Shown here: one piece after another, positions 1 to 64,000 of the stretch | Numbering within the stretch: the stretch's first letter is position 1 | Layout of the letters: every line of letters starts with the position of its first letter | DNA from: Thermococcus cleftensis | Lineage (GTDB): Archaea > Methanobacteriota_B > Thermococci > Thermococcales > Thermococcaceae | Reading direction: 5' to 3' | Length of the DNA: 64,000 bases | Assembly (NCBI RefSeq): GCF_000265525.1 | Contig: NC_018015.1 | Coordinates: 780,322 to 844,321 of the forward strand | The notes under the pieces: model-generated | What the model was told of the DNA's origin: nothing | Database searches by the model: none | The model's input: only the letters and a program-made list of their open reading frames with translations | Position numbers and translations under genes: made by a program

Positions 1-637
1 AGAAGCGGTATGCCTTTATCGGCTCGCCCCTCTCCAAGAGCCACTGAAGGAAGTAGCCGGGGGAATCGCGGTTGCCGTTGGAGAGGTACTCGTCGATGCG
101 CTCCATAACAGCCTTCGGGAACACGTAGACGCCGGTGCTTATGAGAGTCGAGCGCGGCTGGGCCGGCTTCTCTTCAAAGGAGATTACCCTGTCCCCCTCC
201 AGGACCACCACGCCGTAGCGCTTGGCCAGGTTGAGGTCACCGACGTCGTAGACCGCTATCAGCGTCCTGCCATCGTAGGCCCTGAGAAAGTCCTCCAGGG
301 AGAAGGAGAAGAGGTTGTCACCGGCGATGACGAGGTAGTCGTCAAGGCCCAGCTCATCGACGGCCTTCTTCATGGCCCCGATCGTGCCGAGCTTCTCCTC
401 CTCGTGGAGGGTGTCCTCGACGATGAGCTCAACCCCCCGCTCCTCCGCGTAGGGGCGGAAGTGAGCCTCGAAGAAGCGGTTCGTGGAGATGTAGGTCTCG
501 AGTCCAAGCTCCTCCACCTTCTCCAGTATGTAGTCCAGTATGACCCTGTTACCGACGGGCAGGAGGGCCTTGGGGTTGTCCTTGGTTATGGGCCAGAGTC
601 TGGTGGCGTAGCCGCCCGCCATTATGAGGATCTTCAT
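1..637 (-). CDS. Sugar-phosphate nucleotidyltransferase, 3' end outside window
   Basis: The protein starts MKILIMAGGYATRLWPITK, the nucleotide-binding GG-x-R-L-x-P signature of sugar-1-phosphate nucleotidyltransferases. It continues with KALLPVGNRVILDYI and a GDNLF metal-binding segment, as in glucose-1-phosphate thymidylyl/uridylyltransferases. Such enzymes condense a sugar-1-phosphate with an NTP to give an activated sugar in the cytoplasm. ATG is at 637-635. The frame stays open to base 1, so about 212 residues are seen and the C-terminus is missing. It is divergent from an epimerase gene, which fits a nucleotide-sugar supply role. The base specificity and the sugar cannot be told from the sequence. 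Confidence 0.9.
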   Translation of the reverse strand, partial: MKILIMAGGYATRLWPITKDNPKALLPVGNRVILDYILEKVEELGLETYISTNRFFEAHFRPYAEERGVELIVEDTLHEEEKLGTIGAMKKAVDELGLDDYLVIAGDNLFSFSLEDFLRAYDGRTLIAVYDVGDLNLAKRYGVVVLEGDRVISFEEKPAQPRSTLISTGVYVFPKAVMERIDEYLSNGNRDSPGYFLQWLLERGEPIKAYRF

Positions 638-690
638 TGACACCACCACTGCAAGGTCATCAAAGCCGTCACAGATTGAGTCCAAACGTA

Positions 691-698
691 TTTAAATA
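691..698 (+). promoter_or_regulatory. TATA box in divergent intergenic region
   Basis: TTTAAATA lies about 30 bases upstream of the epimerase start in the 90-base gap between two divergent sugar-nucleotide genes. The AT-rich block could also serve the nucleotidyltransferase on the other strand. Confidence 0.6.
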
Positions 699-727
699 AT
701 TTTGTCTCATCATCGGCGGTGGTACGA

Positions 728-1687
728 ATGAAAGTCCTGGTAACGGGAGGTGCCGGGTTCATAGGCTCTCACCTGGTGGACAGGCTGATGGAGCTTGGCT
801 GGGAGGTCAGGGTTCTCGACGACCTCAGCGCGGGAAGCCTGGACAACGTAAGGCGCTGGCTGGGCAAAGAACGCTTCGAGTTCATCGAGGGGGACATGAG
901 GGACCCGAAGATCGTTGAGGAGACGGTTGAAGGCGTCGATGCCATCTTCCACCTCGCCGCCAACCCCGAGGTTAGAATAGGCTCCCAGAGCCCGGAGCTC
1001 CTCTACGAGACCAACGTGCTCATAACATACAACCTGCTCAACGCGATGAGGGACTCAAAGGCCGAATACCTCGTCTTCACGAGCTCATCGACGGTCTACG
1101 GCGACGCGCCCGTGATTCCAACGCCCGAGGACTACGCCCCTCTCGAGCCGATAAGCGTCTACGGCGGTGCCAAGCTGGCGTCAGAAGCTTTAATCAGCGG
1201 GTACGCCCATACCTTCGGGTTCAAAGCTCTGATATTCCGCCTGGCTAACATCATAGGCGAGCGCTCCAACCACGGGGTAATCTACGACTTCATAAACAAG
1301 CTCAGGAAGAACCCGGAGGAGCTGGAAATACTCGGCGACGGGACGCAGAGGAAGAGCTACCTCCACGTGAGCGATACGGTTGATGGAATGCTCAAGATCT
1401 TTGAGCACTTCAGGAAAGGAACCCAAAGGGTGGACTTCTACAACCTCGGCAACGACGACTGGATAACGGTGACGGAGATAGCCAAGATAGTGAGCGAGGA
1501 GATGAACCTTAATCCGAGGTTCCGCTTCACCGGCGGCGTCGACGGCGGCCGCGGCTGGAAGGGCGACGTCAAGTTCATGCGCCTGAGCATAGAGAAGGCA
1601 AAGAAAACAGGCTGGAGGCCAAAGCTTGACAGCTACTGGGCCGTGAGGAGGACCGTGAGGGAGCTTCTCGCCTCACTCCCAGGCTGA
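728..1687 (+). CDS. NAD-dependent sugar-nucleotide epimerase/dehydratase
   Basis: Extended short-chain dehydrogenase of about 319 residues. The N-terminal GGAGFIGSHL glycine-rich motif binds NAD, HLAANPEVR follows, and the catalytic triad is visible as SSS (TSSSTVYGD) and YGGAK. This is the UDP-glucose 4-epimerase/dTDP-glucose dehydratase class, which interconverts nucleotide sugars in the cytoplasm. The ATG at 728 is preferred because GGTGGT lies four bases upstream. A GTG at 719 would add three residues and sits within that site. The gene is divergent from the nucleotidyltransferase and probably works in the same surface-glycan pathway. The exact substrate is not determined. Confidence 0.9.
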   Translation: MKVLVTGGAGFIGSHLVDRLMELGWEVRVLDDLSAGSLDNVRRWLGKERFEFIEGDMRDPKIVEETVEGVDAIFHLAANPEVRIGSQSPELLYETNVLITYNLLNAMRDSKAEYLVFTSSSTVYGDAPVIPTPEDYAPLEPISVYGGAKLASEALISGYAHTFGFKALIFRLANIIGERSNHGVIYDFINKLRKNPEELEILGDGTQRKSYLHVSDTVDGMLKIFEHFRKGTQRVDFYNLGNDDWITVTEIAKIVSEEMNLNPRFRFTGGVDGGRGWKGDVKFMRLSIEKAKKTGWRPKLDSYWAVRRTVRELLASLPG

Positions 1688-1690
1688 ATT

Positions 1691-1930
1691 TCACTTTATG
1701 ACCTCGTACACCTTTCTCGCCACGATGAAGGCGAAAGCTAGAAGGAGCAGGTAAGCGGAGAACTTCAGCGAGTCCTTGACGTCCCTCGGCAGGTAGAACG
1801 CGCCTATCTCAAGGGTTATCAGAATGCCGATGAGGGCAACGGTGAGGAATATCTCAGTCGAAGGGCTGAGGAGGGCCGAGAGGACTATCCAGACAGCGAG
1901 GAACAGGAGGACGTTCTCCCTCATAGCCAT
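1691..1930 (-). CDS. Small two- to three-helix membrane protein
   Basis: A 79-residue hydrophobic protein. Two helices (LLFLAVWIVLSALL and FLTVALIGILITLEIGAFYL) are followed by a third (FSAYLLLLAFAFIVA) and a short tail. It is translated after the 239-residue gene. Its start ATG at 1930 lies inside the last codons of that gene, and a second ATG at 1924 forms an ATGA overlap with the stop. GGTGGG eight bases upstream favours 1930. No family is recognised. It ends four bases from the epimerase gene on the other strand. Confidence 0.65.
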   Translation of the reverse strand: MAMRENVLLFLAVWIVLSALLSPSTEIFLTVALIGILITLEIGAFYLPRDVKDSLKFSAYLLLLAFAFIVARKVYEVIK

Positions 1931-2640
1931 TTTTCTATCCCACCGAGGCGCTCTAGGGTTACCTTCACGTGCTCGTTCTTTCTCTCAACCGAGCGGATCC
2001 TGAGAAGTTCACCCGTGCCGATGGCTATTCCCAGGAGAACCGCCGAAACGGCAGGGTCGGCGTGAACGGAACCGTCACACAGTGGCTTGACGAAAACCTC
2101 TATCGTCCCGTCCTCCCTCTCAAAGGCCTCCGCCGAACCGAGCCCCAGGGCGCTCAGGACGGAGGAGACTGCTGAGGAGGCATAGCCAACTCCAGTCCCA
2201 GAAAGCTCGCCCACGTTCTCGATTGTGTACTCCAATATTCCCCAGCCAGGGGGAGGGCTTACTAGCAGGCCGCTTTCCGCCTCCGGGCCGGTCACGAAAA
2301 CGCTCTCACCATCGAGCCTTCCAAGGGGGAGGCGGAAGTCGTCGGTGCTCGGGAGGAACACGCCGCCGGAGGGCAGGTTTTCGTAGGGCGGGATCACCAC
2401 GGGGGAGCCCGTTAGATTCAAACCGCGCCGGAGGTTTTCCAGGAAAGCACAGGAGGGCTCAACGGCCAGAAGAAGGGCCTCCTTGTCCACCCTGTCCCCG
2501 AGGGGCAGTGCTGCGAGAACCAGGCCGAGCACTATGGCACCGAGGCCAAGATTAACAACGCCCGTGCTTCCTGAGGTACCCCCGTAGTACCACAGCACGA
2601 TCCCAGTTATTGTCAGAACACTCCCGGCGAGGCGTCCCAT
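1921..2640 (-). CDS. Membrane-anchored conserved archaeal protein, function unknown
   Basis: A 239-residue protein. Two N-terminal helices (roughly residues 4-20 and 27-45) are followed by a soluble region of about 190 residues, with no catalytic motif I can name. The ATG at 2640 is chosen because GGTG lies six bases upstream. An upstream in-frame extension of 33 residues would run through the divergent promoter region. It is the first gene of a two-gene operon with the small membrane protein and is divergent from the large 2699-9003 operon. Membrane attachment is inferred from hydrophobicity only. Confidence 0.7.
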   Translation of the reverse strand: MGRLAGSVLTITGIVLWYYGGTSGSTGVVNLGLGAIVLGLVLAALPLGDRVDKEALLLAVEPSCAFLENLRRGLNLTGSPVVIPPYENLPSGGVFLPSTDDFRLPLGRLDGESVFVTGPEAESGLLVSPPPGWGILEYTIENVGELSGTGVGYASSAVSSVLSALGLGSAEAFEREDGTIEVFVKPLCDGSVHADPAVSAVLLGIAIGTGELLRIRSVERKNEHVKVTLERLGGIEKWL

Positions 2641-2698
2641 TTTAACACCTTCGATGAATAAACTTAAAAGGTTTTTATGCCTTATGGGTGTGATAGCG

Positions 2699-4435
2699 AT
2701 GAGGAGGGTTCCACTTTTAATAATCCTTATTCTAATCATAGGCTCCCTCCCCCCTGCGGCTGGAACGGCCGTGTCAGAACCGGTTCAGCGAGACGTTTTT
2801 TTGTACAACTACTTCTCGAAGGTCCTCATCAGGTTTGAGTACTCCCTCAAGTACGCCCTCCTTAACGAGAGCTACGGCCTAAAGCTGGCCAACCTGACCC
2901 TCAACGAGCTTGAGCTCATAAACCAGGAGAGCCTGTATTACCGGGAAAGGGGAGTGAACTCGACGGTAATGGTCGTGATACCTCCATTCCACGAGTTCGC
3001 CCAGGACCTCCTAGTCCTGACCCGGCTCACCCTTGAGTTCCACAGGAACCCCTCCCCCGAGCTCGCCGCAGGGATCCTGGGAACAGTGGACGACATGGAG
3101 AAAGAGCTCAACGCCATAGACCTGCTGAAGCTCCGCAACGGAACGAAGGTCCTCACCTTCAACACGAAGGGCGTCAGGAAGGAGCTGGAGAAGATAAGAA
3201 ACCTCGCCTCCTCCGCCCCACCGGGTGGGGGTTTCCTGATAGGCGTCTCGACCGACGAACCTATACTCCACCAGACCATCACGATATTCGGCTCCTGTCC
3301 CGGCAACGACACCGTAACGATAGTGATAGAGGGCGGGAACTCCACTGTGCTGCTACCTGTGACACCCTCGAACGGGTTCTTCTCAAAGAGCTACCGATTC
3401 AGCGAGATTGGAACGTACAGGATACACGCAACCCAGGGGGGAAACAGCTCGAACACCGTGGAGGTAAGGGTGAGGAAGATCCCGACGAGGTTCATCGTCG
3501 ATGATGTTTACAGCTCGCTCATCAACCATACCGTCACGCTCTCCGGAAGGCTCGTGGACTACTACGGCGAGTACCTGGGGGGCAGGGAGATAAAGGTGGG
3601 AAACGAGACACTGAAAACAGGCCCGGACGGTGGCTTCTCCAGGGAGTACTTCTCGCCCACGGCTGGAGAGTTCACAGTCCTCCTCAGGTTCGCGGGAGAT
3701 GAAGAGCACGAGGGGACGTCAAAGAAGGTACGGATCGTGTTCTCAAAGTATCCAGTTTCCATAACCCTGACCGGTCCATCAAAAATCACACTGGGGAAAA
3801 CGGCCACCTTTAGGGGAACCCTCGAACCGAAAATACCGGCCACGCTGGTGGTGTACGTGAACGGGACGGAGCACTCCCGAATAGAGTCCCTGGACGGCAA
3901 TTTCACGTTCACACTGAAGCCAGATCTCCCGGGAGAGTTCGAGGTTTACGTCAAATTCCCGGGCAGCTTGAGGTACGGCGAGGCCGAGTCGAACACGGTT
4001 ATCCTCAGCGTGGTTCCCCCGGAGAGCGCGTGGCCCAGGTACGCCGCGATAGCGGTTCTTGGGATCCTGCTGGTGGCCGGGACGGCGGTGCTGAGGAGGC
4101 GCGGGGAAGGAAAGGCGCCCTCCCCGGAGGGACCGGAGGAAATCCCCTCTAGGAGAGCGCCAGTGACGGTGGAAGAGTGGATCGAGGTGCCGGAGGACGT
4201 CGGTGAAGCGTACACCCTGCTGAGGAAACTGCTGGCGGAGAGGCTCGGCGTGGGGGAGAACCTCACTCCGAGGGAGGTGCTGAGGGCTCTCGGCGGGTGG
4301 GAACTCTACCCGGAGCTGGAGAGGGTGACGCTATTGCACGAGAAGGCGGTCTACGGTGAATTGCCCCTGAGCGGGGAGGAGCTGGTGGAGTTCAGGGAAA
4401 ACATCGAGAGGCTCGTGAGGGGGCTTGAGAGATGA
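2699..4435 (+). CDS. Secreted Ig-like, membrane-anchored protein with DUF4129-like tail
   Basis: A 578-residue protein. A signal peptide (residues 1-25, helix LLIILILIIGSLPP) leads to a helical region and then two to three beta-rich Ig-like repeats (for example around TRFIVDDVYSSLINHTVTLSG). A transmembrane helix near residues 445-465 (YAAIAVLGILLVAGTAVL) is followed by RRRGEG and a cytoplasmic domain of about 95 residues. That tail (LTPREVLRALGG, LHEKAVYGE) resembles DUF4129, which in bacteria and archaea accompanies MoxR/DUF58 genes. The ATG at 2699 follows GGGTGTGAT. An upstream start at 2654 would lack the signal-peptide form. It is the first gene of a six-gene operon and overlaps the next by four bases (ATGA). 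Confidence 0.75.
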   Translation: MRRVPLLIILILIIGSLPPAAGTAVSEPVQRDVFLYNYFSKVLIRFEYSLKYALLNESYGLKLANLTLNELELINQESLYYRERGVNSTVMVVIPPFHEFAQDLLVLTRLTLEFHRNPSPELAAGILGTVDDMEKELNAIDLLKLRNGTKVLTFNTKGVRKELEKIRNLASSAPPGGGFLIGVSTDEPILHQTITIFGSCPGNDTVTIVIEGGNSTVLLPVTPSNGFFSKSYRFSEIGTYRIHATQGGNSSNTVEVRVRKIPTRFIVDDVYSSLINHTVTLSGRLVDYYGEYLGGREIKVGNETLKTGPDGGFSREYFSPTAGEFTVLLRFAGDEEHEGTSKKVRIVFSKYPVSITLTGPSKITLGKTATFRGTLEPKIPATLVVYVNGTEHSRIESLDGNFTFTLKPDLPGEFEVYVKFPGSLRYGEAESNTVILSVVPPESAWPRYAAIAVLGILLVAGTAVLRRRGEGKAPSPEGPEEIPSRRAPVTVEEWIEVPEDVGEAYTLLRKLLAERLGVGENLTPREVLRALGGWELYPELERVTLLHEKAVYGELPLSGEELVEFRENIERLVRGLER

Positions 4436-5430
4436 ACAGGACGGTCAAGTACCTCACACTCCTCCTTCTGCTCTTCGCCCTCATCACGATGCCCATAACC
4501 GTGCCCCTCTTCAAAAGCTCGACCCAGTACAGTATCTTCAACTGGAACTGGGACGGGACTTCCAAGTTCGCGAGGCTGGCCGGTTCCATGGGCAGGGAAA
4601 TCGTCCCGATCTTCGAGTCCTTTGACATCGCCAACATCAGCGAGAAAAGCGGTGTGCTCCTCATAATCGGACCCAACATGACGTTCACCGACGCGGAGGT
4701 GGCACAGATAAGGGCGTTCCTCGAGAGGGGCAACACCGTCCTTATAGCGGACGACTTCGGAACGGGGAACGATATCCTCCGCGCCCTCAAGCTGCCGGTT
4801 GGAATATCCGAGTACCCCCTCAGGGACTTCTTCTACGAGACCGATGACAGGCTCATCGTCGCTGTCAGAATAGAGAACCCCCTTCTTGCCAGGAACGTGA
4901 GCAGGATCGTCACCAACGAGCCCTCCGGAATAATAGTGGCCAGAGAGGGAGAAGCCTACGCCAGCAGGGTCGCAATGATAAACCTGCACAGGAGAATGTT
5001 CCCGATAATGGCCGAGGTGCCCTACGGGAAGGGCAGGGTCATCGTGCTCTCAGACCCCGACGTTCTCGCCAACATGCAGTTCAGGGATAACGAGCAGTTC
5101 CTGCGCAACCTCGTGGACTACCTCGGTGGGGGAACCTTCTACTTCGACGAGGCCCACCACCCGGACTTCAGCCTCTACACGGTTGGAACCGTCACGGTGA
5201 CGCGTGTCCTGCCAAAGGACAGGGCGGGAGAGCTGATACTGGCAGTAGCGACGCTCCTTCTCGCGAGAGAGCTGGGACTGTTCAGCGCGCTTGGAAGGCT
5301 TATCCACAGGCTCCTCTCGCGCTTCTTTGGGCGGAAAGTGGGCACTGAGGAACTCGCCCTGGCCCTCGCCAAGGAGCGGGGCTGGGACGAGGGAGAAGTA
5401 CTGGAAATGCTGAGGAGAATGGGTGGTTGA
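4432..5430 (+). CDS. DUF4350-type membrane protein
   Basis: A 332-residue protein. An N-terminal helix (YLTLLLLLFALITMPITVPLF) leads to an extracytoplasmic domain with GVLLIIGPN, GNTVLIADDFGTGN and GKGRVIVLSDPDVL, the pattern of DUF4350 (a Rossmann-like, ThuA/GATase-related fold). A second helix lies near residues 260-285 with a basic tail. DUF4350 proteins usually sit beside MoxR and DUF58 genes, as here, and the biochemical role is unknown. The start ATG overlaps the preceding stop as ATGA. The next gene's Shine-Dalgarno site lies in its last codons. Confidence 0.8.
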   Translation: MNRTVKYLTLLLLLFALITMPITVPLFKSSTQYSIFNWNWDGTSKFARLAGSMGREIVPIFESFDIANISEKSGVLLIIGPNMTFTDAEVAQIRAFLERGNTVLIADDFGTGNDILRALKLPVGISEYPLRDFFYETDDRLIVAVRIENPLLARNVSRIVTNEPSGIIVAREGEAYASRVAMINLHRRMFPIMAEVPYGKGRVIVLSDPDVLANMQFRDNEQFLRNLVDYLGGGTFYFDEAHHPDFSLYTVGTVTVTRVLPKDRAGELILAVATLLLARELGLFSALGRLIHRLLSRFFGRKVGTEELALALAKERGWDEGEVLEMLRRMGG

Positions 5431-5431
5431 T

Positions 5432-6352
5432 ATGATACTGGAGAAGATAAAGGGAGAGGTCGGAAAGGCCATCGTGGGAATGGACGAGATAGTCGAGCTG
5501 ATGACGATAGCCCTGATAGCCAACGGACACGTGCTCCTGGAGGGTGTTCCTGGGATAGCCAAGACAACCCTGAGCAAGAACTTTGCCAACACCCTCGGAC
5601 TGAAGTTCTCCAGGATACAGATGACTCCAGACCTGCTTCCAGCCGATATACTCGGCCACACCTTCTACGACATGCGCTCCGGGCAGTTCAAGCTGAGGAA
5701 GGGGCCGATATTCGCCAACGTGGTCCTGGTGGACGAGATAAACAGGGCCTCACCCAAGACCCAGTCGGCACTGCTGGAGGCGATGGAGGAGAGGCAGGTA
5801 ACGATAGATGGCCTGCCCCTCAAGCTGCCCGAACCCTTCATAGTTCTGGCCACCCGCAATCCAGTCGAGATGGAGGGCGTCTACGAGCTCCCGACCGCCC
5901 AGATGGACCGTTTCATGATGAAGGTAGACATGACGTACCTCCCGGAGGAGAGTGAAAAGGCGATGCTCCGGAGAAAGAGCCTCGGCCAGTTCACAGAGGC
6001 CCAGCAGGTCGTCCTGGGCAGCGAGATAGCGGGCGCCAAGAGGGAGGCCCTCGCAGTCAGGGTGAGCGATGCCATCATCGACTACATCTACGAGATAGTG
6101 AAGGAAACCAGGCTGGACGAGAGGGTTATCCTGGGCGCCTCCCCCAGGGCTGGTGAGCACCTTCTTTATGCCTCGAAGGTCAAGGCCTACCTGGAGGGCA
6201 GGAGCTATGTGATCCCAGACGACGTGAAGTGGCTTGCCGTCCCGGTGATAGCCCACAGGATAGTGGTGAAGCCCGAGTACGAGGTCGAGGGCGTAGATGG
6301 AAAGGGCATAGTGAGGGACGTCCTTGAGAGGGTAGAGGTGCCGACGGAATGA
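5432..6352 (+). CDS. MoxR-family AAA+ ATPase
   Basis: A 306-residue AAA+ ATPase. Walker A is GVPGIAKT (residues 38-45), Walker B is VLVDEINR, followed by ALLEAMEERQVT and the sensor stretch LATRNPVEMEG, all diagnostic of MoxR. MoxR ATPases act as chaperones that help mature or insert cofactor-bearing or surface complexes, typically with a DUF58 partner, which is the next gene. The ATG at 5432 is preferred over GTG 5423 because GGTGGT lies at 5422-5427. It overlaps the DUF58 gene by four bases, so the two are probably translationally coupled. Confidence 0.93.
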   Translation: MILEKIKGEVGKAIVGMDEIVELMTIALIANGHVLLEGVPGIAKTTLSKNFANTLGLKFSRIQMTPDLLPADILGHTFYDMRSGQFKLRKGPIFANVVLVDEINRASPKTQSALLEAMEERQVTIDGLPLKLPEPFIVLATRNPVEMEGVYELPTAQMDRFMMKVDMTYLPEESEKAMLRRKSLGQFTEAQQVVLGSEIAGAKREALAVRVSDAIIDYIYEIVKETRLDERVILGASPRAGEHLLYASKVKAYLEGRSYVIPDDVKWLAVPVIAHRIVVKPEYEVEGVDGKGIVRDVLERVEVPTE

Positions 6353-7632
6353 AGCGCGCCGAGATCCTGCTGTCCCTCGCGGGGGTCGTTTCAGCCGCGG
6401 CCTACCTCCTGGGGAACCCCTCCGTTGCCCTGGTGGGAGCGGCGGTGATGGCCCACTACTCGATGGCCAGGACCGGCTTCCGCCCCAGCCTGAGGGTCAG
6501 TAGAGAGGTGCCGGAGAGGGGAACGGAGAGGGAGCCGGTCAAGACTTCCCTCACCGTGGAGAACCTGGCCCCCCTGGACGGGAGGGTGAGGATACGGGAG
6601 ACCTCAGGGAAGGTCTTTGCGAGGGAGCTGACGGTCGAAATAGATCCGCTCGAGAAAAAGCGCCTCGAGCAGACCCTCATACCCCTCTCGAAGGGCCGCG
6701 TGAAACTCAGGGCGGAGGCGGTCTTCGAGGACGGGCTGGGGCTCTTCAGGAAAACCTTCCCCGTGGAGGGAAGGGACGAGGTTACCGTCTTCCCGTCACC
6801 GCTGGGCATAAGGGAGGCAATGAGGGAGAGGCGCCAGATCAGTGCCCTCTCCGAAACCGAGAAGGCCCTGGGGATAGGTGCCGAGACCCTCGAGTTCGAG
6901 GAGCTCAGGGAGTTCCTGCCCGGGGACGACATAACCAGGATAGACTGGAAGGCCACCTCAAGACTCCAGGAGGTCGTGGTCAGGGTGTTCAGGAGGGAAA
7001 CGCTGGCGGACGTCTACGTGCTGATAAACGTGGACGGGAAGTTCAGGAGGGAGATGCGCACCGGCAAGGTGGACTACCTGGTGCTCATACTGGCTCAGCT
7101 CATCGCCTACTTCAGGAGGTTCGGCCACGCTGTGAGGGTGGTGGCCTACGACGACTCCGGCATAGTGAGGTTCGTGGGGCACTCCAGCGACCCCCTAGCG
7201 GTTCTGGAGGAGCTCGGGCTGAAGGGGGAGGAGGGACTTCCGCCCCTCCGACCCTCCCGGCTCGCGGGGGAATCAGCGCTCGGGAGGATAGTCCGAAAAA
7301 TCAGGAGCGGTTCGGAGGGCTCAGGAGTGCTCAAGGCTGCGATGAAGCCCGGAACCGGCTCGTACGTCATCATAATAGACGACCTCGGGCTCCACCCGAT
7401 GGAGATAGTCAAGGCCGCGAGGGTGCTGGCCAGGAGGGGCTCCCAGGCGGTACTTCTCTACCCCAACCCGGTTCTCTTCATCGACCGCTCTTCCATTGAC
7501 GAGAAGACCCTCGAGGCGGCCTACAAAGCCTACCGCGAGAGAAAGATGCTGGCGAGAAAGGTCTCCGGCTGGATCAAGGTCATCGAGGTCGGTCCGAGAG
7601 ACCTGCTCCCGAGGGTGGTGAAGAGGCTATGA
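6349..7632 (+). CDS. DUF58 domain protein (MoxR partner)
   Basis: A 427-residue protein. Two N-terminal helices lead to a beta domain and then the DUF58 signature FEELREFLPGDDITRIDWKA, followed by a VWA-like region (VYVLINVDGKF, SYVIIIDDLG). DUF58 proteins are membrane-associated and coupled to MoxR ATPases. The exact reaction is not known. The start ATG forms an ATGA overlap with the MoxR stop, and the stop forms the same overlap with the next gene. Confidence 0.92.
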   Translation: MKRAEILLSLAGVVSAAAYLLGNPSVALVGAAVMAHYSMARTGFRPSLRVSREVPERGTEREPVKTSLTVENLAPLDGRVRIRETSGKVFARELTVEIDPLEKKRLEQTLIPLSKGRVKLRAEAVFEDGLGLFRKTFPVEGRDEVTVFPSPLGIREAMRERRQISALSETEKALGIGAETLEFEELREFLPGDDITRIDWKATSRLQEVVVRVFRRETLADVYVLINVDGKFRREMRTGKVDYLVLILAQLIAYFRRFGHAVRVVAYDDSGIVRFVGHSSDPLAVLEELGLKGEEGLPPLRPSRLAGESALGRIVRKIRSGSEGSGVLKAAMKPGTGSYVIIIDDLGLHPMEIVKAARVLARRGSQAVLLYPNPVLFIDRSSIDEKTLEAAYKAYRERKMLARKVSGWIKVIEVGPRDLLPRVVKRL

Positions 7633-8183
7633 TGGGACTGGTGGCTCCCCTTCTGGCTGGCATAGCGCTCAAGAACCCGGTCTTCGTCCTGGCCGCCGTC
7701 CCGTACCTCCTGAGGGCGAGGGGACGAAACGCCTCGCTCGTGGCGTTCTACGCCTACGCCCTCGCCCTTGCCCTCACCGTTAAGGGCGGTTCGATATACG
7801 AGTGGGCCGGCCTTAAAACGGCCGTCCTGACGTCGGCATCAACGTTCCTGCTCCTCGACGAGGTGCTGGGAGGGGTGAACCTCGGAAGGGACAGGCTCGT
7901 AGCAACAGCGCTCCTCCTCGCCTCGGCGGTCAGCGATCTACTCCTCGTTCCCGCGATGGTCGGCGCGGTGATGTACTCGGCATGGTCCCGCTTTGGGAGG
8001 ACCTCCCTCTACCTCATCGCCTGGCTCGCCGGATCCGCGGGCTTCCTGTACCTGCTGAGGGAAAAGCTCTCCGATCCCGTCGTTCAGTCATTCGTCATAA
8101 TTGGTCTCGGGATAGCGTTCCTCCTGGCGGCGGAGAGGAACGACGTGGAGTTCATCGAGGTGGGCCTGCGTGAGGAGAAGTGA
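7629..8183 (+). CDS. Polytopic membrane protein of the MoxR operon
   Basis: A 184-residue, strongly hydrophobic protein with about five to six helices (for example LVAPLLAGIALK, LALALTVKGGS, LLASAVSDLLLVPAMVG, LYLIAWLAGSAGFLYLL). The family is not recognised. The ATG at 7629 overlaps the DUF58 stop by four bases. The last 14 bases overlap the archaeosortase gene, so it is held between MoxR/DUF58 and the sortase in one transcript. A structural role in the membrane complex is only an inference from position. Confidence 0.7.
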   Translation: MMGLVAPLLAGIALKNPVFVLAAVPYLLRARGRNASLVAFYAYALALALTVKGGSIYEWAGLKTAVLTSASTFLLLDEVLGGVNLGRDRLVATALLLASAVSDLLLVPAMVGAVMYSAWSRFGRTSLYLIAWLAGSAGFLYLLREKLSDPVVQSFVIIGLGIAFLLAAERNDVEFIEVGLREEK

Positions 8184-9003
8184 GGGCTTTCTGATCTTCT
8201 CCCTCGCACTCACGGGGGCGCTGTTCGTCATCTACCGCAGTCCCCCGATACTCTACTTCGGCCTCCTCTATGCCATGGTGGTGGCGTTTTCGAGGGAAAG
8301 ACTGGAAAAGAAACCAATTAACCTGAGCGCCTCAACGATCACGGGAGTGCTCCTAATAGTGGCCTCCCCCGTGTTCCTCCTGGTCAGATTTGGAGAGTAC
8401 CCAAGCCCCGCCACGTTTCAGGCATTTGTCCTTGTAGGAACCTCGCTGGTGCTATTCAGACCCAGGAGCACGGTGGGTCCGAATTTGATAGCCGCCGCCG
8501 AGGCGCTTCTGGCGATGAGTTCAAGGAGCGACTTTGTTGACGCCATGGTGGCCAGAACGAGCGACATCTTCGTTGATGCGACCTCCCATCTCGTCAGAGG
8601 GCTGATATACCTCTTCGACGTCCCCATAACCATGAACGGCAACGTGGCGGTGATCAGGAACAGCGTTGTCATAATAGGCTCCGGCTGCTCCGGACTGGAC
8701 GCGTTCGTTCTCTACCTCCTGGCCTCGCTCCTCCTGATTTATCTCCGAAAGTCCAGGGGAAGGGAGGCGGCACTCCTTCTCCTCGGCGCCCTCGGGATAA
8801 TACCCCTCAACGCGGTGAGGATATTTACCCTGCTCGTCATAGGCTACCACAGCGGGATCTCCTTTCTCGAGCTCTTCCACTCCCACCTGGGAGACCTGAT
8901 GTTCATAGTCTACGTCTTTGCCTACTGGTGGTGGGTGCTGAAGAAAAAGGGAAAAACCTCAGCCCCTGCGGAAGAGCCACAGGAAGCCGAGGAGAACAAC
9001 TAA
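8170..9003 (+). CDS. Exosortase/archaeosortase-family transpeptidase
   Basis: A 277-residue membrane protein with about eight helices. The family's catalytic residues are visible: Cys173 in GSGCSGLDAF, Arg217 in PLNAVRIF, and the His pair in FHSHLGDLMF (237/239). Archaeosortases cleave a C-terminal tripartite signal (motif, helix, basic tail) on secreted proteins and attach the new C-terminus to a lipid. GTG at 8170 follows GAGGTGGG and overlaps the upstream gene by 14 bases. Its last 45 bases overlap the GH57-like gene tail to tail, and that gene's product ends in a candidate target signal (VPFF, helix, RRG). Class within the family is not assigned. Confidence 0.88.
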   Translation: MRRSEGFLIFSLALTGALFVIYRSPPILYFGLLYAMVVAFSRERLEKKPINLSASTITGVLLIVASPVFLLVRFGEYPSPATFQAFVLVGTSLVLFRPRSTVGPNLIAAAEALLAMSSRSDFVDAMVARTSDIFVDATSHLVRGLIYLFDVPITMNGNVAVIRNSVVIIGSGCSGLDAFVLYLLASLLLIYLRKSRGREAALLLLGALGIIPLNAVRIFTLLVIGYHSGISFLELFHSHLGDLMFIVYVFAYWWWVLKKKGKTSAPAEEPQEAEENN

Positions 9004-12000
9004 ACCCAGCGCGCTCCCGAAGAAGGGAACCGCCGTCACGTCCAGGGGCTGGGAGTAGTCAATCGAGCCGTCCGCCAGCTCACCGTCCGTGTCAAGGGGA
9101 GACATCAGATCGACGACCTTCGGCGAGCCAGGATCCACGGTGCCACCCTTGCCGTCCCCGATGAGCACCAAGACGTTGATGCCGATGCTGGAGGCGTCCC
9201 CCAGCAGGGCCCTCGGAACGGCCACCTGAACCACGTCGTTCACGGTTGAGACCACGGCGTAATAGTCACCGGAAACTTCCCCGAAAGACGAGTCGTAGAG
9301 AAGAACCGCAGGCGAACCGAGGAGCCTGTCGCTGGGAAGGTTCGGCCGGGAGAGATCGAGCACCAGTGCGTAGTCCCAGCCCGGCGAGTAGGAGAGGCCG
9401 CCGGAGAGGGGCACCGTGGTGTTGGCGCCGGTTCCGGTGTTGAGGAGAACCTCTATGACGGGAGAGCCGAAGAGACCCACACCCGTCAGGTTTGCCAGTT
9501 TTATGGAGATGTAGAGGTACTCCCCATCGGCCCTGACGCGGACGCTCTCCAGGTCGTAGTTGGAAGCCGGGAGGGGGTAGTTCTCGGTGGCATGAACGTC
9601 CGCGGAGGCGTCGTGCCAGGCGTACTCTCCGTTGATTATCTCGCCCGTGTTGGGGGCCGGGAGGTCCGACGACCAGCCCACCTCGTCGCCGGTCAGGACG
9701 TCCGAAATCCCCGCCGGAGCATCAGGTGCCAGGTAAACGCGATAGCTTCTTCCGCCGTTGTCGTCCCAGTGAGAGCCGTCGGTGAAGGCCAGCTCGATGG
9801 AGCCCCAGCCGGGATCGGTCTGGAGGATCGCCTTCCAGAGCCCGTTCTCGTACGTCATCTGGACATCGGAAGCGTCGAGCCAGCCATCATGGCCCCAGTG
9901 GAGGGCAATTGAAGAGGCACCTTCAAGGGGGCCGCCGGTGGCGTTGTAGTAAACCGTCACGCTCTCTCCCGCCGAAGGAACCGCCGGAGCGGTCCAGAAG
10001 CTTCCGGAGAGGGGCGAGCTGAGGAGCTTCCCGAAGAGTGAAGCGTTCCAGGGGCCGGCGAAGAGGTAGAACCTGGCGTCGGAGTCAAAGCTTATCTCGT
10101 CCACAACGGCCAGGGTTCTCCAGTCCTCGCCCCTGTTGAAGGACGCGGGAGCTGGAATCACGTACGCCCCGAGGGTGTCGGTCACGGAGTTGTAGTAGCC
10201 GGCGACGGCACCGGAGTAGAGCCAGGTTCTTCCGACGTTGGCCTTTCCGCTGAGGAGCATGTCGGAGATGCCCGGGGAGAAGCCGGTCTTGACGTAGGTT
10301 CTCCCGCCGACGTTGCGGTAGGTGATCTCGAGGTAAGGCCAGCCCTCTTCGAGGTTGATGACCTTGTAGAACCCGCTGGGGTGCCTCGCCACGACCACGA
10401 CCCTGCCGTCGGAGCCGTCCTCCAGTATCTCCAGCTGGTAGTAGTCGTTCTCGTAGGTTCCGCCGTCGTAGGCGTCGCTGAGGGCCCACACGTGGTTTCC
10501 ATCGTTGTAGTCGCCCTCCGTCCCGCTCCACAGGGCCATCGAGTTCCCGATGACAACGTTCCCAGAGGAGTCGAAGAGCCAGCCAATGCGGCCGCCCACG
10601 GGGTCGATGACCGCGTAGAGCCTGTCGTTCTGTATAACGACCTCGTCATCGTTGTCCCCATCGACGTTCTTCCAGTAGGCGGAGAGGGGCTTGCTGGAAT
10701 CGTTCAGCCACCAAGCGGCGTAGGCGTAAACCAGCGCGTGCCTCGCGTGGGCGGTGATTTCCTTCTCCCACCCGCTGATGGGACCGGTCAGGCCGTCGTG
10801 CCAGCCGGTTTCGTAGATGTTCGCCAGCAGGGTCGTCCAGGCCATCTCAACGAGGTTGTTGCTCACCCCAGCGTTCTCGAGGGCCTTGAGCTCCTGGTAG
10901 GCGTCCCACCACAGCCCGCCGGCAGATTTGGGACAGTTATAGGGGTAGTAGTTGATGGCCCAGTCCTTGTACCAGGCGTTCCTCTCGGCCGAGCCGTCGC
11001 CGTTCACGTCTCCAGTTCCGCCGTAGCCAGCCGTACCGCCGATTTCGGTGTAGGTTCCAGCTATTGGCCAGTAATCGCCGCCGTCGCCCCAGAACCTCCC
11101 GCCCTGCCAGGAGCTCCAGGACAGGACGTCGTCGAGCTTCACCGCCTGTATCCATGGGTGGGCGGCGACGTAGCGGACGAAGTAGAGGTAGTTCTCCGGA
11201 TCCGTCGGCCAGCCGGCAACTCCAGCGGCCTTCTCCCAGTCATCGGCGTAGACGAGGATCTGCTCCTGGTCCGAGCTCAGGGCAAAGTCAAGGAAATGGC
11301 GCTTGATGTTGGTGCGCTCATCGGGATTGTAGATGCTGTCCTTGAGCCAGTCGTCGATGAAGAACACCCTGAGCTGGCCGTTCGGGAGCCGGTAGACCTT
11401 GTAGGGATTGCCGGCGTTGGAGCCGTGGGTGTTCCCGTCGAGTATGACCGCCTCCACGTAGGGCCTCCCGTCGGCCGGATCGATGGCGGCGAAGTACTCC
11501 CAGGGGTCGCTCTTCACACCGTTCACGGGGTCGGAATCGCTCAGGCCCGTCTCCCACACCCTCTCGGGCACCCAGGCCACGCGCGGATCGTAGGCAAAGA
11601 GGCGCCATATGAGCTCGTTTTCCTTCCCAAGGCTCCTGACGTTCAGATCCGCCGGGAAGAAGGGCATTATGTGCTGCCCATAGGCGGAGGTCAGGATCGA
11701 TATCCAGCCCTCGGAGATGCCCTTGTTTATCTCCTCCCGGAAGTTGAAGTCACCGCAGTCGGGGTCGTTCCAGAGCAGGCTCTCCAGGAGAACCCCGCTG
11801 AGATGGAGGTTCACCGGGACCTTGTAGGCGTCGTGGGTCCTGAGTATCTCGTCGAAACCCGTCCCAACGCCGCCGCAGAACACGTCGGTGTAGCCGATGT
11901 GCTGGTTGCCGTGGTGGACGAAGGCCACCTTGGCCGTTCCAACCTTATCGTCGCTGGTGAAGTAGTAGTTGAGATCGTCCGGCATCGAATCGGTTACGTG

Positions 12001-12591
12001 GTATGGACTGGAGAAGTCCTTGGAACTGACCACCTGGAAGTGAACCTGCCCGCCCGAGGGGAAGTTGGGTATCCTGTCCTTGTACAGCTCGATCTCGATG
12101 AAGTCGTAGTCGGCGTTTAAGGAGACCGCCTTGACGACGTCGTTGTGGACGCTCCAGTCCGGGAAGTAGACGTTGTAGTTACTGGAATCGTACACCGCCA
12201 CCGCCAGGTCCCAGGCCATTCCGCTCCAGATGCCGTTTCCGTTGCTGTCCACGAGGTTGTCCGGGAGCCAGTTCTGTCCACCATCTGCAAAGTCCATCAG
12301 AACGTACCAGTTGGCGTTTGCTTCCTCACCGATTTCAAGCTCGGTGACGTCGATGCGCAGGGTTATCGTGTCGGGGTTCTCGGAGTAGTAGAACGCCACG
12401 AGGTTCCCGGCCAGGTCGTCCCCATCGTCGTACCGGTACCAGAGGTCGTCGTGTCCGTCGAGGGCCTTGACGTTGTCGTAGACCCAGTCGAAGGGGCTCC
12501 CGTCCGCGGAGGGGTAGGCAACGGCAGGGTTCTGGAGAGCCGGGGAGATGATAGCCAAGAGGACGAGGGCGATTATTAAAGGCCTCTTCAC
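8959..12591 (-). CDS. Secreted GH57-like alpha-glucan protein with C-terminal VPFF sorting signal
   Basis: A 1210-residue protein: signal peptide, DOMON/glucodextranase-like beta domain (to about residue 215), GH57-like barrel, later beta-sandwich carbohydrate-binding domains, then VPFFGS, a hydrophobic helix and FRRG. GH57 motifs visible are HHGNQHIGY, a third motif near residues 295-310, AWVPERVWE (about 340) and YADDWEK (about 448). The Glu nucleophile expected in motif 3 aligns with Ser, so hydrolytic activity is uncertain. It resembles amylopullulanase-type proteins but not the classical Apu. GTG at 12591 follows GGGGTGAG; a GTG at 12600 is less likely. A TrmBL1-type motif overlaps this site. 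It is convergent with the archaeosortase gene. Confidence 0.8.
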   Translation of the reverse strand: MKRPLIIALVLLAIISPALQNPAVAYPSADGSPFDWVYDNVKALDGHDDLWYRYDDGDDLAGNLVAFYYSENPDTITLRIDVTELEIGEEANANWYVLMDFADGGQNWLPDNLVDSNGNGIWSGMAWDLAVAVYDSSNYNVYFPDWSVHNDVVKAVSLNADYDFIEIELYKDRIPNFPSGGQVHFQVVSSKDFSSPYHVTDSMPDDLNYYFTSDDKVGTAKVAFVHHGNQHIGYTDVFCGGVGTGFDEILRTHDAYKVPVNLHLSGVLLESLLWNDPDCGDFNFREEINKGISEGWISILTSAYGQHIMPFFPADLNVRSLGKENELIWRLFAYDPRVAWVPERVWETGLSDSDPVNGVKSDPWEYFAAIDPADGRPYVEAVILDGNTHGSNAGNPYKVYRLPNGQLRVFFIDDWLKDSIYNPDERTNIKRHFLDFALSSDQEQILVYADDWEKAAGVAGWPTDPENYLYFVRYVAAHPWIQAVKLDDVLSWSSWQGGRFWGDGGDYWPIAGTYTEIGGTAGYGGTGDVNGDGSAERNAWYKDWAINYYPYNCPKSAGGLWWDAYQELKALENAGVSNNLVEMAWTTLLANIYETGWHDGLTGPISGWEKEITAHARHALVYAYAAWWLNDSSKPLSAYWKNVDGDNDDEVVIQNDRLYAVIDPVGGRIGWLFDSSGNVVIGNSMALWSGTEGDYNDGNHVWALSDAYDGGTYENDYYQLEILEDGSDGRVVVVARHPSGFYKVINLEEGWPYLEITYRNVGGRTYVKTGFSPGISDMLLSGKANVGRTWLYSGAVAGYYNSVTDTLGAYVIPAPASFNRGEDWRTLAVVDEISFDSDARFYLFAGPWNASLFGKLLSSPLSGSFWTAPAVPSAGESVTVYYNATGGPLEGASSIALHWGHDGWLDASDVQMTYENGLWKAILQTDPGWGSIELAFTDGSHWDDNGGRSYRVYLAPDAPAGISDVLTGDEVGWSSDLPAPNTGEIINGEYAWHDASADVHATENYPLPASNYDLESVRVRADGEYLYISIKLANLTGVGLFGSPVIEVLLNTGTGANTTVPLSGGLSYSPGWDYALVLDLSRPNLPSDRLLGSPAVLLYDSSFGEVSGDYYAVVSTVNDVVQVAVPRALLGDASSIGINVLVLIGDGKGGTVDPGSPKVVDLMSPLDTDGELADGSIDYSQPLDVTAVPFFGSALGLVVLLGFLWLFRRG

Positions 12592-12594
12592 TTT

Positions 12595-12611
12595 ACTCAC
12601 CCCGGGTGATA
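12595..12611 (-). promoter_or_regulatory. Thermococcales glycolytic motif-like site at the GH57-like gene
   Basis: On the minus strand it reads TATCAC-CCGGG-GTGAGT, compared with the TrmBL1/Tgr consensus TATCAC-N5-GTGATA (10 of 12 positions). It lies downstream of the probable TATA (CTTTTATACC, about 12637-12646) and includes the ribosome-binding site. For this regulator class, that position is associated with repression. Confidence 0.6.
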
Positions 12612-12682
12612 CATCTCTGAGAAACGTTGGCGAGCGGGGTATAAAAGGTTAGCGCGGCTGATCAGAAAAGAACAGAGGGGAA

Positions 12683-13199
12683 TCAGCCCCTCCTGAAGAG
12701 CCAGACGGCACCGAGGGCGAGGAGCAGGGCTAGGGAAGCCATTGCCACCTCGTTGCTGAAGAAGGGAACGTTGGAGGTAGTCACTGCGTTCTCATAATAG
12801 TCAAAGTACGCGATCCCATTCGAGAAGTCGTCCGAATCAGCAACCACACCGTTGTGCTTTTCCTGAACATTATCGATGAAAATTGGGTGTGTGTACTGGA
12901 AGGACTAGAGCTGACTACCTCAACGTTATGAATGAATACCCCCGTAGTAGGGATCGTCATCGATTTAGTTGAAAGAGGCACATAATCCCAAACCTCCCCC
13001 ATCAACGTATAGATACGCGACTATTTGCTGTGAGAACAAGCCGTACTTGAGTAGAATGTCAAAACCGTGCCAAGTGCCCGGCAAGGCGTCCCAGGGCTGT
13101 TCTGTAACGGAAGGCGTTTCAAATATGGGACTGTATAACCCATAGCCCAAATACCAACCATCGCTAGAAGACCTAGCACAGATATAGGCGCGGAAACCG
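12683..13199 (-). pseudogene. 5'-truncated, frameshifted surface protein gene with VPFF sorting signal
   Basis: Three reading frames join into one protein-like sequence: RAYICAR..DGWYLGYGLYSP, a lectin/LamG-like stretch (WHGFDILLKYG, IVAYLYVDG), then EVWDYVPLSTKSM and IFIDNVQEKHNGVVADSDDF. It ends in NVPFFSNEV, a helix (LALLLALGAVWLF) and RRG. One shift is at a five-G run near 12998 and another near 12901. The frame has no start codon, and a stop just upstream coincides with the promoter of the next gene, so the 5' part is lost. The tail matches that of the GH57-like protein next door, so the intact ancestor was probably an archaeosortase substrate. Sequencing error could explain one shift but not the missing 5' end. 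Confidence 0.7.
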
Positions 13200-13236
13200 T
13201 TTTAAAGGCCCTGCCCCACTCTACCAGGGTGGTGAA

Positions 13237-14241
13237 ATGGGGGCTCCGCCGAAGGGAGCGGCGAAGTACTGGGACCTGCTCGCGATAATCGTCCTGTCGC
13301 TCATACTCGACGCGCTCATATTCCACTTCCCAGACAGCCTGGCGAGAAAGGCCCTTGGACTGGCCTTCGTCCTCTTCTTTCCGGGCTACGTCTTCATAAC
13401 CGCCCTCTTCCCCAACAGGCCCGAGCTTGACAACCTCGAGCGCCTGGCTTTGAGCTTCGGGCTGAGCATAGCGATAGTCCCCCTCATCGGCCTCGGCCTG
13501 AATTACACACCCTGGGGGATAAGGCTCATTCCGATACTGGTTAGCCTCACAATATTCAACGTCGCCCTCGCACTCATAGCCATCTACCGAAGGGCAAAGG
13601 CCTTCGAGCCTTGGGTTCCCTGGATAACCCTGGAGCGGGTGAAGGAGGAACTCGAGTGGGAGAACTCCAGCCGGCTCGACAAGGCCCTGACCGTTATCCT
13701 GATAATCTCCATAATAACCTCAATCGGAACCCTCGGCTACGTCATAACCCACCCCAAGCCGGGTGAAGCGTTCACCGAGTTCTACATTCTGGGGCCCGAT
13801 GGGATAGCGGACAACTACCCGACCGAGCTAAAGGTGGGGCAGAACGGAACCGTCATAATCGGAATAGTGAACCACGAGCACCGCAACGTGACCTACTACG
13901 TCCAGGTGTGGCTCGTGAACCTGACCTGGGACAACAGGACGAACACGACGGTGATACACGAGATGTACCCGATGCAGGGCTGGTTCAACGTGACCCTCCC
14001 GTCGATCCCCGTGAACATCGAGGGCAACTGGACGCCCCAGTTCGAGACCAACTACACCTTCAGCATAGACAAGCCGGGCAGATGGCAGGTGTGGTTCCTC
14101 CTCTTCAAGGACGAACAGCCGGGACTTCCCCCCGCGCCCCCAGACGGGAACTACGCGGAAACGGAAGCCAGGAACCTCATACTGGAAGCCATAAACGGGA
14201 CGATACAGAGTCTCAAGCTTAACGTTGATGTGAAACGGTGA
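13237..14241 (+). CDS. DUF1616 membrane protein
   Basis: A 334-residue protein. Four N-terminal helices (LLAIIVLSLILDALIF through LIGLGLN and IFNVALALIAIY) and one near residue 150 are followed by an extracytoplasmic domain with GQNGTVIIGIVNHEHRNVTYYVQVWL. This is the arrangement of DUF1616, common in archaea near S-layer and glycosylation genes. It has several N-x-S/T sequons. The ATG follows GGTGGTGAA, and a TATA (TTTTAAAG, about 13200) lies upstream. The function is unknown. The extracytoplasmic part resembles that of the 230-residue protein at 16465-17157. Confidence 0.85.
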   Translation: MGAPPKGAAKYWDLLAIIVLSLILDALIFHFPDSLARKALGLAFVLFFPGYVFITALFPNRPELDNLERLALSFGLSIAIVPLIGLGLNYTPWGIRLIPILVSLTIFNVALALIAIYRRAKAFEPWVPWITLERVKEELEWENSSRLDKALTVILIISIITSIGTLGYVITHPKPGEAFTEFYILGPDGIADNYPTELKVGQNGTVIIGIVNHEHRNVTYYVQVWLVNLTWDNRTNTTVIHEMYPMQGWFNVTLPSIPVNIEGNWTPQFETNYTFSIDKPGRWQVWFLLFKDEQPGLPPAPPDGNYAETEARNLILEAINGTIQSLKLNVDVKR

Positions 14242-14242
14242 A

Positions 14243-16462
14243 TCAGCCCCTTTCTATTATCGTTATTCTGTCGCTGGGACTGAAGCCGTTTGAGTCTTCT
14301 GGAGAGCCTCGGGCAACATCAAGAACCCTGCCGTCGGTTTCCTCCCACTTCCCAACGATATAATGAGTATTGTTGTTTATCAAGGAGTTAGAATGCATTC
14401 TGCTTCTTGCATAATACTCCAGAGCTGCCATCGTGGCATCGATATTAGTTCCCTCAAGGATAAGAATCGGAACGTTTCTGTATTTAATCGCTTGGATGAC
14501 GAATAGCCCCTCGGTAGTGTTCCACCAGGGATTTCCAAGAGAGGTAGTGTATATCGATGATGGAGTTTTTACCATGATACTATCCACACGAACCGGAACT
14601 ACCCTAGAACTCTCAAGTACCCTTACACACGGATTGGAAGTACTTCCTCCAATCAGGATCACGGAATCCGCCGATGAAAGGCAATACGAAAAACATTCCT
14701 CCCCTCCCCTTACAGGGACAAGTTTAGATATCCCTAGAAGAGAGCCGGCGTATGCCAACGTATTGGAATTCCTCCCGCACAGAATCCGGGTTCCGGGTGT
14801 TCTCTCAAAGTTGAAGAGGGAGAGGGGGACATAGTTACCAGTGTATACATAGAAGCGATCCGAAGATGCCAGCACGGAACCCTGAAGGATGGAAGGTTCC
14901 CTCAATAATTCACCTCCACACGCAGTAACCAGATTTCGAACAGCAAACTCGGTATAGTACATAGAACCCTCGGTTCTGGGATAATAACCCGCAGAGGGAT
15001 AGTGCTGGCAGAGGGTCACCAAATCGGATGGCCAGACGACGTCATAATCATAAAACCCTGGTATCCTTGAGGTGTTTAAAACACTGATAACGATGAGCAT
15101 TGATACCAATGAGGCAACTAAAAGAGGCTTAAAAATCGACTTAAAACCGTGTTTGAACATCTCGTCTTTTAATAGGGCGTGAGCTGCAACGGGAGCAGCA
15201 AATATCACGAAGTATTGAATAGCCCGAAGGAACCAATTGCGGAAGGTCCAGACCTTTCCCTCGGGCATGAAAAAGGATAGGGCTAAGAGACCCACACTTA
15301 CAAAAATCCACAACAGAGAGAGGATATCAAGATCTGAAATTTCTCTCTGGCGTATCTTATACAATATACCGTCAACATAAAACAGACCAAACGCAATATT
15401 TCCCATCTGGAAAAACAGGAATGATACAAGTGAACCGCCATAAACATCGGAATAGATACTTCTTTCAAGGATAATCTGCAAAACCACCGCCCCTGCAATA
15501 CCCAAGACCGCGACTATCAAAATAGCCTTGGAAGAGATTCTTGCAAGCACGTCAACAATAGAATTCCAGAAAACCTCAAAGAAACGGCCAACGGAAATAG
15601 GTAAATTCCTTACAAAAGTGTACAATCCGGCTGAGGATATCACAAGAAATCCAAGGGAAATCAATGAAAACTGATACACAGTCATGTCCGCACCGGCCAT
15701 ATTATTGAGTATCCAGGTCATATTCTTGATCAGATAATATGAATAGGGCATGAAAACAAAGATAGCCCACGATATCAAAATGGACACCAACGTCACATCC
15801 AGTTTCTTGAGGTAACTCTCCCCAGCATTGCCAAAAACTATCTTAATGGTCAGATACCCAAGAATCAGGGTAGAATACAAGATAAACGACAAAACATGAC
15901 TAAATATCAGGAGGATGTAAATCGATACAAATAACAAAACTGTGGAAGGCCTTAAGTTCACACTAATAGTGAGAACCACCAATATTAGTCCGACCAAAAG
16001 CCCTACCTGCTGGGGACGAGCCTCAATCGTGGGCCATAGGTACATACGAGTCAGGAACAACAGGAGAATCGCGGTTAATGAGTGTCTATCCGAGAAGCCA
16101 AACCTCCTGTAAGAAAAAAATATCACCAGCACGTAAAGCACCATAAAAAAGACGGAGTTCCAAATAACAACTTTCACCGGATCTCCTAAGATTCGATAAA
16201 ATAATCGGAGCAGAATCGGCGTTACATACCCGGAAACAATTGCCGTCTTATACCACATGGGACGAGCTATTAAAGATAGATAATAAGACTCGTCCGTAGT
16301 GGTGAAATATCTGTTGAATCCCATACGGATAAACACGACCAGTGTCAAAGACAAAATCACCAAAGACAACACCTTAATCCTATAGCTTATCTCACCAAAC
16401 AGGATCAGGTACACCGATAAAAAACAAAGGAGGAACAAAAAAAGGAGAATCACCATATCCAC
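14243..16462 (-). CDS. Polytopic membrane protein fused to S-layer-like C-terminal module
   Basis: A 739-residue protein. About eleven to thirteen helices fill residues 1-470, with GT-C/mannosyltransferase-like layout but no motif I can assign. The last 200 residues are soluble. They align with the C-terminal modules of the two giant surface proteins in this window: SVILIGGSTSNP matches DVLISVGGSLVNP, NPWWNTTEGLFVIQA matches KVWWNVSQGYFIIQL, EGTNIDATMAALEYYA matches YGTDADSTAAGAYYF, and the end NGFSPSDRITIIERG matches SGFSAGDSITIVAQG. GTG at 16462 or ATG at 16456 is possible. It follows the 230-residue gene directly. The DNA is more AT-rich than its neighbours. Confidence 0.8.
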   Translation of the reverse strand: MDMVILLFLFLLCFLSVYLILFGEISYRIKVLSLVILSLTLVVFIRMGFNRYFTTTDESYYLSLIARPMWYKTAIVSGYVTPILLRLFYRILGDPVKVVIWNSVFFMVLYVLVIFFSYRRFGFSDRHSLTAILLLFLTRMYLWPTIEARPQQVGLLVGLILVVLTISVNLRPSTVLLFVSIYILLIFSHVLSFILYSTLILGYLTIKIVFGNAGESYLKKLDVTLVSILISWAIFVFMPYSYYLIKNMTWILNNMAGADMTVYQFSLISLGFLVISSAGLYTFVRNLPISVGRFFEVFWNSIVDVLARISSKAILIVAVLGIAGAVVLQIILERSIYSDVYGGSLVSFLFFQMGNIAFGLFYVDGILYKIRQREISDLDILSLLWIFVSVGLLALSFFMPEGKVWTFRNWFLRAIQYFVIFAAPVAAHALLKDEMFKHGFKSIFKPLLVASLVSMLIVISVLNTSRIPGFYDYDVVWPSDLVTLCQHYPSAGYYPRTEGSMYYTEFAVRNLVTACGGELLREPSILQGSVLASSDRFYVYTGNYVPLSLFNFERTPGTRILCGRNSNTLAYAGSLLGISKLVPVRGGEECFSYCLSSADSVILIGGSTSNPCVRVLESSRVVPVRVDSIMVKTPSSIYTTSLGNPWWNTTEGLFVIQAIKYRNVPILILEGTNIDATMAALEYYARSRMHSNSLINNNTHYIVGKWEETDGRVLDVARGSPEDSNGFSPSDRITIIERG

Positions 16463-16464
16463 AG

Positions 16465-17157
16465 CTATCCCCCCGATACGGGAATAGTGGTTGATATCCG
16501 ATAGGATTTTCCAACCGAGGAATTTACCAGAACTTCAACCGTAATGCTCCTGGGAACATACTGGAACTTCATCATATCGTACTCGATGCGGTACATCCGA
16601 AGGTCAATTTTAGTTATGTTTAGATAGTATCTAGTCACGGTGATAATCCCCGACTTTTCGGTCTTTACTTCCTGTGACACCACCACCCCATCATCACTTG
16701 TGTTCAATATCAGTTGCAAGCCAGCGGGTCCGGAGTACATGGGGGGCAAGCAGACGGCGGATCCATTGTCAATCTCGCACCTGCCCGAGATGTTTGCCAA
16801 GTCAGTAACGTTGTACACGGCATTTCTTTTCTCAACGAGAATCCTATCATAGGCGGGAGAGCCAACCGAAAAACTGACCGGCACATACTCGGAACTTTTT
16901 GGTTTCAGATGCACAGTACCATTTGATATTAATCTCCCGTCAAGATAAACGCCGTACGTGTAGTTGACAGGCACCCCCTCATGAGACTCTATTATGAAGA
17001 TGACGGTATAATTCTTTAGGGGTTCCACTACGGCTGGGATAGTACCATTATCGAAGTAGACAATAGAAAAGCCGGATGACGTCTGATGCGAGACCGTTAA
17101 CACGATCCCGATGCCTATGATCAGCATAATGGCCAAGAAATAATATTCCCACCTCAT
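16465..17157 (-). CDS. Single-helix surface protein, DUF1616-like ectodomain
   Basis: A 230-residue protein with an N-terminal helix (YYFLAIMLIIGIGIVLTV) and a beta-rich ectodomain with many sequons. The part EPLKNYTVIFIIESHEGVPVNYTYGVYLDG resembles the outer domain of DUF1616 proteins such as the one at 13237. The ATG at 17157 is chosen after GGTGTTAG. A longer in-frame reading would run into the 3' end of the giant gene. Its stop lies three bases from the start of the polytopic gene, so the two form an operon and may form a complex. Confidence 0.7.
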   Translation of the reverse strand: MRWEYYFLAIMLIIGIGIVLTVSHQTSSGFSIVYFDNGTIPAVVEPLKNYTVIFIIESHEGVPVNYTYGVYLDGRLISNGTVHLKPKSSEYVPVSFSVGSPAYDRILVEKRNAVYNVTDLANISGRCEIDNGSAVCLPPMYSGPAGLQLILNTSDDGVVVSQEVKTEKSGIITVTRYYLNITKIDLRMYRIEYDMMKFQYVPRSITVEVLVNSSVGKSYRISTTIPVSGG

Positions 17158-17228
17158 CCCTAACACCAGAAACACTTCAGTGTAGTCAATTAAAAATTTT
17201 TGGGAAGGAAGAGAAAAGAAGGAAAACT

Positions 17229-20200
17229 TCAGCCCTGGGCGACTATGGTTATGCTGTCGCCGGCGCTGAAGCCGCTCGTGTCTCCAAGGTCCGCACCCGG
17301 TAGCGGAACATCGGCTCCAGCCTCGGTGTCCTTCCAGAGTCCGACGAAGTAGTGGATACCGTTGTAGCTGTCGATGTCGGGGTAAATCTCGGCCATAAAG
17401 TAGTAGGCCCCTGCCGCGGTGCTGTCGGCGTCGGTACCGTAGATGGTCACGACGAGGGCTCCGCTCTCGTCCTCGAAGAGCTGTATTATGAAGTAGCCCT
17501 GGCTGACGTTCCACCAGACCTTGGGAGCCTGCCAGGTGAAGTTCTCTCCGGGTGCAACGATGGTTATGTTGCTACCGTTTATGACCATGTGCACTGGCGC
17601 TATATCCTCGTAGGCTGCGGTAACCGGGTTGACGAGCGATCCACCGACTGAGATGAGCACGTCGTTGGCGGTCAGTGTGCTGAGGTTGAACTGATCGGCA
17701 AGCACTGCCTTCGTCCTGACATCAATGGGAACGGTGCGGGCTATGTACTGGGTGGTTGAGAACGCATCTGGCGTTCCGAGGTTGTTGAAGACGAAGTAGA
17801 CGGTGTCGGCGTTGGCAACCCTTTCAGGGTACATCGCGAAGCCAGTCTCGGTGGCGTTGCCCGTCAGTTTGACGTCGGCGGTGGATGTGGCAAATGGCTT
17901 CACAGTGACGTAGGCGTATCCCGTGAGGTTGCCCTTGGTTACAACGACCATGTACGTCGTTCCTTCAGGAGCGGCCGGGACATTGCCAATCGCATAGTGT
18001 CCGTCCTCACTGGAGACTGTGGCGAGGATGTTACCCTCGAAGTCAGTAGCGTTGACCCATACGCCTCCCTTACGGACCTTGAGCGTTACCGTTGCTCCAG
18101 GAACCTGCATTCCCGTGTCATCCGTGATGTCGCCGGAGATTGAACCAATTCCTCCAAAGTTCACAGTTATATTGTCGGTCGTGAGGTTCTCGTAGGTGGC
18201 CCACACGTTGACTGAACCCACGAAGTTGCGGAGCTGCTCGGGAGTCATGTTAGCCTGGGCCTTGGTGTAAACCTTGAATGAAACCGTTCCGTTGGCGTCG
18301 GTGGTACCGTTGGTCGGCTCAAGGTATGCAATCGCGGTGTTATTGATGTGGAAGTATACGGTAGCGTTTGGCACTGGTCCGTTGAAGCTCGATGGGTTCA
18401 CTAGCTCAAAGGCCAGTCTTGTGGCATTCTGGAATGCCGCCTCTTTGACAGTGTCGCTGATGAAGTCGAGGTTCTCAAGCCAAGCCTTGAGCTCTTCTGA
18501 CCAGGTGGCGTTGAACTGCTCCGTGGCGTTGGTAGTTTCAAGTATGGCCCTGAATGTGAAGTACTCGCCCGCCTGGGTCGGCTTGAGGGAGGTGTTGTCA
18601 AGTGGCTCAATGCTGAGGTCATTCGGCCTGATTACGACAGATATTGTGGTATTATTGGCGTCAGTCTTATTGCGAGTGGTTCCATTGCCGATATGGTACA
18701 CCTGAGTGGTAACGTTGGCGAGGATTGCATTGCCCTGAACCGATGAGGAACCCGGATAGAGGTCAATGGCACCCGGCGCGGTTATGTTAACGGTGTAGAT
18801 CACTTTTGTAATGTTAAGTTCCGTAATCTTGTATTTCGTGACGTTGACTTTCAACGTCGCTGTGGTAACGCCGTTAACCGTGCTGAGGTTGAGCATCTCC
18901 ACAGTAGTGTTCACGGAGTAGTATGTTTGGTTTGTGTTGTTCAATGACTCGTTCCACTCCATCCCATCGTAGACGATGGACCTGTTGAAGCTCTTCGGGA
19001 ATGCAATGACGTAGATTCTAAACTCATGTGTCGGGTAAAGCTTAAAGACGGCCTCCCTGGAGTCATCGTACTGCACCAGCGAGTCTGCCATTCTGAAGTA
19101 CGTTATTCTGTCACCCACCTTAAGGCCCCAGTATAGGTTGACGGGTACGTCAGGCGACTCCAGCGAACCGGGCTTCCTGATGTTGACGTAGACGTACGTG
19201 AGATCCTCCGGGTTGGGCTCGCTTACTGTTATGGTGCTCGTGTCGTTCTTGTTGCCGTAACCGTCGACGGCCACCACCCTGAAGAGTCCTGCAACGGGGG
19301 CAAACACGTGGGCGCTGAGTATACCCTCACCGTGCTCCACAGGTACTGTCCATGTGTAGAACCCGTTGGGGATAACACTGGTGTTGCTGAACTCCAGGGA
19401 CAGGTTCACGTTCTCAGTTATGTCGGCTATATCTCCCTCGCTGTCCACCAGCTTGACGGTGAAGTTCACGCCATAAACGCTTCCCGCGGTTATGTTGTCG
19501 GGCGTGGCGGTCACTTCAATGTGCCAGTCGCGAACCTCGAGGGTTCTGGTTATGGTCGCGTTGATGCTAGCATCGTGGATTATCACGGTGTACTCACCGG
19601 GCTTGGTGAGATTCACTTTGTGTATGAGAACTGTTCCGTTCTGGGTTGTGCTGTTGGTGTGGTTGGTTCCGTTGATCGTGACGGTTATCTTCGGGTTCGG
19701 AGAGTTGGAAGTCACGCTGACATTAAGGGTGAAGGAGACGTTCACGTAGGCAACGCTTGGGGACACCACGTTAGCCTCTAGGGCAGGCACTATGGAGATG
19801 TTGTAGGTCTTGTTGAAGTAAATGAAGTTGGTAGCCGGGTCGTAGAGTTTGATCACCAATGGCACTATTCCACTGCTGTTGAAGACGAAGTTCTCGGCAG
19901 CCCACGAGAAGTTGAACTGGAACTCATTACCTCCTGAAGTTCCCTCTCCTATCCACAAGCTTGGAAGTGAAACCTCAAACGTTATGTTGGCCGCCCTTGC
20001 AACATCCGCCGGAAGCCCCGTGACTACACTTCCTGCTAGAGGCTCGTTAGCGTATCCACTCGGGAGGTAGTAGAAGATCTTTGGAGTGTAGGTAACATTG
20101 GTGGACCACTCCCTGACAGGTATGTTAAGGGTAGTGCTATTGATCAGATGGCCGTTGTAATAGACTTGCACTACGCCGCTCACATCTGTTGGGTTGGTGA

Positions 20201-23200
20201 GGTAAACCGTGGCTACTCCATTGCTCACGTTGGAATGCCCGTTAACGATGAGCTTAACCGTGAGATCGCTGGCGTTAAGTGGTACCCCATTGGTAGGCGT
20301 GACGGTTGCAGTTATGTTGGTGGATATTCCATAGTATACGAACTCGGGGGTTATAGATATGGTGGCGTTCCAGCTGACGGGCTCAGCGTAGTACCACCCA
20401 TGCCCGACCGGGTGTCCATTGTAATACGCCACAAATGTGCTGTTGTACGGGAGGATCGAGTAGTCGTTGGAGGTAATGGGGATGTACTTCGTATCCCCGT
20501 TCCTCACATCGTACCACTGGCTCGGGCCGTGGACGCTTACGTAGTCCACGACAACCGGAACGTCCGGACCGTTGATGTGAGTGGTCACGTGAATCCTGTT
20601 GGGGAGGTACATCCAGAGGGGTCCGTCGGTGGCGAAGTCAAACGTGACGTCCCACGGCTGGGCCTCAACGGTGTAATTGCTGCTTCCGACCTGGTGGCCA
20701 TTGTAGGTGGCAATGACGTTGTAGGTGAGCGTTCCCTGCGGGTCGGTTATTGGGTACTCGATGACCCAACCGTTGGTGACGTCGGTGTAGAGCTCGCCGT
20801 TGAGGGTGACGTTGACCGGAACGTCCGGACCATTGACGTGGACGGTCACGTAGAGAGTGTTGTGCACGTACTGCCAAACGGTACCATCCGTGGCGAAGTC
20901 AAACGTGACGTCCCACGGCGTGACCGGGACCACGGCACCGCCGGTTATGCTGGCGTTGTAGGCGTCCACGACGTCGATGGCTATGTTGTTGGTACCGTTG
21001 ACCGGTATGGCATAGTTGGGTATCTCAACGAAGCCGTTGTCAACCGGGAGCTGGAGGTGATAGGCCGTTCCGTCGGCATCGGTTATCGTGATGTTAACAA
21101 CGTGGTCGTCGGTGTCCTTGTAGGCCGCGATTCCGTCGCTGTACATGTACTGGATGTCGATCTTCAGGCTGTTGCCAAGGTACGCGTAGACGGGCTCGGT
21201 GGCGGGAACTGCAGTAACGTCAATCCACCTGTTTCCAGGTGTTATGGCCGCGTTGATCTTTATCGGCATCTTAACAGTCTTGCCGCTGAGGACGTCGGTA
21301 ACGATGACCCACCCGATTCCCGGCATCTGCGGGGTGACGTTCTCGAAGGTTATCACGCCCTGGTATCCACCCTGACCTTCGCTAATATCATCGTTGATCT
21401 CGAGGGTGAGTGTCTTCTCGATGGGAGCACTGCCCGGAAGTTCAAGGGTGACGATGACGTCTCTCACATCAGGGTAGTCGAAGTACAGTGACTCAGCGAC
21501 GAAGACGTTGAAGTTGACGCTCTCGTTCTGGGTGAGCTCCTCAGGAGAGGCGTCAACGAAGATTCCCCAGTCCTTGACGGGTATGGTGAAGCTGTAGCTC
21601 TTGCCGAGGCTGTCGTGATAGATCACGGTGACGAAGCCGGGCTCGGTGAACAGGAAGGTCTGTGGAACGTCAAAGCTGGTCCCGTTGGCGTCGGAGACCA
21701 CCGTCGAGTAGTCGAGCGCCGTCCCATTGGGGAGCTCGAGGGTTATGTTAACGGTGGTGTTCACCGGACAGGGTTCGTTGTAGAATATGCCCAGCGTGAG
21801 GTTCGCGGGAACGCCGACGTAGAACTGGGTATCCAGGATATCGTACTCGTCCGGGTACTGGATGACCTGGTAAGCCCCGGCAATGTCCCAGTTCACAACA
21901 CTGCGGGTCTCCGTGCTGGGTTCGGGATGGTAGACACTATCCCAGACCTCAACGGTAACAGTTCCGTTCTCCGGGAAGCTGACCGGAATGATGGTCCAGC
22001 CGGAGTTGTTGATAACGTTTATTGTGCCGTTGTACATCTCAACACCGTTCAGGAGGACCCTGTAGTTGGCGGTCGTGGTGAGGTTGTAGTGGGGGCTGAG
22101 CAGATAGGTCACGCTTATGTTAAGGGTCTGGTTGATCCCAGCGTAGAACTCGGTGCAGGCAAGCCCATTGGTGCAGGTTATGGTTGGGATTACAAGGATA
22201 TTCCACGGTTCAACTTCTATAGGTCCGTAGATGGTACTTGGGGTGTACTCGATATGGGCGGCGCTGAGGTTGTAGCTACCTGCCGGGAGGACGACGTTCG
22301 TCAGGTCGAAGGTCGCCTTGCCGTTTAAGAGGGTAACAACAGTGCTGTAGTTCCCGACGGAGACGTTCACCGTGGTGTTGAGGCCCAGGCTGTAAGTGTT
22401 GTTGGTCCCGAGATGAGTGAAGTCATAGACCGTGCCTGTAATATTAAAGGGCACCATGCTATATGCATGGGGTTCTATATTCACAAGCGAGAAGTTGATG
22501 CCCCAGTCGTAAATCGGGATCTTCAGAATCTGAGTCATTTGGTTGGTAGTGTCAAGAACTGTTAGGCTAGCATTTCCTGCAAGGGTAGACATGAGATCCA
22601 CAAAAGTATAGTCCCCACCACCGGTAGAATTTATCGGAACCACCGTCTCGGCGGAGGTACCGTCTGGAAGTGTTACGTTAACAGTAACATTGTTGGGCAG
22701 TTCTATACCCGAGCCCACTAGGGTGTCATTGTACTGAATGGTGACAGCCAGGTCAAATGAGATCTCCTTGAAAGCCCTGTCGTACACCCAGGTACCATTC
22801 CCAATGGCATCATATGGAACCGAACTGGTTATGCTGTAAGTAACTTCAAACGGGAACTTGACGTTAAAGTTGAATATGGTCTCAGTTCCAGGTATGTTAC
22901 CGTTGGCAATGTCGTACTCATAAACAACAAGTTTGACCTGGGAGACGTCACGTGGAACACTGGAGTACTGAGGATCAACGTCAATGGGATCCGTGGAGTT
23001 TATCAAGAAGGTGTTTAGACCGGTACTGATTGGCTTCACTCTGCTGTACACGGTAATCTCTGTACCGTTGGGGTAAACATAATACAATGTTATATTTGCA
23101 AATGTCTGCTGTGTTGCGTTTATTGTTCCGTTGATGAAATATGGGAACCCTGCAAACAGCACGCTGTCGCCGTAGTTAGTTTCTGCAGTAACGTTGATTA

Positions 23201-23318
23201 TGTATCCCGCTGCAGCCACTGTCCCTATTCCCCCGGGCATAAACCCGGGCACTACAGACACCAGCACCAAAAGTGCCAGCACCAGGGCGTAAAACCGCCC
23301 CGTCCTGCGGCTATTCAT
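17229..23318 (-). CDS. Giant secreted surface glycoprotein with S-layer-like C-terminus
   Basis: A 2029-residue protein. A signal peptide (residues 1-38, LVLALLVLVSVVPGF) leads to a long row of Ig-like beta domains, some recognisably duplicated (WDVTFDFATDG occurs twice near residues 800-900). Near residue 1740 is a carboxypeptidase-regulatory-like domain (GSISGDITDDTGMQVPGATV). A C-terminal module fills about residues 1815-2029 (VYFVFNNLGTPDAF, SVGGSLVNP, GTDADSTAAGAYYF). The GG-x-x-x-N and G-x-D-x-x-S/T-x-A motifs resemble the outer domain of archaeal S-layer proteins. It is exceptionally rich in N-x-S/T sequons, so it is probably heavily N-glycosylated. No C-terminal anchor helix is present. 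The start is supported by GGTGAAGCGAT upstream of the ATG. Confidence 0.85.
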   Translation of the reverse strand: MNSRRTGRFYALVLALLVLVSVVPGFMPGGIGTVAAAGYIINVTAETNYGDSVLFAGFPYFINGTINATQQTFANITLYYVYPNGTEITVYSRVKPISTGLNTFLINSTDPIDVDPQYSSVPRDVSQVKLVVYEYDIANGNIPGTETIFNFNVKFPFEVTYSITSSVPYDAIGNGTWVYDRAFKEISFDLAVTIQYNDTLVGSGIELPNNVTVNVTLPDGTSAETVVPINSTGGGDYTFVDLMSTLAGNASLTVLDTTNQMTQILKIPIYDWGINFSLVNIEPHAYSMVPFNITGTVYDFTHLGTNNTYSLGLNTTVNVSVGNYSTVVTLLNGKATFDLTNVVLPAGSYNLSAAHIEYTPSTIYGPIEVEPWNILVIPTITCTNGLACTEFYAGINQTLNISVTYLLSPHYNLTTTANYRVLLNGVEMYNGTINVINNSGWTIIPVSFPENGTVTVEVWDSVYHPEPSTETRSVVNWDIAGAYQVIQYPDEYDILDTQFYVGVPANLTLGIFYNEPCPVNTTVNITLELPNGTALDYSTVVSDANGTSFDVPQTFLFTEPGFVTVIYHDSLGKSYSFTIPVKDWGIFVDASPEELTQNESVNFNVFVAESLYFDYPDVRDVIVTLELPGSAPIEKTLTLEINDDISEGQGGYQGVITFENVTPQMPGIGWVIVTDVLSGKTVKMPIKINAAITPGNRWIDVTAVPATEPVYAYLGNSLKIDIQYMYSDGIAAYKDTDDHVVNITITDADGTAYHLQLPVDNGFVEIPNYAIPVNGTNNIAIDVVDAYNASITGGAVVPVTPWDVTFDFATDGTVWQYVHNTLYVTVHVNGPDVPVNVTLNGELYTDVTNGWVIEYPITDPQGTLTYNVIATYNGHQVGSSNYTVEAQPWDVTFDFATDGPLWMYLPNRIHVTTHINGPDVPVVVDYVSVHGPSQWYDVRNGDTKYIPITSNDYSILPYNSTFVAYYNGHPVGHGWYYAEPVSWNATISITPEFVYYGISTNITATVTPTNGVPLNASDLTVKLIVNGHSNVSNGVATVYLTNPTDVSGVVQVYYNGHLINSTTLNIPVREWSTNVTYTPKIFYYLPSGYANEPLAGSVVTGLPADVARAANITFEVSLPSLWIGEGTSGGNEFQFNFSWAAENFVFNSSGIVPLVIKLYDPATNFIYFNKTYNISIVPALEANVVSPSVAYVNVSFTLNVSVTSNSPNPKITVTINGTNHTNSTTQNGTVLIHKVNLTKPGEYTVIIHDASINATITRTLEVRDWHIEVTATPDNITAGSVYGVNFTVKLVDSEGDIADITENVNLSLEFSNTSVIPNGFYTWTVPVEHGEGILSAHVFAPVAGLFRVVAVDGYGNKNDTSTITVSEPNPEDLTYVYVNIRKPGSLESPDVPVNLYWGLKVGDRITYFRMADSLVQYDDSREAVFKLYPTHEFRIYVIAFPKSFNRSIVYDGMEWNESLNNTNQTYYSVNTTVEMLNLSTVNGVTTATLKVNVTKYKITELNITKVIYTVNITAPGAIDLYPGSSSVQGNAILANVTTQVYHIGNGTTRNKTDANNTTISVVIRPNDLSIEPLDNTSLKPTQAGEYFTFRAILETTNATEQFNATWSEELKAWLENLDFISDTVKEAAFQNATRLAFELVNPSSFNGPVPNATVYFHINNTAIAYLEPTNGTTDANGTVSFKVYTKAQANMTPEQLRNFVGSVNVWATYENLTTDNITVNFGGIGSISGDITDDTGMQVPGATVTLKVRKGGVWVNATDFEGNILATVSSEDGHYAIGNVPAAPEGTTYMVVVTKGNLTGYAYVTVKPFATSTADVKLTGNATETGFAMYPERVANADTVYFVFNNLGTPDAFSTTQYIARTVPIDVRTKAVLADQFNLSTLTANDVLISVGGSLVNPVTAAYEDIAPVHMVINGSNITIVAPGENFTWQAPKVWWNVSQGYFIIQLFEDESGALVVTIYGTDADSTAAGAYYFMAEIYPDIDSYNGIHYFVGLWKDTEAGADVPLPGADLGDTSGFSAGDSITIVAQG
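20629..20919. repeat. Two 30-base identical direct repeats inside the giant surface gene
   Basis: The same 30 bases occur at 20629-20658 and 20890-20919, 261 bases apart. They encode the shared WDVTFDFAT segment of adjacent Ig-like domains, and recombination between them would remove or add one domain in frame. Confidence 0.85.
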
Positions 23319-23553
23319 ATCGCTTCACCTACCTTGGTTTTGCCTGTAAGGAGGCCGGCCTCGTAGGCCATTAAAGTATTAATGTAATTAGTAATATAAA
23401 TCTTTCGTTAGTAAAATTTTAACTTGGTAAACTTAATCATTGTATTCATGGATACATTAAAATCAAAAATATAAACGGGCAAATCTAGGAAATAGCTTTA
23501 TATTTGGAGAGGACGCCATTAGTTTTAAAATACCACATGACAAAATAATCAAA
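23319..23553. other. AT-rich gap between surface gene and glycan cluster
   Basis: It holds the minus-strand promoter and leader of the giant surface gene, and a plus-strand TATA-like TTTTAAAATA at 23522-23531. The frame feeding the small ORF at 23554 is open from about 23458, an unusually long open stretch for such AT-rich DNA. Nothing else recognisable is seen. Confidence 0.5.
23351..23362. promoter_or_regulatory. Palindrome in the 5' leader of the giant surface gene
   Basis: GAGGCCGGCCTC is a perfect 12-base palindrome in otherwise AT-rich DNA, between the likely TATA (ATTTATATTA, about 23391-23400, minus strand) and the start codon. A flanking GGCC pair adds further pairing. It could be an operator or a leader-RNA hairpin. 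Confidence 0.45.
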
Positions 23554-23715
23554 ATGCTAGATATTACGGCAGAATACTGGTCACAAGAGCACAATTTATT
23601 GAACTTTACACCCTTAATAGTCATTATCATCAATAAAATGAATACTCTCGATCAAGTATCCACTGGAAAGCCAACCAATTTGGTAACAAATTTAAGAGAA
23701 ACTCGCCCGAGGTGA
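23554..23715 (+). CDS. Possible small protein or gene remnant
   Basis: A 53-residue frame starting MLDITAEYWSQEHNLLNF and ending LVTNLRETRPR. A TATA-like TTTTAAAATA ends 23 bases before the ATG, a spacing that would give a leaderless mRNA. The open frame extends upstream without a start for about 32 codons, so it may instead be the end of a decayed gene. There is no recognised family and no Shine-Dalgarno. It ends 42 bases before the sulfatase-like gene. Confidence 0.25.
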   Translation: MLDITAEYWSQEHNLLNFTPLIVIIINKMNTLDQVSTGKPTNLVTNLRETRPR

Positions 23716-23757
23716 TACGCCGATAGATTTTTAGAGTGGGAAAGGGTCTGTAAAATC

Positions 23758-24762
23758 ATGTCCACCCCCAGAGCCAAGCCCAACCTCCTAAAACACAGGA
23801 TAAAAGAGTACACACTGAAGGGTCTTGTCCAGCTCCTAAAGAGGAATCCCGGGGTAAGCGTGTTCTCGGAGGATTGGGACCACCTCATAATCCTCGATGA
23901 CTGCCGATACGATGTTTTCGAGGAGGAGTTCCAGAGGAGGGGCCTTCCCGGAAAACTTGAATCCCGGCCCTCCCTCGGCTCATGGACCGGGGAGTTCCTC
24001 GTTATGAACTTCCGCGAGGAAAGGTACGATGATATAGTTTTCATAAGCGCCAACCCCTTCGTGGACAGGTACCTCAAGGGAAAGTTCCACAGGCTCATCT
24101 CCGTGTGGAAGACCCACTGGAACGAGAGGTACAACACCGTGCCCCCTGGAGCGGTGTACCGGGCGGCGCTGGTCGCGGCGAGGAGGTATCCTGACAAGAG
24201 ACTCGTCGTCCACTTTCTCCAGCCGCACCACCCGTACTTCACCCTCGGGTTCAAGGACGAAGGAATGGCCGCCATCAAGAGATCCGTGGAGAGAGGGGGA
24301 AGCTACCTCCAGGACTTTCCACCCGAGCCTATCCAGGAGATATACCTATCGGAAATATACGCTCACTTCCCCGTGCGCCGACTGATCAAAGCTTACGTGG
24401 ACAACCTCCAGATCGTGATGCCATACGTTGAGCTGCTCCTGCACCGGCTGAGAGGGAAGAGCGTGGTTACGTCGGACCACGGAGAGCTCTTCGGGGAGAA
24501 GGTTCTTGAGTTCGTCCCGATAAAGGTGTACGGACACGGAATCGGCAGGAATCCCAATCTTATAACGGTCCCCTGGTGGATTGTGAGGGATGAAGATAGA
24601 CGGAATCTGAGGCCCCTCAAGGAAGTAAAAAGGGAGATAGCCACCATAGAGTCACGCTTCGGCTTGGGGGAGAGAACGCGTGAGGAAACCCGTCTGAAAC
24701 TGGCAATATCTCGCTTAAAGCTCAAGAAGTTTCTAACGATGCCCCCGAAGAGTAGAACGTGA
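23758..24762 (+). CDS. Sulfatase/alkaline-phosphatase-superfamily hydrolase
   Basis: A 334-residue protein. The metal-binding N-terminal motif is LIILDDCRYDVF (Asp47/48), followed by QPHHPYF. A second metal site SDHGELFGEK (about residues 239-248) and GHGIG complete the alkaline-phosphatase/sulfatase pattern. No signal peptide is present, so it is probably cytoplasmic, unless it is attached to membrane glycan-lipid intermediates. It is next to glycosyltransferases, which suggests a role in glycan modification such as phosphate or sulfate handling. The shadow frame on the other strand was not used. Its 3' end overlaps the next gene's 3' end by 30 bases. Confidence 0.8.
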   Translation: MSTPRAKPNLLKHRIKEYTLKGLVQLLKRNPGVSVFSEDWDHLIILDDCRYDVFEEEFQRRGLPGKLESRPSLGSWTGEFLVMNFREERYDDIVFISANPFVDRYLKGKFHRLISVWKTHWNERYNTVPPGAVYRAALVAARRYPDKRLVVHFLQPHHPYFTLGFKDEGMAAIKRSVERGGSYLQDFPPEPIQEIYLSEIYAHFPVRRLIKAYVDNLQIVMPYVELLLHRLRGKSVVTSDHGELFGEKVLEFVPIKVYGHGIGRNPNLITVPWWIVRDEDRRNLRPLKEVKREIATIESRFGLGERTREETRLKLAISRLKLKKFLTMPPKSRT

Positions 24763-25791
24763 TGACAGCTTCCTGAGAAGTTTTGGGTCGTCCATCACAA
24801 GTTTTAAGGCGTCCACGAGAGACGACACGCTTAAATCCCTCAAAACAAAGCCGTTCTTGCCAGGCTCTACCAGAATCCTCGCCCCAACATGGGGGGACAC
24901 GATGACAGGAACCCCAAAGGCCAGGGCCTCGGCGACCACCATTCCAAAGGACTCGAAGGAAGACGGGAGAACGAGAACCCCGGATCTCGAGTATATTTCC
25001 GCCAGTTCCTCAGGGTTGTTGATCCTGCCGAAGAACCGGACTCTCGAACCGAGGCCGAGTTCAAGGGCCAGCCGCCGGTACTCATCAAGAAGATCCCCGT
25101 CCCCGACGACCCAGAGCTTCCACTCCGGAAACTCAACCGAAAGCTCAGAGAACGCCCTTACCAGGAGGTAGAGGTTCTTGAACCTGTGGTACCTCCCAAG
25201 CTGGCCCACGAAGAGGATCACCTTCTCCCGGGAGCAGCTCCTCTGCCTGGAGGCGTGCTCGGGAAGGCTGATTTGAGGGTGGGATACTCGTGGATTGTAG
25301 CCGTTCTCCCGCAGATACTCCCAGACCGTTTTTGAAACGGCTATTATCCCCACTCCACGGAGGGTGAGCCGTTCCAGGGTCGCGGAGTACAGCCCGGCGA
25401 GGGCGTCAAGAAAGCCGGCGCCCTTTTTGAGCCCGACGGTGTGGTAAACAATCCTGATAGGGATTCCCCGGAGCTTGGCCAGAAAAGAAGCAACGTCAGC
25501 AGCGAATGGAACCGGTGTGTGGGCGATAACGAGATCCGCCCTCCGCACCATTCCAGCGGTCTTCAGGACGAATCTCAGGCTCAGGGGGGTGTTGGAAACG
25601 ATAAAACCCGGTTTAACGCGATAAACCCTGATTCCCCCAAGATCCTCCCAGCCCTCCTCTCCACGAGTCATGCAGAGCACGGTGACCTCGTTTTTCTCCG
25701 AAAGCTCCAGGGCCATATTGAAGGCGTACTTCTCAAGCCCGCCACCTTCGGGATAAAAATAGGGAGAAACTATGAGAACCCGACGCTTCAT
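24733..25791 (-). CDS. GT4-family glycosyltransferase
   Basis: A 352-residue GT-B enzyme. The N-terminus VLIVSPYFYPEGGGLEKYAFNMA carries the acceptor-side glycine loop, ILFVGQLGRYHRFKN starts the nucleotide-sugar domain, and ESFGMVVAEALAFGVPVIVS is the E-x7-E donor-binding motif. It transfers a sugar from a nucleotide donor to a lipid-linked or other glycan acceptor at the inner membrane face. The start at 25791 overlaps the previous stop as TGATG, so translation is coupled to the GT2 gene. Reading on into longer upstream frames would cover the GT2 gene and is rejected. Confidence 0.92.
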   Translation of the reverse strand: MKRRVLIVSPYFYPEGGGLEKYAFNMALELSEKNEVTVLCMTRGEEGWEDLGGIRVYRVKPGFIVSNTPLSLRFVLKTAGMVRRADLVIAHTPVPFAADVASFLAKLRGIPIRIVYHTVGLKKGAGFLDALAGLYSATLERLTLRGVGIIAVSKTVWEYLRENGYNPRVSHPQISLPEHASRQRSCSREKVILFVGQLGRYHRFKNLYLLVRAFSELSVEFPEWKLWVVGDGDLLDEYRRLALELGLGSRVRFFGRINNPEELAEIYSRSGVLVLPSSFESFGMVVAEALAFGVPVIVSPHVGARILVEPGKNGFVLRDLSVSSLVDALKLVMDDPKLLRKLSSRSTLRGHR

Positions 25792-26909
25792 CAGGTCTCC
25801 CCCTTCAGCATGTAGATGCTGATGAAGAAGGAGAAGAATATCACAGATAACCCCAGCGTCGTGAGGGTGAGCACCAGCACGGCCTCCCTGAGCATGAAGA
25901 GGGCCCCGTACCCGGACGAACTCCACCTCATGAAGATGTAGATTCCCAGAAGCACGCCAACGAGGAACATCAGGCCACCAACGAGCAGGCCCTCCTCGAG
26001 TATGGAGTACCTCATGAAGAATCTCGTGAGGCGTGTGGGCTCGTCGAGGCCCTCTTTAACGGCATAAACCCTGGCGGAGATTCCAAACCCAAGTATCTGG
26101 AAGCCCAAAAGAGTCAAAGCGCTGCCAAGGATAAGGGTGTGGAGCCTCTCGGGCTTGATGAAGTACGCGTAGCCCATCAAACCGGCACCCAGGGCCATGA
26201 AAACAAGGGCCGGGAGGAGGAAGAGGTGGGATGGAGAGTAGAGCAGCATGAGCCTCAGGTGCCTCCACCCATCCCTGAAGGAGCTGAGCTTGGATTCCCC
26301 TATTCTCGGGTGATATCTTATCGGAACCTCCACTGTACGGAGACCCCTTTTCGCGGCTTCAATGACCATCTCGCTGGCGAACTCCATCCCCTTGCACTGC
26401 AGGGGAAGTCTCTCAAGGGCGTCCCTCCTTATGGCCCTCATGCCACAGTGGGCATCGCTTATTCCTGCCTTGAAGAGGACGTTGAGTATCCACGTGAGGA
26501 GGGGATTTCCAATGCGCCTGTGAAGCCAGGGCATGGCTTTCTCGTCCATTTCACCCTTGAGTCTGGTGCCCATAACGAAGTCAGCTTCTCCCTTGAGTAA
26601 TGGCTCCAAGAGTTTTGGGATGTCCTCTGGGTCATAGCTCCCGTCTGGGTCCATCATGACGATGAACTTCCCTCTGGCGTGCCTGAAGCCGGTTAGGTAG
26701 GCATCGCCGTAGCCCCTACCCTCCTGCCGTATGACCCTCGCACCCATCGACCTCGCTATCTCGGGTGTCCTGTCGGTGCTCTTATCGACCACCACGATCT
26801 CGTAGGAAACCCCCATCTTCTCGAGGACTTCCCTGATGCGCGGCAGCACAACGGAGATTGCCTCCTCCTCGTTCATGGTAGGCAGTACTACCGTTACCTC
26901 AGGCTCCAT
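25791..26909 (-). CDS. GT2-family, dolichol-phosphate-sugar synthase-like
   Basis: A 372-residue protein. The GT-A domain has VTVVLPTMNEE, EIVVVDKSTDRTPEIA and the DPDGSYDPED metal-binding DxD-like motif. Four C-terminal helices follow (LLPALVFMALGAGLMGY onward). This layout matches archaeal dolichol-phosphate mannose or glucose synthases with membrane-anchored tails. The role is loading a sugar on dolichyl phosphate for the glycan pathway. The ATG at 26909 follows GGGTGTTGTC and overlaps the upstream gene by 11 bases. The sugar specificity is inferred only at family level. Confidence 0.88.
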   Translation of the reverse strand: MEPEVTVVLPTMNEEEAISVVLPRIREVLEKMGVSYEIVVVDKSTDRTPEIARSMGARVIRQEGRGYGDAYLTGFRHARGKFIVMMDPDGSYDPEDIPKLLEPLLKGEADFVMGTRLKGEMDEKAMPWLHRRIGNPLLTWILNVLFKAGISDAHCGMRAIRRDALERLPLQCKGMEFASEMVIEAAKRGLRTVEVPIRYHPRIGESKLSSFRDGWRHLRLMLLYSPSHLFLLPALVFMALGAGLMGYAYFIKPERLHTLILGSALTLLGFQILGFGISARVYAVKEGLDEPTRLTRFFMRYSILEEGLLVGGLMFLVGVLLGIYIFMRWSSSGYGALFMLREAVLVLTLTTLGLSVIFFSFFISIYMLKGET

Positions 26910-28023
26910 TGACAACACCCTTGTAGTACCTTTCAAGCTGATTTGCAACATTGTCCCAGTCATACCTACGGGCGTATGAAACGGAAGGACGCCTCATGCG
27001 GTGAGAGTCCTCCCATACTAATAAGAGTTTCCTCGCGAAGTCAAAGGGATCGGGCCGGCTGATGCGGCCGGTCCTCCCATCAACCACCAGGTCCACTGAA
27101 GCGTTCATCGGTGCATCGACGACGACCGCGGGAAGGCCAGCCGCGTTCGCTTCCAGCACGGCTATTCCGAACCCCTCCCTGAGGGAGGGAAACGCGAACA
27201 CGCGGGAGGATTTCACCACCGACACGACCTCCTCAAAAGTTGGGAGAAAACCGAGAAAGTCCACGTTCCGCTCGACCCCAAGTTCTCTAGCCATTCTTTC
27301 GAGCTTTTCCCTCTGCGGACCGTCCCCAACTATTCCGACCCGGAACGATGGAACTTCACGTAGTATCAGGCGCAGGGCCCTGAGGAGAAGTTCCAGGTTC
27401 TTGTGCTCGATGAGCCTGCCGACGAAGACGGCATCGTACCTCAGTTCGGGGTGGGGTTCAACGGAGCGGATAAACTCGAAATCTATCCCGTTGGGGACGA
27501 GGCCAAAGTTGAGCCTCCTCAACCCCTTAAGCCTGCGCAGTGTGTGTAGGGAAACGGCGAGGTGATTTTCCGTCAGCTTCAAAAGATTTCTCTCAAGGGC
27601 TCCTCCAACGGAAGACCCCGTGGTAAGGTACTCGTTCCAGTACTCCCCCCAGTACTCGTGCCAGGTTATCACGAAGGCCCCGGAGCCGCTGAACTTCCAC
27701 CTGGAGGGGTAGGCGTGAAGGTAAGGAAATTCCTGGCAGTCCACGACGTCGTAGGAATCAACCTCGGCCATCAGAAGCCTCCACGAAAAGGACAAGGCCT
27801 CAAGCGGGTTTCTGATGCCCCCACGATAAAGCTCAGCAGGCCTACCCACGCCGTGGACGATTATCCCGTCCCTGTTAATTGCACCGCCCCTTCCCCACCA
27901 GTTGAAGGTGTACCAGTGAACCTCGTGCTTCCTGGCCAGTCTCTTACCCAGCTCGTAGAGCCTGCGCTCAACGCCACCTTTGACCTCCGGGTAAAGGGCG
28001 TCGTATATGAAGGCTATCCTCAT
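26899..28023 (-). CDS. GT4-family glycosyltransferase
   Basis: A 374-residue GT-B enzyme. The N-terminus MRIAFIYDALYPEVKGGVERRLYELGKRL is the glycine-rich acceptor loop. AVFVGRLIEHKNLELLLRAL and REGFGIAVLEANAAGLPAVVV are the donor-side motifs. It is probably one step of lipid-linked oligosaccharide assembly together with the next two genes. The start at 28023 (GTGGGGAGAGCTGGGA upstream) is preferred over a 22-residue extension without a ribosome-binding site. It is divergent from aglB, with a 137-base gap between the two. Confidence 0.92.
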   Translation of the reverse strand: MRIAFIYDALYPEVKGGVERRLYELGKRLARKHEVHWYTFNWWGRGGAINRDGIIVHGVGRPAELYRGGIRNPLEALSFSWRLLMAEVDSYDVVDCQEFPYLHAYPSRWKFSGSGAFVITWHEYWGEYWNEYLTTGSSVGGALERNLLKLTENHLAVSLHTLRRLKGLRRLNFGLVPNGIDFEFIRSVEPHPELRYDAVFVGRLIEHKNLELLLRALRLILREVPSFRVGIVGDGPQREKLERMARELGVERNVDFLGFLPTFEEVVSVVKSSRVFAFPSLREGFGIAVLEANAAGLPAVVVDAPMNASVDLVVDGRTGRISRPDPFDFARKLLLVWEDSHRMRRPSVSYARRYDWDNVANQLERYYKGVVNGA

Positions 28024-28092
28024 TCCCAGCTCTCCCCACTTGATAGTAAATTCCGATTTAAAAATCTGCCTAATGGAGTGCCAGCACAAGAC

Positions 28093-28101
28093 TTTTTAAT
28101 A
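28093..28101 (+). promoter_or_regulatory. TATA box of aglB
   Basis: TTTTTAATA predicts a start near 28123 and a leader of roughly 37 bases before the GGAGG site (28151-28155) and ATG. Confidence 0.6.
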
Positions 28102-28160
28102 CTCCGCCGGAAGGTATCCCCGTGGGGATCCAGGTGAAGGGATCTAAAAGGGAGGCAGTG

Positions 28161-30488
28161 ATGGACAAACTCACCGGACTGATGAAAACGAAGTATATCC
28201 TTCCTGTTTTAGTCATCACTGCCCTTATCCTCCGTCTGATACCCCTGAGGCTTAAATACTTCCTGGGCTACGATACCTACTTTCATGCAGCGTACGTTGA
28301 GTACTCCGCAACAATGGGAAAATGGGTGAACTTCTTCCCCTACGCCAACGCACCCTGGGGAATGCTAATCGACCAGTTTCACCCGAAGGGATTCTGGATA
28401 ACACCGTTCTACCTGTACAAACTGCTCTCCCCCCTGGGGCTTTCCATCGATGAAGCCTTTCGAGTCACCCCCGCCGTGGTGGGTACCGCGACCGTCGTCC
28501 TTATCTACTTCGCCATTAAAAGCCTGTACGGCGAGAGAGAGGCAGGGCTCTCCGCCATATTCCTGGCGATTTCCTTCGGACACATCTTCCGCTCAATGGC
28601 GAACTACTACCGCGGCGACAACTACCTCCTGCTCTGGTACGCCCTGGCGCTCCTTGGAATCGGTTTGGCGCTCTCTCCAAAGATCAAAGGCGAGCCCGGA
28701 GACAGGAGGCTCGTTTTCTATCTAATCCCCGGGCTCGTGGCTGGGCTCGCGGCCGGATTCTGGAGCGCCTACTACCTGATATTCGTTTTCCTGCTCGCCA
28801 ACGCCGCATTCCTTACCCTGGAGGCGCTGATTCTTCAGGAGGACTGGGCATTCGCCGATTCCATCTCCCTAACCGCGGCCGCCGCGGCCGGCGCCCTGAT
28901 GGCAAACTTCCTCGGCGCCCGAGTAGGCTACGGAATGTTCGGTTGGAACCGTCCTGACGGAATGGCGGTGGCTGAAAAGCTCGGCCTGGAGTTCGGATTG
29001 GTGAAGGACGCGTTTCTCCTCGCTTATCTGAAATACGCCGTGCCCCTCCTGATACTCGCGACGGTCGTTCTGCTCGCGGCTTCCCGCCTGCTCAAAGACC
29101 CGCGGAGTAGAATATCCCTAATAGTGGTTCTTCTGCTGGGAGTGGCGGCCGTTGGGGTTCACTACAGGGGATTAGTTGAGGAAACGTTCCTGGCTTTCCT
29201 CCAGCGGTTCGGGGACGGGGCCATCGCGGAGACCCAGAGGACGTCCCTGAGGGACGTCTGGATTTCATACGGAACCCTCCTTTTAGCTGTCCCGTTCTTC
29301 ACACTCCGCCTGAGGCCCTCAAGGGCCAGGGCAGCGGACTTCATCGTCCTGAGCTTCGCGATTCCGGGGTTTATAATGATGGCCCTCTGGGCCAGATTCC
29401 TCTTCATCGGCTCGCTGGCCGTGGCGGTTCTGGCGGGAATCGGAGCGGTAGAGCTGATCGAGTTCCTGGAAGAGATGAGGGCCGTACCCAAGAAACACGC
29501 CGCCGCTGCCCTCATAGTGCTCCTGACTGTACCGACGGGCATTTTGGACCTCCAGAACACGTTGAACGCACGGCCCTTCGTGGACGAAAACTGGGAGAGG
29601 GCGCTCGTGAAGCTGGGAGAGCTATCCAACGGCAACGACGTCGTCCTGACCTGGTGGGACCAGGGTTACTGGGTGACGTACTTCTCCCACAGGGCCACCC
29701 CTTCCAAGGGCGTGCCCGATGAGCTCACGGCCCGGTACTACCTTGGCATGGTGAGCAAGGACGAGCTGATGAACCTCGGCGTTGATTACGTGATTGTCTC
29801 CTACGACACCGTCCTCAAGTTCCCGGCGGTGCTGGAAACGGCGGGGGTTCCCCCTAAGGACTACCCGATGGTGCCCATTCCACTCGTGGAGCAGGTTGGA
29901 GGAGCGTTCCTCTTCGAAAGGGAGGGATACTCCATATCGGCCAAGCCCAGGGGCGACCACTGGGAGGTAGTGGTAGCGGTAGGGGAGAGCAGGTTCTCCC
30001 CCAAGAAAGCATTCGTTGAAGACGCCGCAGGGGTCAGGGGAATGAACGTCACGGGGGCCCAGAAGGCGGACGCCTACGTGTACCTCAACCTGAACTACGG
30101 CTACGCGGTGCTGATGAACGGCAGGGCATTCAACACGACCCTCGCCAGGCTGATGTTCACGGAGAGGGCACCAAACTACCGCCTGGTTTACTCGGACGGA
30201 GGATACATAAAGATTTTCAGATTCGAACACCCCAACGTGGCCGTCGTTTCCAGGGAAGGAAAGATTATCCTGGAGTTCACGAACGCCACTGGAACGTACC
30301 TGACCATCACGGGTTTCCTGGACAACGGGAGGGTGGTTTTTGACAGGCGTTACAAAGTCGAGAAAGCCGACGAGTTCTACCTCCCTGACCAGCTGAACGG
30401 GAGTGTTGTGATACGATACACGTACTGGGGAAATGGAAAGGTACTGGATAGGGGCACCTTCCGACTTGACGACACCTGGCAGCAGTGA
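28161..30488 (+). CDS. aglB: Oligosaccharyltransferase AglB/STT3 (short type)
   Basis: A 775-residue protein with about 13 helices, then a periplasmic-side C-terminal domain. Visible family motifs are GYDTYFHAAY (first acidic motif), YYRGDNYLLL (second acidic motif), IAETQRT and WWDQG (residues 498-502), the hallmark of STT3/AglB. It transfers the lipid-linked glycan onto Asn in N-x-S/T sequons outside the cell membrane. GGAGG is five bases before the ATG at 28161. An upstream GTG at 28122 coincides with the expected mRNA start. The glycosyltransferase trio is divergent beside it, and the sequon-rich giant proteins here are plausible substrates. Confidence 0.93.
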   Translation: MDKLTGLMKTKYILPVLVITALILRLIPLRLKYFLGYDTYFHAAYVEYSATMGKWVNFFPYANAPWGMLIDQFHPKGFWITPFYLYKLLSPLGLSIDEAFRVTPAVVGTATVVLIYFAIKSLYGEREAGLSAIFLAISFGHIFRSMANYYRGDNYLLLWYALALLGIGLALSPKIKGEPGDRRLVFYLIPGLVAGLAAGFWSAYYLIFVFLLANAAFLTLEALILQEDWAFADSISLTAAAAAGALMANFLGARVGYGMFGWNRPDGMAVAEKLGLEFGLVKDAFLLAYLKYAVPLLILATVVLLAASRLLKDPRSRISLIVVLLLGVAAVGVHYRGLVEETFLAFLQRFGDGAIAETQRTSLRDVWISYGTLLLAVPFFTLRLRPSRARAADFIVLSFAIPGFIMMALWARFLFIGSLAVAVLAGIGAVELIEFLEEMRAVPKKHAAAALIVLLTVPTGILDLQNTLNARPFVDENWERALVKLGELSNGNDVVLTWWDQGYWVTYFSHRATPSKGVPDELTARYYLGMVSKDELMNLGVDYVIVSYDTVLKFPAVLETAGVPPKDYPMVPIPLVEQVGGAFLFEREGYSISAKPRGDHWEVVVAVGESRFSPKKAFVEDAAGVRGMNVTGAQKADAYVYLNLNYGYAVLMNGRAFNTTLARLMFTERAPNYRLVYSDGGYIKIFRFEHPNVAVVSREGKIILEFTNATGTYLTITGFLDNGRVVFDRRYKVEKADEFYLPDQLNGSVVIRYTYWGNGKVLDRGTFRLDDTWQQ

Positions 30489-30518
30489 ACTTTTAAACCC
30501 AACCCCATTTCTCCATTC

Positions 30519-31337
30519 ATGAAGGGCAAAATCGGCATAATCTTCGACATGGACGGCGTCCTTTACAGGGGAAACGAGCCGGTTGAAGGTTCCCGCGAGC
30601 TGATAAACTTTCTAAAGGAGAAAGGGATCCCCTTCATCTTCCTGACCAACAATTCTACCAAGGACCCCTCCATGTACCGCGAGAAGCTCCTTTTCATGGG
30701 CATCGACGTTCCGGAAGAAGTCATAGTCACCTCCGGCCTGGCGACGAGGCTCTACATGGAGAGGCACTTCAAGCCAGGAAAAATATTTGTGATCGGCGGC
30801 GAAGGACTGCAGGTGGAAATGGAGCGCCTCGGCTGGGGAATCATGGGCATCGAAGAGGCCAGAAAAGGTGCCTGGAAGGAAGTTGAATACGTCGTCGTCG
30901 GCCTCGACCCGGGTTTAACCTACGAGAAGCTCAAGTACGGGACGCTGGCGATACGGAACGGGGCGCGCTTTATAGGCACGAACCCGGACACGACCTACCC
31001 CGCTGAGGAGGGCCTCTACCCCGGGGCGGGCTCAATAATAGCGGCGCTGAAGGCATCTACAGATGCTGATCCCCTCATAATAGGAAAGCCCAACGAACCC
31101 GTTTACGAGGTCGTCAGGGAGAAGCTCGGCAACGTCGATGAAATATGGATGATAGGAGACAGGCTCGACACCGACGTCCTCTTCGCCAAACGCTTTGGAA
31201 TGAAGGCGGCGATGGTGCTAACCGGGGTCAGCACGCTGGAGGACGTGGAGAGAATGGGAATCAAACCGGACCTGGTCCTGCCCAGCGTTGCTGAACTGAA
31301 GGAATACCTCAAAACCCTGCTGGAGGAAAAAGAATGA
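30519..31337 (+). CDS. HAD-IIA hydrolase (NagD-like phosphatase)
   Basis: A 272-residue protein. Motif I is IIFDMDGVLY (Asp10/Asp12), motif II is FLTNNST, and later come IGKPNEPV and MIGDRLDTDVLFAK for the Mg site. This is the NagD/4-nitrophenylphosphatase class, which dephosphorylates small sugar or nucleotide phosphates. A TATA (CTTTTAAAC, about 30488-30496) lies 23 bases before the ATG with no clear Shine-Dalgarno, so the mRNA is probably leaderless. The stop overlaps the next gene's start by four bases. Confidence 0.9.
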   Translation: MKGKIGIIFDMDGVLYRGNEPVEGSRELINFLKEKGIPFIFLTNNSTKDPSMYREKLLFMGIDVPEEVIVTSGLATRLYMERHFKPGKIFVIGGEGLQVEMERLGWGIMGIEEARKGAWKEVEYVVVGLDPGLTYEKLKYGTLAIRNGARFIGTNPDTTYPAEEGLYPGAGSIIAALKASTDADPLIIGKPNEPVYEVVREKLGNVDEIWMIGDRLDTDVLFAKRFGMKAAMVLTGVSTLEDVERMGIKPDLVLPSVAELKEYLKTLLEEKE

Positions 31338-31768
31338 GGCTCGACGAGCTTCTCGAAAGGCTTATCTGGCAGGAGAACGAGCTGTACAACCTCCACAAGC
31401 TCGGGGAAACCTTCGCGACCTTCGAGAGGCCCGAGATGACGGAAACCTTCAGGCTGATGGCAGAGGAAGAGCTGAGACACCGCAGAACGCTCGAAGGAAT
31501 GCTCTCAAAGGGAAGCCTGAAGGAAACCGCGGTCATAGACTACTTAGATTCGCTGTCCCTCGAGCCGATGCTGAGCGACGAGAGGGCAAAACCTGAAAGC
31601 CTTGAGGAGCTGATTCTCGAAGCATTGATAAGGGAGAAGCACGCCTACGAACTCTACACGAGACTGGCAGAGATTCTGGACGGTTCTCTAAGCCACATAT
31701 TCAAGATGATGGCGGGAGAAGAGCTGAAGCACGGCTACCGACTCAAGCTGCTCTACGAGTCGCTTTGA
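31334..31768 (+). CDS. Ferritin-like diiron/rubrerythrin-type protein
   Basis: A 144-residue, four-helix protein with E-x-x-x-H pairs typical of the ferritin-like fold: ENELYNLH, EEELRHRRTLE, EKHAYELY and EELKHGYRL. It probably binds two irons and acts in peroxide or oxygen handling or iron storage, though no rubredoxin domain is present. ATGA overlaps the HAD stop. The gap of 189 bases after it carries the promoter of the reductase gene. Confidence 0.82.
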   Translation: MRLDELLERLIWQENELYNLHKLGETFATFERPEMTETFRLMAEEELRHRRTLEGMLSKGSLKETAVIDYLDSLSLEPMLSDERAKPESLEELILEALIREKHAYELYTRLAEILDGSLSHIFKMMAGEELKHGYRLKLLYESL

Positions 31769-31870
31769 AATATGGACAAATTATCCGACACCCCCCTTTT
31801 CTACTGCTTCACACCGAAGGCAAAGTCACCGGGATAAATTCGTCACCGTGGCAACTTGAGTCGGGGCAAG

Positions 31871-34678
<2,808 letters not shown>

Positions 34679-34810
34679 CCCCCCACATTTCTTGATTTTA
34701 ACATTTTCCTGCCAACGGAGGCTTTTTAAGTCCGCAGATTTAACTTCTACCCATCACCCAAAACCTTAAGTCGTGGCCTTCAAAAACCCCCGATATTCGG
34801 AGGTGTTGAT

Positions 34811-35275
34811 ATGGACAAGGTTTACCTCACCTGGTGGCAGGTGGACAGGGCAGTGTTCGCGCTCGCTGACGAGCTTAGAAAGCACTTCATGCCAGATGTA
34901 ATAGTCGGGGTGGCGAGGGGAGGGCTAATTCCGGCCGTGAGGCTGAGCCACATCCTCGGCGACCTTGAGGTCAAGGTCATCGACGTCAAGTTCTACAAGG
35001 ACATTGAGGAGAGAATGGAGAAGCCGGTCATAACGATTCCGCTCCACGGCTCGCTTGAGGGCAAGAAGGTTGTCATCGTTGATGACGTCAGCGACACCGG
35101 GAAGACCCTCGAAATCGTCATCGAAGAGGTGAAGAAGGCCGGGGCGAAGGAGGTAAAGGTCGCCTGCCTCAGCATGAAGCCCTGGACGAAGGTCGTGCCT
35201 GACTTCTACGTTTTCAGAACCGACAAGTGGATAGTCTTTCCCTGGGAGGAGTTCCCGGTCGTTGTGAGGGAGTGA
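34811..35275 (+). CDS. Purine phosphoribosyltransferase-like protein
   Basis: A 154-residue type I phosphoribosyltransferase. PDVIVGVARGGLIPAVRLS and the PRPP-binding loop VVIVDDVSDTGKT are complete. It probably salvages xanthine, guanine or hypoxanthine by transfer of ribose-5-phosphate from PRPP. The ATG follows GGAGGTGTTGAT, and CTTTTTAAG (about 34723) is a TATA candidate. Exact base specificity is not visible. Confidence 0.85.
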   Translation: MDKVYLTWWQVDRAVFALADELRKHFMPDVIVGVARGGLIPAVRLSHILGDLEVKVIDVKFYKDIEERMEKPVITIPLHGSLEGKKVVIVDDVSDTGKTLEIVIEEVKKAGAKEVKVACLSMKPWTKVVPDFYVFRTDKWIVFPWEEFPVVVRE

Positions 35276-35417
35276 ACTTTTGTTGTTATTAAAGCTGGCT
35301 TCTTTTTTATTTTTATTATTGCTTCACACAACAATATACTGTCTAATGTTCAGCAAAATTTTTATACTTTTATTATAAGAATATAAAGATAAAAACTAAC
35401 ATATGGGAGGGTATCCT

Positions 35418-38400
35418 ATGAATAAAAAAAATAGAAGTGCGCTTATTTTGTTGATACTTATTTTTAGTTTAGTTAGCCCTCTAGTAAAGTTGGCTCTCGC
35501 TACTAGCATAACCCTTGAGATATACAATGTAAACAATTTACCCCTGCCAGGTCCAGGGACTATATATGTGAGTATTTATGATGAAAATTGGAACGAAATA
35601 CCTTCCTCTCCTGTATCCGCACATGTATATGGGGGAGAGTCCTTCAAATCCATCTATGTATCGGATAGCAGCATCATAGACGGAAATGTGTATTACTTTG
35701 TAGTGTTCTTTGTAAACGATGATGATACCCTTGAACTGGAATTATGGACAATTGCCGGATACTATGTCTATTCTGGTGGTAGTATCCCTCTAGAACGAGA
35801 TGAACCATATATAACTGGGATTAGTGTATCAAGTTATGACGTCAATCCGGGAGAAACAATAAGAGTCGATGTAACAGTCAACAACCCAAATGAATACTAC
35901 GATATCCCCACACGGGTACATGTAAGAATTGATAAAGATAAATATTCTCCTTATGATTCAGAAAGTTACAGCTCAACTTTAACATTATCTCCGGGAGAGA
36001 GTGAGACATTTACTGTATATATTAATGCTCCACAGGAAGCAGGTGATTATTACATTCACGTCTGGGTAGAGGATACTGATTTTGAACTAGCTACTGATCA
36101 GATAACGTGGAACAGCCTTAACCAAATACATGTCAGGGAAGTCATCAATGCAGAGATCACATCTTTTGACGTTACGGACACAACTCTTACCCCTCCAGAC
36201 GATACCGGAGATGTCGTCGTCCAAGTAAAGAATACAGGTAATGTGAAAACTACATTTCAAGTGGGTCTTGTAGTTTACCCTGCTGGAGGAGGCCCCGAGT
36301 ATATCACAGACTCAACCAGCGTAACACTTGACGCAGGAGAAACCTCGTCATATTTGGATCTTAGTTATGATTACGATGCATTAAACTCAATAGCTGGCCC
36401 TGGAGATTATAATTTGTATGTAATCGTCTATACTGATAGTCCTCTGTCCCCCCTAGCAATTAGTCCAGAAGAAACAGTAACAGTTGAAGAACCTCATCCA
36501 TACTTTGAAATTGTGAGCTTTAGTTTTGACAAAGATGTTTACTATATAGGAGATGACATTACTGCGACGGTCACAATAAAGAACACTGGAACCGTGAGAG
36601 GAACAATCTCAGTGGCGGGGGTCAGCCTCTACATGGACCCCTCTCAGAGTTTTGGAGTGGATGTCTCTAAGACGGATATAACCCTCGACCCTGGACAGGA
36701 GATTACACTAACATTCCACGACAATACCCAGGATATGGGACTTTCTCCTGGTACCTACACTGGGGAAGCTACTGTGTTATGGTATGATGACGGGCAACTA
36801 AAAAGTAACTCCAAAACCATTAGTGATATAGAAATAGAACCACCCAGAGTCTCGTTGACAGTGGATGTATATAACATCTACAAAAAACCCTTACCGCCAA
36901 ATCCGGGGACGATTTACGTGGGGTTATACTCAATATCTGGAGATTCATGGTCATACATAACGGAACAACAAGTATCGTTTAATGGTGGAGAAGATTACGC
37001 GAGTGTGACATTCCCTGATTTGGATCCAAATATCTATTATGGAATCCGAGTGTGGCAAGATCCAGAGGGAGGAGTTAAAGAATTCTGGGGGCAAATGGAG
37101 ATAGGAACATTGTCATCTTCAACGGCTGTAGAGTTTGTTAGAAATACTCTGTATTCTGATCCATCATGGGTAACGTTTGAACCCAATACTGATCTGAATG
37201 CAGGGGACAATGTCCATATCTCAATAAGAGTAGCTAATCCAAGAGCAGAGTCTTTTAGCGGCACGATTAACTTCTATTTAGACAGGGACGGTGAGTATCC
37301 TTATGATTATACTGAACTTGTTGGTATTCCAACGGTATCTCCGGGAACATCCATTACAGTAGACATTGGGGATTTCATGATTCCAGAGGGAGGCACATAT
37401 TATTTCATGTATGAAGTCAACACCTATGTCCCGGGCGTTGGTACAGTACCAAGTGATCAGATTACTGAGTGGGCATATGCATTTGATGCACAAGGACCAG
37501 AAGAAGTAAAGTGGGTCATTATGGTATACTTAGATGGGGATAATAACTTAGAAGGAGCCGCAATTGACGACTTCTTAGAAATGGCCCAAGTTGGTTCCAC
37601 AGAGGACGTTAAGATTGTGGTCTTATTCGATAGAAATATATTTGATGAATCCGCTGATTTTAATTATGATGGGATTCCGGACGGATATAGTAGCGCATAC
37701 GGCAATTGGATAGATACTAAACTCTTCGTAGTCACTAGAGGTATGACACCAACATCTGAAAATGCTCAAGAAGACTGGGGAGAGAGGAACATGGGTGACC
37801 CCCAGACCCTCGTGGAATTCGTGAAGAAAGCCTCCGAACTCTATCCAGGTGCGGAGCATTATGCATTGATTATATGGAACCATGGTGGGGGTTGGGAGTC
37901 CCCAGATGCTCCCTCTCCTGGAACAAAAATCGCATATGAGTCTCCTATATTTCCACAAGATGTAGCCATAGATGAAAATAGCAACGACAAGATAACATTA
38001 AATGAACTCAACGAAGCACTAAGAGAGATAAAGACTAATGGAATACCAATAGATTTACTGGGATTTGATGCCTGTTTGATGCAAATGGCAGAAACACTTG
38101 CAGAGATTCATGATGTGTATCCAAATGCAGTAGTTGTTGGAAGTGAAGAAACCGAACCAGGTTATGGATGGGATTATTCGGCATTCTTGCAGGATCTTGT
38201 AAATGATCCCGTTATGACACCACAAGAACTTGCAAGTGCAATTGTTGAAGCGTACAGGGAATCACTCGAAGGGGAGAGTGATAAGTATACATTATCCTCA
38301 GTTGATCTTAGTAATTTTGATGAACTAATTAATTCAATTAATGCATTTGTTTTAGCTGTTCAAGATTCTACTGAAAGAACATGCCTTGCATATGCTCGTG

Positions 38401-41400
38401 ATAACTCTATCAGATTTGCTGAGGGAATTGCAGACAACTTCTACTATAATCACTACATGGATTTAGGTGATTTCATATACTTAGTATCCACATGTGCATC
38501 TTCCCCAGAAATACAGGAGAAAGCTAATGATGTCCTTACAGCATTAAACAATATAGTAATAGCTAAATGGGATCAAGGTTACGAGCGGAACACATGGGGG
38601 ATTAGCATAGAGCTACCCATAGACTATGGCAGCTTTGGGGAATACTCCTCATGGCATTACGACTACCTCACATTCGCAAGTGAGAGTCAATGGGATGAAT
38701 TCATAAAATGGTTGTATTCTCCAGAGATAATAATAGATGCTCCAGAAAATGGAGATCTCATTGTTAGAGGAGAAGACCTAATCTTTGCTTTCACAGTAGG
38801 TAGATTTGTCCCTATTACGGGGATTTCATATTGTGTCGATGGAAGTTGCACTTCATTGGACGGACCCTTTGAGAGCCCCTACAGTGACGTTATTTGGATC
38901 GACACTTCCAGTTGGGAACCTGGAAGCACTCACGAATTAACAGTTTACGCATGGTTCTACAACACTCCGCCAGAGGACATAAATCAAGCATTGTCTAGTA
39001 GCGTTATAGTGAGAGTAAACAATCCCCCTGCAGTCTCCATAGTGTCTCCAGAAGATTTCCAGCATTTTGCCTCTAATGAGAGCATTTCTGTAACAGTCTC
39101 AGCAGAGGATGTCGAAGGTCTACTGTATGTTGAATTGTATCTCGATGAGGATTTCGTGATCAAATGGACAGATGACCCATATGAGTATGTCGTACCTGCT
39201 TCATCACTATCACCAGGACCCCATACTCTCAAGGCAGTGGCAGTCGACACTGCGGGCCAAAAAGCAGAAGACACCATAACTTTCTATATAGATGAGCCAG
39301 AAATTGATAACAAACCTACCATTGAAATCACTAACAAAGCAGAACTAATATCAACAGAGTTCACAGAAGATGATAACATTGAAGTTTGTGTAAGTGCAGG
39401 AGACGACAATGGCATCACCAAAATAGAATATCATGTCAACGATAAACTAATTAGTACTCACGTTTTCAAAAACGAAACAACAGTAACGGACAACGAGACC
39501 ATACCCTCTCTATACTTGGGAATTGGAAACAACACTATTACGGTTGTTGTATATGACACTTCCGGTCAGTATTCATTAGATTCAGTCACAATAACAGTAG
39601 TGCAACCCAATGAGCCACCTCAAGTCGAAATAATCTCTCCTCAGAACCTACAGCACTTCATCCAGGGGGATTCAATTCCCGTAAACATCTCTGCCACCGA
39701 TGATGGTCACGTTGCATACGTTGAACTGTACCTCGACGGCAACCTAGTCAGAAACTGGACATCAGAACCATACATACATACGATAACGGAGACTTTATCC
39801 ACTGGGGACCACGTTCTCAGAGCCGTTGCGGTTGATGATAGAGGAGCGGGTACAGAAGCTACAGTGACATTCTATGTGGATGCCCCTAACCTTGACAATC
39901 CACCAACGGTTCAGATTGTCAACAAAGAGGAGCTTATCTCAACAGAGTTCGAGATAGGTGATTCAATACAGGTAAATGTCTTGGCGAGCGACGACAAAGG
40001 ACTCACATTAATTGAATACTGGGTCAACGGAAATAGGACAATTTCCCATTGTGTCAATGGTACATCTACCCAAGACAATGCCACAATACCATCAAACTAC
40101 CTCAAAGAAGGGAATAACACCATTGATGTCATAGTTTATGATACCGAAAACAACAAAGCCATAGACACAGTCACAGTTCATGTAAGAGCGGACGAACCGC
40201 CAACCGTCGAGATTACGTCGCCTCAGAATTACCAACACTTCAAGCAGGGCGACCCAATACCTATAAACGTATTAGCAACGGATGTTGAGGGAATAAAGTA
40301 CGTTGAGCTTTACCTAGACGGAAATCTTATTAAGAACTGGACATCTGGGCCATACGAGTATACAATAACTGAAACACTCTCGGCTGGTCCTCACACTCTA
40401 AAGGCAATCGCAGTTGATACAGTGGGGCAGAAAGTGGAAGACACAATTGTGTTCTATATCGATCCATCAGAAGATAACGTTCCCACCGTACAGATTACAA
40501 ACAAAGAAGACTTGACATCAAAGGAGTTCACACAGAGTGACACTATAATGGTGACTGTAAGCGCCCAAGATGAAAATGGTCTGGCAAGGATTGAATATTG
40601 GGTAAACGAAAAGCTAGTAACCACACACAACGTGAACACCACGTCAATAACAGACATAACATCACTCTCTGGCAAGATCTTTGCCCCAGGTGAGAACATC
40701 CTTACGGTGGTTGCATACAACAAACTCGGTTACTTCAACTACGATTCTGTAGTCATCAAAATCTCCAAAGATGACCCCCCCACAATCGATCTGATAGCCC
40801 CAGCAAACGGGACCCGGATATCCCGTGGAGTCCTCCTAAACGTGAGTGCCACCCTAATGGATGACCATGGAGTTACAAAACTTGAGATATATTTAGACTC
40901 TGTGGCCATGAGCAACCTGATTGACTCAGTAGAGATACCAAACATGACATCATATACTTACACAAACACATTAAACACTTCCAAATGGTCAGTAGGCATA
41001 CACACAATAATACTCTTGGCCACCGACACCAGCAATCAAAAATCCAAGATAACCGTAAAAATAAAGATAAGCGGACCCAGTATAGATGAATACGATGATA
41101 ACATTAACAGTGCGGACAAAGTCTACTTCGTCTTCAATAACGTGGGCACACCAGATGCATTTTCAGTATCTCAGTACCTATCACGCACAGTTCCACTAAG
41201 CGTCAGAACAATCTCAAAGCCGGTCAGCGAATTTGACCTGAATGAAGTTACATCCAGTGATGTTGTGATTTCCGTCGGAGGCCCACTTGTGAATCCTGTA
41301 ACTGCACAGTACGAGGACATTGCACCAGTTCACATGGTCCTTGATGGACGGACGATAACAATAGTTTCTCCTCAGGGCAACGTTACGTGGACTGCTCCAA

Positions 41401-41696
41401 AGCCGTGGTGGAATGTTACAGAAGGCTACTTCATAATCCAAGTCTTTAACGACGAGAAAATAGGGTCCTTTGTAGTTACTATCTACGGCACGGACGCAGA
41501 CAGTACCGCCGCTGGAGCTTATTACTTCGCCACCCAAATTTATCCAAATCTTGATTCATACATTGGCATTAGTTACTTTGTTGGTCTCTGGCAGGATACT
41601 GAGCTTGGGGCGGACATTCCACTCCCTGGAGCAAGCCAAGGGGACACGAGCGGATTCAGCGCAGGGGACAGCATAGAAATCGTCTTTAGCGGATGA
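35418..41696 (+). CDS. Giant surface clostripain-type (C11) protease with S-layer-like module
   Basis: A 2092-residue protein: signal peptide (residues 1-28), then CARDB-like repeats to about 690. A clostripain/C11 domain follows, starting VKWVIMVYLDGDNNLE, with catalytic His about 822 (IIWNHGGGWE) and Cys about 886 (LLGFDACLMQMAE). At least seven Ig-like repeats alternate between two types (for example EIISPQNLQHF..YVELYLDGNL and TVQIVNKEELISTEF..IEYWVNG). The C-terminal 200 residues (VYFVFNNVGTPDAF, SVGGPLVNP, GTDADSTAAGAYYF) match the module of the 2029-residue glycoprotein. ATG at 35418 follows GGAGGG; 35403 would add five residues. The gene is clearly AT-rich relative to neighbours, so it may be acquired. 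Confidence 0.88.
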   Translation: MNKKNRSALILLILIFSLVSPLVKLALATSITLEIYNVNNLPLPGPGTIYVSIYDENWNEIPSSPVSAHVYGGESFKSIYVSDSSIIDGNVYYFVVFFVNDDDTLELELWTIAGYYVYSGGSIPLERDEPYITGISVSSYDVNPGETIRVDVTVNNPNEYYDIPTRVHVRIDKDKYSPYDSESYSSTLTLSPGESETFTVYINAPQEAGDYYIHVWVEDTDFELATDQITWNSLNQIHVREVINAEITSFDVTDTTLTPPDDTGDVVVQVKNTGNVKTTFQVGLVVYPAGGGPEYITDSTSVTLDAGETSSYLDLSYDYDALNSIAGPGDYNLYVIVYTDSPLSPLAISPEETVTVEEPHPYFEIVSFSFDKDVYYIGDDITATVTIKNTGTVRGTISVAGVSLYMDPSQSFGVDVSKTDITLDPGQEITLTFHDNTQDMGLSPGTYTGEATVLWYDDGQLKSNSKTISDIEIEPPRVSLTVDVYNIYKKPLPPNPGTIYVGLYSISGDSWSYITEQQVSFNGGEDYASVTFPDLDPNIYYGIRVWQDPEGGVKEFWGQMEIGTLSSSTAVEFVRNTLYSDPSWVTFEPNTDLNAGDNVHISIRVANPRAESFSGTINFYLDRDGEYPYDYTELVGIPTVSPGTSITVDIGDFMIPEGGTYYFMYEVNTYVPGVGTVPSDQITEWAYAFDAQGPEEVKWVIMVYLDGDNNLEGAAIDDFLEMAQVGSTEDVKIVVLFDRNIFDESADFNYDGIPDGYSSAYGNWIDTKLFVVTRGMTPTSENAQEDWGERNMGDPQTLVEFVKKASELYPGAEHYALIIWNHGGGWESPDAPSPGTKIAYESPIFPQDVAIDENSNDKITLNELNEALREIKTNGIPIDLLGFDACLMQMAETLAEIHDVYPNAVVVGSEETEPGYGWDYSAFLQDLVNDPVMTPQELASAIVEAYRESLEGESDKYTLSSVDLSNFDELINSINAFVLAVQDSTERTCLAYARDNSIRFAEGIADNFYYNHYMDLGDFIYLVSTCASSPEIQEKANDVLTALNNIVIAKWDQGYERNTWGISIELPIDYGSFGEYSSWHYDYLTFASESQWDEFIKWLYSPEIIIDAPENGDLIVRGEDLIFAFTVGRFVPITGISYCVDGSCTSLDGPFESPYSDVIWIDTSSWEPGSTHELTVYAWFYNTPPEDINQALSSSVIVRVNNPPAVSIVSPEDFQHFASNESISVTVSAEDVEGLLYVELYLDEDFVIKWTDDPYEYVVPASSLSPGPHTLKAVAVDTAGQKAEDTITFYIDEPEIDNKPTIEITNKAELISTEFTEDDNIEVCVSAGDDNGITKIEYHVNDKLISTHVFKNETTVTDNETIPSLYLGIGNNTITVVVYDTSGQYSLDSVTITVVQPNEPPQVEIISPQNLQHFIQGDSIPVNISATDDGHVAYVELYLDGNLVRNWTSEPYIHTITETLSTGDHVLRAVAVDDRGAGTEATVTFYVDAPNLDNPPTVQIVNKEELISTEFEIGDSIQVNVLASDDKGLTLIEYWVNGNRTISHCVNGTSTQDNATIPSNYLKEGNNTIDVIVYDTENNKAIDTVTVHVRADEPPTVEITSPQNYQHFKQGDPIPINVLATDVEGIKYVELYLDGNLIKNWTSGPYEYTITETLSAGPHTLKAIAVDTVGQKVEDTIVFYIDPSEDNVPTVQITNKEDLTSKEFTQSDTIMVTVSAQDENGLARIEYWVNEKLVTTHNVNTTSITDITSLSGKIFAPGENILTVVAYNKLGYFNYDSVVIKISKDDPPTIDLIAPANGTRISRGVLLNVSATLMDDHGVTKLEIYLDSVAMSNLIDSVEIPNMTSYTYTNTLNTSKWSVGIHTIILLATDTSNQKSKITVKIKISGPSIDEYDDNINSADKVYFVFNNVGTPDAFSVSQYLSRTVPLSVRTISKPVSEFDLNEVTSSDVVISVGGPLVNPVTAQYEDIAPVHMVLDGRTITIVSPQGNVTWTAPKPWWNVTEGYFIIQVFNDEKIGSFVVTIYGTDADSTAAGAYYFATQIYPNLDSYIGISYFVGLWQDTELGADIPLPGASQGDTSGFSAGDSIEIVFSG

Positions 41697-41852
41697 TTTC
41701 TTTTTATTTCAGTTTCACTTTCTTATCCCCACCAGTAAGTAACTTTGGAATTAACATTCATACTCCTGTGTCCGAGAGTAAGGAATGTGACCGGATCGAG
41801 AGGTCATCATAAGGCATTTTAACCCCCTCCCCCAACTTTTCTCGGTGGTGAT

Positions 41853-42407
41853 ATGAGGGCGTTCATAGCCATTGAGGTCAGCGACGAGGTTCGAGATAAC
41901 CTGCTAAAGGCCCAGGAGAGGATAGGGAGCAAGTCGGCAAAGATAAAGTTCGTCGAGAGGGAGAACTTCCACGTCACGCTCAAGTTCCTCGGGGAGATTG
42001 ACGAAATAACAGCGGAGGAGGTCAAGAGAGCCCTGGAGGAAATAGCGAAGAAGCACAAGAAGCACCGCGTTAGGGTGAAGGGGATAGGGGTCTTCCCGAA
42101 CCCGAACTACGTGAGGGTGATATGGGCCGGAATAGAGAACGACGAGGGCATAAAGGCCATCGCCAGGGACGTCGAAAGGGAGATGAGAAGGTTAGGCTTC
42201 AAGAAGGAAAAGGACTTCGTGGCCCACATAACCATCGGCCGCGTCAAGTTCGTGCGCGATAAACTCGAGCTGGCGATGGCACTGAAAGATTTGGCCAACG
42301 AGGACTTCGGCGAGTTCGATGTCGAAGCCATAGAGCTGAAGAAGAGCACGCTCACTCCCAAGGGCCCGATCTACGAGACCGTCGCGAGGTTCGAGCTGGC
42401 GGAGTGA
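41853..42407 (+). CDS. thpR: RNA 2',3'-cyclic phosphodiesterase (2'-5' RNA ligase family)
   Basis: A 184-residue protein with the two-histidine 2H phosphoesterase signature: HVTLKF (His40) and HITIGR (His125). It opens 2',3'-cyclic phosphates on RNA ends, with weak 2'-5' ligation known in this family. The ATG follows GGTGGTGAT. The last 37 bases overlap the convergent ATPase gene. Confidence 0.92.
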
Positions 42408-43690
42408 AGCTGGAAGAGGAAGAGGGAAACCGGGATTATGGCAAGGTTTTTTCCCTCAATAAACTCCAGTCTATCCTTTGAGAGGAGTATCTTCTCCCTT
42501 ATCCCGACCCTTGGAAAGTCCGAGGGCCTAACCCTATTCCTCCACTTCACCTCAACTCCAAAGCCGGGGGTTATGAAATCAACCTCCCTGGAACCGCTGA
42601 GGAAGTAAGTGGGATAGAGACGCTTCAGGTGTTCACCCACAACCCCCTCAATTATCCTGTCGGTCTCAGGTCCCCTTCCAAAGAGCCTTCTGAAGGTATG
42701 GATCAAAAGGGGATCAGTAAAGTAGAATTTGCGCTCTTTTCTAAACATGGGAGCAAAGTCGTGGAGTTTGACCTGGAAGTAGTTTCGTCCGATGAAGAGC
42801 CCCTCGAAGAGTTCAAGGTAGTCCCTCACCGTGACGTGGGAGCCTATCTCAAGCTCTTTAGCAAGGGAGTTGAGGGTTATCCTGTCCCCATAGCGGCGCA
42901 GGAGGCCCAGTATCATCGAGAGGGCTATTCTCTCGCTCCTCCCCAGTTTGGCAACGTCGAGGATCGTTGCGTTGTAGATCATTTCATAGGTCTCCGGGGT
43001 TATACCCCCTTCCAGCAGTTCGTAGATTGACCTCGGATAGCCCCCGGAGGAGAGATAAAAGTCGAGTGCCCCGCTTAGAACTTCAAGATGGGGGTAGAGC
43101 TCAAGGGCGTTTTCATAGAACTCCCGGCCCGTCTTTGGAAGCTCGTGGGGGAGTTTGAGGTTCCTCAGTCTTGGTTCAAAGATCAGAGAAACGGTCTTGA
43201 AGTCCAGCGGAAGGAACTCCTCAACTTTTATGTCCCTTCCGGGAAAGCTCTCCCTTTTGAGGCCAGCAGAAGTTGAGCCCGTGACCTGGAGAACCATCCT
43301 CGATGCAAGGGGGGAATCGAGAAGGAACTTAACCGACCTCTCCCAGCCCTCGACGAAGGTGACCTCATCGAGGAAAACGTAAACCGGCCCCTTCGTGCTC
43401 CGGAGAAAGGACCTGACAACCGAGACCATCTCGCGGTAGTCCCTCAGGAGGTCGCACGAGAAGTAGAGGATGTTCCTCGAACTCACCCCCGATTCTATGA
43501 GGTTCGCTATGGAGAGCTTCATGTAGGTGGTCTTACCAACCTGCCTCGGGCCTATCAGAACCTTGTTGGCCGGCTCAAAACGGTAGCCTATCCTCGGTTT
43601 CCGGGAAAGGGCTTTTTTAACCCTCTCGTCTTCGTATATCGCATCGGGATCGGCCCACCAGGGGTTCTGTAGAACGACCAGGTCTTCCAT
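42371..43690 (-). CDS. Archaeal ATPase with DUF4143-like C-terminus
   Basis: A 439-residue protein. Walker A is GPRQVGKTT and Walker B is [30 protein letters not shown] is a sensor-like stretch. The middle is a winged-helix region ([28 protein letters not shown]), and the end has a nuclease-like fold trace ([16 protein letters not shown]). This AAA-ATPase plus DUF4143 arrangement is common in archaea, and its target is unknown. The ATG is 73 bases from the cca start on the other strand, sharing an AT-rich divergent promoter. Confidence 0.88.
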
Positions 43691-43720
43691 TTCACATCAT
43701 TGACAGCTTGATAACAAAAG

Positions 43721-43728
43721 ATATATAA
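43721..43728. promoter_or_regulatory. TATA box, divergent ATPase/cca promoter
   Basis: ATATATAA in the gap between the two divergent starts. It is close to the right distance for cca (start 43764) and could serve the ATPase as well. Confidence 0.55.
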
Positions 43729-43763
43729 AGATTTTGATAGCTAAGTATCAACAGGTGCAGAGT

Positions 43764-45146
43764 ATGAGCCTTGATGACGCCATCGAAACCGTTCTTCAAA
43801 AAGTCCTCCGGAGGATACGCCCCACCGAGGAGGAGAGGGCCTTCGTTGAGGGGCTGATGAGGGAGCTGGAAGAGATTGCAAGGGAAACCATCGAAGACCT
43901 CGGCCTCGACGTTAAGCCCTACTTCGTTGGCTCCCTCGCGAAGGATACCTATTTAGCTGGAGACCACGACGTTGACCTCTTTCTTGCTTTTCCCCTCGAT
44001 ACCCCCCTGGAAGAGCTCCGCGAGGAAGGTCTAAGGCTCGGGAAGGCGATAGCGGAGAGGCTAGATTCCCATGAGGTGGCCTACGCCGAGCACCCATACG
44101 TGAGGGCAACATACAGGGGGGTAAAGGTTGATCTGGTCCCCTGCTACGACGTGGAAAGCTGGAGGGACGTGAGAACCGCCGTAGACCGCTCGATACTCCA
44201 CACGAAGTGGGTGAATGAGCACCTCAACGGGAGAAACGACGATGTAAGGCTCCTCAAGCGTTTCCTGAAGGGGATCAACGCCTACGGGAGCGAGGTTTAC
44301 GTGCGCGGCTTCTCAGGCTACCTGGCGGAGATACTGGTCATAAAGTACGGCTCCTTCCTCAAAGTCCTCGAAAACTCCGACTTCATCCTGAGGCAGAAGG
44401 TTATTGACCCCGCTGGCTGGCTGAGGAGAGAACCGGAGCCCGCCATGAAGACCGTCAAGCGGGAAACGGAAGAGGACAAGCCCCTCATAGTGATAGACCC
44501 CGTTGATCCAAGGAGGAACGTGGCGGCAAATCTGAGCTGGGAGAAGTACGGGAGGTTTTACTTCAAGGCTCATCAGTTCCTGGAAAACCCCTCCGAGGAG
44601 TTCTTCTTCCCAGAGACGAGGAAAAGCGGAAGCTACCTCGCGGAGCTGAGGAGGAAGGGGACGCACCTAGTGACGCTGGTCTTTAAAGTCCAGGAGCTCG
44701 TTGATGACCTGCTTCTCCCCCAGCTGGAGAGGAGCGCGCGGGGCTTCGAGAGGGCCCTTTCAAGGGAAGGCTTCAACGTCCTCGGCTGGAACGTCGGGCG
44801 TTCCTCGGGGAAGGCGTTCATAATGCTGGAAGTGGACCGCAGAGAAAGGGAGAGGGTGAAGATAAAGCCTGGACCAGAGTTTTTCACCGAGAGGGGCTGG
44901 GACTTCTACAGGAAGAACGGGAAGGTGTGGCTCATCGGCAAAAGGCTCTACGCTGAGAAGAGGGTGAAGGAGAGCATCCTGGAAGTTATCGAGGAGCTCC
45001 TCAAAAAGAACGCCGTGGCCCTGGGAAAGGGGATACGGGAGAATGTGAAGAGAGCGGAGATAGTGCTAGACTACGTTCCCAAGGAGCTGGAGGACGAGGC
45101 CTACCTCTTCCTGGCCAGAGAGAAGTGGAGCCTGAAGGAGCAGTAG
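43764..45146 (+). CDS. cca: Archaeal CCA-adding tRNA nucleotidyltransferase
   Basis: A 460-residue class I enzyme that adds and repairs the CCA end of tRNAs. The nucleotidyltransferase motif is FVGSLAKDTYLAGDHDVDLFLAF (Gly-Ser with the two catalytic Asp), and YRGVKVDLVPCY supplies the third Asp. The tail domain is typical for archaea. ATG at 43764 follows AGGTGCAGAGT. A TTG ten codons upstream is less likely. The 3' 81 bases are overlapped by a small gene on the other strand. Confidence 0.93.
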   Translation: MSLDDAIETVLQKVLRRIRPTEEERAFVEGLMRELEEIARETIEDLGLDVKPYFVGSLAKDTYLAGDHDVDLFLAFPLDTPLEELREEGLRLGKAIAERLDSHEVAYAEHPYVRATYRGVKVDLVPCYDVESWRDVRTAVDRSILHTKWVNEHLNGRNDDVRLLKRFLKGINAYGSEVYVRGFSGYLAEILVIKYGSFLKVLENSDFILRQKVIDPAGWLRREPEPAMKTVKRETEEDKPLIVIDPVDPRRNVAANLSWEKYGRFYFKAHQFLENPSEEFFFPETRKSGSYLAELRRKGTHLVTLVFKVQELVDDLLLPQLERSARGFERALSREGFNVLGWNVGRSSGKAFIMLEVDRRERERVKIKPGPEFFTERGWDFYRKNGKVWLIGKRLYAEKRVKESILEVIEELLKKNAVALGKGIRENVKRAEIVLDYVPKELEDEAYLFLAREKWSLKEQ

Positions 45147-45293
45147 GAACATCTTTCGCCTGTTCAGCTTTTTGTCGGCGATGTCCAGTATTCCCTTGAT
45201 TTTCAGGTACTCCTTCCCCCCGAGCTTAGTCAGCAGGGATCCAAAAAGGGATATTTCGTCACTACGCTGGGTTTTACGGTTTCTTCCGTCCAA
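45066..45293 (-). CDS. Small basic protein with TTG start
   Basis: A 75-residue frame beginning at TTG 45293. An exact GGAGGTG site lies six bases upstream, and a TATA-like CTTAAAAAG (about 45342-45350) is at the right distance. The product has SLFGSLLTKLGGKEYLKIKGILDIADKK followed by RRKMFLLLLQ, helical and basic, with no known family. It overlaps the end of cca by 81 bases. The good start signals are the main reason to keep it. A chance frame inside antisense cca is the alternative. Confidence 0.45.
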   Translation of the reverse strand: MDGRNRKTQRSDEISLFGSLLTKLGGKEYLKIKGILDIADKKLNRRKMFLLLLQAPLLSGQEEVGLVLQLLGNVV

Positions 45294-45367
45294 TTCGCTC
45301 ACCTCCGACACCAGAGGCGCATCAGTAGTATAGCCCACACGGCTTTTTAAGCGTTAGGCTAACAAAA

Positions 45368-45380
45368 TTAGGAAACCTAA
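45368..45380 (-). terminator. Hairpin and T-rich stretch after the GH57 gene
   Basis: TTAGG-AAA-CCTAA is a perfect 5-base hairpin. On the minus strand it is followed by AATTTTGTT, downstream of the GH57 stop at 45401. Confidence 0.5.
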
Positions 45381-45400
45381 AGTAAAGGAACGGAGGATTT

Positions 45401-47128
45401 TCATAACCTGTGCTCACACCACTCTCGGTTCTCCCAGTCCCCGTGAACCTCGCCCGGTATGTGACCGGTGTCCGCGACGGCCCAGTCGAGGTTGTAATGC
45501 CCTATCAGATTCCTCAGCTCTCCCCTCAGGTCGCGCTTTCCGACGTAAAGGGCCGCCCTCGTCACGACGTTGTAGCCGCTGTTGGGAACCTCGGGCTTAA
45601 GCGCTTCCTCCCACGCCCTCCAGCTCGTCTCCCAGCCCTCCAGCGGGGGCATCGCGGAGAGGTTCCAGAGGTGGTACAGCTTATCGAAGTTAAGGAGCTT
45701 GAGGTAGGCCTCGATGAAGAACCCCTGGAGCTCGCTCCCGTCGAAGTAGCGCATCAGCTCGATGAGGGCCTTCGCCATGGTGGAGATGTTGCCAAAGGCC
45801 ACGCGCGTGTCAAGGTTCTCCCAGAAGCGAGGGCAGGAGTGGTTGGCGAGGAGCATGAGGTAATAAATCCTCCCGAGTCTGAGGGCCTTTTCATCGCCGT
45901 TCGCGGGCTCAAGGACGTAATCCATGGAAGTCTCCAGGCCGAAGTGGTCGTAGTAGTCCCTGAAGAAGACCCTCGCGTACCTCACCAGGAACTCTTCAGA
46001 GAGGGCGTTGAGCTCAGCAAGGCCCTTTAAAACGCCGAGGCGGACTGTCCTGTTCAGTTCCTCGAAGAGCCTCGTGAAGGCCACCTTCCAGAGCTGGGAA
46101 ATTCCCTTCCCCCTCGCCTCCCTCGCGAATACCCTTCCATCTGCTCTCCTGTAACCGAGCCATCTCGAATCGCTCGTCTTGCCGTCGAGGCTTAAATCGA
46201 AGTAGTCGCTCCAGCTGGAATAGTCCTTGACGGGCATCTCGAAGGAACACTCTCCATCGAGGCGCCTGAATTCGCCGGAGAGCTTCTTGGCCACGAACTC
46301 CATCGCCGAAACCCTCTCAACGCCCCTTCCCTTAAGCCCGTCCATCCAGGCGGTGAAGCGGTCGAGCTGTTCTGGATTCCCCAGGAGACTCTCAAGGTCG
46401 CTGGCCGTGAATACCAGGTAAGGGACGCCGAGGTTCTCCTTGTGGTCGTCGCGGTAGGAGAGGGTTCTCTCGACCAGGCCGGGAACGTCGAGTGTGTTGA
46501 AGGCGAAGGCATCACTTAAAGACCACTCCCTTCCGAAGACGAAGGAGCTTGAATAGCGGTTGCAGGAGTGCTTCGCCTGCGGGAAGTCGTAGAGGAGCTG
46601 CCTCTCGTCGAGGAGGAAGACGAGCCTTCGGTCGGTCGAGGACTCAACGATTTCAGCCGTTTTTCTGGTTATCACGGCCTCGGGGAGCCAGTAGCCTATC
46701 ACCGGCTTTTTTCCGATGAGAGGGGCATAGAAGTCGAAGGAGACCCTCGCGAGAATCCTCTGCTCGAACTCGTCGAGGTGAGGAACTATGGGGTGGAAAG
46801 GTGTCGTTGGGACGGCGTCAAACCTCTGGAGAAGTTCAACCGTATCTTCAAAGGCCCGCCTGCGGTAGCGGAGGAGCATTAGGAAGGTGAAGGGCTCGAT
46901 GTCTATGCTCACCCCCTCCATTCGCGACAGGGTGTCGGCTATGTGCTCGTAGGAGTAGAGCATCGCCCTCGTCCAGTTCTCGCCCCTGACTTCTTCCCCG
47001 CGGATTCTTATGGCAACGGGGCTTCTCCTCTCCTCGTACTCGATGGGCCTGCTCCCGTCGCCGTCTTTGACGTGGACGATGTCACCCGGCTGGTAGGCGT
47101 GGAAGTGGTGGGCGTACTTCATCAGCAT
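45401..47128 (-). CDS. Glycoside hydrolase family 57 protein
   Basis: A 575-residue cytoplasmic protein without a signal peptide. The first GH57 motif is HHFHAYQPG near the N-terminus, followed by TPFHPIVPH and YWLPEAVIT. It belongs to the alpha-amylase/glucanotransferase GH57 group. I cannot assign the catalytic Glu with confidence, since the residue at its usual place before HPI reads Asp here. The ATG at 47128 follows GGTGAGACA. A close match to the Thermococcales glycolytic motif overlaps this site, so control by a TrmBL1-like regulator is likely. Substrate unknown. Confidence 0.85.
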   Translation of the reverse strand: MLMKYAHHFHAYQPGDIVHVKDGDGSRPIEYEERRSPVAIRIRGEEVRGENWTRAMLYSYEHIADTLSRMEGVSIDIEPFTFLMLLRYRRRAFEDTVELLQRFDAVPTTPFHPIVPHLDEFEQRILARVSFDFYAPLIGKKPVIGYWLPEAVITRKTAEIVESSTDRRLVFLLDERQLLYDFPQAKHSCNRYSSSFVFGREWSLSDAFAFNTLDVPGLVERTLSYRDDHKENLGVPYLVFTASDLESLLGNPEQLDRFTAWMDGLKGRGVERVSAMEFVAKKLSGEFRRLDGECSFEMPVKDYSSWSDYFDLSLDGKTSDSRWLGYRRADGRVFAREARGKGISQLWKVAFTRLFEELNRTVRLGVLKGLAELNALSEEFLVRYARVFFRDYYDHFGLETSMDYVLEPANGDEKALRLGRIYYLMLLANHSCPRFWENLDTRVAFGNISTMAKALIELMRYFDGSELQGFFIEAYLKLLNFDKLYHLWNLSAMPPLEGWETSWRAWEEALKPEVPNSGYNVVTRAALYVGKRDLRGELRNLIGHYNLDWAVADTGHIPGEVHGDWENREWCEHRL

Positions 47129-47130
47129 TG

Positions 47131-47147
47131 TCTCACCGGGAGTGATA
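47131..47147 (-). promoter_or_regulatory. Thermococcales glycolytic motif at the GH57 gene
   Basis: The minus strand reads TATCAC-TCCCG-GTGAGA, 11 of 12 positions against TATCAC-N5-GTGATA, beginning two bases upstream of the ATG and covering the ribosome-binding site. Confidence 0.7.
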
Positions 47148-47252
47148 CATTACCGACCCTTATTTGGGTTTCGGAGAAATTGGAGGGCATTTTTACCCAG
47201 ATGTGCCCGATAGATTAATAAACCTGTGCATTGAGTGTCAATCGGTGGGAGA

Positions 47253-47561
47253 ATGGAGCGCGAATTCAGGAGGATTCTGGGTGAAGACCTGGCCAACTAC
47301 CTGGAGCTAATGAGGGCGAAGCTGGCCTTCGCCGAGGAGCTGTACGGAATAAAGATGAACTACGTGCCCCTCATCACGGAGGGGGAGATAGTGATCCTCG
47401 ACAAGAACGACGGGAAAATTAAGTGGCTGAAGACCAAGAGACCGCTCACAGTCGAGGAGTTCAAAGCCCTGGCGGATAAAATAAAGGAAAACCTTGAGTC
47501 CGGATACGTTGAGATGCTCCTGTCCATGAACATGGGCTGTATCAACGGGCCCGGCGAGTAA
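47253..47561 (+). CDS. Hypothetical 102-residue protein
   Basis: A soluble, charged protein starting MEREFRRILGEDLANYLELM with a helical N-terminal part and EGEIVILDKNDGKIKWLK beta hairpin. It ends LLSMNMGCINGPGE. There is no motif of known function. The ATG at 47253 is preceded by GGTGGGAGA. A GTG-type start 18 bases upstream lacks such a site. ATTAATAAACC upstream is a TATA candidate. It is divergent from the GH57 gene. Confidence 0.7.
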   Translation: MEREFRRILGEDLANYLELMRAKLAFAEELYGIKMNYVPLITEGEIVILDKNDGKIKWLKTKRPLTVEEFKALADKIKENLESGYVEMLLSMNMGCINGPGE

Positions 47562-47591
47562 CCTTTTAAACCTCCCCGACAACTCGGCTCG

Positions 47592-48419
47592 ATGAACCGC
47601 TCCGAGCTGATACTCCTCGGCATCACTGCTATATGGGGCTTCACTTTCCCCGCCATGAAGGTTAGCCTTGCCTACCTGCCTCCGATACTCTTTCTGGCGT
47701 ACCGCTTCGGCATAGCCTCGCTCCTAATGCTGCTGATTTTCCGCGAAAGGGTCCTTAAGAGGGAGACCTTTAAGGAGGGCTTCATCCTGGGGGCGACCCT
47801 CTTCTTCGGCCACGGCTTCCAGATAGTCGGGCTGAAGTACACCACCGCCTCGAACTCCGCCTTCATAACCTCGCTCTACGTCGTCTTCACGCCCTTCATA
47901 GCCTACTTCCTGCTGAGGGAGGGGCTCAAGCTTAGAGATGCTGCTTCACTCGCGATAGCCCTCACCGGCCTCTACCTCATCTCCGGGGCGAGCCCGGACT
48001 TCAACTACGGCGACATGCTCACCGTCCTGTGTGCCCTGAGCTTTGCCTTCCAGATAGTGCTCGTCCAGCGCTTTGGGGAGAAGGACTACCTCAGCCTGGC
48101 CTTCTGGCAGATAACGTGGAACTTCGTCTTTTCGCTGGCCTTTGCGCTCGTCGCCGAGCCCTTCACCCTCCCGACCGACCCGATGCCATGGGCCGGAATC
48201 CTGTACACCTCGGTCTTCGCGACGGTGATAGCCTTCACGCTCCAGGTGAAGCACCAGAGGAACACGAGGGCACACAAGGCGGCACTTATTTACTCGGCCG
48301 AGCCGATATTCGGCCACGTTGCGGCGTTTCTAACCATAGGGGAGGTCCTGAGTTCCCGGGGCTACCTCGGGGCGGCGCTGATAATGGCGGGGATATGGAA
48401 CGAGATTAGAAAAGGGTAA
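47592..48419 (+). CDS. DMT/EamA-family transporter
   Basis: A 275-residue protein with ten predicted helices in two EamA halves (LILLGITAIWGFTFPAMK, second half from about residue 138). It is a drug/metabolite-type exporter or solute transporter in the cytoplasmic membrane. Substrate unknown. A TATA (CTTTTAAAC, 47563-47571) lies about 21-25 bases before the ATG and there is no Shine-Dalgarno, so a leaderless mRNA is likely. Confidence 0.9.
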   Translation: MNRSELILLGITAIWGFTFPAMKVSLAYLPPILFLAYRFGIASLLMLLIFRERVLKRETFKEGFILGATLFFGHGFQIVGLKYTTASNSAFITSLYVVFTPFIAYFLLREGLKLRDAASLAIALTGLYLISGASPDFNYGDMLTVLCALSFAFQIVLVQRFGEKDYLSLAFWQITWNFVFSLAFALVAEPFTLPTDPMPWAGILYTSVFATVIAFTLQVKHQRNTRAHKAALIYSAEPIFGHVAAFLTIGEVLSSRGYLGAALIMAGIWNEIRKG

Positions 48420-48424
48420 GGGGT

Positions 48425-49849
48425 TTAAGTCTTAAACTTGGCTTCGCCCACTCCGATGTTGGTCTCAACCCGAACAAGAATTCCGCCGCTTTCCATGGCG
48501 TCCCGTATTGAGCCGTCGTCGTCCGGAACCTCGATGGTTCCGATGGACTTTCCAGCAAGCTTCTTGCCTCCTCCCACAAGCTTTGGTTTCCTGATGTCCG
48601 TTATCTCCACCTTGCTGGGCAGGGCGAGGATCCTGAGACGCAATAGCATGGCCTCCCTGCTGGAGGTGTTCTCCACTCTGACGGTGAGCTTTCCGTCTCT
48701 TATCTCAGCAGTGGTGACCTTGATTGGGCTCTTCTTTCTGAAGGCCAGTAACGCCAGCACCACCAAGATCAGCGCCCCAAGCCCGATGTAGAGGTAGACG
48801 TTAGTTTTCTCCTCCTCCGCCTGGCTTGGACTGGCTTGCCCCATACTAACCCCCGCCATCTCTGCGGTAACTTCCAGGGTCTTTATTTCGGTCTTCGCAT
48901 AGAGCTTGCCGCTTGAGTACAGGAGCATCTGGAACTCGTATTTTCCAGGTTTCCATCCCTCAATCGGGACGTAGTTGTACTTGAACTCCGTGTCATTGAG
49001 GGGAAGGAGCGGCATCTTAGAAACACTAACATTTTCAACAGGTTTTCCGTTGTAGCTGACTCTCAGAACAACCTCCGCGTCTTTTAGTGGTTTGAAAAGG
49101 TTTCTGACGGTCGCCACCACATAGGCATAACCGATCCTCCCTTCGGAATTCTTCGCCGGGACTACATCGAAAGCCACGAAGTAAACCGTCTTAACAACAA
49201 GCCTAACCTCCTTCTCCTCGTTCGGACCGATCTCAAACTCGGTTGCATTGAGAAGCTGGCCAGCGAGGTACGCCTCGGCGCGGTATTTGCCAGGGGCAAC
49301 GATGGCCTCAAGTTTTCCCGTGTCGGTACGCTTTATAGGGTACTTGGAGGGCATCGAAAGGAGAACCAGATCAACCGGAACAACGTTGCCTGTTACATCA
49401 ACTGTGGTGATCGTTACTCTGGCACCTTCTCCTGTTACGATAACGGTTGCCTTCAGGGCGCCCGATGGAGTTGCCACGCTGACGTTGCCCACCTGCTTTA
49501 TTTCCTCACCGCCCACGGTGACCGTGTAGTTTCCGGGAGGGCAGTTGGGAGCGGCTTTAAGGGTAACGTAGACAACCTTGCGCTCCCCCGGTTGAAGAAT
49601 AAACTCGTTCTCTGAGAACTCGACAGTGAGGAGATCCGTCTGGGGGGTCACCTGGTAAGTCATTCTAACATGGATAGTCTCGTTTGAGGGGTTGCTTATA
49701 ACCACTGTGGAGCCCGTGACTGTACCCCCAATCGGCACGTAATACGTGTGCGAATAGAAATCACCGGAAACACCGATGTAACCTGCAACTCCAGGTGCTA
49801 GAAGTAACAACAGCAGGAGTGGAATCAAGGGTACCCTGCTCCATTCCAT
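48425..49849 (-). CDS. Secreted, membrane-anchored NEW3/CARDB-like protein
   Basis: A 474-residue protein. A signal peptide (residues 1-20, PLIPLLLLLLLAPGVAGY) leads to beta-rich Ig-like domains typical of the alpha-galactosidase NEW3/CARDB type (for example VVISNPSNETIHVRMTYQV). A transmembrane helix (YIGLGALILVVLALLAF) sits near residues 345-370 with a cytoplasmic tail of about 110 residues. The ATG at 49849 follows GGTGGTGAC. It lies downstream of, and in the same direction as, the 359-residue secreted gene, with a T-rich stretch and hairpins in between. Confidence 0.75.
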   Translation of the reverse strand: MEWSRVPLIPLLLLLLLAPGVAGYIGVSGDFYSHTYYVPIGGTVTGSTVVISNPSNETIHVRMTYQVTPQTDLLTVEFSENEFILQPGERKVVYVTLKAAPNCPPGNYTVTVGGEEIKQVGNVSVATPSGALKATVIVTGEGARVTITTVDVTGNVVPVDLVLLSMPSKYPIKRTDTGKLEAIVAPGKYRAEAYLAGQLLNATEFEIGPNEEKEVRLVVKTVYFVAFDVVPAKNSEGRIGYAYVVATVRNLFKPLKDAEVVLRVSYNGKPVENVSVSKMPLLPLNDTEFKYNYVPIEGWKPGKYEFQMLLYSSGKLYAKTEIKTLEVTAEMAGVSMGQASPSQAEEEKTNVYLYIGLGALILVVLALLAFRKKSPIKVTTAEIRDGKLTVRVENTSSREAMLLRLRILALPSKVEITDIRKPKLVGGGKKLAGKSIGTIEVPDDDGSIRDAMESGGILVRVETNIGVGEAKFKT

Positions 49850-49890
49850 CGTCACCACCCCCTACAAATTTAAACACTTAAAGTATTTAA

Positions 49891-49962
49891 ATTCTACGGG
49901 GGTCCGAAATCCCGGACAAAATCAAGATAGGCTCTGCCAAAACAGAGCAAAAAAAGAAAGTC
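49891..49962 (-). terminator. T-rich run and hairpins between two surface genes
   Basis: On the minus strand the stop of the 359-residue gene is followed by CTTTCTTTTTTTGC, then CTCTG-TTTTGG-CAGAG and the inverted repeat GTCCG-GGATTT-CGGAC. This is a plausible archaeal T-run terminator and possible start region of the next gene. Confidence 0.4.
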
Positions 49963-49982
49963 AAGAGACATCAGCTGAGGCC

Positions 49983-51062
49983 TCAGGCGTTGGTCACCTG
50001 GAAGTAGACGTGCCCAACGTAGGTGTCCTGATCAATGTTGCTACCGACGTCAAGCCACATGTAAGCGTAGTGGTGGGCTCCCTGCCCGGCACTGGCATCA
50101 CCGTCCTGGGTCGGCCCCGCCTGGTTGTCCAGCCAGAGGGTGTAGGTGCTTGCTATGGCTCCTGCGGTAGAGGGGTCGTTGTTGGTGTTGATCTTGAGGA
50201 GTATCTGCTTGTCTCCTGGCGTGGCAGTAACAACACTGACCGTCCTGCTGTTGTTGTTAACACCCGTCCAAGTGGCATCGCTCTTGACATTGACGTCATA
50301 GTTACCGTTGCTGATGACGTAGACATCGAGGTACCCGGTGCTCGGAGAGGTCAGTGGGTTGTCAGTGCTCTGCGGATTGACGGTACCAAAGGCAAAGCTG
50401 TTAGTGACCCATATCTCTCCATACCAGTTAACAGTGTAGCCATAGCCGGTGTAGACGTTACTTTCAAGGGCCTCATTGTCCACGACCTTCACCTGGAAGT
50501 CCCAGTCCCCACCGGCAATACCATCGTTGGCCTCCCTCGCAACCTTGCCGACTACGATCTCAACGCTAAAGGTGCCCGTACTCTGGTCCCAGGTCTGCGG
50601 ATCAACCTGGCTTATTATCTGCCAGGTTCCAAACGTGGTGCCTATCTCATTGCCCGTGGCGTCGTAGAACTTCCAGGTCCCTGGCTGGTCGCTGAAGGGC
50701 GTTCTAACGTACTTGAGTATCACATAGCTGCTCGGATCTGTGTCTCCAGCCGGGAGCGGACCAACCTTGGTGTTGTTCGTGTCATAGTAGAACCAGATGG
50801 TTATCTCCTTTATGTCGTCCATCGTGTTAACGTCACTGATGGTTATGTCGATCCAGTAGGCATTGCCCGGGGTTGCACTGGTGGTCTGGGTGGTGTGATC
50901 GTCGAGGTAGAACTTGACGTCGGTGACCTGAGGAGCCACTGCTCCAATGCTGAACTGTCCGCCGCTGCTGGCCTCGGTACCTGCACTGACAATCGGCACT
51001 GTTACCATTGCAAGGCTAACAAACAACACAAACAGGGCCTTCCAGAGCCTTGCCCCTGCCAT
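49983..51062 (-). CDS. Secreted beta-rich surface protein, function unknown
   Basis: A 359-residue protein with a signal peptide (residues 1-27, ALFVLFVSLAMVTVPIVSAG). The mature part is beta-rich with aromatic and Asn/Thr-rich stretches, ending YVGHVYFQVTNA, a form seen in secreted fibre- or filament-forming and camelysin-like proteins. That likeness is weak. No transmembrane anchor or catalytic motif is visible. The ATG follows GGGAGGGAGGAACC. TTTTAAATA on the minus strand (about 51182-51190) is a TATA candidate with a leader of about 90 bases. Confidence 0.7.
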   Translation of the reverse strand: MAGARLWKALFVLFVSLAMVTVPIVSAGTEASSGGQFSIGAVAPQVTDVKFYLDDHTTQTTSATPGNAYWIDITISDVNTMDDIKEITIWFYYDTNNTKVGPLPAGDTDPSSYVILKYVRTPFSDQPGTWKFYDATGNEIGTTFGTWQIISQVDPQTWDQSTGTFSVEIVVGKVAREANDGIAGGDWDFQVKVVDNEALESNVYTGYGYTVNWYGEIWVTNSFAFGTVNPQSTDNPLTSPSTGYLDVYVISNGNYDVNVKSDATWTGVNNNSRTVSVVTATPGDKQILLKINTNNDPSTAGAIASTYTLWLDNQAGPTQDGDASAGQGAHHYAYMWLDVGSNIDQDTYVGHVYFQVTNA

Positions 51063-51419
51063 GGTTCCTCCCTCCCAGGGGACGATATCAGGATTACATC
51101 ATCGGGAGTTCGATTTCAGCAGGGGCAGGTTCAAAGTTTGATATAGTGTTTATTCCCATAGTCATATACTAAAGTAATGTTATTTAAAATTTTCGTTATT
51201 AAAAGTTCCGATCATTAACAAAATCGTTTCTAATTGGAACGGATCCAAAAATTGAACACCGTACCAATTGGCTGGCAAATGTCCAAGATCAACAACTTGG
51301 TTATACAAATCAGACGGCACATTTCGAATATCATTGAGGACAGCACAACACCTTTAGAAACAAAAAGTTAAAAAATATTGGACCAGAACAATACTCAAGA
51401 AAAATAGGGGGGAACTGTC
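51063..51419. other. AT-rich gap with divergent promoters
   Basis: It holds the leader and TATA of the secreted protein on the minus strand and, near 51369-51378, a TATA-like AAAAAATATT for the plus-strand gene. No further open frame or strong structure is seen. Confidence 0.5.
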
Positions 51420-51785
51420 ATGATACACGCGTACATCAAAGAGAAAACCAAGGAGTTCTCGAAGGAGGAGAAGGAGAAGCGCTACAAGTACCTCGGAAAG
51501 GAGGTCATAGACGTTGGTGACCCAGGACTGGACAGCATTCCGGAGTTCTACGGCATAGCAAATGCAATATGGCGCGACTGGAAGAACGGCGAGATAAGTA
51601 CCAAGACGGCGCTCGGGAGGCTCGCGCTCCTCAAACTGCTCACGTACAAGGGCAAGAACAAGAAAATCCAGGACATACCCGAGGAGGAGCTCGAGGAGGT
51701 CAGGAGGTTCATCGACTACGTGATGCAGGTCATAAAGAACGAGAGCAGGCGCAAAGGTGAGCCCGAGGAGGAGCGTCAGGTTTAA
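51420..51785 (+). CDS. Hypothetical conserved charged protein
   Basis: A 121-residue, lysine- and glutamate-rich protein, mainly helical: KEKTKEFSKEEKEKRYKYLGKEV, then IPEFYGIANAIWRDWKNGEIS and LEEVRRFIDYVMQVI. No transmembrane helix, Cys or catalytic motif is seen, and no function is assigned. The ATG follows AGGGGGGAACTGTC. A TATA box overlaps its stop codon and probably serves the structured RNA that follows. Confidence 0.75.
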   Translation: MIHAYIKEKTKEFSKEEKEKRYKYLGKEVIDVGDPGLDSIPEFYGIANAIWRDWKNGEISTKTALGRLALLKLLTYKGKNKKIQDIPEEELEEVRRFIDYVMQVIKNESRRKGEPEEERQV

Positions 51786-51788
51786 AAT
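51781..51788 (+). promoter_or_regulatory. TATA box before the structured RNA
   Basis: TTTAAAAT overlaps the stop of the preceding gene. A start about 25 bases downstream falls at 51809, exactly where the first stem of the folded segment begins. Confidence 0.5.
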
Positions 51789-51808
51789 TTTGAACTCCTA
51801 CCTTCTAC

Positions 51809-51870
51809 GCCCTCCCCTCTCACACCCCCGCGAGAGGTGACCGGGGGGCGGTCGGGGAGGGCACAGTTTT
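51809..51870 (+). ncRNA. Candidate three-way-junction RNA with complementary loops
   Basis: Three helices close without unpaired gaps on one side. P1 is GCCCTCCCC (51809-51817) with GGGGAGGGC (51854-51862). P2 is TCTC (51818-51821) with GAGA (51832-51835) and the loop ACACCCCCGC. P3 is GACCG (51839-51843) with CGGTC (51849-51853) and the loop GGGGG. The C5 and G5 loops can pair with each other. A TATA is placed 25 bases upstream and TTTT follows at 51867-51870. No known RNA family is recognised. The alternative is a mere mRNA 3' structure of the upstream gene. Confidence 0.5.
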
Positions 51871-51927
51871 ATACTGCGGGCTTTTCTATCCAAAAACCTT
51901 ATAAGGGAAGTTCCCAATTCTGCCCCG

Positions 51928-51981
51928 ATGCCCATGAGGGGGGAGTGTTTTATCCTTCGCTTCGCCCGTTTCGCGGCTTGA
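51928..51981 (+). other. Short upstream ORF in the ileS leader
   Basis: A 17-residue frame (MPMRGECFILRFARFAA) starts where the TATA CCTTATAAG (51897-51905) predicts transcription to begin, so it could be translated leaderless. G-rich bases in it (51937-51942) can pair with CCCCC at 51983-51987 just beyond its stop. Between its stop and ileS are 54 bases including GGAGG. Confidence 0.3.
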
Positions 51982-52035
51982 GTCCCCCTGTTCTAGGGTA
52001 GTCCATCATAAAGATCATTTCTGGAGGGTTTTAAC

Positions 52036-55000
52036 ATGATAAAGGAACCGGAGTTTAGGGAGTACAACCCAGGAAAGCTTGAAGAGAAGGTCGAGCGCTT
52101 TTGGCAGGAGAACAGCGTCTATGAGAAGGTGAAAGTGAGCAGAGCCGAAGGCCCGAAGTACTACTTCCTCGACGGGCCGCCCTACGTCAGCGGTGCAATA
52201 CACCTCGGAACCGCCTGGAACAAGATAATCAAGGACATGATAATCCGCTTCCGGACGATGCAGGGCTACAACGTCCGCAGGCAGCCGGGCTTCGACATGC
52301 ATGGCCTTCCGATAGAGGTCAAGGTCGAGCAGGCCCTCGGGCTCAAGACCAAGAAGGACATAGAGACCGAGATAGGTGTGGACAACTTCATCAGGAAGTG
52401 CAAGGAGTTCGCCCTCAACAACCTCAGGGTCATGACGGAGCAGTTCAAGATGCTCGGCGTATGGATGGACTGGGACGAGCCGTACATGACGATAAAAAAC
52501 GAGTACATCGAATCGGGCTGGTTCACGCTCAAGCGCGCCTGGGAGAAGGGCCTGCTTGAGAAGGACAAGCGCGTCCTCCACTGGTGCCCGCGCTGTGAGA
52601 CTGCCTTGGCCGAACACGAGGTCCGCGGTGAGTACAAGCTCAGGAAAGACCCGAGCATATACGTCAAGTTCCCGGTTGAGGGCAAGGAGAACGAGTACCT
52701 CCTCATCTGGACGACGACACCGTGGACGCTCCCCGCTAATTTAGCCGTTACCGTTCACCCGGAGTACGAGTACGCCAAGGTTAAGGTCGAGACCGAGAAC
52801 GGGGAGGAGTACTGGATAATAGCGAAGGCCCTCGTCGAGCGCGTTCTCAACGAGGTCGGCGTCAGGGGAGAGATAGTTGATGAGTTCAAGGGAGAGGAGC
52901 TCGAAGGACTCCGCTACGTCCACGTCCTCATGGACGAGTATCCAGCCCAAAAGGAGTTCCGCGAAAGGTACGAGTGGGCGCACAGGGTTATCCTCGGCGA
53001 GCATGTAACTTTGGAGGACGGTACGGGTTTGGTTCACACCGCCCCCGGCCACGGTGAGGAGGACTTCGAGGTCGGTCAGCGCTATGGTTTGCCGGTTTAC
53101 AGCCCGGTTGATGATCAAGGAAGGTACACAGAGGGCAGGTGGAAAGGAGTCTATGTCAAAGACGCCGATAAGGAGATAATCGAGCACCTTCGCGGGAAGG
53201 GCTACCTCGTGAAGGCTGGTGAGATAGAGCACAAGTACCCGCACTGCTGGCGCTGTAAGACCCCGCTCATATTCCGCGCCACTGACCAGTGGTTCCTCAA
53301 GGTCAGCAGGGTGAAGGACAGGATAATCAAGGAGAACGACGAGAAGGTGACCTGGTATCCGGACTGGGTCAAAGTGAGATACGACAACGGTGTCATGAAC
53401 TCGGGCGACTGGGTCATAAGCAGGCAACGCTACTGGGGAATACCGCTCCCGATATGGGGGAGCGAGGACGGCGAGATATACGTCGTTGGCTCGTTCAAGG
53501 AGCTGGTGGAGCTCAGCGTCGCAATAGAGGTTAACGGCGAGAGAATAGAGCTCCCGGAGAGCTACGAAGAGAAGCTCAAGCTTATAGAAGAGAAGCTCGG
53601 CCCGGAGGACCTGCACAGGCCCTACGTCGATGCCTTCATCATAAAGGTCAACGGCAAGGAGATGAGGCGCGTTAAAGACGTCGTTGACGTCTGGTTCGAC
53701 AGCGGAATAGCAAGCTGGGCTTCGCTGGACTACCCGCGCAACAGGGAGCTCTTCGAGAAGCTCTGGCCGGCAGACTTCATAGTCGAGGGTGAGGACCAAG
53801 TCACCAAGTGGTTCTACTCCCAGCAAGCCGCCAGCGTTATAGCCTTCGACACCGTCCCCTACAGGCACGTGGCGATGCACGGATACGTCCTCGATGAAAA
53901 GGGCGACAAGATGAGCAAGAGCCTCGGCAACATCATAAGGCCGGAGGAGGTCGTCCAGAAGGAGGGAAGGGACCCCTTCAGGTTCTACATGCTCTGGGCG
54001 ACGAACCCCTGGGAGAACCTGCGCTTCAGCTGGAAGGGCCTTGAGCAGGTCAAGAGGATGCTCAACATACTCTGGAACGTCTACGTTCTCAGCGCCACCT
54101 ACATGAGCCTCGACAACTTTGATCCTACCAGGCTCAAGCCGGAGGAGCTTCCGTTCCGCGAGGAGGATAGGTGGATACTCAGCAGGGTTAACGGGCTTAT
54201 CGACGAGGTCACCGAGGGAATAGAGACCTTCAGGCTCACGAAGGCAACGAGGGCCATCTACAACTTCGTGGTCGAGGATTTGAGCAGGTGGTACGTGAGG
54301 CTCATAAGGAAGCGCATGTGGGTCGAGGGCGACGACCCCGACAAGTTAGCTGCCTATTACACCATCTGGAAGGTCTTCGACGTCCTGCTGAGGCTCATGG
54401 CGCCCTTCACGCCCTACATAGCCGAGGAGATATACCAGAACATGCTCAGGCCGTTCCTTGGAGTCGAGAGCGTCCACATGCTCGACTGGCCTAAGGCCGA
54501 CGAGAAGGTCAGGGACGAGGAGCTTGAGAGGGAAATGGAGTACGTCAGGAGAATCGTCGAGGCCGGCTCATCAGCAAGGCAGAGGGCCAGGATAAAGCTC
54601 CGCTACCCGGTCAGGAGGATAGTCGTAGAGACCGAGGACGAGACCGTGAAGAGGGCCGTCGAGAGGCTCAACAGAATACTCCGCGACCAGCTCAACGCCA
54701 AGGAGGTCGTCGTTGGCAAAGTGGAGAGGGAGCTCGTCATCAAGCCCAACTTCGCTAAGGTCGGTCCGGAGTTCAAGGGCGATGCAAGGCTCGTGATAGC
54801 GTGGATAAACGAGCACGGGAGGGAGCTCTACGAGAAGGGCGAGATGGACGTTGAGATAGAGGGTAAAACCTTCCACCTCACCAGGGAGCACCTGAGCGTG
54901 GAGGAGAAGCTGCCGGACTTCCTAGTCAGCGAGGAGTTCGAGGGCGGAAGGGTCTTCGTGGACAAGACCCTCACGAGGGAGCTTTTGGCTGAGGGCCTCG

Positions 55001-55233
55001 CGAGGGAGTTCGTCAGGAGGATACAGGAGATGCGCAAGAGGCTTGACCTCGACGTGAACGACAGAATCGTTGTCACCATAGAGACCACCGGCGAGAACCG
55101 CGAGCTCCTCCAGGAGAACCTCGACTACGTGGAGAAGGAGACCAGAGCTGTGGAAGTTCGCTTCGGGGAAGCCAGGGGCTACGTCGTTGAGTGGCCTGAG
55201 GTTCAGGCGAAGATAGGGATTGAGAAGGTTTGA
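52036..55233 (+). CDS. ileS: Isoleucyl-tRNA synthetase
   Basis: A 1065-residue class I synthetase that charges tRNA-Ile. The HIGH-type motif is HLGT (residues 56-59), GEDQVTKWFYSQQ and WFDSGIASWASLDYP are conserved active-site pieces, and KMSKS is at 625-629. The editing domain lies between (GTGLVHTAPGHGEEDF). Length fits archaeal/eukaryal-type IleRS. The ATG follows GGAGGGTTTTAAC. The leader of roughly 110 bases is long for this group. Confidence 0.97.
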   Translation: MIKEPEFREYNPGKLEEKVERFWQENSVYEKVKVSRAEGPKYYFLDGPPYVSGAIHLGTAWNKIIKDMIIRFRTMQGYNVRRQPGFDMHGLPIEVKVEQALGLKTKKDIETEIGVDNFIRKCKEFALNNLRVMTEQFKMLGVWMDWDEPYMTIKNEYIESGWFTLKRAWEKGLLEKDKRVLHWCPRCETALAEHEVRGEYKLRKDPSIYVKFPVEGKENEYLLIWTTTPWTLPANLAVTVHPEYEYAKVKVETENGEEYWIIAKALVERVLNEVGVRGEIVDEFKGEELEGLRYVHVLMDEYPAQKEFRERYEWAHRVILGEHVTLEDGTGLVHTAPGHGEEDFEVGQRYGLPVYSPVDDQGRYTEGRWKGVYVKDADKEIIEHLRGKGYLVKAGEIEHKYPHCWRCKTPLIFRATDQWFLKVSRVKDRIIKENDEKVTWYPDWVKVRYDNGVMNSGDWVISRQRYWGIPLPIWGSEDGEIYVVGSFKELVELSVAIEVNGERIELPESYEEKLKLIEEKLGPEDLHRPYVDAFIIKVNGKEMRRVKDVVDVWFDSGIASWASLDYPRNRELFEKLWPADFIVEGEDQVTKWFYSQQAASVIAFDTVPYRHVAMHGYVLDEKGDKMSKSLGNIIRPEEVVQKEGRDPFRFYMLWATNPWENLRFSWKGLEQVKRMLNILWNVYVLSATYMSLDNFDPTRLKPEELPFREEDRWILSRVNGLIDEVTEGIETFRLTKATRAIYNFVVEDLSRWYVRLIRKRMWVEGDDPDKLAAYYTIWKVFDVLLRLMAPFTPYIAEEIYQNMLRPFLGVESVHMLDWPKADEKVRDEELEREMEYVRRIVEAGSSARQRARIKLRYPVRRIVVETEDETVKRAVERLNRILRDQLNAKEVVVGKVERELVIKPNFAKVGPEFKGDARLVIAWINEHGRELYEKGEMDVEIEGKTFHLTREHLSVEEKLPDFLVSEEFEGGRVFVDKTLTRELLAEGLAREFVRRIQEMRKRLDLDVNDRIVVTIETTGENRELLQENLDYVEKETRAVEVRFGEARGYVVEWPEVQAKIGIEKV

Positions 55234-55243
55234 GCTTTCTCTT

Positions 55244-55556
55244 TTATGTTCTCTGTGCATTTGAAACTTCTTTTTCTCTCATGTGTGAGCCGAGCTGAAG
55301 AACAAAGAGCAGGAACACACCTAGTAGTCCCAGGTATTTCACTCCACTGTTCCAGAGGAAGAATATCGAAGAGAACATTGCCACGATTCCCGTAAGCCTA
55401 ATGTCATCTTTGTTTTCTGTTCTAAGGCTTAGGACGTATAAAACCAGCGAGAGCGTTCCAACAAACGCTGGAATTAACTTCGTGGAGTAAACTCCGTAGA
55501 TCAGTGCAAGAACGCTAAATGGGAACGGAAGCGAATATATAGTTTCTTCTTACCAT
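55244..55556 (-). pseudogene. Frameshifted small membrane protein of the halocin-like operon
   Basis: It begins at ATG 55556, with GAGGTG six bases upstream, as MVRRNYIFASVP, and runs into a stop after 13 codons. In another frame the DNA continues FSVLALIYGVYSTKLIPAFVGTLSLVLYVL and later helices (VAMFSSIFFLWN, LGLLGVFLLFVLQL) to 55244. Dropping one C from the CCC near 55520 rejoins them. The whole would be a protein of about 103 residues with three to four helices. The start overlaps the stop of the 82-residue gene, which suggests coupling. A sequencing error or a true mutation is possible. Confidence 0.65.
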
Positions 55557-55798
55557 TTGCGACACCTCAATCGCGGAAATCCCAGAAAAACAACCAGACC
55601 CCAGACTATGATTGCCACATTCCTAGTTAAAGATTGTTCTTTTCCTGGGAACAAGTAGCCGAGCAGGACGTCTCCCAAGATAAACAGCGCCACCTGCAAC
55701 AGACCGAAGGAAGAACCCTTTCTGGCAAGCTTTTCTAGGAACTCACCGGCTTCTTTCCCATTTTTAAATCTGTGTATCTCGATAGTGAGTATTTTCAT
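55550..55798 (-). CDS. Small two-helix membrane protein downstream of halocin-like gene
   Basis: An 82-residue protein: a short soluble start (MKILTIEIHRFKNGKEAGEFLEKL) and two helices (LLQVALFILGDVLLGYLF and VAIIVWGLVVFLGF). No known family. The ATG follows GGTGATGCGCC. It lies 51 bases after the halocin-like gene in the same direction, and its stop overlaps the next (frameshifted) gene. An immunity or export helper role is suggested only by position. Confidence 0.7.
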   Translation of the reverse strand: MKILTIEIHRFKNGKEAGEFLEKLARKGSSFGLLQVALFILGDVLLGYLFPGKEQSLTRNVAIIVWGLVVFLGFPRLRCRKW

Positions 55799-55849
55799 GG
55801 CGCATCACCTTCGCCTATAAGTATTTGTGGTTAGAAAAATATAAAAAGG

Positions 55850-56791
55850 CTAACATGCCCCTGCGTACTCACAAATGAGTCCTGAACCTTTATCACAGCC
55901 ATAAATCTGTATTAATCCAAGAACTCCATCGCATAGTGGTAGGCATATACCCACACATATAAAAGCGGCGTACCCAAACTCTGCACATACACCTGCGCAG
56001 TATACTGTACACCCAAGGGCCTCTCCAACACCACCCACACAAATCAGAAAAACTAAAGCTTGGCAAATAGTACATTTCAGACCATCCATTGTCATTGCCA
56101 TTCCCACTGCCTTCTGCTGGTCGTACTGCGGGAGCTTGAGCTTCACTAGGTGCGACAGGTGCCTCAGCTCGTAGGCACTCCTGCCCCAAATCCAGTTCGT
56201 CTCATCGCCACGCCTGAGCTTCATGAGAACCTTGTTCAAAGTCCAGTAGTACTGAGAGAGCGTTAAGTTGCTGGCTGTGAGTATTACATCGCCGATCGGG
56301 AGAGACTTCTTCTCGTCTTTCGGAGCGATGTTCATTCCAGTAACGAAGGCTTTGTACTCTCCAGTTTTAGGGTCGGTAAAGATCCTCGTGATTAACGTGA
56401 AATTGTACTGGCTCCTCTCAGCCTTATAAACGAGGGCATAGAGAGTGTAATTGAGCGTGCTGTTGTAGAAATTCAGGCGAAGGAACAGCAACTGCTCGTG
56501 CTTCTTGCTCATGTTGTAGAGGGTAACCGCCGAAACGTTAACATTCGGCGTCATGTTGGAGTTACGATAAGGACAATCATTTGTAATGTTCGTGAAGTTC
56601 ACAACCTTGTTAATCCAAGTAACGTTCATCTGAAGCTTACCCTCATCATCGTACCAGGCAACCACGGCCCTTCTAAAGGTGATGCTGGCGTTGTTGGTAC
56701 TCATTGCCATTGCCTGCGGTGCCGCAATCAACTGAAGACTCAAAACCATGGTCATAAGGACGAGACCAAACACCGTCTTCTTCCAGTTCAT
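55850..56791 (-). CDS. Halocin C8-like secreted peptide precursor
   Basis: A 313-residue precursor. The signal peptide occupies residues 1-30 (TVFGLVLMTMVLSLQL..AMA), and a mainly beta, sequon-rich N-terminal region runs to about 235. A C-terminal domain of about 77 residues has 12 cysteines: C-x2-C-x7-C at its start (KCTICQALVFLIC) and C-x7-C-x5-C at its end (GCDKGSGLICEYAGAC). Halocin C8, as I recall its sequence, has the same C-x2-C-x7-C and C-x8-C-x5-C-type ends, the same length, and is cut from a precursor whose N-terminal part gives immunity. So this is a likely archaeocin. The ATG at 56791 follows GGTGGTGGCC. The cleavage point is not known. Confidence 0.8.
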   Translation of the reverse strand: MNWKKTVFGLVLMTMVLSLQLIAAPQAMAMSTNNASITFRRAVVAWYDDEGKLQMNVTWINKVVNFTNITNDCPYRNSNMTPNVNVSAVTLYNMSKKHEQLLFLRLNFYNSTLNYTLYALVYKAERSQYNFTLITRIFTDPKTGEYKAFVTGMNIAPKDEKKSLPIGDVILTASNLTLSQYYWTLNKVLMKLRRGDETNWIWGRSAYELRHLSHLVKLKLPQYDQQKAVGMAMTMDGLKCTICQALVFLICVGGVGEALGCTVYCAGVCAEFGYAAFICVGICLPLCDGVLGLIQIYGCDKGSGLICEYAGAC

Positions 56792-56801
56792 GGCCACCAC
56801 C

Positions 56802-56844
56802 TGACCAAATGGTCATTATGGGTAATAAAGAAAAGTATTTAAAT
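56802..56844 (-). promoter_or_regulatory. Promoter and inverted repeat of the halocin-like gene
   Basis: TATA is ATTTAAATA (56836-56844). TGACCA and TGGTCA with a two-base spacer (56802-56815) lie at the expected start and directly before the ribosome-binding site. This could be an operator or a leader hairpin. Confidence 0.55.
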
Positions 56845-56973
56845 GTTACTATTTACTAACATTATTAACTAACGCTTTTTTTTCGTAGAATTCTTAGTTT
56901 CCAACCGTATTAAAACGACGAGAACAAATCGAAAAAAGCCAGAGTAAAAGCCTGAACAAAAGAACACATTGGG

Positions 56974-57351
56974 TCATTTTTCCAGCACTTTCACCTTTAG
57001 CCCGTACTCCTCGAAGCGCTTGAAGTCGTCATCGCAGGTGTAGAGCGTTGCGTTGTGCGCTATGGCAGTGGAGGCTATTAAAAGGTCCTTAAACGGCGGT
57101 CTTTTTCCCTTCTTCATAAGGTCCCTGAAAATTGCTCCGGCTATCTTTGTGGAGTTCTCATCAAACTCGACTTTGGGCATCATCTCGAGCATCAGCTCCT
57201 CCCTCTCCTTCAGATGGCCGCAGTGGAGCTCAAAGAGAACGATGGTCGGTAGATGGTATTCCCTGGCTCCCTCCCGGTAGAGCGCCTCGACGACTTTCCT
57301 GTTCCCACCGAACAGCTCGATTACCACGCTGGTGTCCAGGAGTCCATCCAT
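56974..57351 (-). CDS. vapC: VapC-type PIN-domain ribonuclease toxin
   Basis: A 125-residue PIN domain. The acidic residues are Asp6 (LLDTSV), Glu41 (LFELHCG), Asp89 (FKDLLIAS) and Asp107-109 (CDDDF). VapC toxins cut RNA, often tRNA or rRNA, when freed from their antitoxin. The ATG lies within the antitoxin gene (31-base overlap), the usual arrangement. Transcription runs toward the halocin-like gene. No T-rich terminator is obvious between them. Confidence 0.92.
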
Positions 57352-57551
57352 TCTTCAACCTCCCTAAGCTCCCGCTTTAGCTCTTCAAGTTCTTCAGGCG
57401 TTCTCGTCCCGAAGGCGATCAGGAGCACGTCGAGGTTGCCCTTCTTTTTCTTGCCTATTAGCTCCCTCAAAAGCTCCGAGAAGCTCTTGTTCCCCTTCAT
57501 TTTGACTAGCTCGTAGTAAACGTCATCCGCTATGGTTATCGTTTTTCCCAA
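57321..57551 (-). CDS. vapB: VapB-type antitoxin (DUF217/UPF0330 type)
   Basis: A 76-residue protein starting [31 protein letters not shown], the ribbon-helix-helix-like DNA-binding N-terminus of archaeal VapB antitoxins. The charged tail ([18 protein letters not shown]) would bind VapC. The start is TTG 57551 after GGTGGGGAACG. An upstream start in the same frame would run through the promoter. It overlaps vapC by 31 bases. Confidence 0.85.
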
Positions 57552-57567
57552 CGTTCCCCACCTATAA

Positions 57568-57597
57568 GTGCATGCATGCACGAAATATTTAAAATTT
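57568..57597 (-). promoter_or_regulatory. vapBC promoter with perfect palindrome
   Basis: GTGCATGCATGCAC (57568-57581) is a perfect 14-base palindrome lying between an AT-rich TATA block (57583-57597) and the antitoxin start, the expected place for an autoregulatory operator bound by VapB or VapBC. Confidence 0.65.
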
Positions 57598-58374
57598 GCC
57601 CGTGAGCATTCCCCAAGCAACCCACAGCTCCGCAAGGACGATGAGAGTCAATGCCAGCGCTGTCAGCTTTCTGCTCTTTCTCGGCCCGTAGAGGCCGATT
57701 ATACCGAACAGAAAGTTTAGGCCCGAAAGCTCAAGGAGCGAGACCACCAGCTCCGTGTTCCTTCCAAATGCCACCATCTTCCCAATAAAATCATCACTCG
57801 CTGGATAGTTTGAATAAAGCGCTATGAGCCTGACCGCGACGAGGACTGCCGTGCAGAGGAGGTTCTGCTTTATGGGAACCCCAATCAAAAGCCCCCTGTC
57901 CGGCTCCCTCCCGGTGAAGAGCCGGTAGAGGGAATGGGGAAAGATAATAACCCATATGACCATTGAGACCAAAAGAACTAAGAAGGCAATGATTTCAGCA
58001 AACATTGCAATTCCGCTTAGAAGTCCCATCATTGGGTCTCCCGTCGCCAGAAGGGCCCACGCAAAGATACCCCAGAAGACAAGGGCGTCGCCGACGATAT
58101 TGAACACCTCTTTCGGAAGGTAGAGCCTCCCGTGGGTTTTCTCGATTATCTCCGGAAGGTGCCTTATGTCATTGCGGGAGTAGCCGTAGCGTTCAAGGGC
58201 TTTCCCTACGAAGTAAAGGGCAACGGCGATGAAGACTCCAAGGAGAAAGAAAACGATTAGAAGGCTAACGGCGTTGAGGCGTTCCCGCATTGGAGGGACG
58301 ATAAGCCAGAGGGCGAACCAAAAGACGACAATGAATGCCCAGGGAAGGAGGTAGTCCCTGACAAAGACCCGCAT
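57589..58374 (-). CDS. Polytopic membrane protein, function unknown
   Basis: A 261-residue protein with about seven helices ([73 protein letters not shown]). There is no recognised motif. A soluble loop carries [22 protein letters not shown]. The ATG at 58374 is 118 bases from the radical SAM gene upstream. Its 3' end overlaps the vapBC TATA region. Confidence 0.75.
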
Positions 58375-58421
58375 GGTGGTTAATATTCCCGAAGGTAAAT
58401 AACCTTTTCGAAACTCTTATA

Positions 58422-58452
58422 ACTTATGCCCCCGCAAGTTACTTACGCCCCC
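58422..58452. repeat. 12-base direct repeat upstream of membrane protein gene
   Basis: ACTTAYGCCCCC occurs at 58422-58433 and 58441-58452 (one mismatch), with a 19-base period, in the gap before the 261-residue gene. Confidence 0.5.
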
Positions 58453-58492
58453 ATAACCAACAACTTAGGATAGTAAAAGGGCAAAAGCAGGC

Positions 58493-59578
58493 TCATGGCA
58501 GCGGAACCCTCTCCACCTCAAGCCTGTCGAAGGTCGGGTACTCCTCCACGATGAAGAACCGCACGTCGCCCTCCACCGCTTCCGCCAGCTCTAAAGCCAC
58601 TTCCTCGGGCATCTCTATCCTTCCCTTTTCGCGGTTGAGGTAGAGCCACTCAGGCGGAACCTCGGCCTCTTCCACGAGGAGCGTGTAGAGTTCGTCAAGG
58701 TCGTCGTATTCCGCTATGCCGAAGCGGAGCGTGCCCTCCTCGGTGATTTCCATGTAGGGTTTGGCGACGTTCCTCGCGGTTCTCCTCAGCCTGTTCCTGA
58801 GCTGGACGGCATCTTTGAGCTTCGCGGTGCAGAGGTGGTAGCTCAGGGAGGTGTTCTCCTCGCCCCATTCGAGCAACTTAAGGCCCAGCTCAAGGGAACC
58901 TTTGATGGCCGCGCTCTCATCGCTCACAGGCTTGTAACTCCTGTCGAGAATCGCCCTCAGGTTCGTCTCGCTGAACTCCAGCTCGTTCACGTTGAGGAAC
59001 TTCGCGCCGAGGCCGTCGAGAAATTCAGCGTACCACTTCATCCTCTCGAACTGCCCCGGAACTGAGGGAATCTCGCCGCCGACGTCCCAGTCGAAGTCGA
59101 AGGCGTTCCTTATGTTCTCTATCTCGATCCTGAAGAGCCTTGAGTTCGGGTTGAAGAGATCGGGGTGAAAGCGTATCTCGTCCAGGCCGGCGTCATAGAG
59201 CTTCTCAAGGTTCTTCTTCGTGGCCAAAGCACCGGTGGTGTAGAGGTGGACGTGAAAGTCCCGGTCAAAGGCCTCCTTGAGGACCCGAATGTACTCAACG
59301 GTTCTATCGAGCCTCGCGAGGGGGTCGCCGCCCGTAACTCCCGCTCCCTTCGCCTCCATCAGCAGGGCCTCTTCGATTATATCATCAAGGCTTCTCACCG
59401 GCCTCTCGTTGGCGTAGACGACGTCTCCCCTCCTGTGCTCGCTCAGGGGACAGTAGAAGCAGTCACGAGGGCATTTTCCAGTGGTGAAGAGGACGAGCTT
59501 CTCACCCCTGACGCAGAGCTGACAGCCCTTAGGAAGCTCGCGAACGGCGTACGAAAAGTAAGGCGTCTCCCAGACCAT
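58493..59578 (-). CDS. Radical SAM protein
   Basis: A 361-residue protein with the iron-sulfur motif C-x3-C-x2-C at Cys36, Cys40 and Cys43 ([13 protein letters not shown]). Two further Cys (19, 22; GCQLC) lie just before it, and [16 protein letters not shown] is the GGE-like SAM-binding strand. It is similar in layout to pyruvate-formate-lyase-activating-like radical SAM proteins. The reaction is unknown. The ATG follows GAGGTGAGTGA. It is divergent from the RNase P gene, with 66 bases between starts. Confidence 0.9.
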
Positions 59579-59644
59579 TCACTCACCTCGCTAACCCTAA
59601 ACGAGGGGGAGGGCTTAAAAAGGTTGGCGGGCAAAGTTGTGCAG

Positions 59645-60013
59645 ATGCCTATGAGGGAGAAGCCTAAGTACCTGCCGCCCACCCTGAGGGACAAGCACCG
59701 CTACATAGCATTCCAGGTCATTGGAGAGAGGGCCTTCACGAAGGACGAGATAAAGCGGACCATCTGGGAGGCGAGCATTTCAACCCTCGGAACCCTCGGC
59801 TCGGCTAAGGCCAAGCCGTGGTTCATCAAGTTCGACGAGAAGAGTCAGACCGGGATAGTGCGCGTTGATAGAAAGCACGTTGAGGAGCTCCGCTTCGCCC
59901 TGACACTGGTTACGGAGATAAACGGTTCGAAGGTGATGTTCAGAACCCTCGGCGTTTCGGGAACCATAAAGAGGTTGAAAAGAAAGTTCCTGGCCGAGTA
60001 CGGGTGGCGTTAG
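59645..60013 (+). CDS. rnp2: RNase P protein component 2 (Pop5)
   Basis: A 122-residue subunit of archaeal RNase P, which trims the 5' leader from tRNA precursors. [19 protein letters not shown] and [27 protein letters not shown] match the Pop5/Rpp14 fold, and [17 protein letters not shown] continues it. A TATA (CTTAAAAAG, 59614-59622) ends 22 bases before the ATG, so the mRNA is probably leaderless. The second ATG at 59651 is possible. The 3' end overlaps glgA by four bases. Confidence 0.9.
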
Positions 60014-61356
60014 CGCAGGAAGGGAACGGCCTTATCAACCACCCCATCATAGACTTTAATGTACCTCCCGCACGCGTTCTCCCAGGTGAAGTCCTTCCTC
60101 GCCCTCCTCTTACCGTTCTCGCGGAGCTTTCTCAGGGTCTCCTTGTCTATCTCCTTCGCCAGAACCAGCGCCCTCGCCAATGCGAACGCGTCCCTCGGAG
60201 GGACAAGAATTCCAGTGGCGTTCTCCGGGTCGGAGTTGATGTCTATTATAGTGTCCTTTAGCCCACCAACGGCGCTCGCGATGGGTATGGCTCCGAGGCA
60301 CATCGCCTCAAGCTGAACAAGACCGAAGGGCTCGAAGTAGGACGGGATTACGGTGAAGTCCACCGAGCCGTAGAGCTCGCGGACGGTTTCCCTGCTCAGG
60401 AGTTCGGTTATCACCCTTACGTTTTCAGGGAAGCGGTTTTGAACCGCTCTCGCCCACGCCTCCAGTTCGGGGTCACCCTTCCCAACGATGAGGAAGCGCA
60501 TCTCACCGAAGGCTGGGTCGTTCGATAGTATTTCAACCGCCCGGAGGAGCGTATCAACGCCCTTTTGTGCCCTGTCGAAGCGGCCTATGAAGAGGAAGGC
60601 CTTCCCGTCGCCCAACCCAAAGCGCTCCAGGACGAGCCTTCTCCTCTCTTCCCTTGGGAGGTCCTTCGTCTCTATGAGTTCCTCGTTCCAGAAGGAGCAG
60701 TCTATGCCGTTGAAGACGTGGGTAACCTTGCCGTCGAAGTGCCCAAAGAACCCCCACTCCTCCCACAAGTAGCTCCTGCTGACGGTCGTCACGGCATCGG
60801 CTATATAGGCGGCGGTGTGCTCGGGATCCATTTCAGGGTAGGGGGCAAGTTCAGCGAGGTTTGCCTCGCCGAAGTAGTGGGCTGGAATCCTGGCCTTGTT
60901 GAGCCTGTGGATCGTGAAGATGCTCCTTGTCCCGAAGTATTTCTTCAAGAGGCCGAGGGCAAAGACCGTGTGCCAGTCGTGGGCGTGGATTACGTCCGGC
61001 TTGAAGGTTTCAATAAGCTCGTTCATCAGCCCGACGCTCGCTTTTCCGAAGAGAACGGCCTTTCTGAGGAGCGTCTCCCAATCGGGGTAAACGTCGGTAT
61101 CGAGGACGTCCCCGGAGAGGGCATAGACGGTTACGCCGTTCTGCTCTCTCTTCCTCGCCGTTATGCTCACCTCCCTCCCCTCAAAGATTATTCCGAAGGA
61201 GTGGGCCGGTTTGCCCAATCCCCTGCCGTGGTCGGGGGTGAAAACGAGAACCTCGTTGCCAAGCTTGGCCAACCCCTCGGCCATGCTCGTTATGGCCTCC
61301 GCCAGGCCCCCCACCTTGACCGGGAGGTACTCGAACCCCAAAATCAGAATCTTCAT
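60010..61356 (-). CDS. glgA: Glycogen synthase, GT5 family
   Basis: A 448-residue GT-B enzyme. It has [22 protein letters not shown] (KVGGLAE donor/acceptor loop), [15 protein letters not shown] and [20 protein letters not shown] (E-x7-E). It extends alpha-1,4-glucan chains from an NDP-glucose donor. The ATG at 61356 follows GGGTGATGACA; 61365 would add three residues. It lies just after the TrmBL1-like gene in the same direction with 51 bases between them, including a T-rich stretch, so it may be separately or jointly transcribed. Confidence 0.94.
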
Positions 61357-61407
61357 TGTCATCACCCGATTTAGAGATCAAGCGGTATCAAGACGGAAAA
61401 GAAAAGT

Positions 61408-62430
61408 TCACTCAAGGAGAATGAACTTCTCCCCCTCGACGTCCTCAAAGTAGCTGCCGATTCCCCCGACCTTCCATTCCCTTCCGTCGGCTCGGACTGT
61501 TATGTTCGCGGTCAGTGGGGTGTATTCGTACTCGGTTACCTTTCCATCGAGGGTTACCGGCTCCTTGGTATCCACGAGCCTGCCAACGACCTCTATCCTT
61601 CTGGGAAGCTCGACGTACTTGAGGAGGGTGATGAGGGTTCTTATGTTCACGAGGGAGAGGGGCTTTGGAACTGCTGAGTAGCTTAAAGGCTTGATGACCT
61701 CGCTGTTGTCGAGGTATATCGTGTAAAACCAGTGCATGTAGTTTTGGATAATCTTTGGGCTTTTGGCCCAGAAGGAGTAAAACTTCTCCCTCCTCTTGTC
61801 CTTCGGCAGGGCACCGAAGAAGAGGGCGTAGTCGATGTCGCCGATTATCCAGCTTGCCATGAGCCAGGGCGCACCTCCACTCCTCGCGAGCATTATGTTG
61901 TCACCCTTGAGCCAGTCGGGAATCTCGTCGAAGTTGCTGATTATGACGAAGATTATGTCCTTCCTGGCCCTTATCTCGCTCTTGAGGAGCTGGAGGAACT
62001 CAAAAGGCGTGTTGATAAGAACCTCGTGCTTGGCGGTCCTTATGACATATTCAGCCCTTTCCACGGTGTTCTCAAAGCCCTGTATGGTCCATATCTCCGG
62101 TAAATCCTCACCGTGAACCTCGCGGTAGAGCTCGAGGAAGGCCACCTTGAGGTTCTCGATGTCCTCTATGAAGTCCTCCTTTATCTTCTCCAGAACGACC
62201 TCGGGATTGACGGGCTTGTAGAGCCTCGGAGAGCCCTGCATCACATCGACGAAACCCTTTCTGTGGAGCGAGCTGAGGACGTCGTACACCCTAGTGTGGG
62301 GAATGCCGCTCTCCTTCGTTATGTCCGTGGCCTTGCTAGGGCCGAGCTTGAGGAGAGTGATGTAGGCTAAGCTCTCATACTTGGTCAGACCGAGCTTCTG
62401 GAGCTTCTCAACGATTTCCTCTTCGTGCAT
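61408..62430 (-). CDS. TrmB-family transcriptional regulator (TrmBL1/Tgr-like)
   Basis: A 340-residue regulator. The winged helix at residues 1-70 (LGLTKYESLAYITLLKLGPSKATDITKESGIPHTRVYDVLSSL) binds DNA. A middle phospholipase-D-like domain and a C-terminal sugar-binding region (residues about 240-340) follow. Length and order fit TrmBL1, which in Thermococcales represses sugar-use genes and activates gluconeogenic ones, and releases with maltotriose/maltose-type sugars. It is divergent from the GH13 gene and upstream of glgA. A motif resembling its binding site lies in the shared promoter. Confidence 0.9.
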   Translation of the reverse strand: MHEEEIVEKLQKLGLTKYESLAYITLLKLGPSKATDITKESGIPHTRVYDVLSSLHRKGFVDVMQGSPRLYKPVNPEVVLEKIKEDFIEDIENLKVAFLELYREVHGEDLPEIWTIQGFENTVERAEYVIRTAKHEVLINTPFEFLQLLKSEIRARKDIIFVIISNFDEIPDWLKGDNIMLARSGGAPWLMASWIIGDIDYALFFGALPKDKRREKFYSFWAKSPKIIQNYMHWFYTIYLDNSEVIKPLSYSAVPKPLSLVNIRTLITLLKYVELPRRIEVVGRLVDTKEPVTLDGKVTEYEYTPLTANITVRADGREWKVGGIGSYFEDVEGEKFILLE

Positions 62431-62457
62431 GCCAAAACCCCCAACCTTTTAAGTTTC

Positions 62458-62488
62458 ACTCGCGCGAGTTTATTCATCAGTAGTGATA
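62458..62488. promoter_or_regulatory. Divergent promoter with palindrome and partial glycolytic motif
   Basis: ACTCGCGCGAGT (62458-62469) is a perfect palindrome. ATTCAT-CAGTA-GTGATA (62472-62488) keeps one perfect half and three of six bases of the other half of the TrmBL1 motif. CTTTTAAG near 62446-62453 can serve as TATA in both directions. Confidence 0.5.
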
Positions 62489-62501
62489 CCTGGTGGTGAA
62501 G

Positions 62502-64000
62502 GTGTATAAAATTTTCGGGTTCGAACCGGACTGGAGGTTCGGAAGGGTTGCCAGGGTGGAGTTCTCGATACCGGCCAGGGGAAAATACGCCTACCTGCTC
62601 GGAAACTTCAACGCCTTCAACGAGGGAAGCTTTCGAATGGAGCGGAAGGGGGAGCGGTGGAGAATCACCCTCAGGCTCCCCGAGGGCGTCTGGTACTACG
62701 GCTTCTCCGTGGACGGGGAATTTCTCATGGATCCAGAAAACCCCGATGTGGAAACCTACAGGAAACTCTCGTACAAGCTGGAAAAGGAAGCGAGTGTGGC
62801 GAGAATAGTAGGGGAAGGTGAGTTCTTCCACAGGCCGAGCGCCACCTACCTCTACTCCATCGCCGGGGGAACCCACGTTCTTCTGAGGGCCCGGAGGGGA
62901 AAAACCCGGAAGGTTCGGCTCATTCTCGATGAGAGCGAGGTTCCGATGAAGCGCAAGGCTTTCGACGAGCTCTTCGAGTACTACGAGGCAATCCTGCCGG
63001 GGGAAGGGGTCATAAGATACTCCCTCATCGTGGAATCCGAAGGAAAAACCATCGAACTTGGCCCCTTCGAGGCGAAACCTTACAGATACAATGCCCCAGG
63101 GTGGATTCACGGGAGGGTTTTCTACCAGATAATGCCCGACAGGTTTGAGCGGGGCCTGCCCGGGACCCCGAGGGGGAGGGCATTTGCCGGGGAGGGGTTC
63201 CACGGCGGCGACCTGGCGGGGATAATCAGAAGGCTCGACCACATCGAAAGCCTGGGCGCAAACGCCCTCTACATAACCCCGGTATTCGAGTCCACGACCT
63301 ACCATCGCTACGACGTTACGGACTACTTCCACATCGATAGAAAGCTCGGGGGAGATGGGACTTTCCTCAAGCTGGCGGGAGAACTCAAAAAGAGGGACAT
63401 CAAGCTAGTTCTCGACGGCGTCTTCCACCACACGAGCTTCTTCCACCCCTTCTTCCAGGATTTGATAGCCCGGGGGAATGAGAGCGACTACAAAGACTTT
63501 TACAGGGTGACCGGCTTCCCCGTGGTTTCAGGTGAGTTCCTGGAGGTTCTCAGGTCAAAGATTTCTCCGAGGGAGAAGCACCGGAGGCTGAAGGAGATAG
63601 GGTGGAACTACGAGAGCTTCTACTCCGTCTGGCTGATGCCCAGGTTGAACCACGAGAACCCAGAAGTAAAGAGACTCGTAAAGGACGTCATGATGCATTG
63701 GCTTGAAAAGGGTGCGGACGGCTGGAGGCTCGACGTGGCCCACGGCGTTCCGCCGGAGCTCTGGCGGGAGGTGAGGAAAGCCCTCCCAAAAGATGCATAC
63801 CTCGTCGGGGAGGTCATGGACGACCCGAGGCTCTGGCTCTTTGACAAGTTCCACGGGACGATGAACTACCCCCTCTACGAGCTAATACTGAGGTTCTTCG
63901 TCGAGCGGGAGATTGACGCGGGGGAGTTCCTCAACGGTCTGGAGCTTCTGAGCGCTCATCTTGGTCCCGCGGAGTACGCGATGTACAACTTCATCGACAA
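62502..64000 (+). CDS. GH13 alpha-glucan hydrolase (neopullulanase/cyclomaltodextrinase type), partial
   Basis: About 499 residues are visible and the frame runs off the end. An N-terminal starch-binding/CBM48-like domain (YAYLLGNFNAFNEGSF, EGVWYYGFSVDGEFL) leads to the GH13 barrel at about residue 205 (GRVFYQIMPDRFERG). The catalytic parts are DGVFHHT, GWRLDVAHG (Asp nucleophile) and LVGEVMDDP (Glu acid). The third carboxylate would be beyond the window. GTG at 62502 follows GGTGGTGAAG. There is no signal peptide, so it is a cytoplasmic maltodextrin enzyme. It is divergent from the TrmBL1-like regulator. Confidence 0.9.
   Translation, partial: MYKIFGFEPDWRFGRVARVEFSIPARGKYAYLLGNFNAFNEGSFRMERKGERWRITLRLPEGVWYYGFSVDGEFLMDPENPDVETYRKLSYKLEKEASVARIVGEGEFFHRPSATYLYSIAGGTHVLLRARRGKTRKVRLILDESEVPMKRKAFDELFEYYEAILPGEGVIRYSLIVESEGKTIELGPFEAKPYRYNAPGWIHGRVFYQIMPDRFERGLPGTPRGRAFAGEGFHGGDLAGIIRRLDHIESLGANALYITPVFESTTYHRYDVTDYFHIDRKLGGDGTFLKLAGELKKRDIKLVLDGVFHHTSFFHPFFQDLIARGNESDYKDFYRVTGFPVVSGEFLEVLRSKISPREKHRRLKEIGWNYESFYSVWLMPRLNHENPEVKRLVKDVMMHWLEKGADGWRLDVAHGVPPELWREVRKALPKDAYLVGEVMDDPRLWLFDKFHGTMNYPLYELILRFFVEREIDAGEFLNGLELLSAHLGPAEYAMYNFID

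Follow-up and report, generated by a model that had tools for sequence, protein, structure and literature searches.

A halocin C8-like tail on a constant thermococcal carrier: a putative polymorphic archaeocin system

The window that we analyzed, a stretch of 64,000 nucleotides of Thermococcus cleftensis DNA, contains a gene whose product ends in a cysteine-rich domain of the halocin C8 type, and the question it raises is whether this is a true halocin C8 precursor or a protein built on another plan. The initial annotation had taken the first view and ascribed to the protein the two parts of the halocin C8 precursor. For halocin C8, immunity is attributed to the N-terminal half of the precursor (review, PMC11509114), and proteolytic release of the C-terminal peptide is described for HalC8 and HalH4 (PMC12893001). 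We think it likely that the Thermococcaceae have instead a polymorphic archaeocin system, with a shared promoter and carrier behind which cassette and immunity are swapped, and that the present gene is one of its alleles.

A C8-like tail and its N-terminal carrier

The precursor gene (Table 1) has an alternative in-frame start, GTG at 56800. As the same gene is present in a second genome (G049) at 81% protein identity, it is not a chance open reading frame. The initial annotation had pointed to 12 Cys in the 77 C-terminal residues (237-313), and these are found there with the spacing that it gave: the first ones follow C-x2-C-x7-C (CTICQALVFLIC) and the last ones C-x5-C (CEYAGAC), as read from the sequence and its alignment with C8-like domains. 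The profile search that it proposed was significant; TIGR04449, the NCBIfam model of the halocin C8-like domain, matched residues 240-313 with 41.9 bits (curated cut-off 24 bits; E 1.5e-10) over profile positions 1-69 of 69. By this profile result, and beyond mere resemblance, the cassette belongs to the halocin C8-like domain family. The label itself is not new, because NCBI's profile already covers the tail. Makarova et al., in mBio in 2019, are said to have expanded the halocin C8 family across archaea.

Table 1. Features of the precursor locus, its chromosomal sites and related genes. Coordinates are those of the window unless a locus is named.
Feature	Coordinates	Strand	Evidence and remarks
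Precursor gene	55850..56791	-	313 aa from ATG at 56791; conserved in relatives
Signal-peptide-like segment, residues 1-28	56708..56791	-	Inspection; hydrophobic core conserved in alignment; no twin-arginine motif
Constant carrier domain, residues 30-235	56087..56704	-	Alignment, sequon count, AlphaFold model
Junction motif G-x5-D, residues 230-236	56084..56104	-	Family similarity stops here; presumed cleavage region
Exchangeable cassette, residues 237-313 and stop	55850..56083	-	12 Cys, halocin C8-like; TIGR04449 match, alignment with other C8-like domains
82-aa protein, two hydrophobic segments, family F69	55550..55798	-	51 nt after precursor stop; candidate cognate immunity protein
Conserved upstream region	56792..56970	-	Alignment of 24 upstream regions; common to members whatever the cassette
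261-aa membrane protein, family F1	57589..58374	-	Family clustering; possible orphan immunity gene
68-aa gene with TM-like segments behind haloarchaeal halC8-like genes	L096 4304-4510; L097 4299-4505		
Site cbf5/methyltransferase			
Site radical SAM/ileS			The window's site
Site radA/nucS			
Site thermosome/Tyw3-like gene			

The signal peptide that had been proposed is likewise in place as a signal-peptide-like segment: by inspection, the N-terminus has two lysines followed by a hydrophobic core that ends near residue 28, and no twin-arginine (Tat) motif. Of the supposed likeness to the halocin C8 precursor, the two-part, secreted-looking plan holds, but homology of the N-terminal part does not. 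The halocin C8 N-terminal domain of Pfam (PF22862) gave no match in the window protein at E up to 1, whereas the Halobacterium precursor, as positive control, matched at 2.7e-51; hhalign of the carrier against haloarchaeal N-parts returned a probability of 0.1%, a value that is weak alone, with three haloarchaeal rows only. The Pfam search of the window protein produced no match at all, Ig domains included, and searches of the PDB with the precursor, by sequence and by fold, had no significant match. The carrier has 11 N-x-S/T sequons where shuffling predicts 2.9, and the cassette has none; such an excess would fit an extracellular glycoprotein. AlphaFold models residues 36-235 as beta-rich with two helices, with fair to good confidence except in 65-82; it gives no confidence for the cassette and nothing reliable on its structure. 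Of 94 Thermococcaceae genomes, 29 encode the carrier; no further family has it in the 115 genomes of the phylum that were searched. Collections of phages, viral contigs and plasmids searched with the precursor or the carrier contained no match, so that nothing in them points to a viral or plasmid source.

Exchange of tails behind the carrier

In nearly all relatives, similarity to the carrier stops at residue ~236, where the G-x5-D motif is nearly invariant. Behind this constant front the tails vary: they fall into about ten cassette classes with 6, 8, 10, 12, 16 or 20 Cys, a number that is almost always even; a single tail has 7 Cys, and in the 20-Cys class a copy with a deletion has 8. Classes were formed as blastp clusters and then refined by eye, before any pairs were counted; the final clustering used composition correction, without which Cys content merged unrelated tails. 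Profile comparison found most classes mutually unrelated, with 12F and 6E akin at 89% and 12S and 12T perhaps akin as well (51%), which leaves about eight independent classes. The six non-C8 classes scanned against NCBIfam matched no model, and no known delivery domain or enzymatic toxin domain was seen in them or, by Pfam, in the window protein. The claim of a C8-like precursor was right about its tail but missed that C8 is one tail of many and that the same genome holds two more copies: its three carriers bear a C8-like, a 20-Cys and a 16-Cys tail, the last one broken. In this 16-Cys paralogue (L046 6136-6864; C1:747090-747863 of the genome), a one-base deletion early in the cassette, relative to L061 and L063, shifts the reading frame, and mutation, sequencing error or phase variation may alike be the reason.

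The tails have moved between loci. The N-parts of L050 and L056 are 91% identical and their tails unrelated, and the DNA identity of the two (87%) ends 47 nt before the cassette. Conversely, the second copy of L046 and L070 have a 20-Cys tail and the next gene in common at 83% DNA identity, with N-parts that are far more different. On a tree of the N-parts, the tail classes require 19 changes where the minimum would be 9, and a single clade of C8-bearing N-parts is rejected (p-AU 1.2e-5). At L052, a truncated carrier (from about residue 137) with a different cassette lies behind a complete precursor gene (6008-6307), an arrangement reminiscent of silent cassettes at polymorphic toxin loci. Most modules occupy one of four sites, which are named by the appearance of their neighbours (Table 1), and at one site ten cassette labels are found across different genomes.

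The region upstream of the start codon is conserved for about 170 nt regardless of the cassette. It includes a TATA-like element at about 56836-56845 and, between this and the start codon, a palindrome (TGACCA-N2-TGGTCA, 56802-56815) that is largely conserved before any cassette and may serve as an operator or belong to the translation start region. Upstream of the precursor lies a VapBC-type pair with VAPB_antitox and PIN domains (56974-57635), and similar pairs are found at the same site in several relatives; lying between the F1 gene and the precursor, it was set aside as an ordinary toxin-antitoxin neighbour.

Partner genes and their link to the tail

Each precursor is directly followed by a gene whose product has hydrophobic, TM-like segments. 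This downstream gene is shared by 106 of the 116 locus pairs whose cassettes agree and by 14 of the 919 whose cassettes differ, a degree of sharing matched by none of 2000 label shuffles, which take no account of relatedness among loci. Because of this, the comparison of loci by site outweighs the shuffles. Counting genes that start within 260 nt, the downstream TM gene is common in 51 of the 58 pairs with the same cassette at different sites and in none of the 155 pairs with different cassettes at the same site, so the partner gene goes with the tail, whatever the site. This pairing is explained most simply by a toxin and its immunity protein. If the tail were a peptide signal and the TM protein its matched receptor, in a quorum-sensing-like pair, pairing would be expected to be equally strict, but Pfam recognised no signalling domain (and no known immunity family) among the partner proteins, the tails are long and Cys-rich, and some genomes have partner genes in several copies or as orphans; we give such a signal very little credence. 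Orphans of F69, F56 and F73 were found, and orphan partner genes persist in genomes that lack any carrier. No dedicated protease or exporter gene was recognised in the neighbourhoods of the loci.

In the window, the gene directly downstream, at 55550-55798, is the candidate immunity gene that the precursor reading of the initial annotation had passed over. A homologue of its 82-aa product follows the matching cassette at L047 (46% identity, E 5e-20), the link between this cassette and this gene being seen in two genomes at the same chromosomal site. Further homologues adjoin ileS in other genomes, and in two genomes (G009 and G039) a homologue is present without any carrier match; these may be orphaned immunity genes or may just belong to the locus. 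Judged by sequence, the downstream gene appears a better immunity candidate than the carrier, which, because one kind precedes about ten different cassettes, is a poor candidate for cassette-specific immunity and unlikely to be a specific immunity factor. This bears on the view that the protein is a true halocin C8-type precursor whose N-terminal half is itself the immunity protein. The C8-like domain, the two-part plan and the N-terminal immunity published for halocin C8 (PMC11509114) all speak for it, but they have to be set against an N-part with neither a PF22862 match nor profile similarity to those of haloarchaea, its occurrence before about ten cassette classes and the cassette-specific TM genes downstream, and we regard it as quite improbable.

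The 261-aa F1 protein of the window is predicted to be an all-helical membrane protein; it had no significant match in a fold search and is distantly related to the partners of 16-Cys cassettes. As an immunity gene of the 16-Cys type, 57589-58374 is a weakened candidate: most linked members are about 20-26% identical to it, and others from that site 55-64%.

A second thermococcal precursor family also has C8-like tails (L075 12135-12929, L085 6713-7498, L086 6102-6887 and L087 6952-7719). Its N-part, of about 180 aa, is without similarity to the present carrier, and three of the four loci have, directly downstream, a gene for a small protein with TM-like segments. Two of its members, L085 and L086, share with L052 of the present family both the C8 subtype (43%, E 1.4e-14) and the partner family F73 (33%, E 4.5e-7), and in the 94 genomes F73 occurs only at these places and as one orphan with a stop. 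Such sharing is relevant to another explanation, in which a variable surface protein would evade viruses or mark self with its Cys-rich tip, the TM protein would be its anchor or partner and no killing would be involved. A sequon-rich carrier that looks secreted, hydrophobic tails and different alleles at fixed loci would suit a surface protein, and VARTIG, a hypervariable module of open function, is known in Thermococcales (PMC8416519). Yet one of the tail classes belongs to a known antimicrobial family, tail and partner occur together on an unrelated carrier as well, and an anchor role would not explain the partner genes that persist in genomes without the carrier, which makes a surface protein improbable.

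The proposed system and its relatives

In the polymorphic archaeocin system that we favour, the carrier (residues 1-235), probably glycosylated, would be exported and would hold the exchangeable C-terminal peptide, hydrophobic and rich in disulfides, in an inactive or soluble state. A protease, extracellular by analogy with HalC8/HalH4, would cut near G-x5-D and free the peptide, here 77 aa with 12 Cys and halocin C8-like, which would then attack close relatives, with the membrane as the probable target. The cassette-specific small membrane protein from the downstream gene (here 55550-55798) would protect the producer. Recombination at a few fixed chromosomal sites, within the conserved DNA of promoter and carrier, would swap cassette and protector jointly. 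The sequences themselves show that the front is constant, that the tails vary and are linked to their partners, and that exchange has taken place between loci; export, cleavage, killing and immunity are steps that we infer.

With halocin C8 (HalC8/ProC8) and TIGR04449 the present protein shares a C-terminal Cys-rich domain with the same first and last Cys spacing in a longer precursor. It differs in an N-part that is not PF22862, in the lack of a Tat motif, in its 12 Cys as opposed to the 10 of HalC8, in the separate cassette-specific TM gene and in the further tail classes that the carrier bears elsewhere. Polymorphic toxin systems of the type of Zhang et al. 2012, CdiA and MafB among them, likewise combine a constant N-part with an exchanged C-terminal effector, a matched gene directly downstream, here with a putative immunity function, and orphan cassettes and partner genes; the present precursors, however, are small (about 300-370 aa), their partners are membrane proteins, and the effectors are disulfide-rich peptides with no known enzyme or delivery domain. 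VARTIG (PMC8416519) likewise belongs to Thermococcales, varies in its C-terminal part and is accompanied by genes for membrane proteins, but consists of large Ig-domain proteins, unlike the window protein with its lack of an Ig domain or any Pfam match.

The family thus looks like one of exchangeable microbial weapons and not like a copy of the salt-lake system of halocin C8. The literature that we searched contained no account of swapped tails with matched TM genes and, for Thermococcales, none of an antimicrobial peptide system that has its own matched immunity; an earlier description of the carrier is possible. On balance, and by a modest degree of belief, we take the system to be an undescribed one of the Thermococcales, with a glycosylated carrier, about eight unrelated classes of disulfide-rich peptides, membrane immunity proteins of their own, recombination at few fixed sites and pairs that move between unrelated carriers. 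If so, about ten peptide classes, each with a protection gene to match, would become available in a group of which some members, Thermococcus kodakarensis for one, can be manipulated genetically, together with a source of very stable disulfide-rich peptides. The system would also allow a concrete test of the C8-type immunity mechanism, haloarchaea included.

Finally, the haloarchaeal relatives were found with the mature HalC8 sequence as a query, which was used only for this purpose. The halC8-like gene of Halobacterium and of Haloferax larsenii is followed, after about 20-25 nt, by a 68-aa gene with hydrophobic segments. This suggests that a separate immunity partner may be common, haloarchaea included, and does not overturn the published N-terminal immunity. 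In the plasmid collection, every record with the 68-aa gene had a halC8-like gene too.
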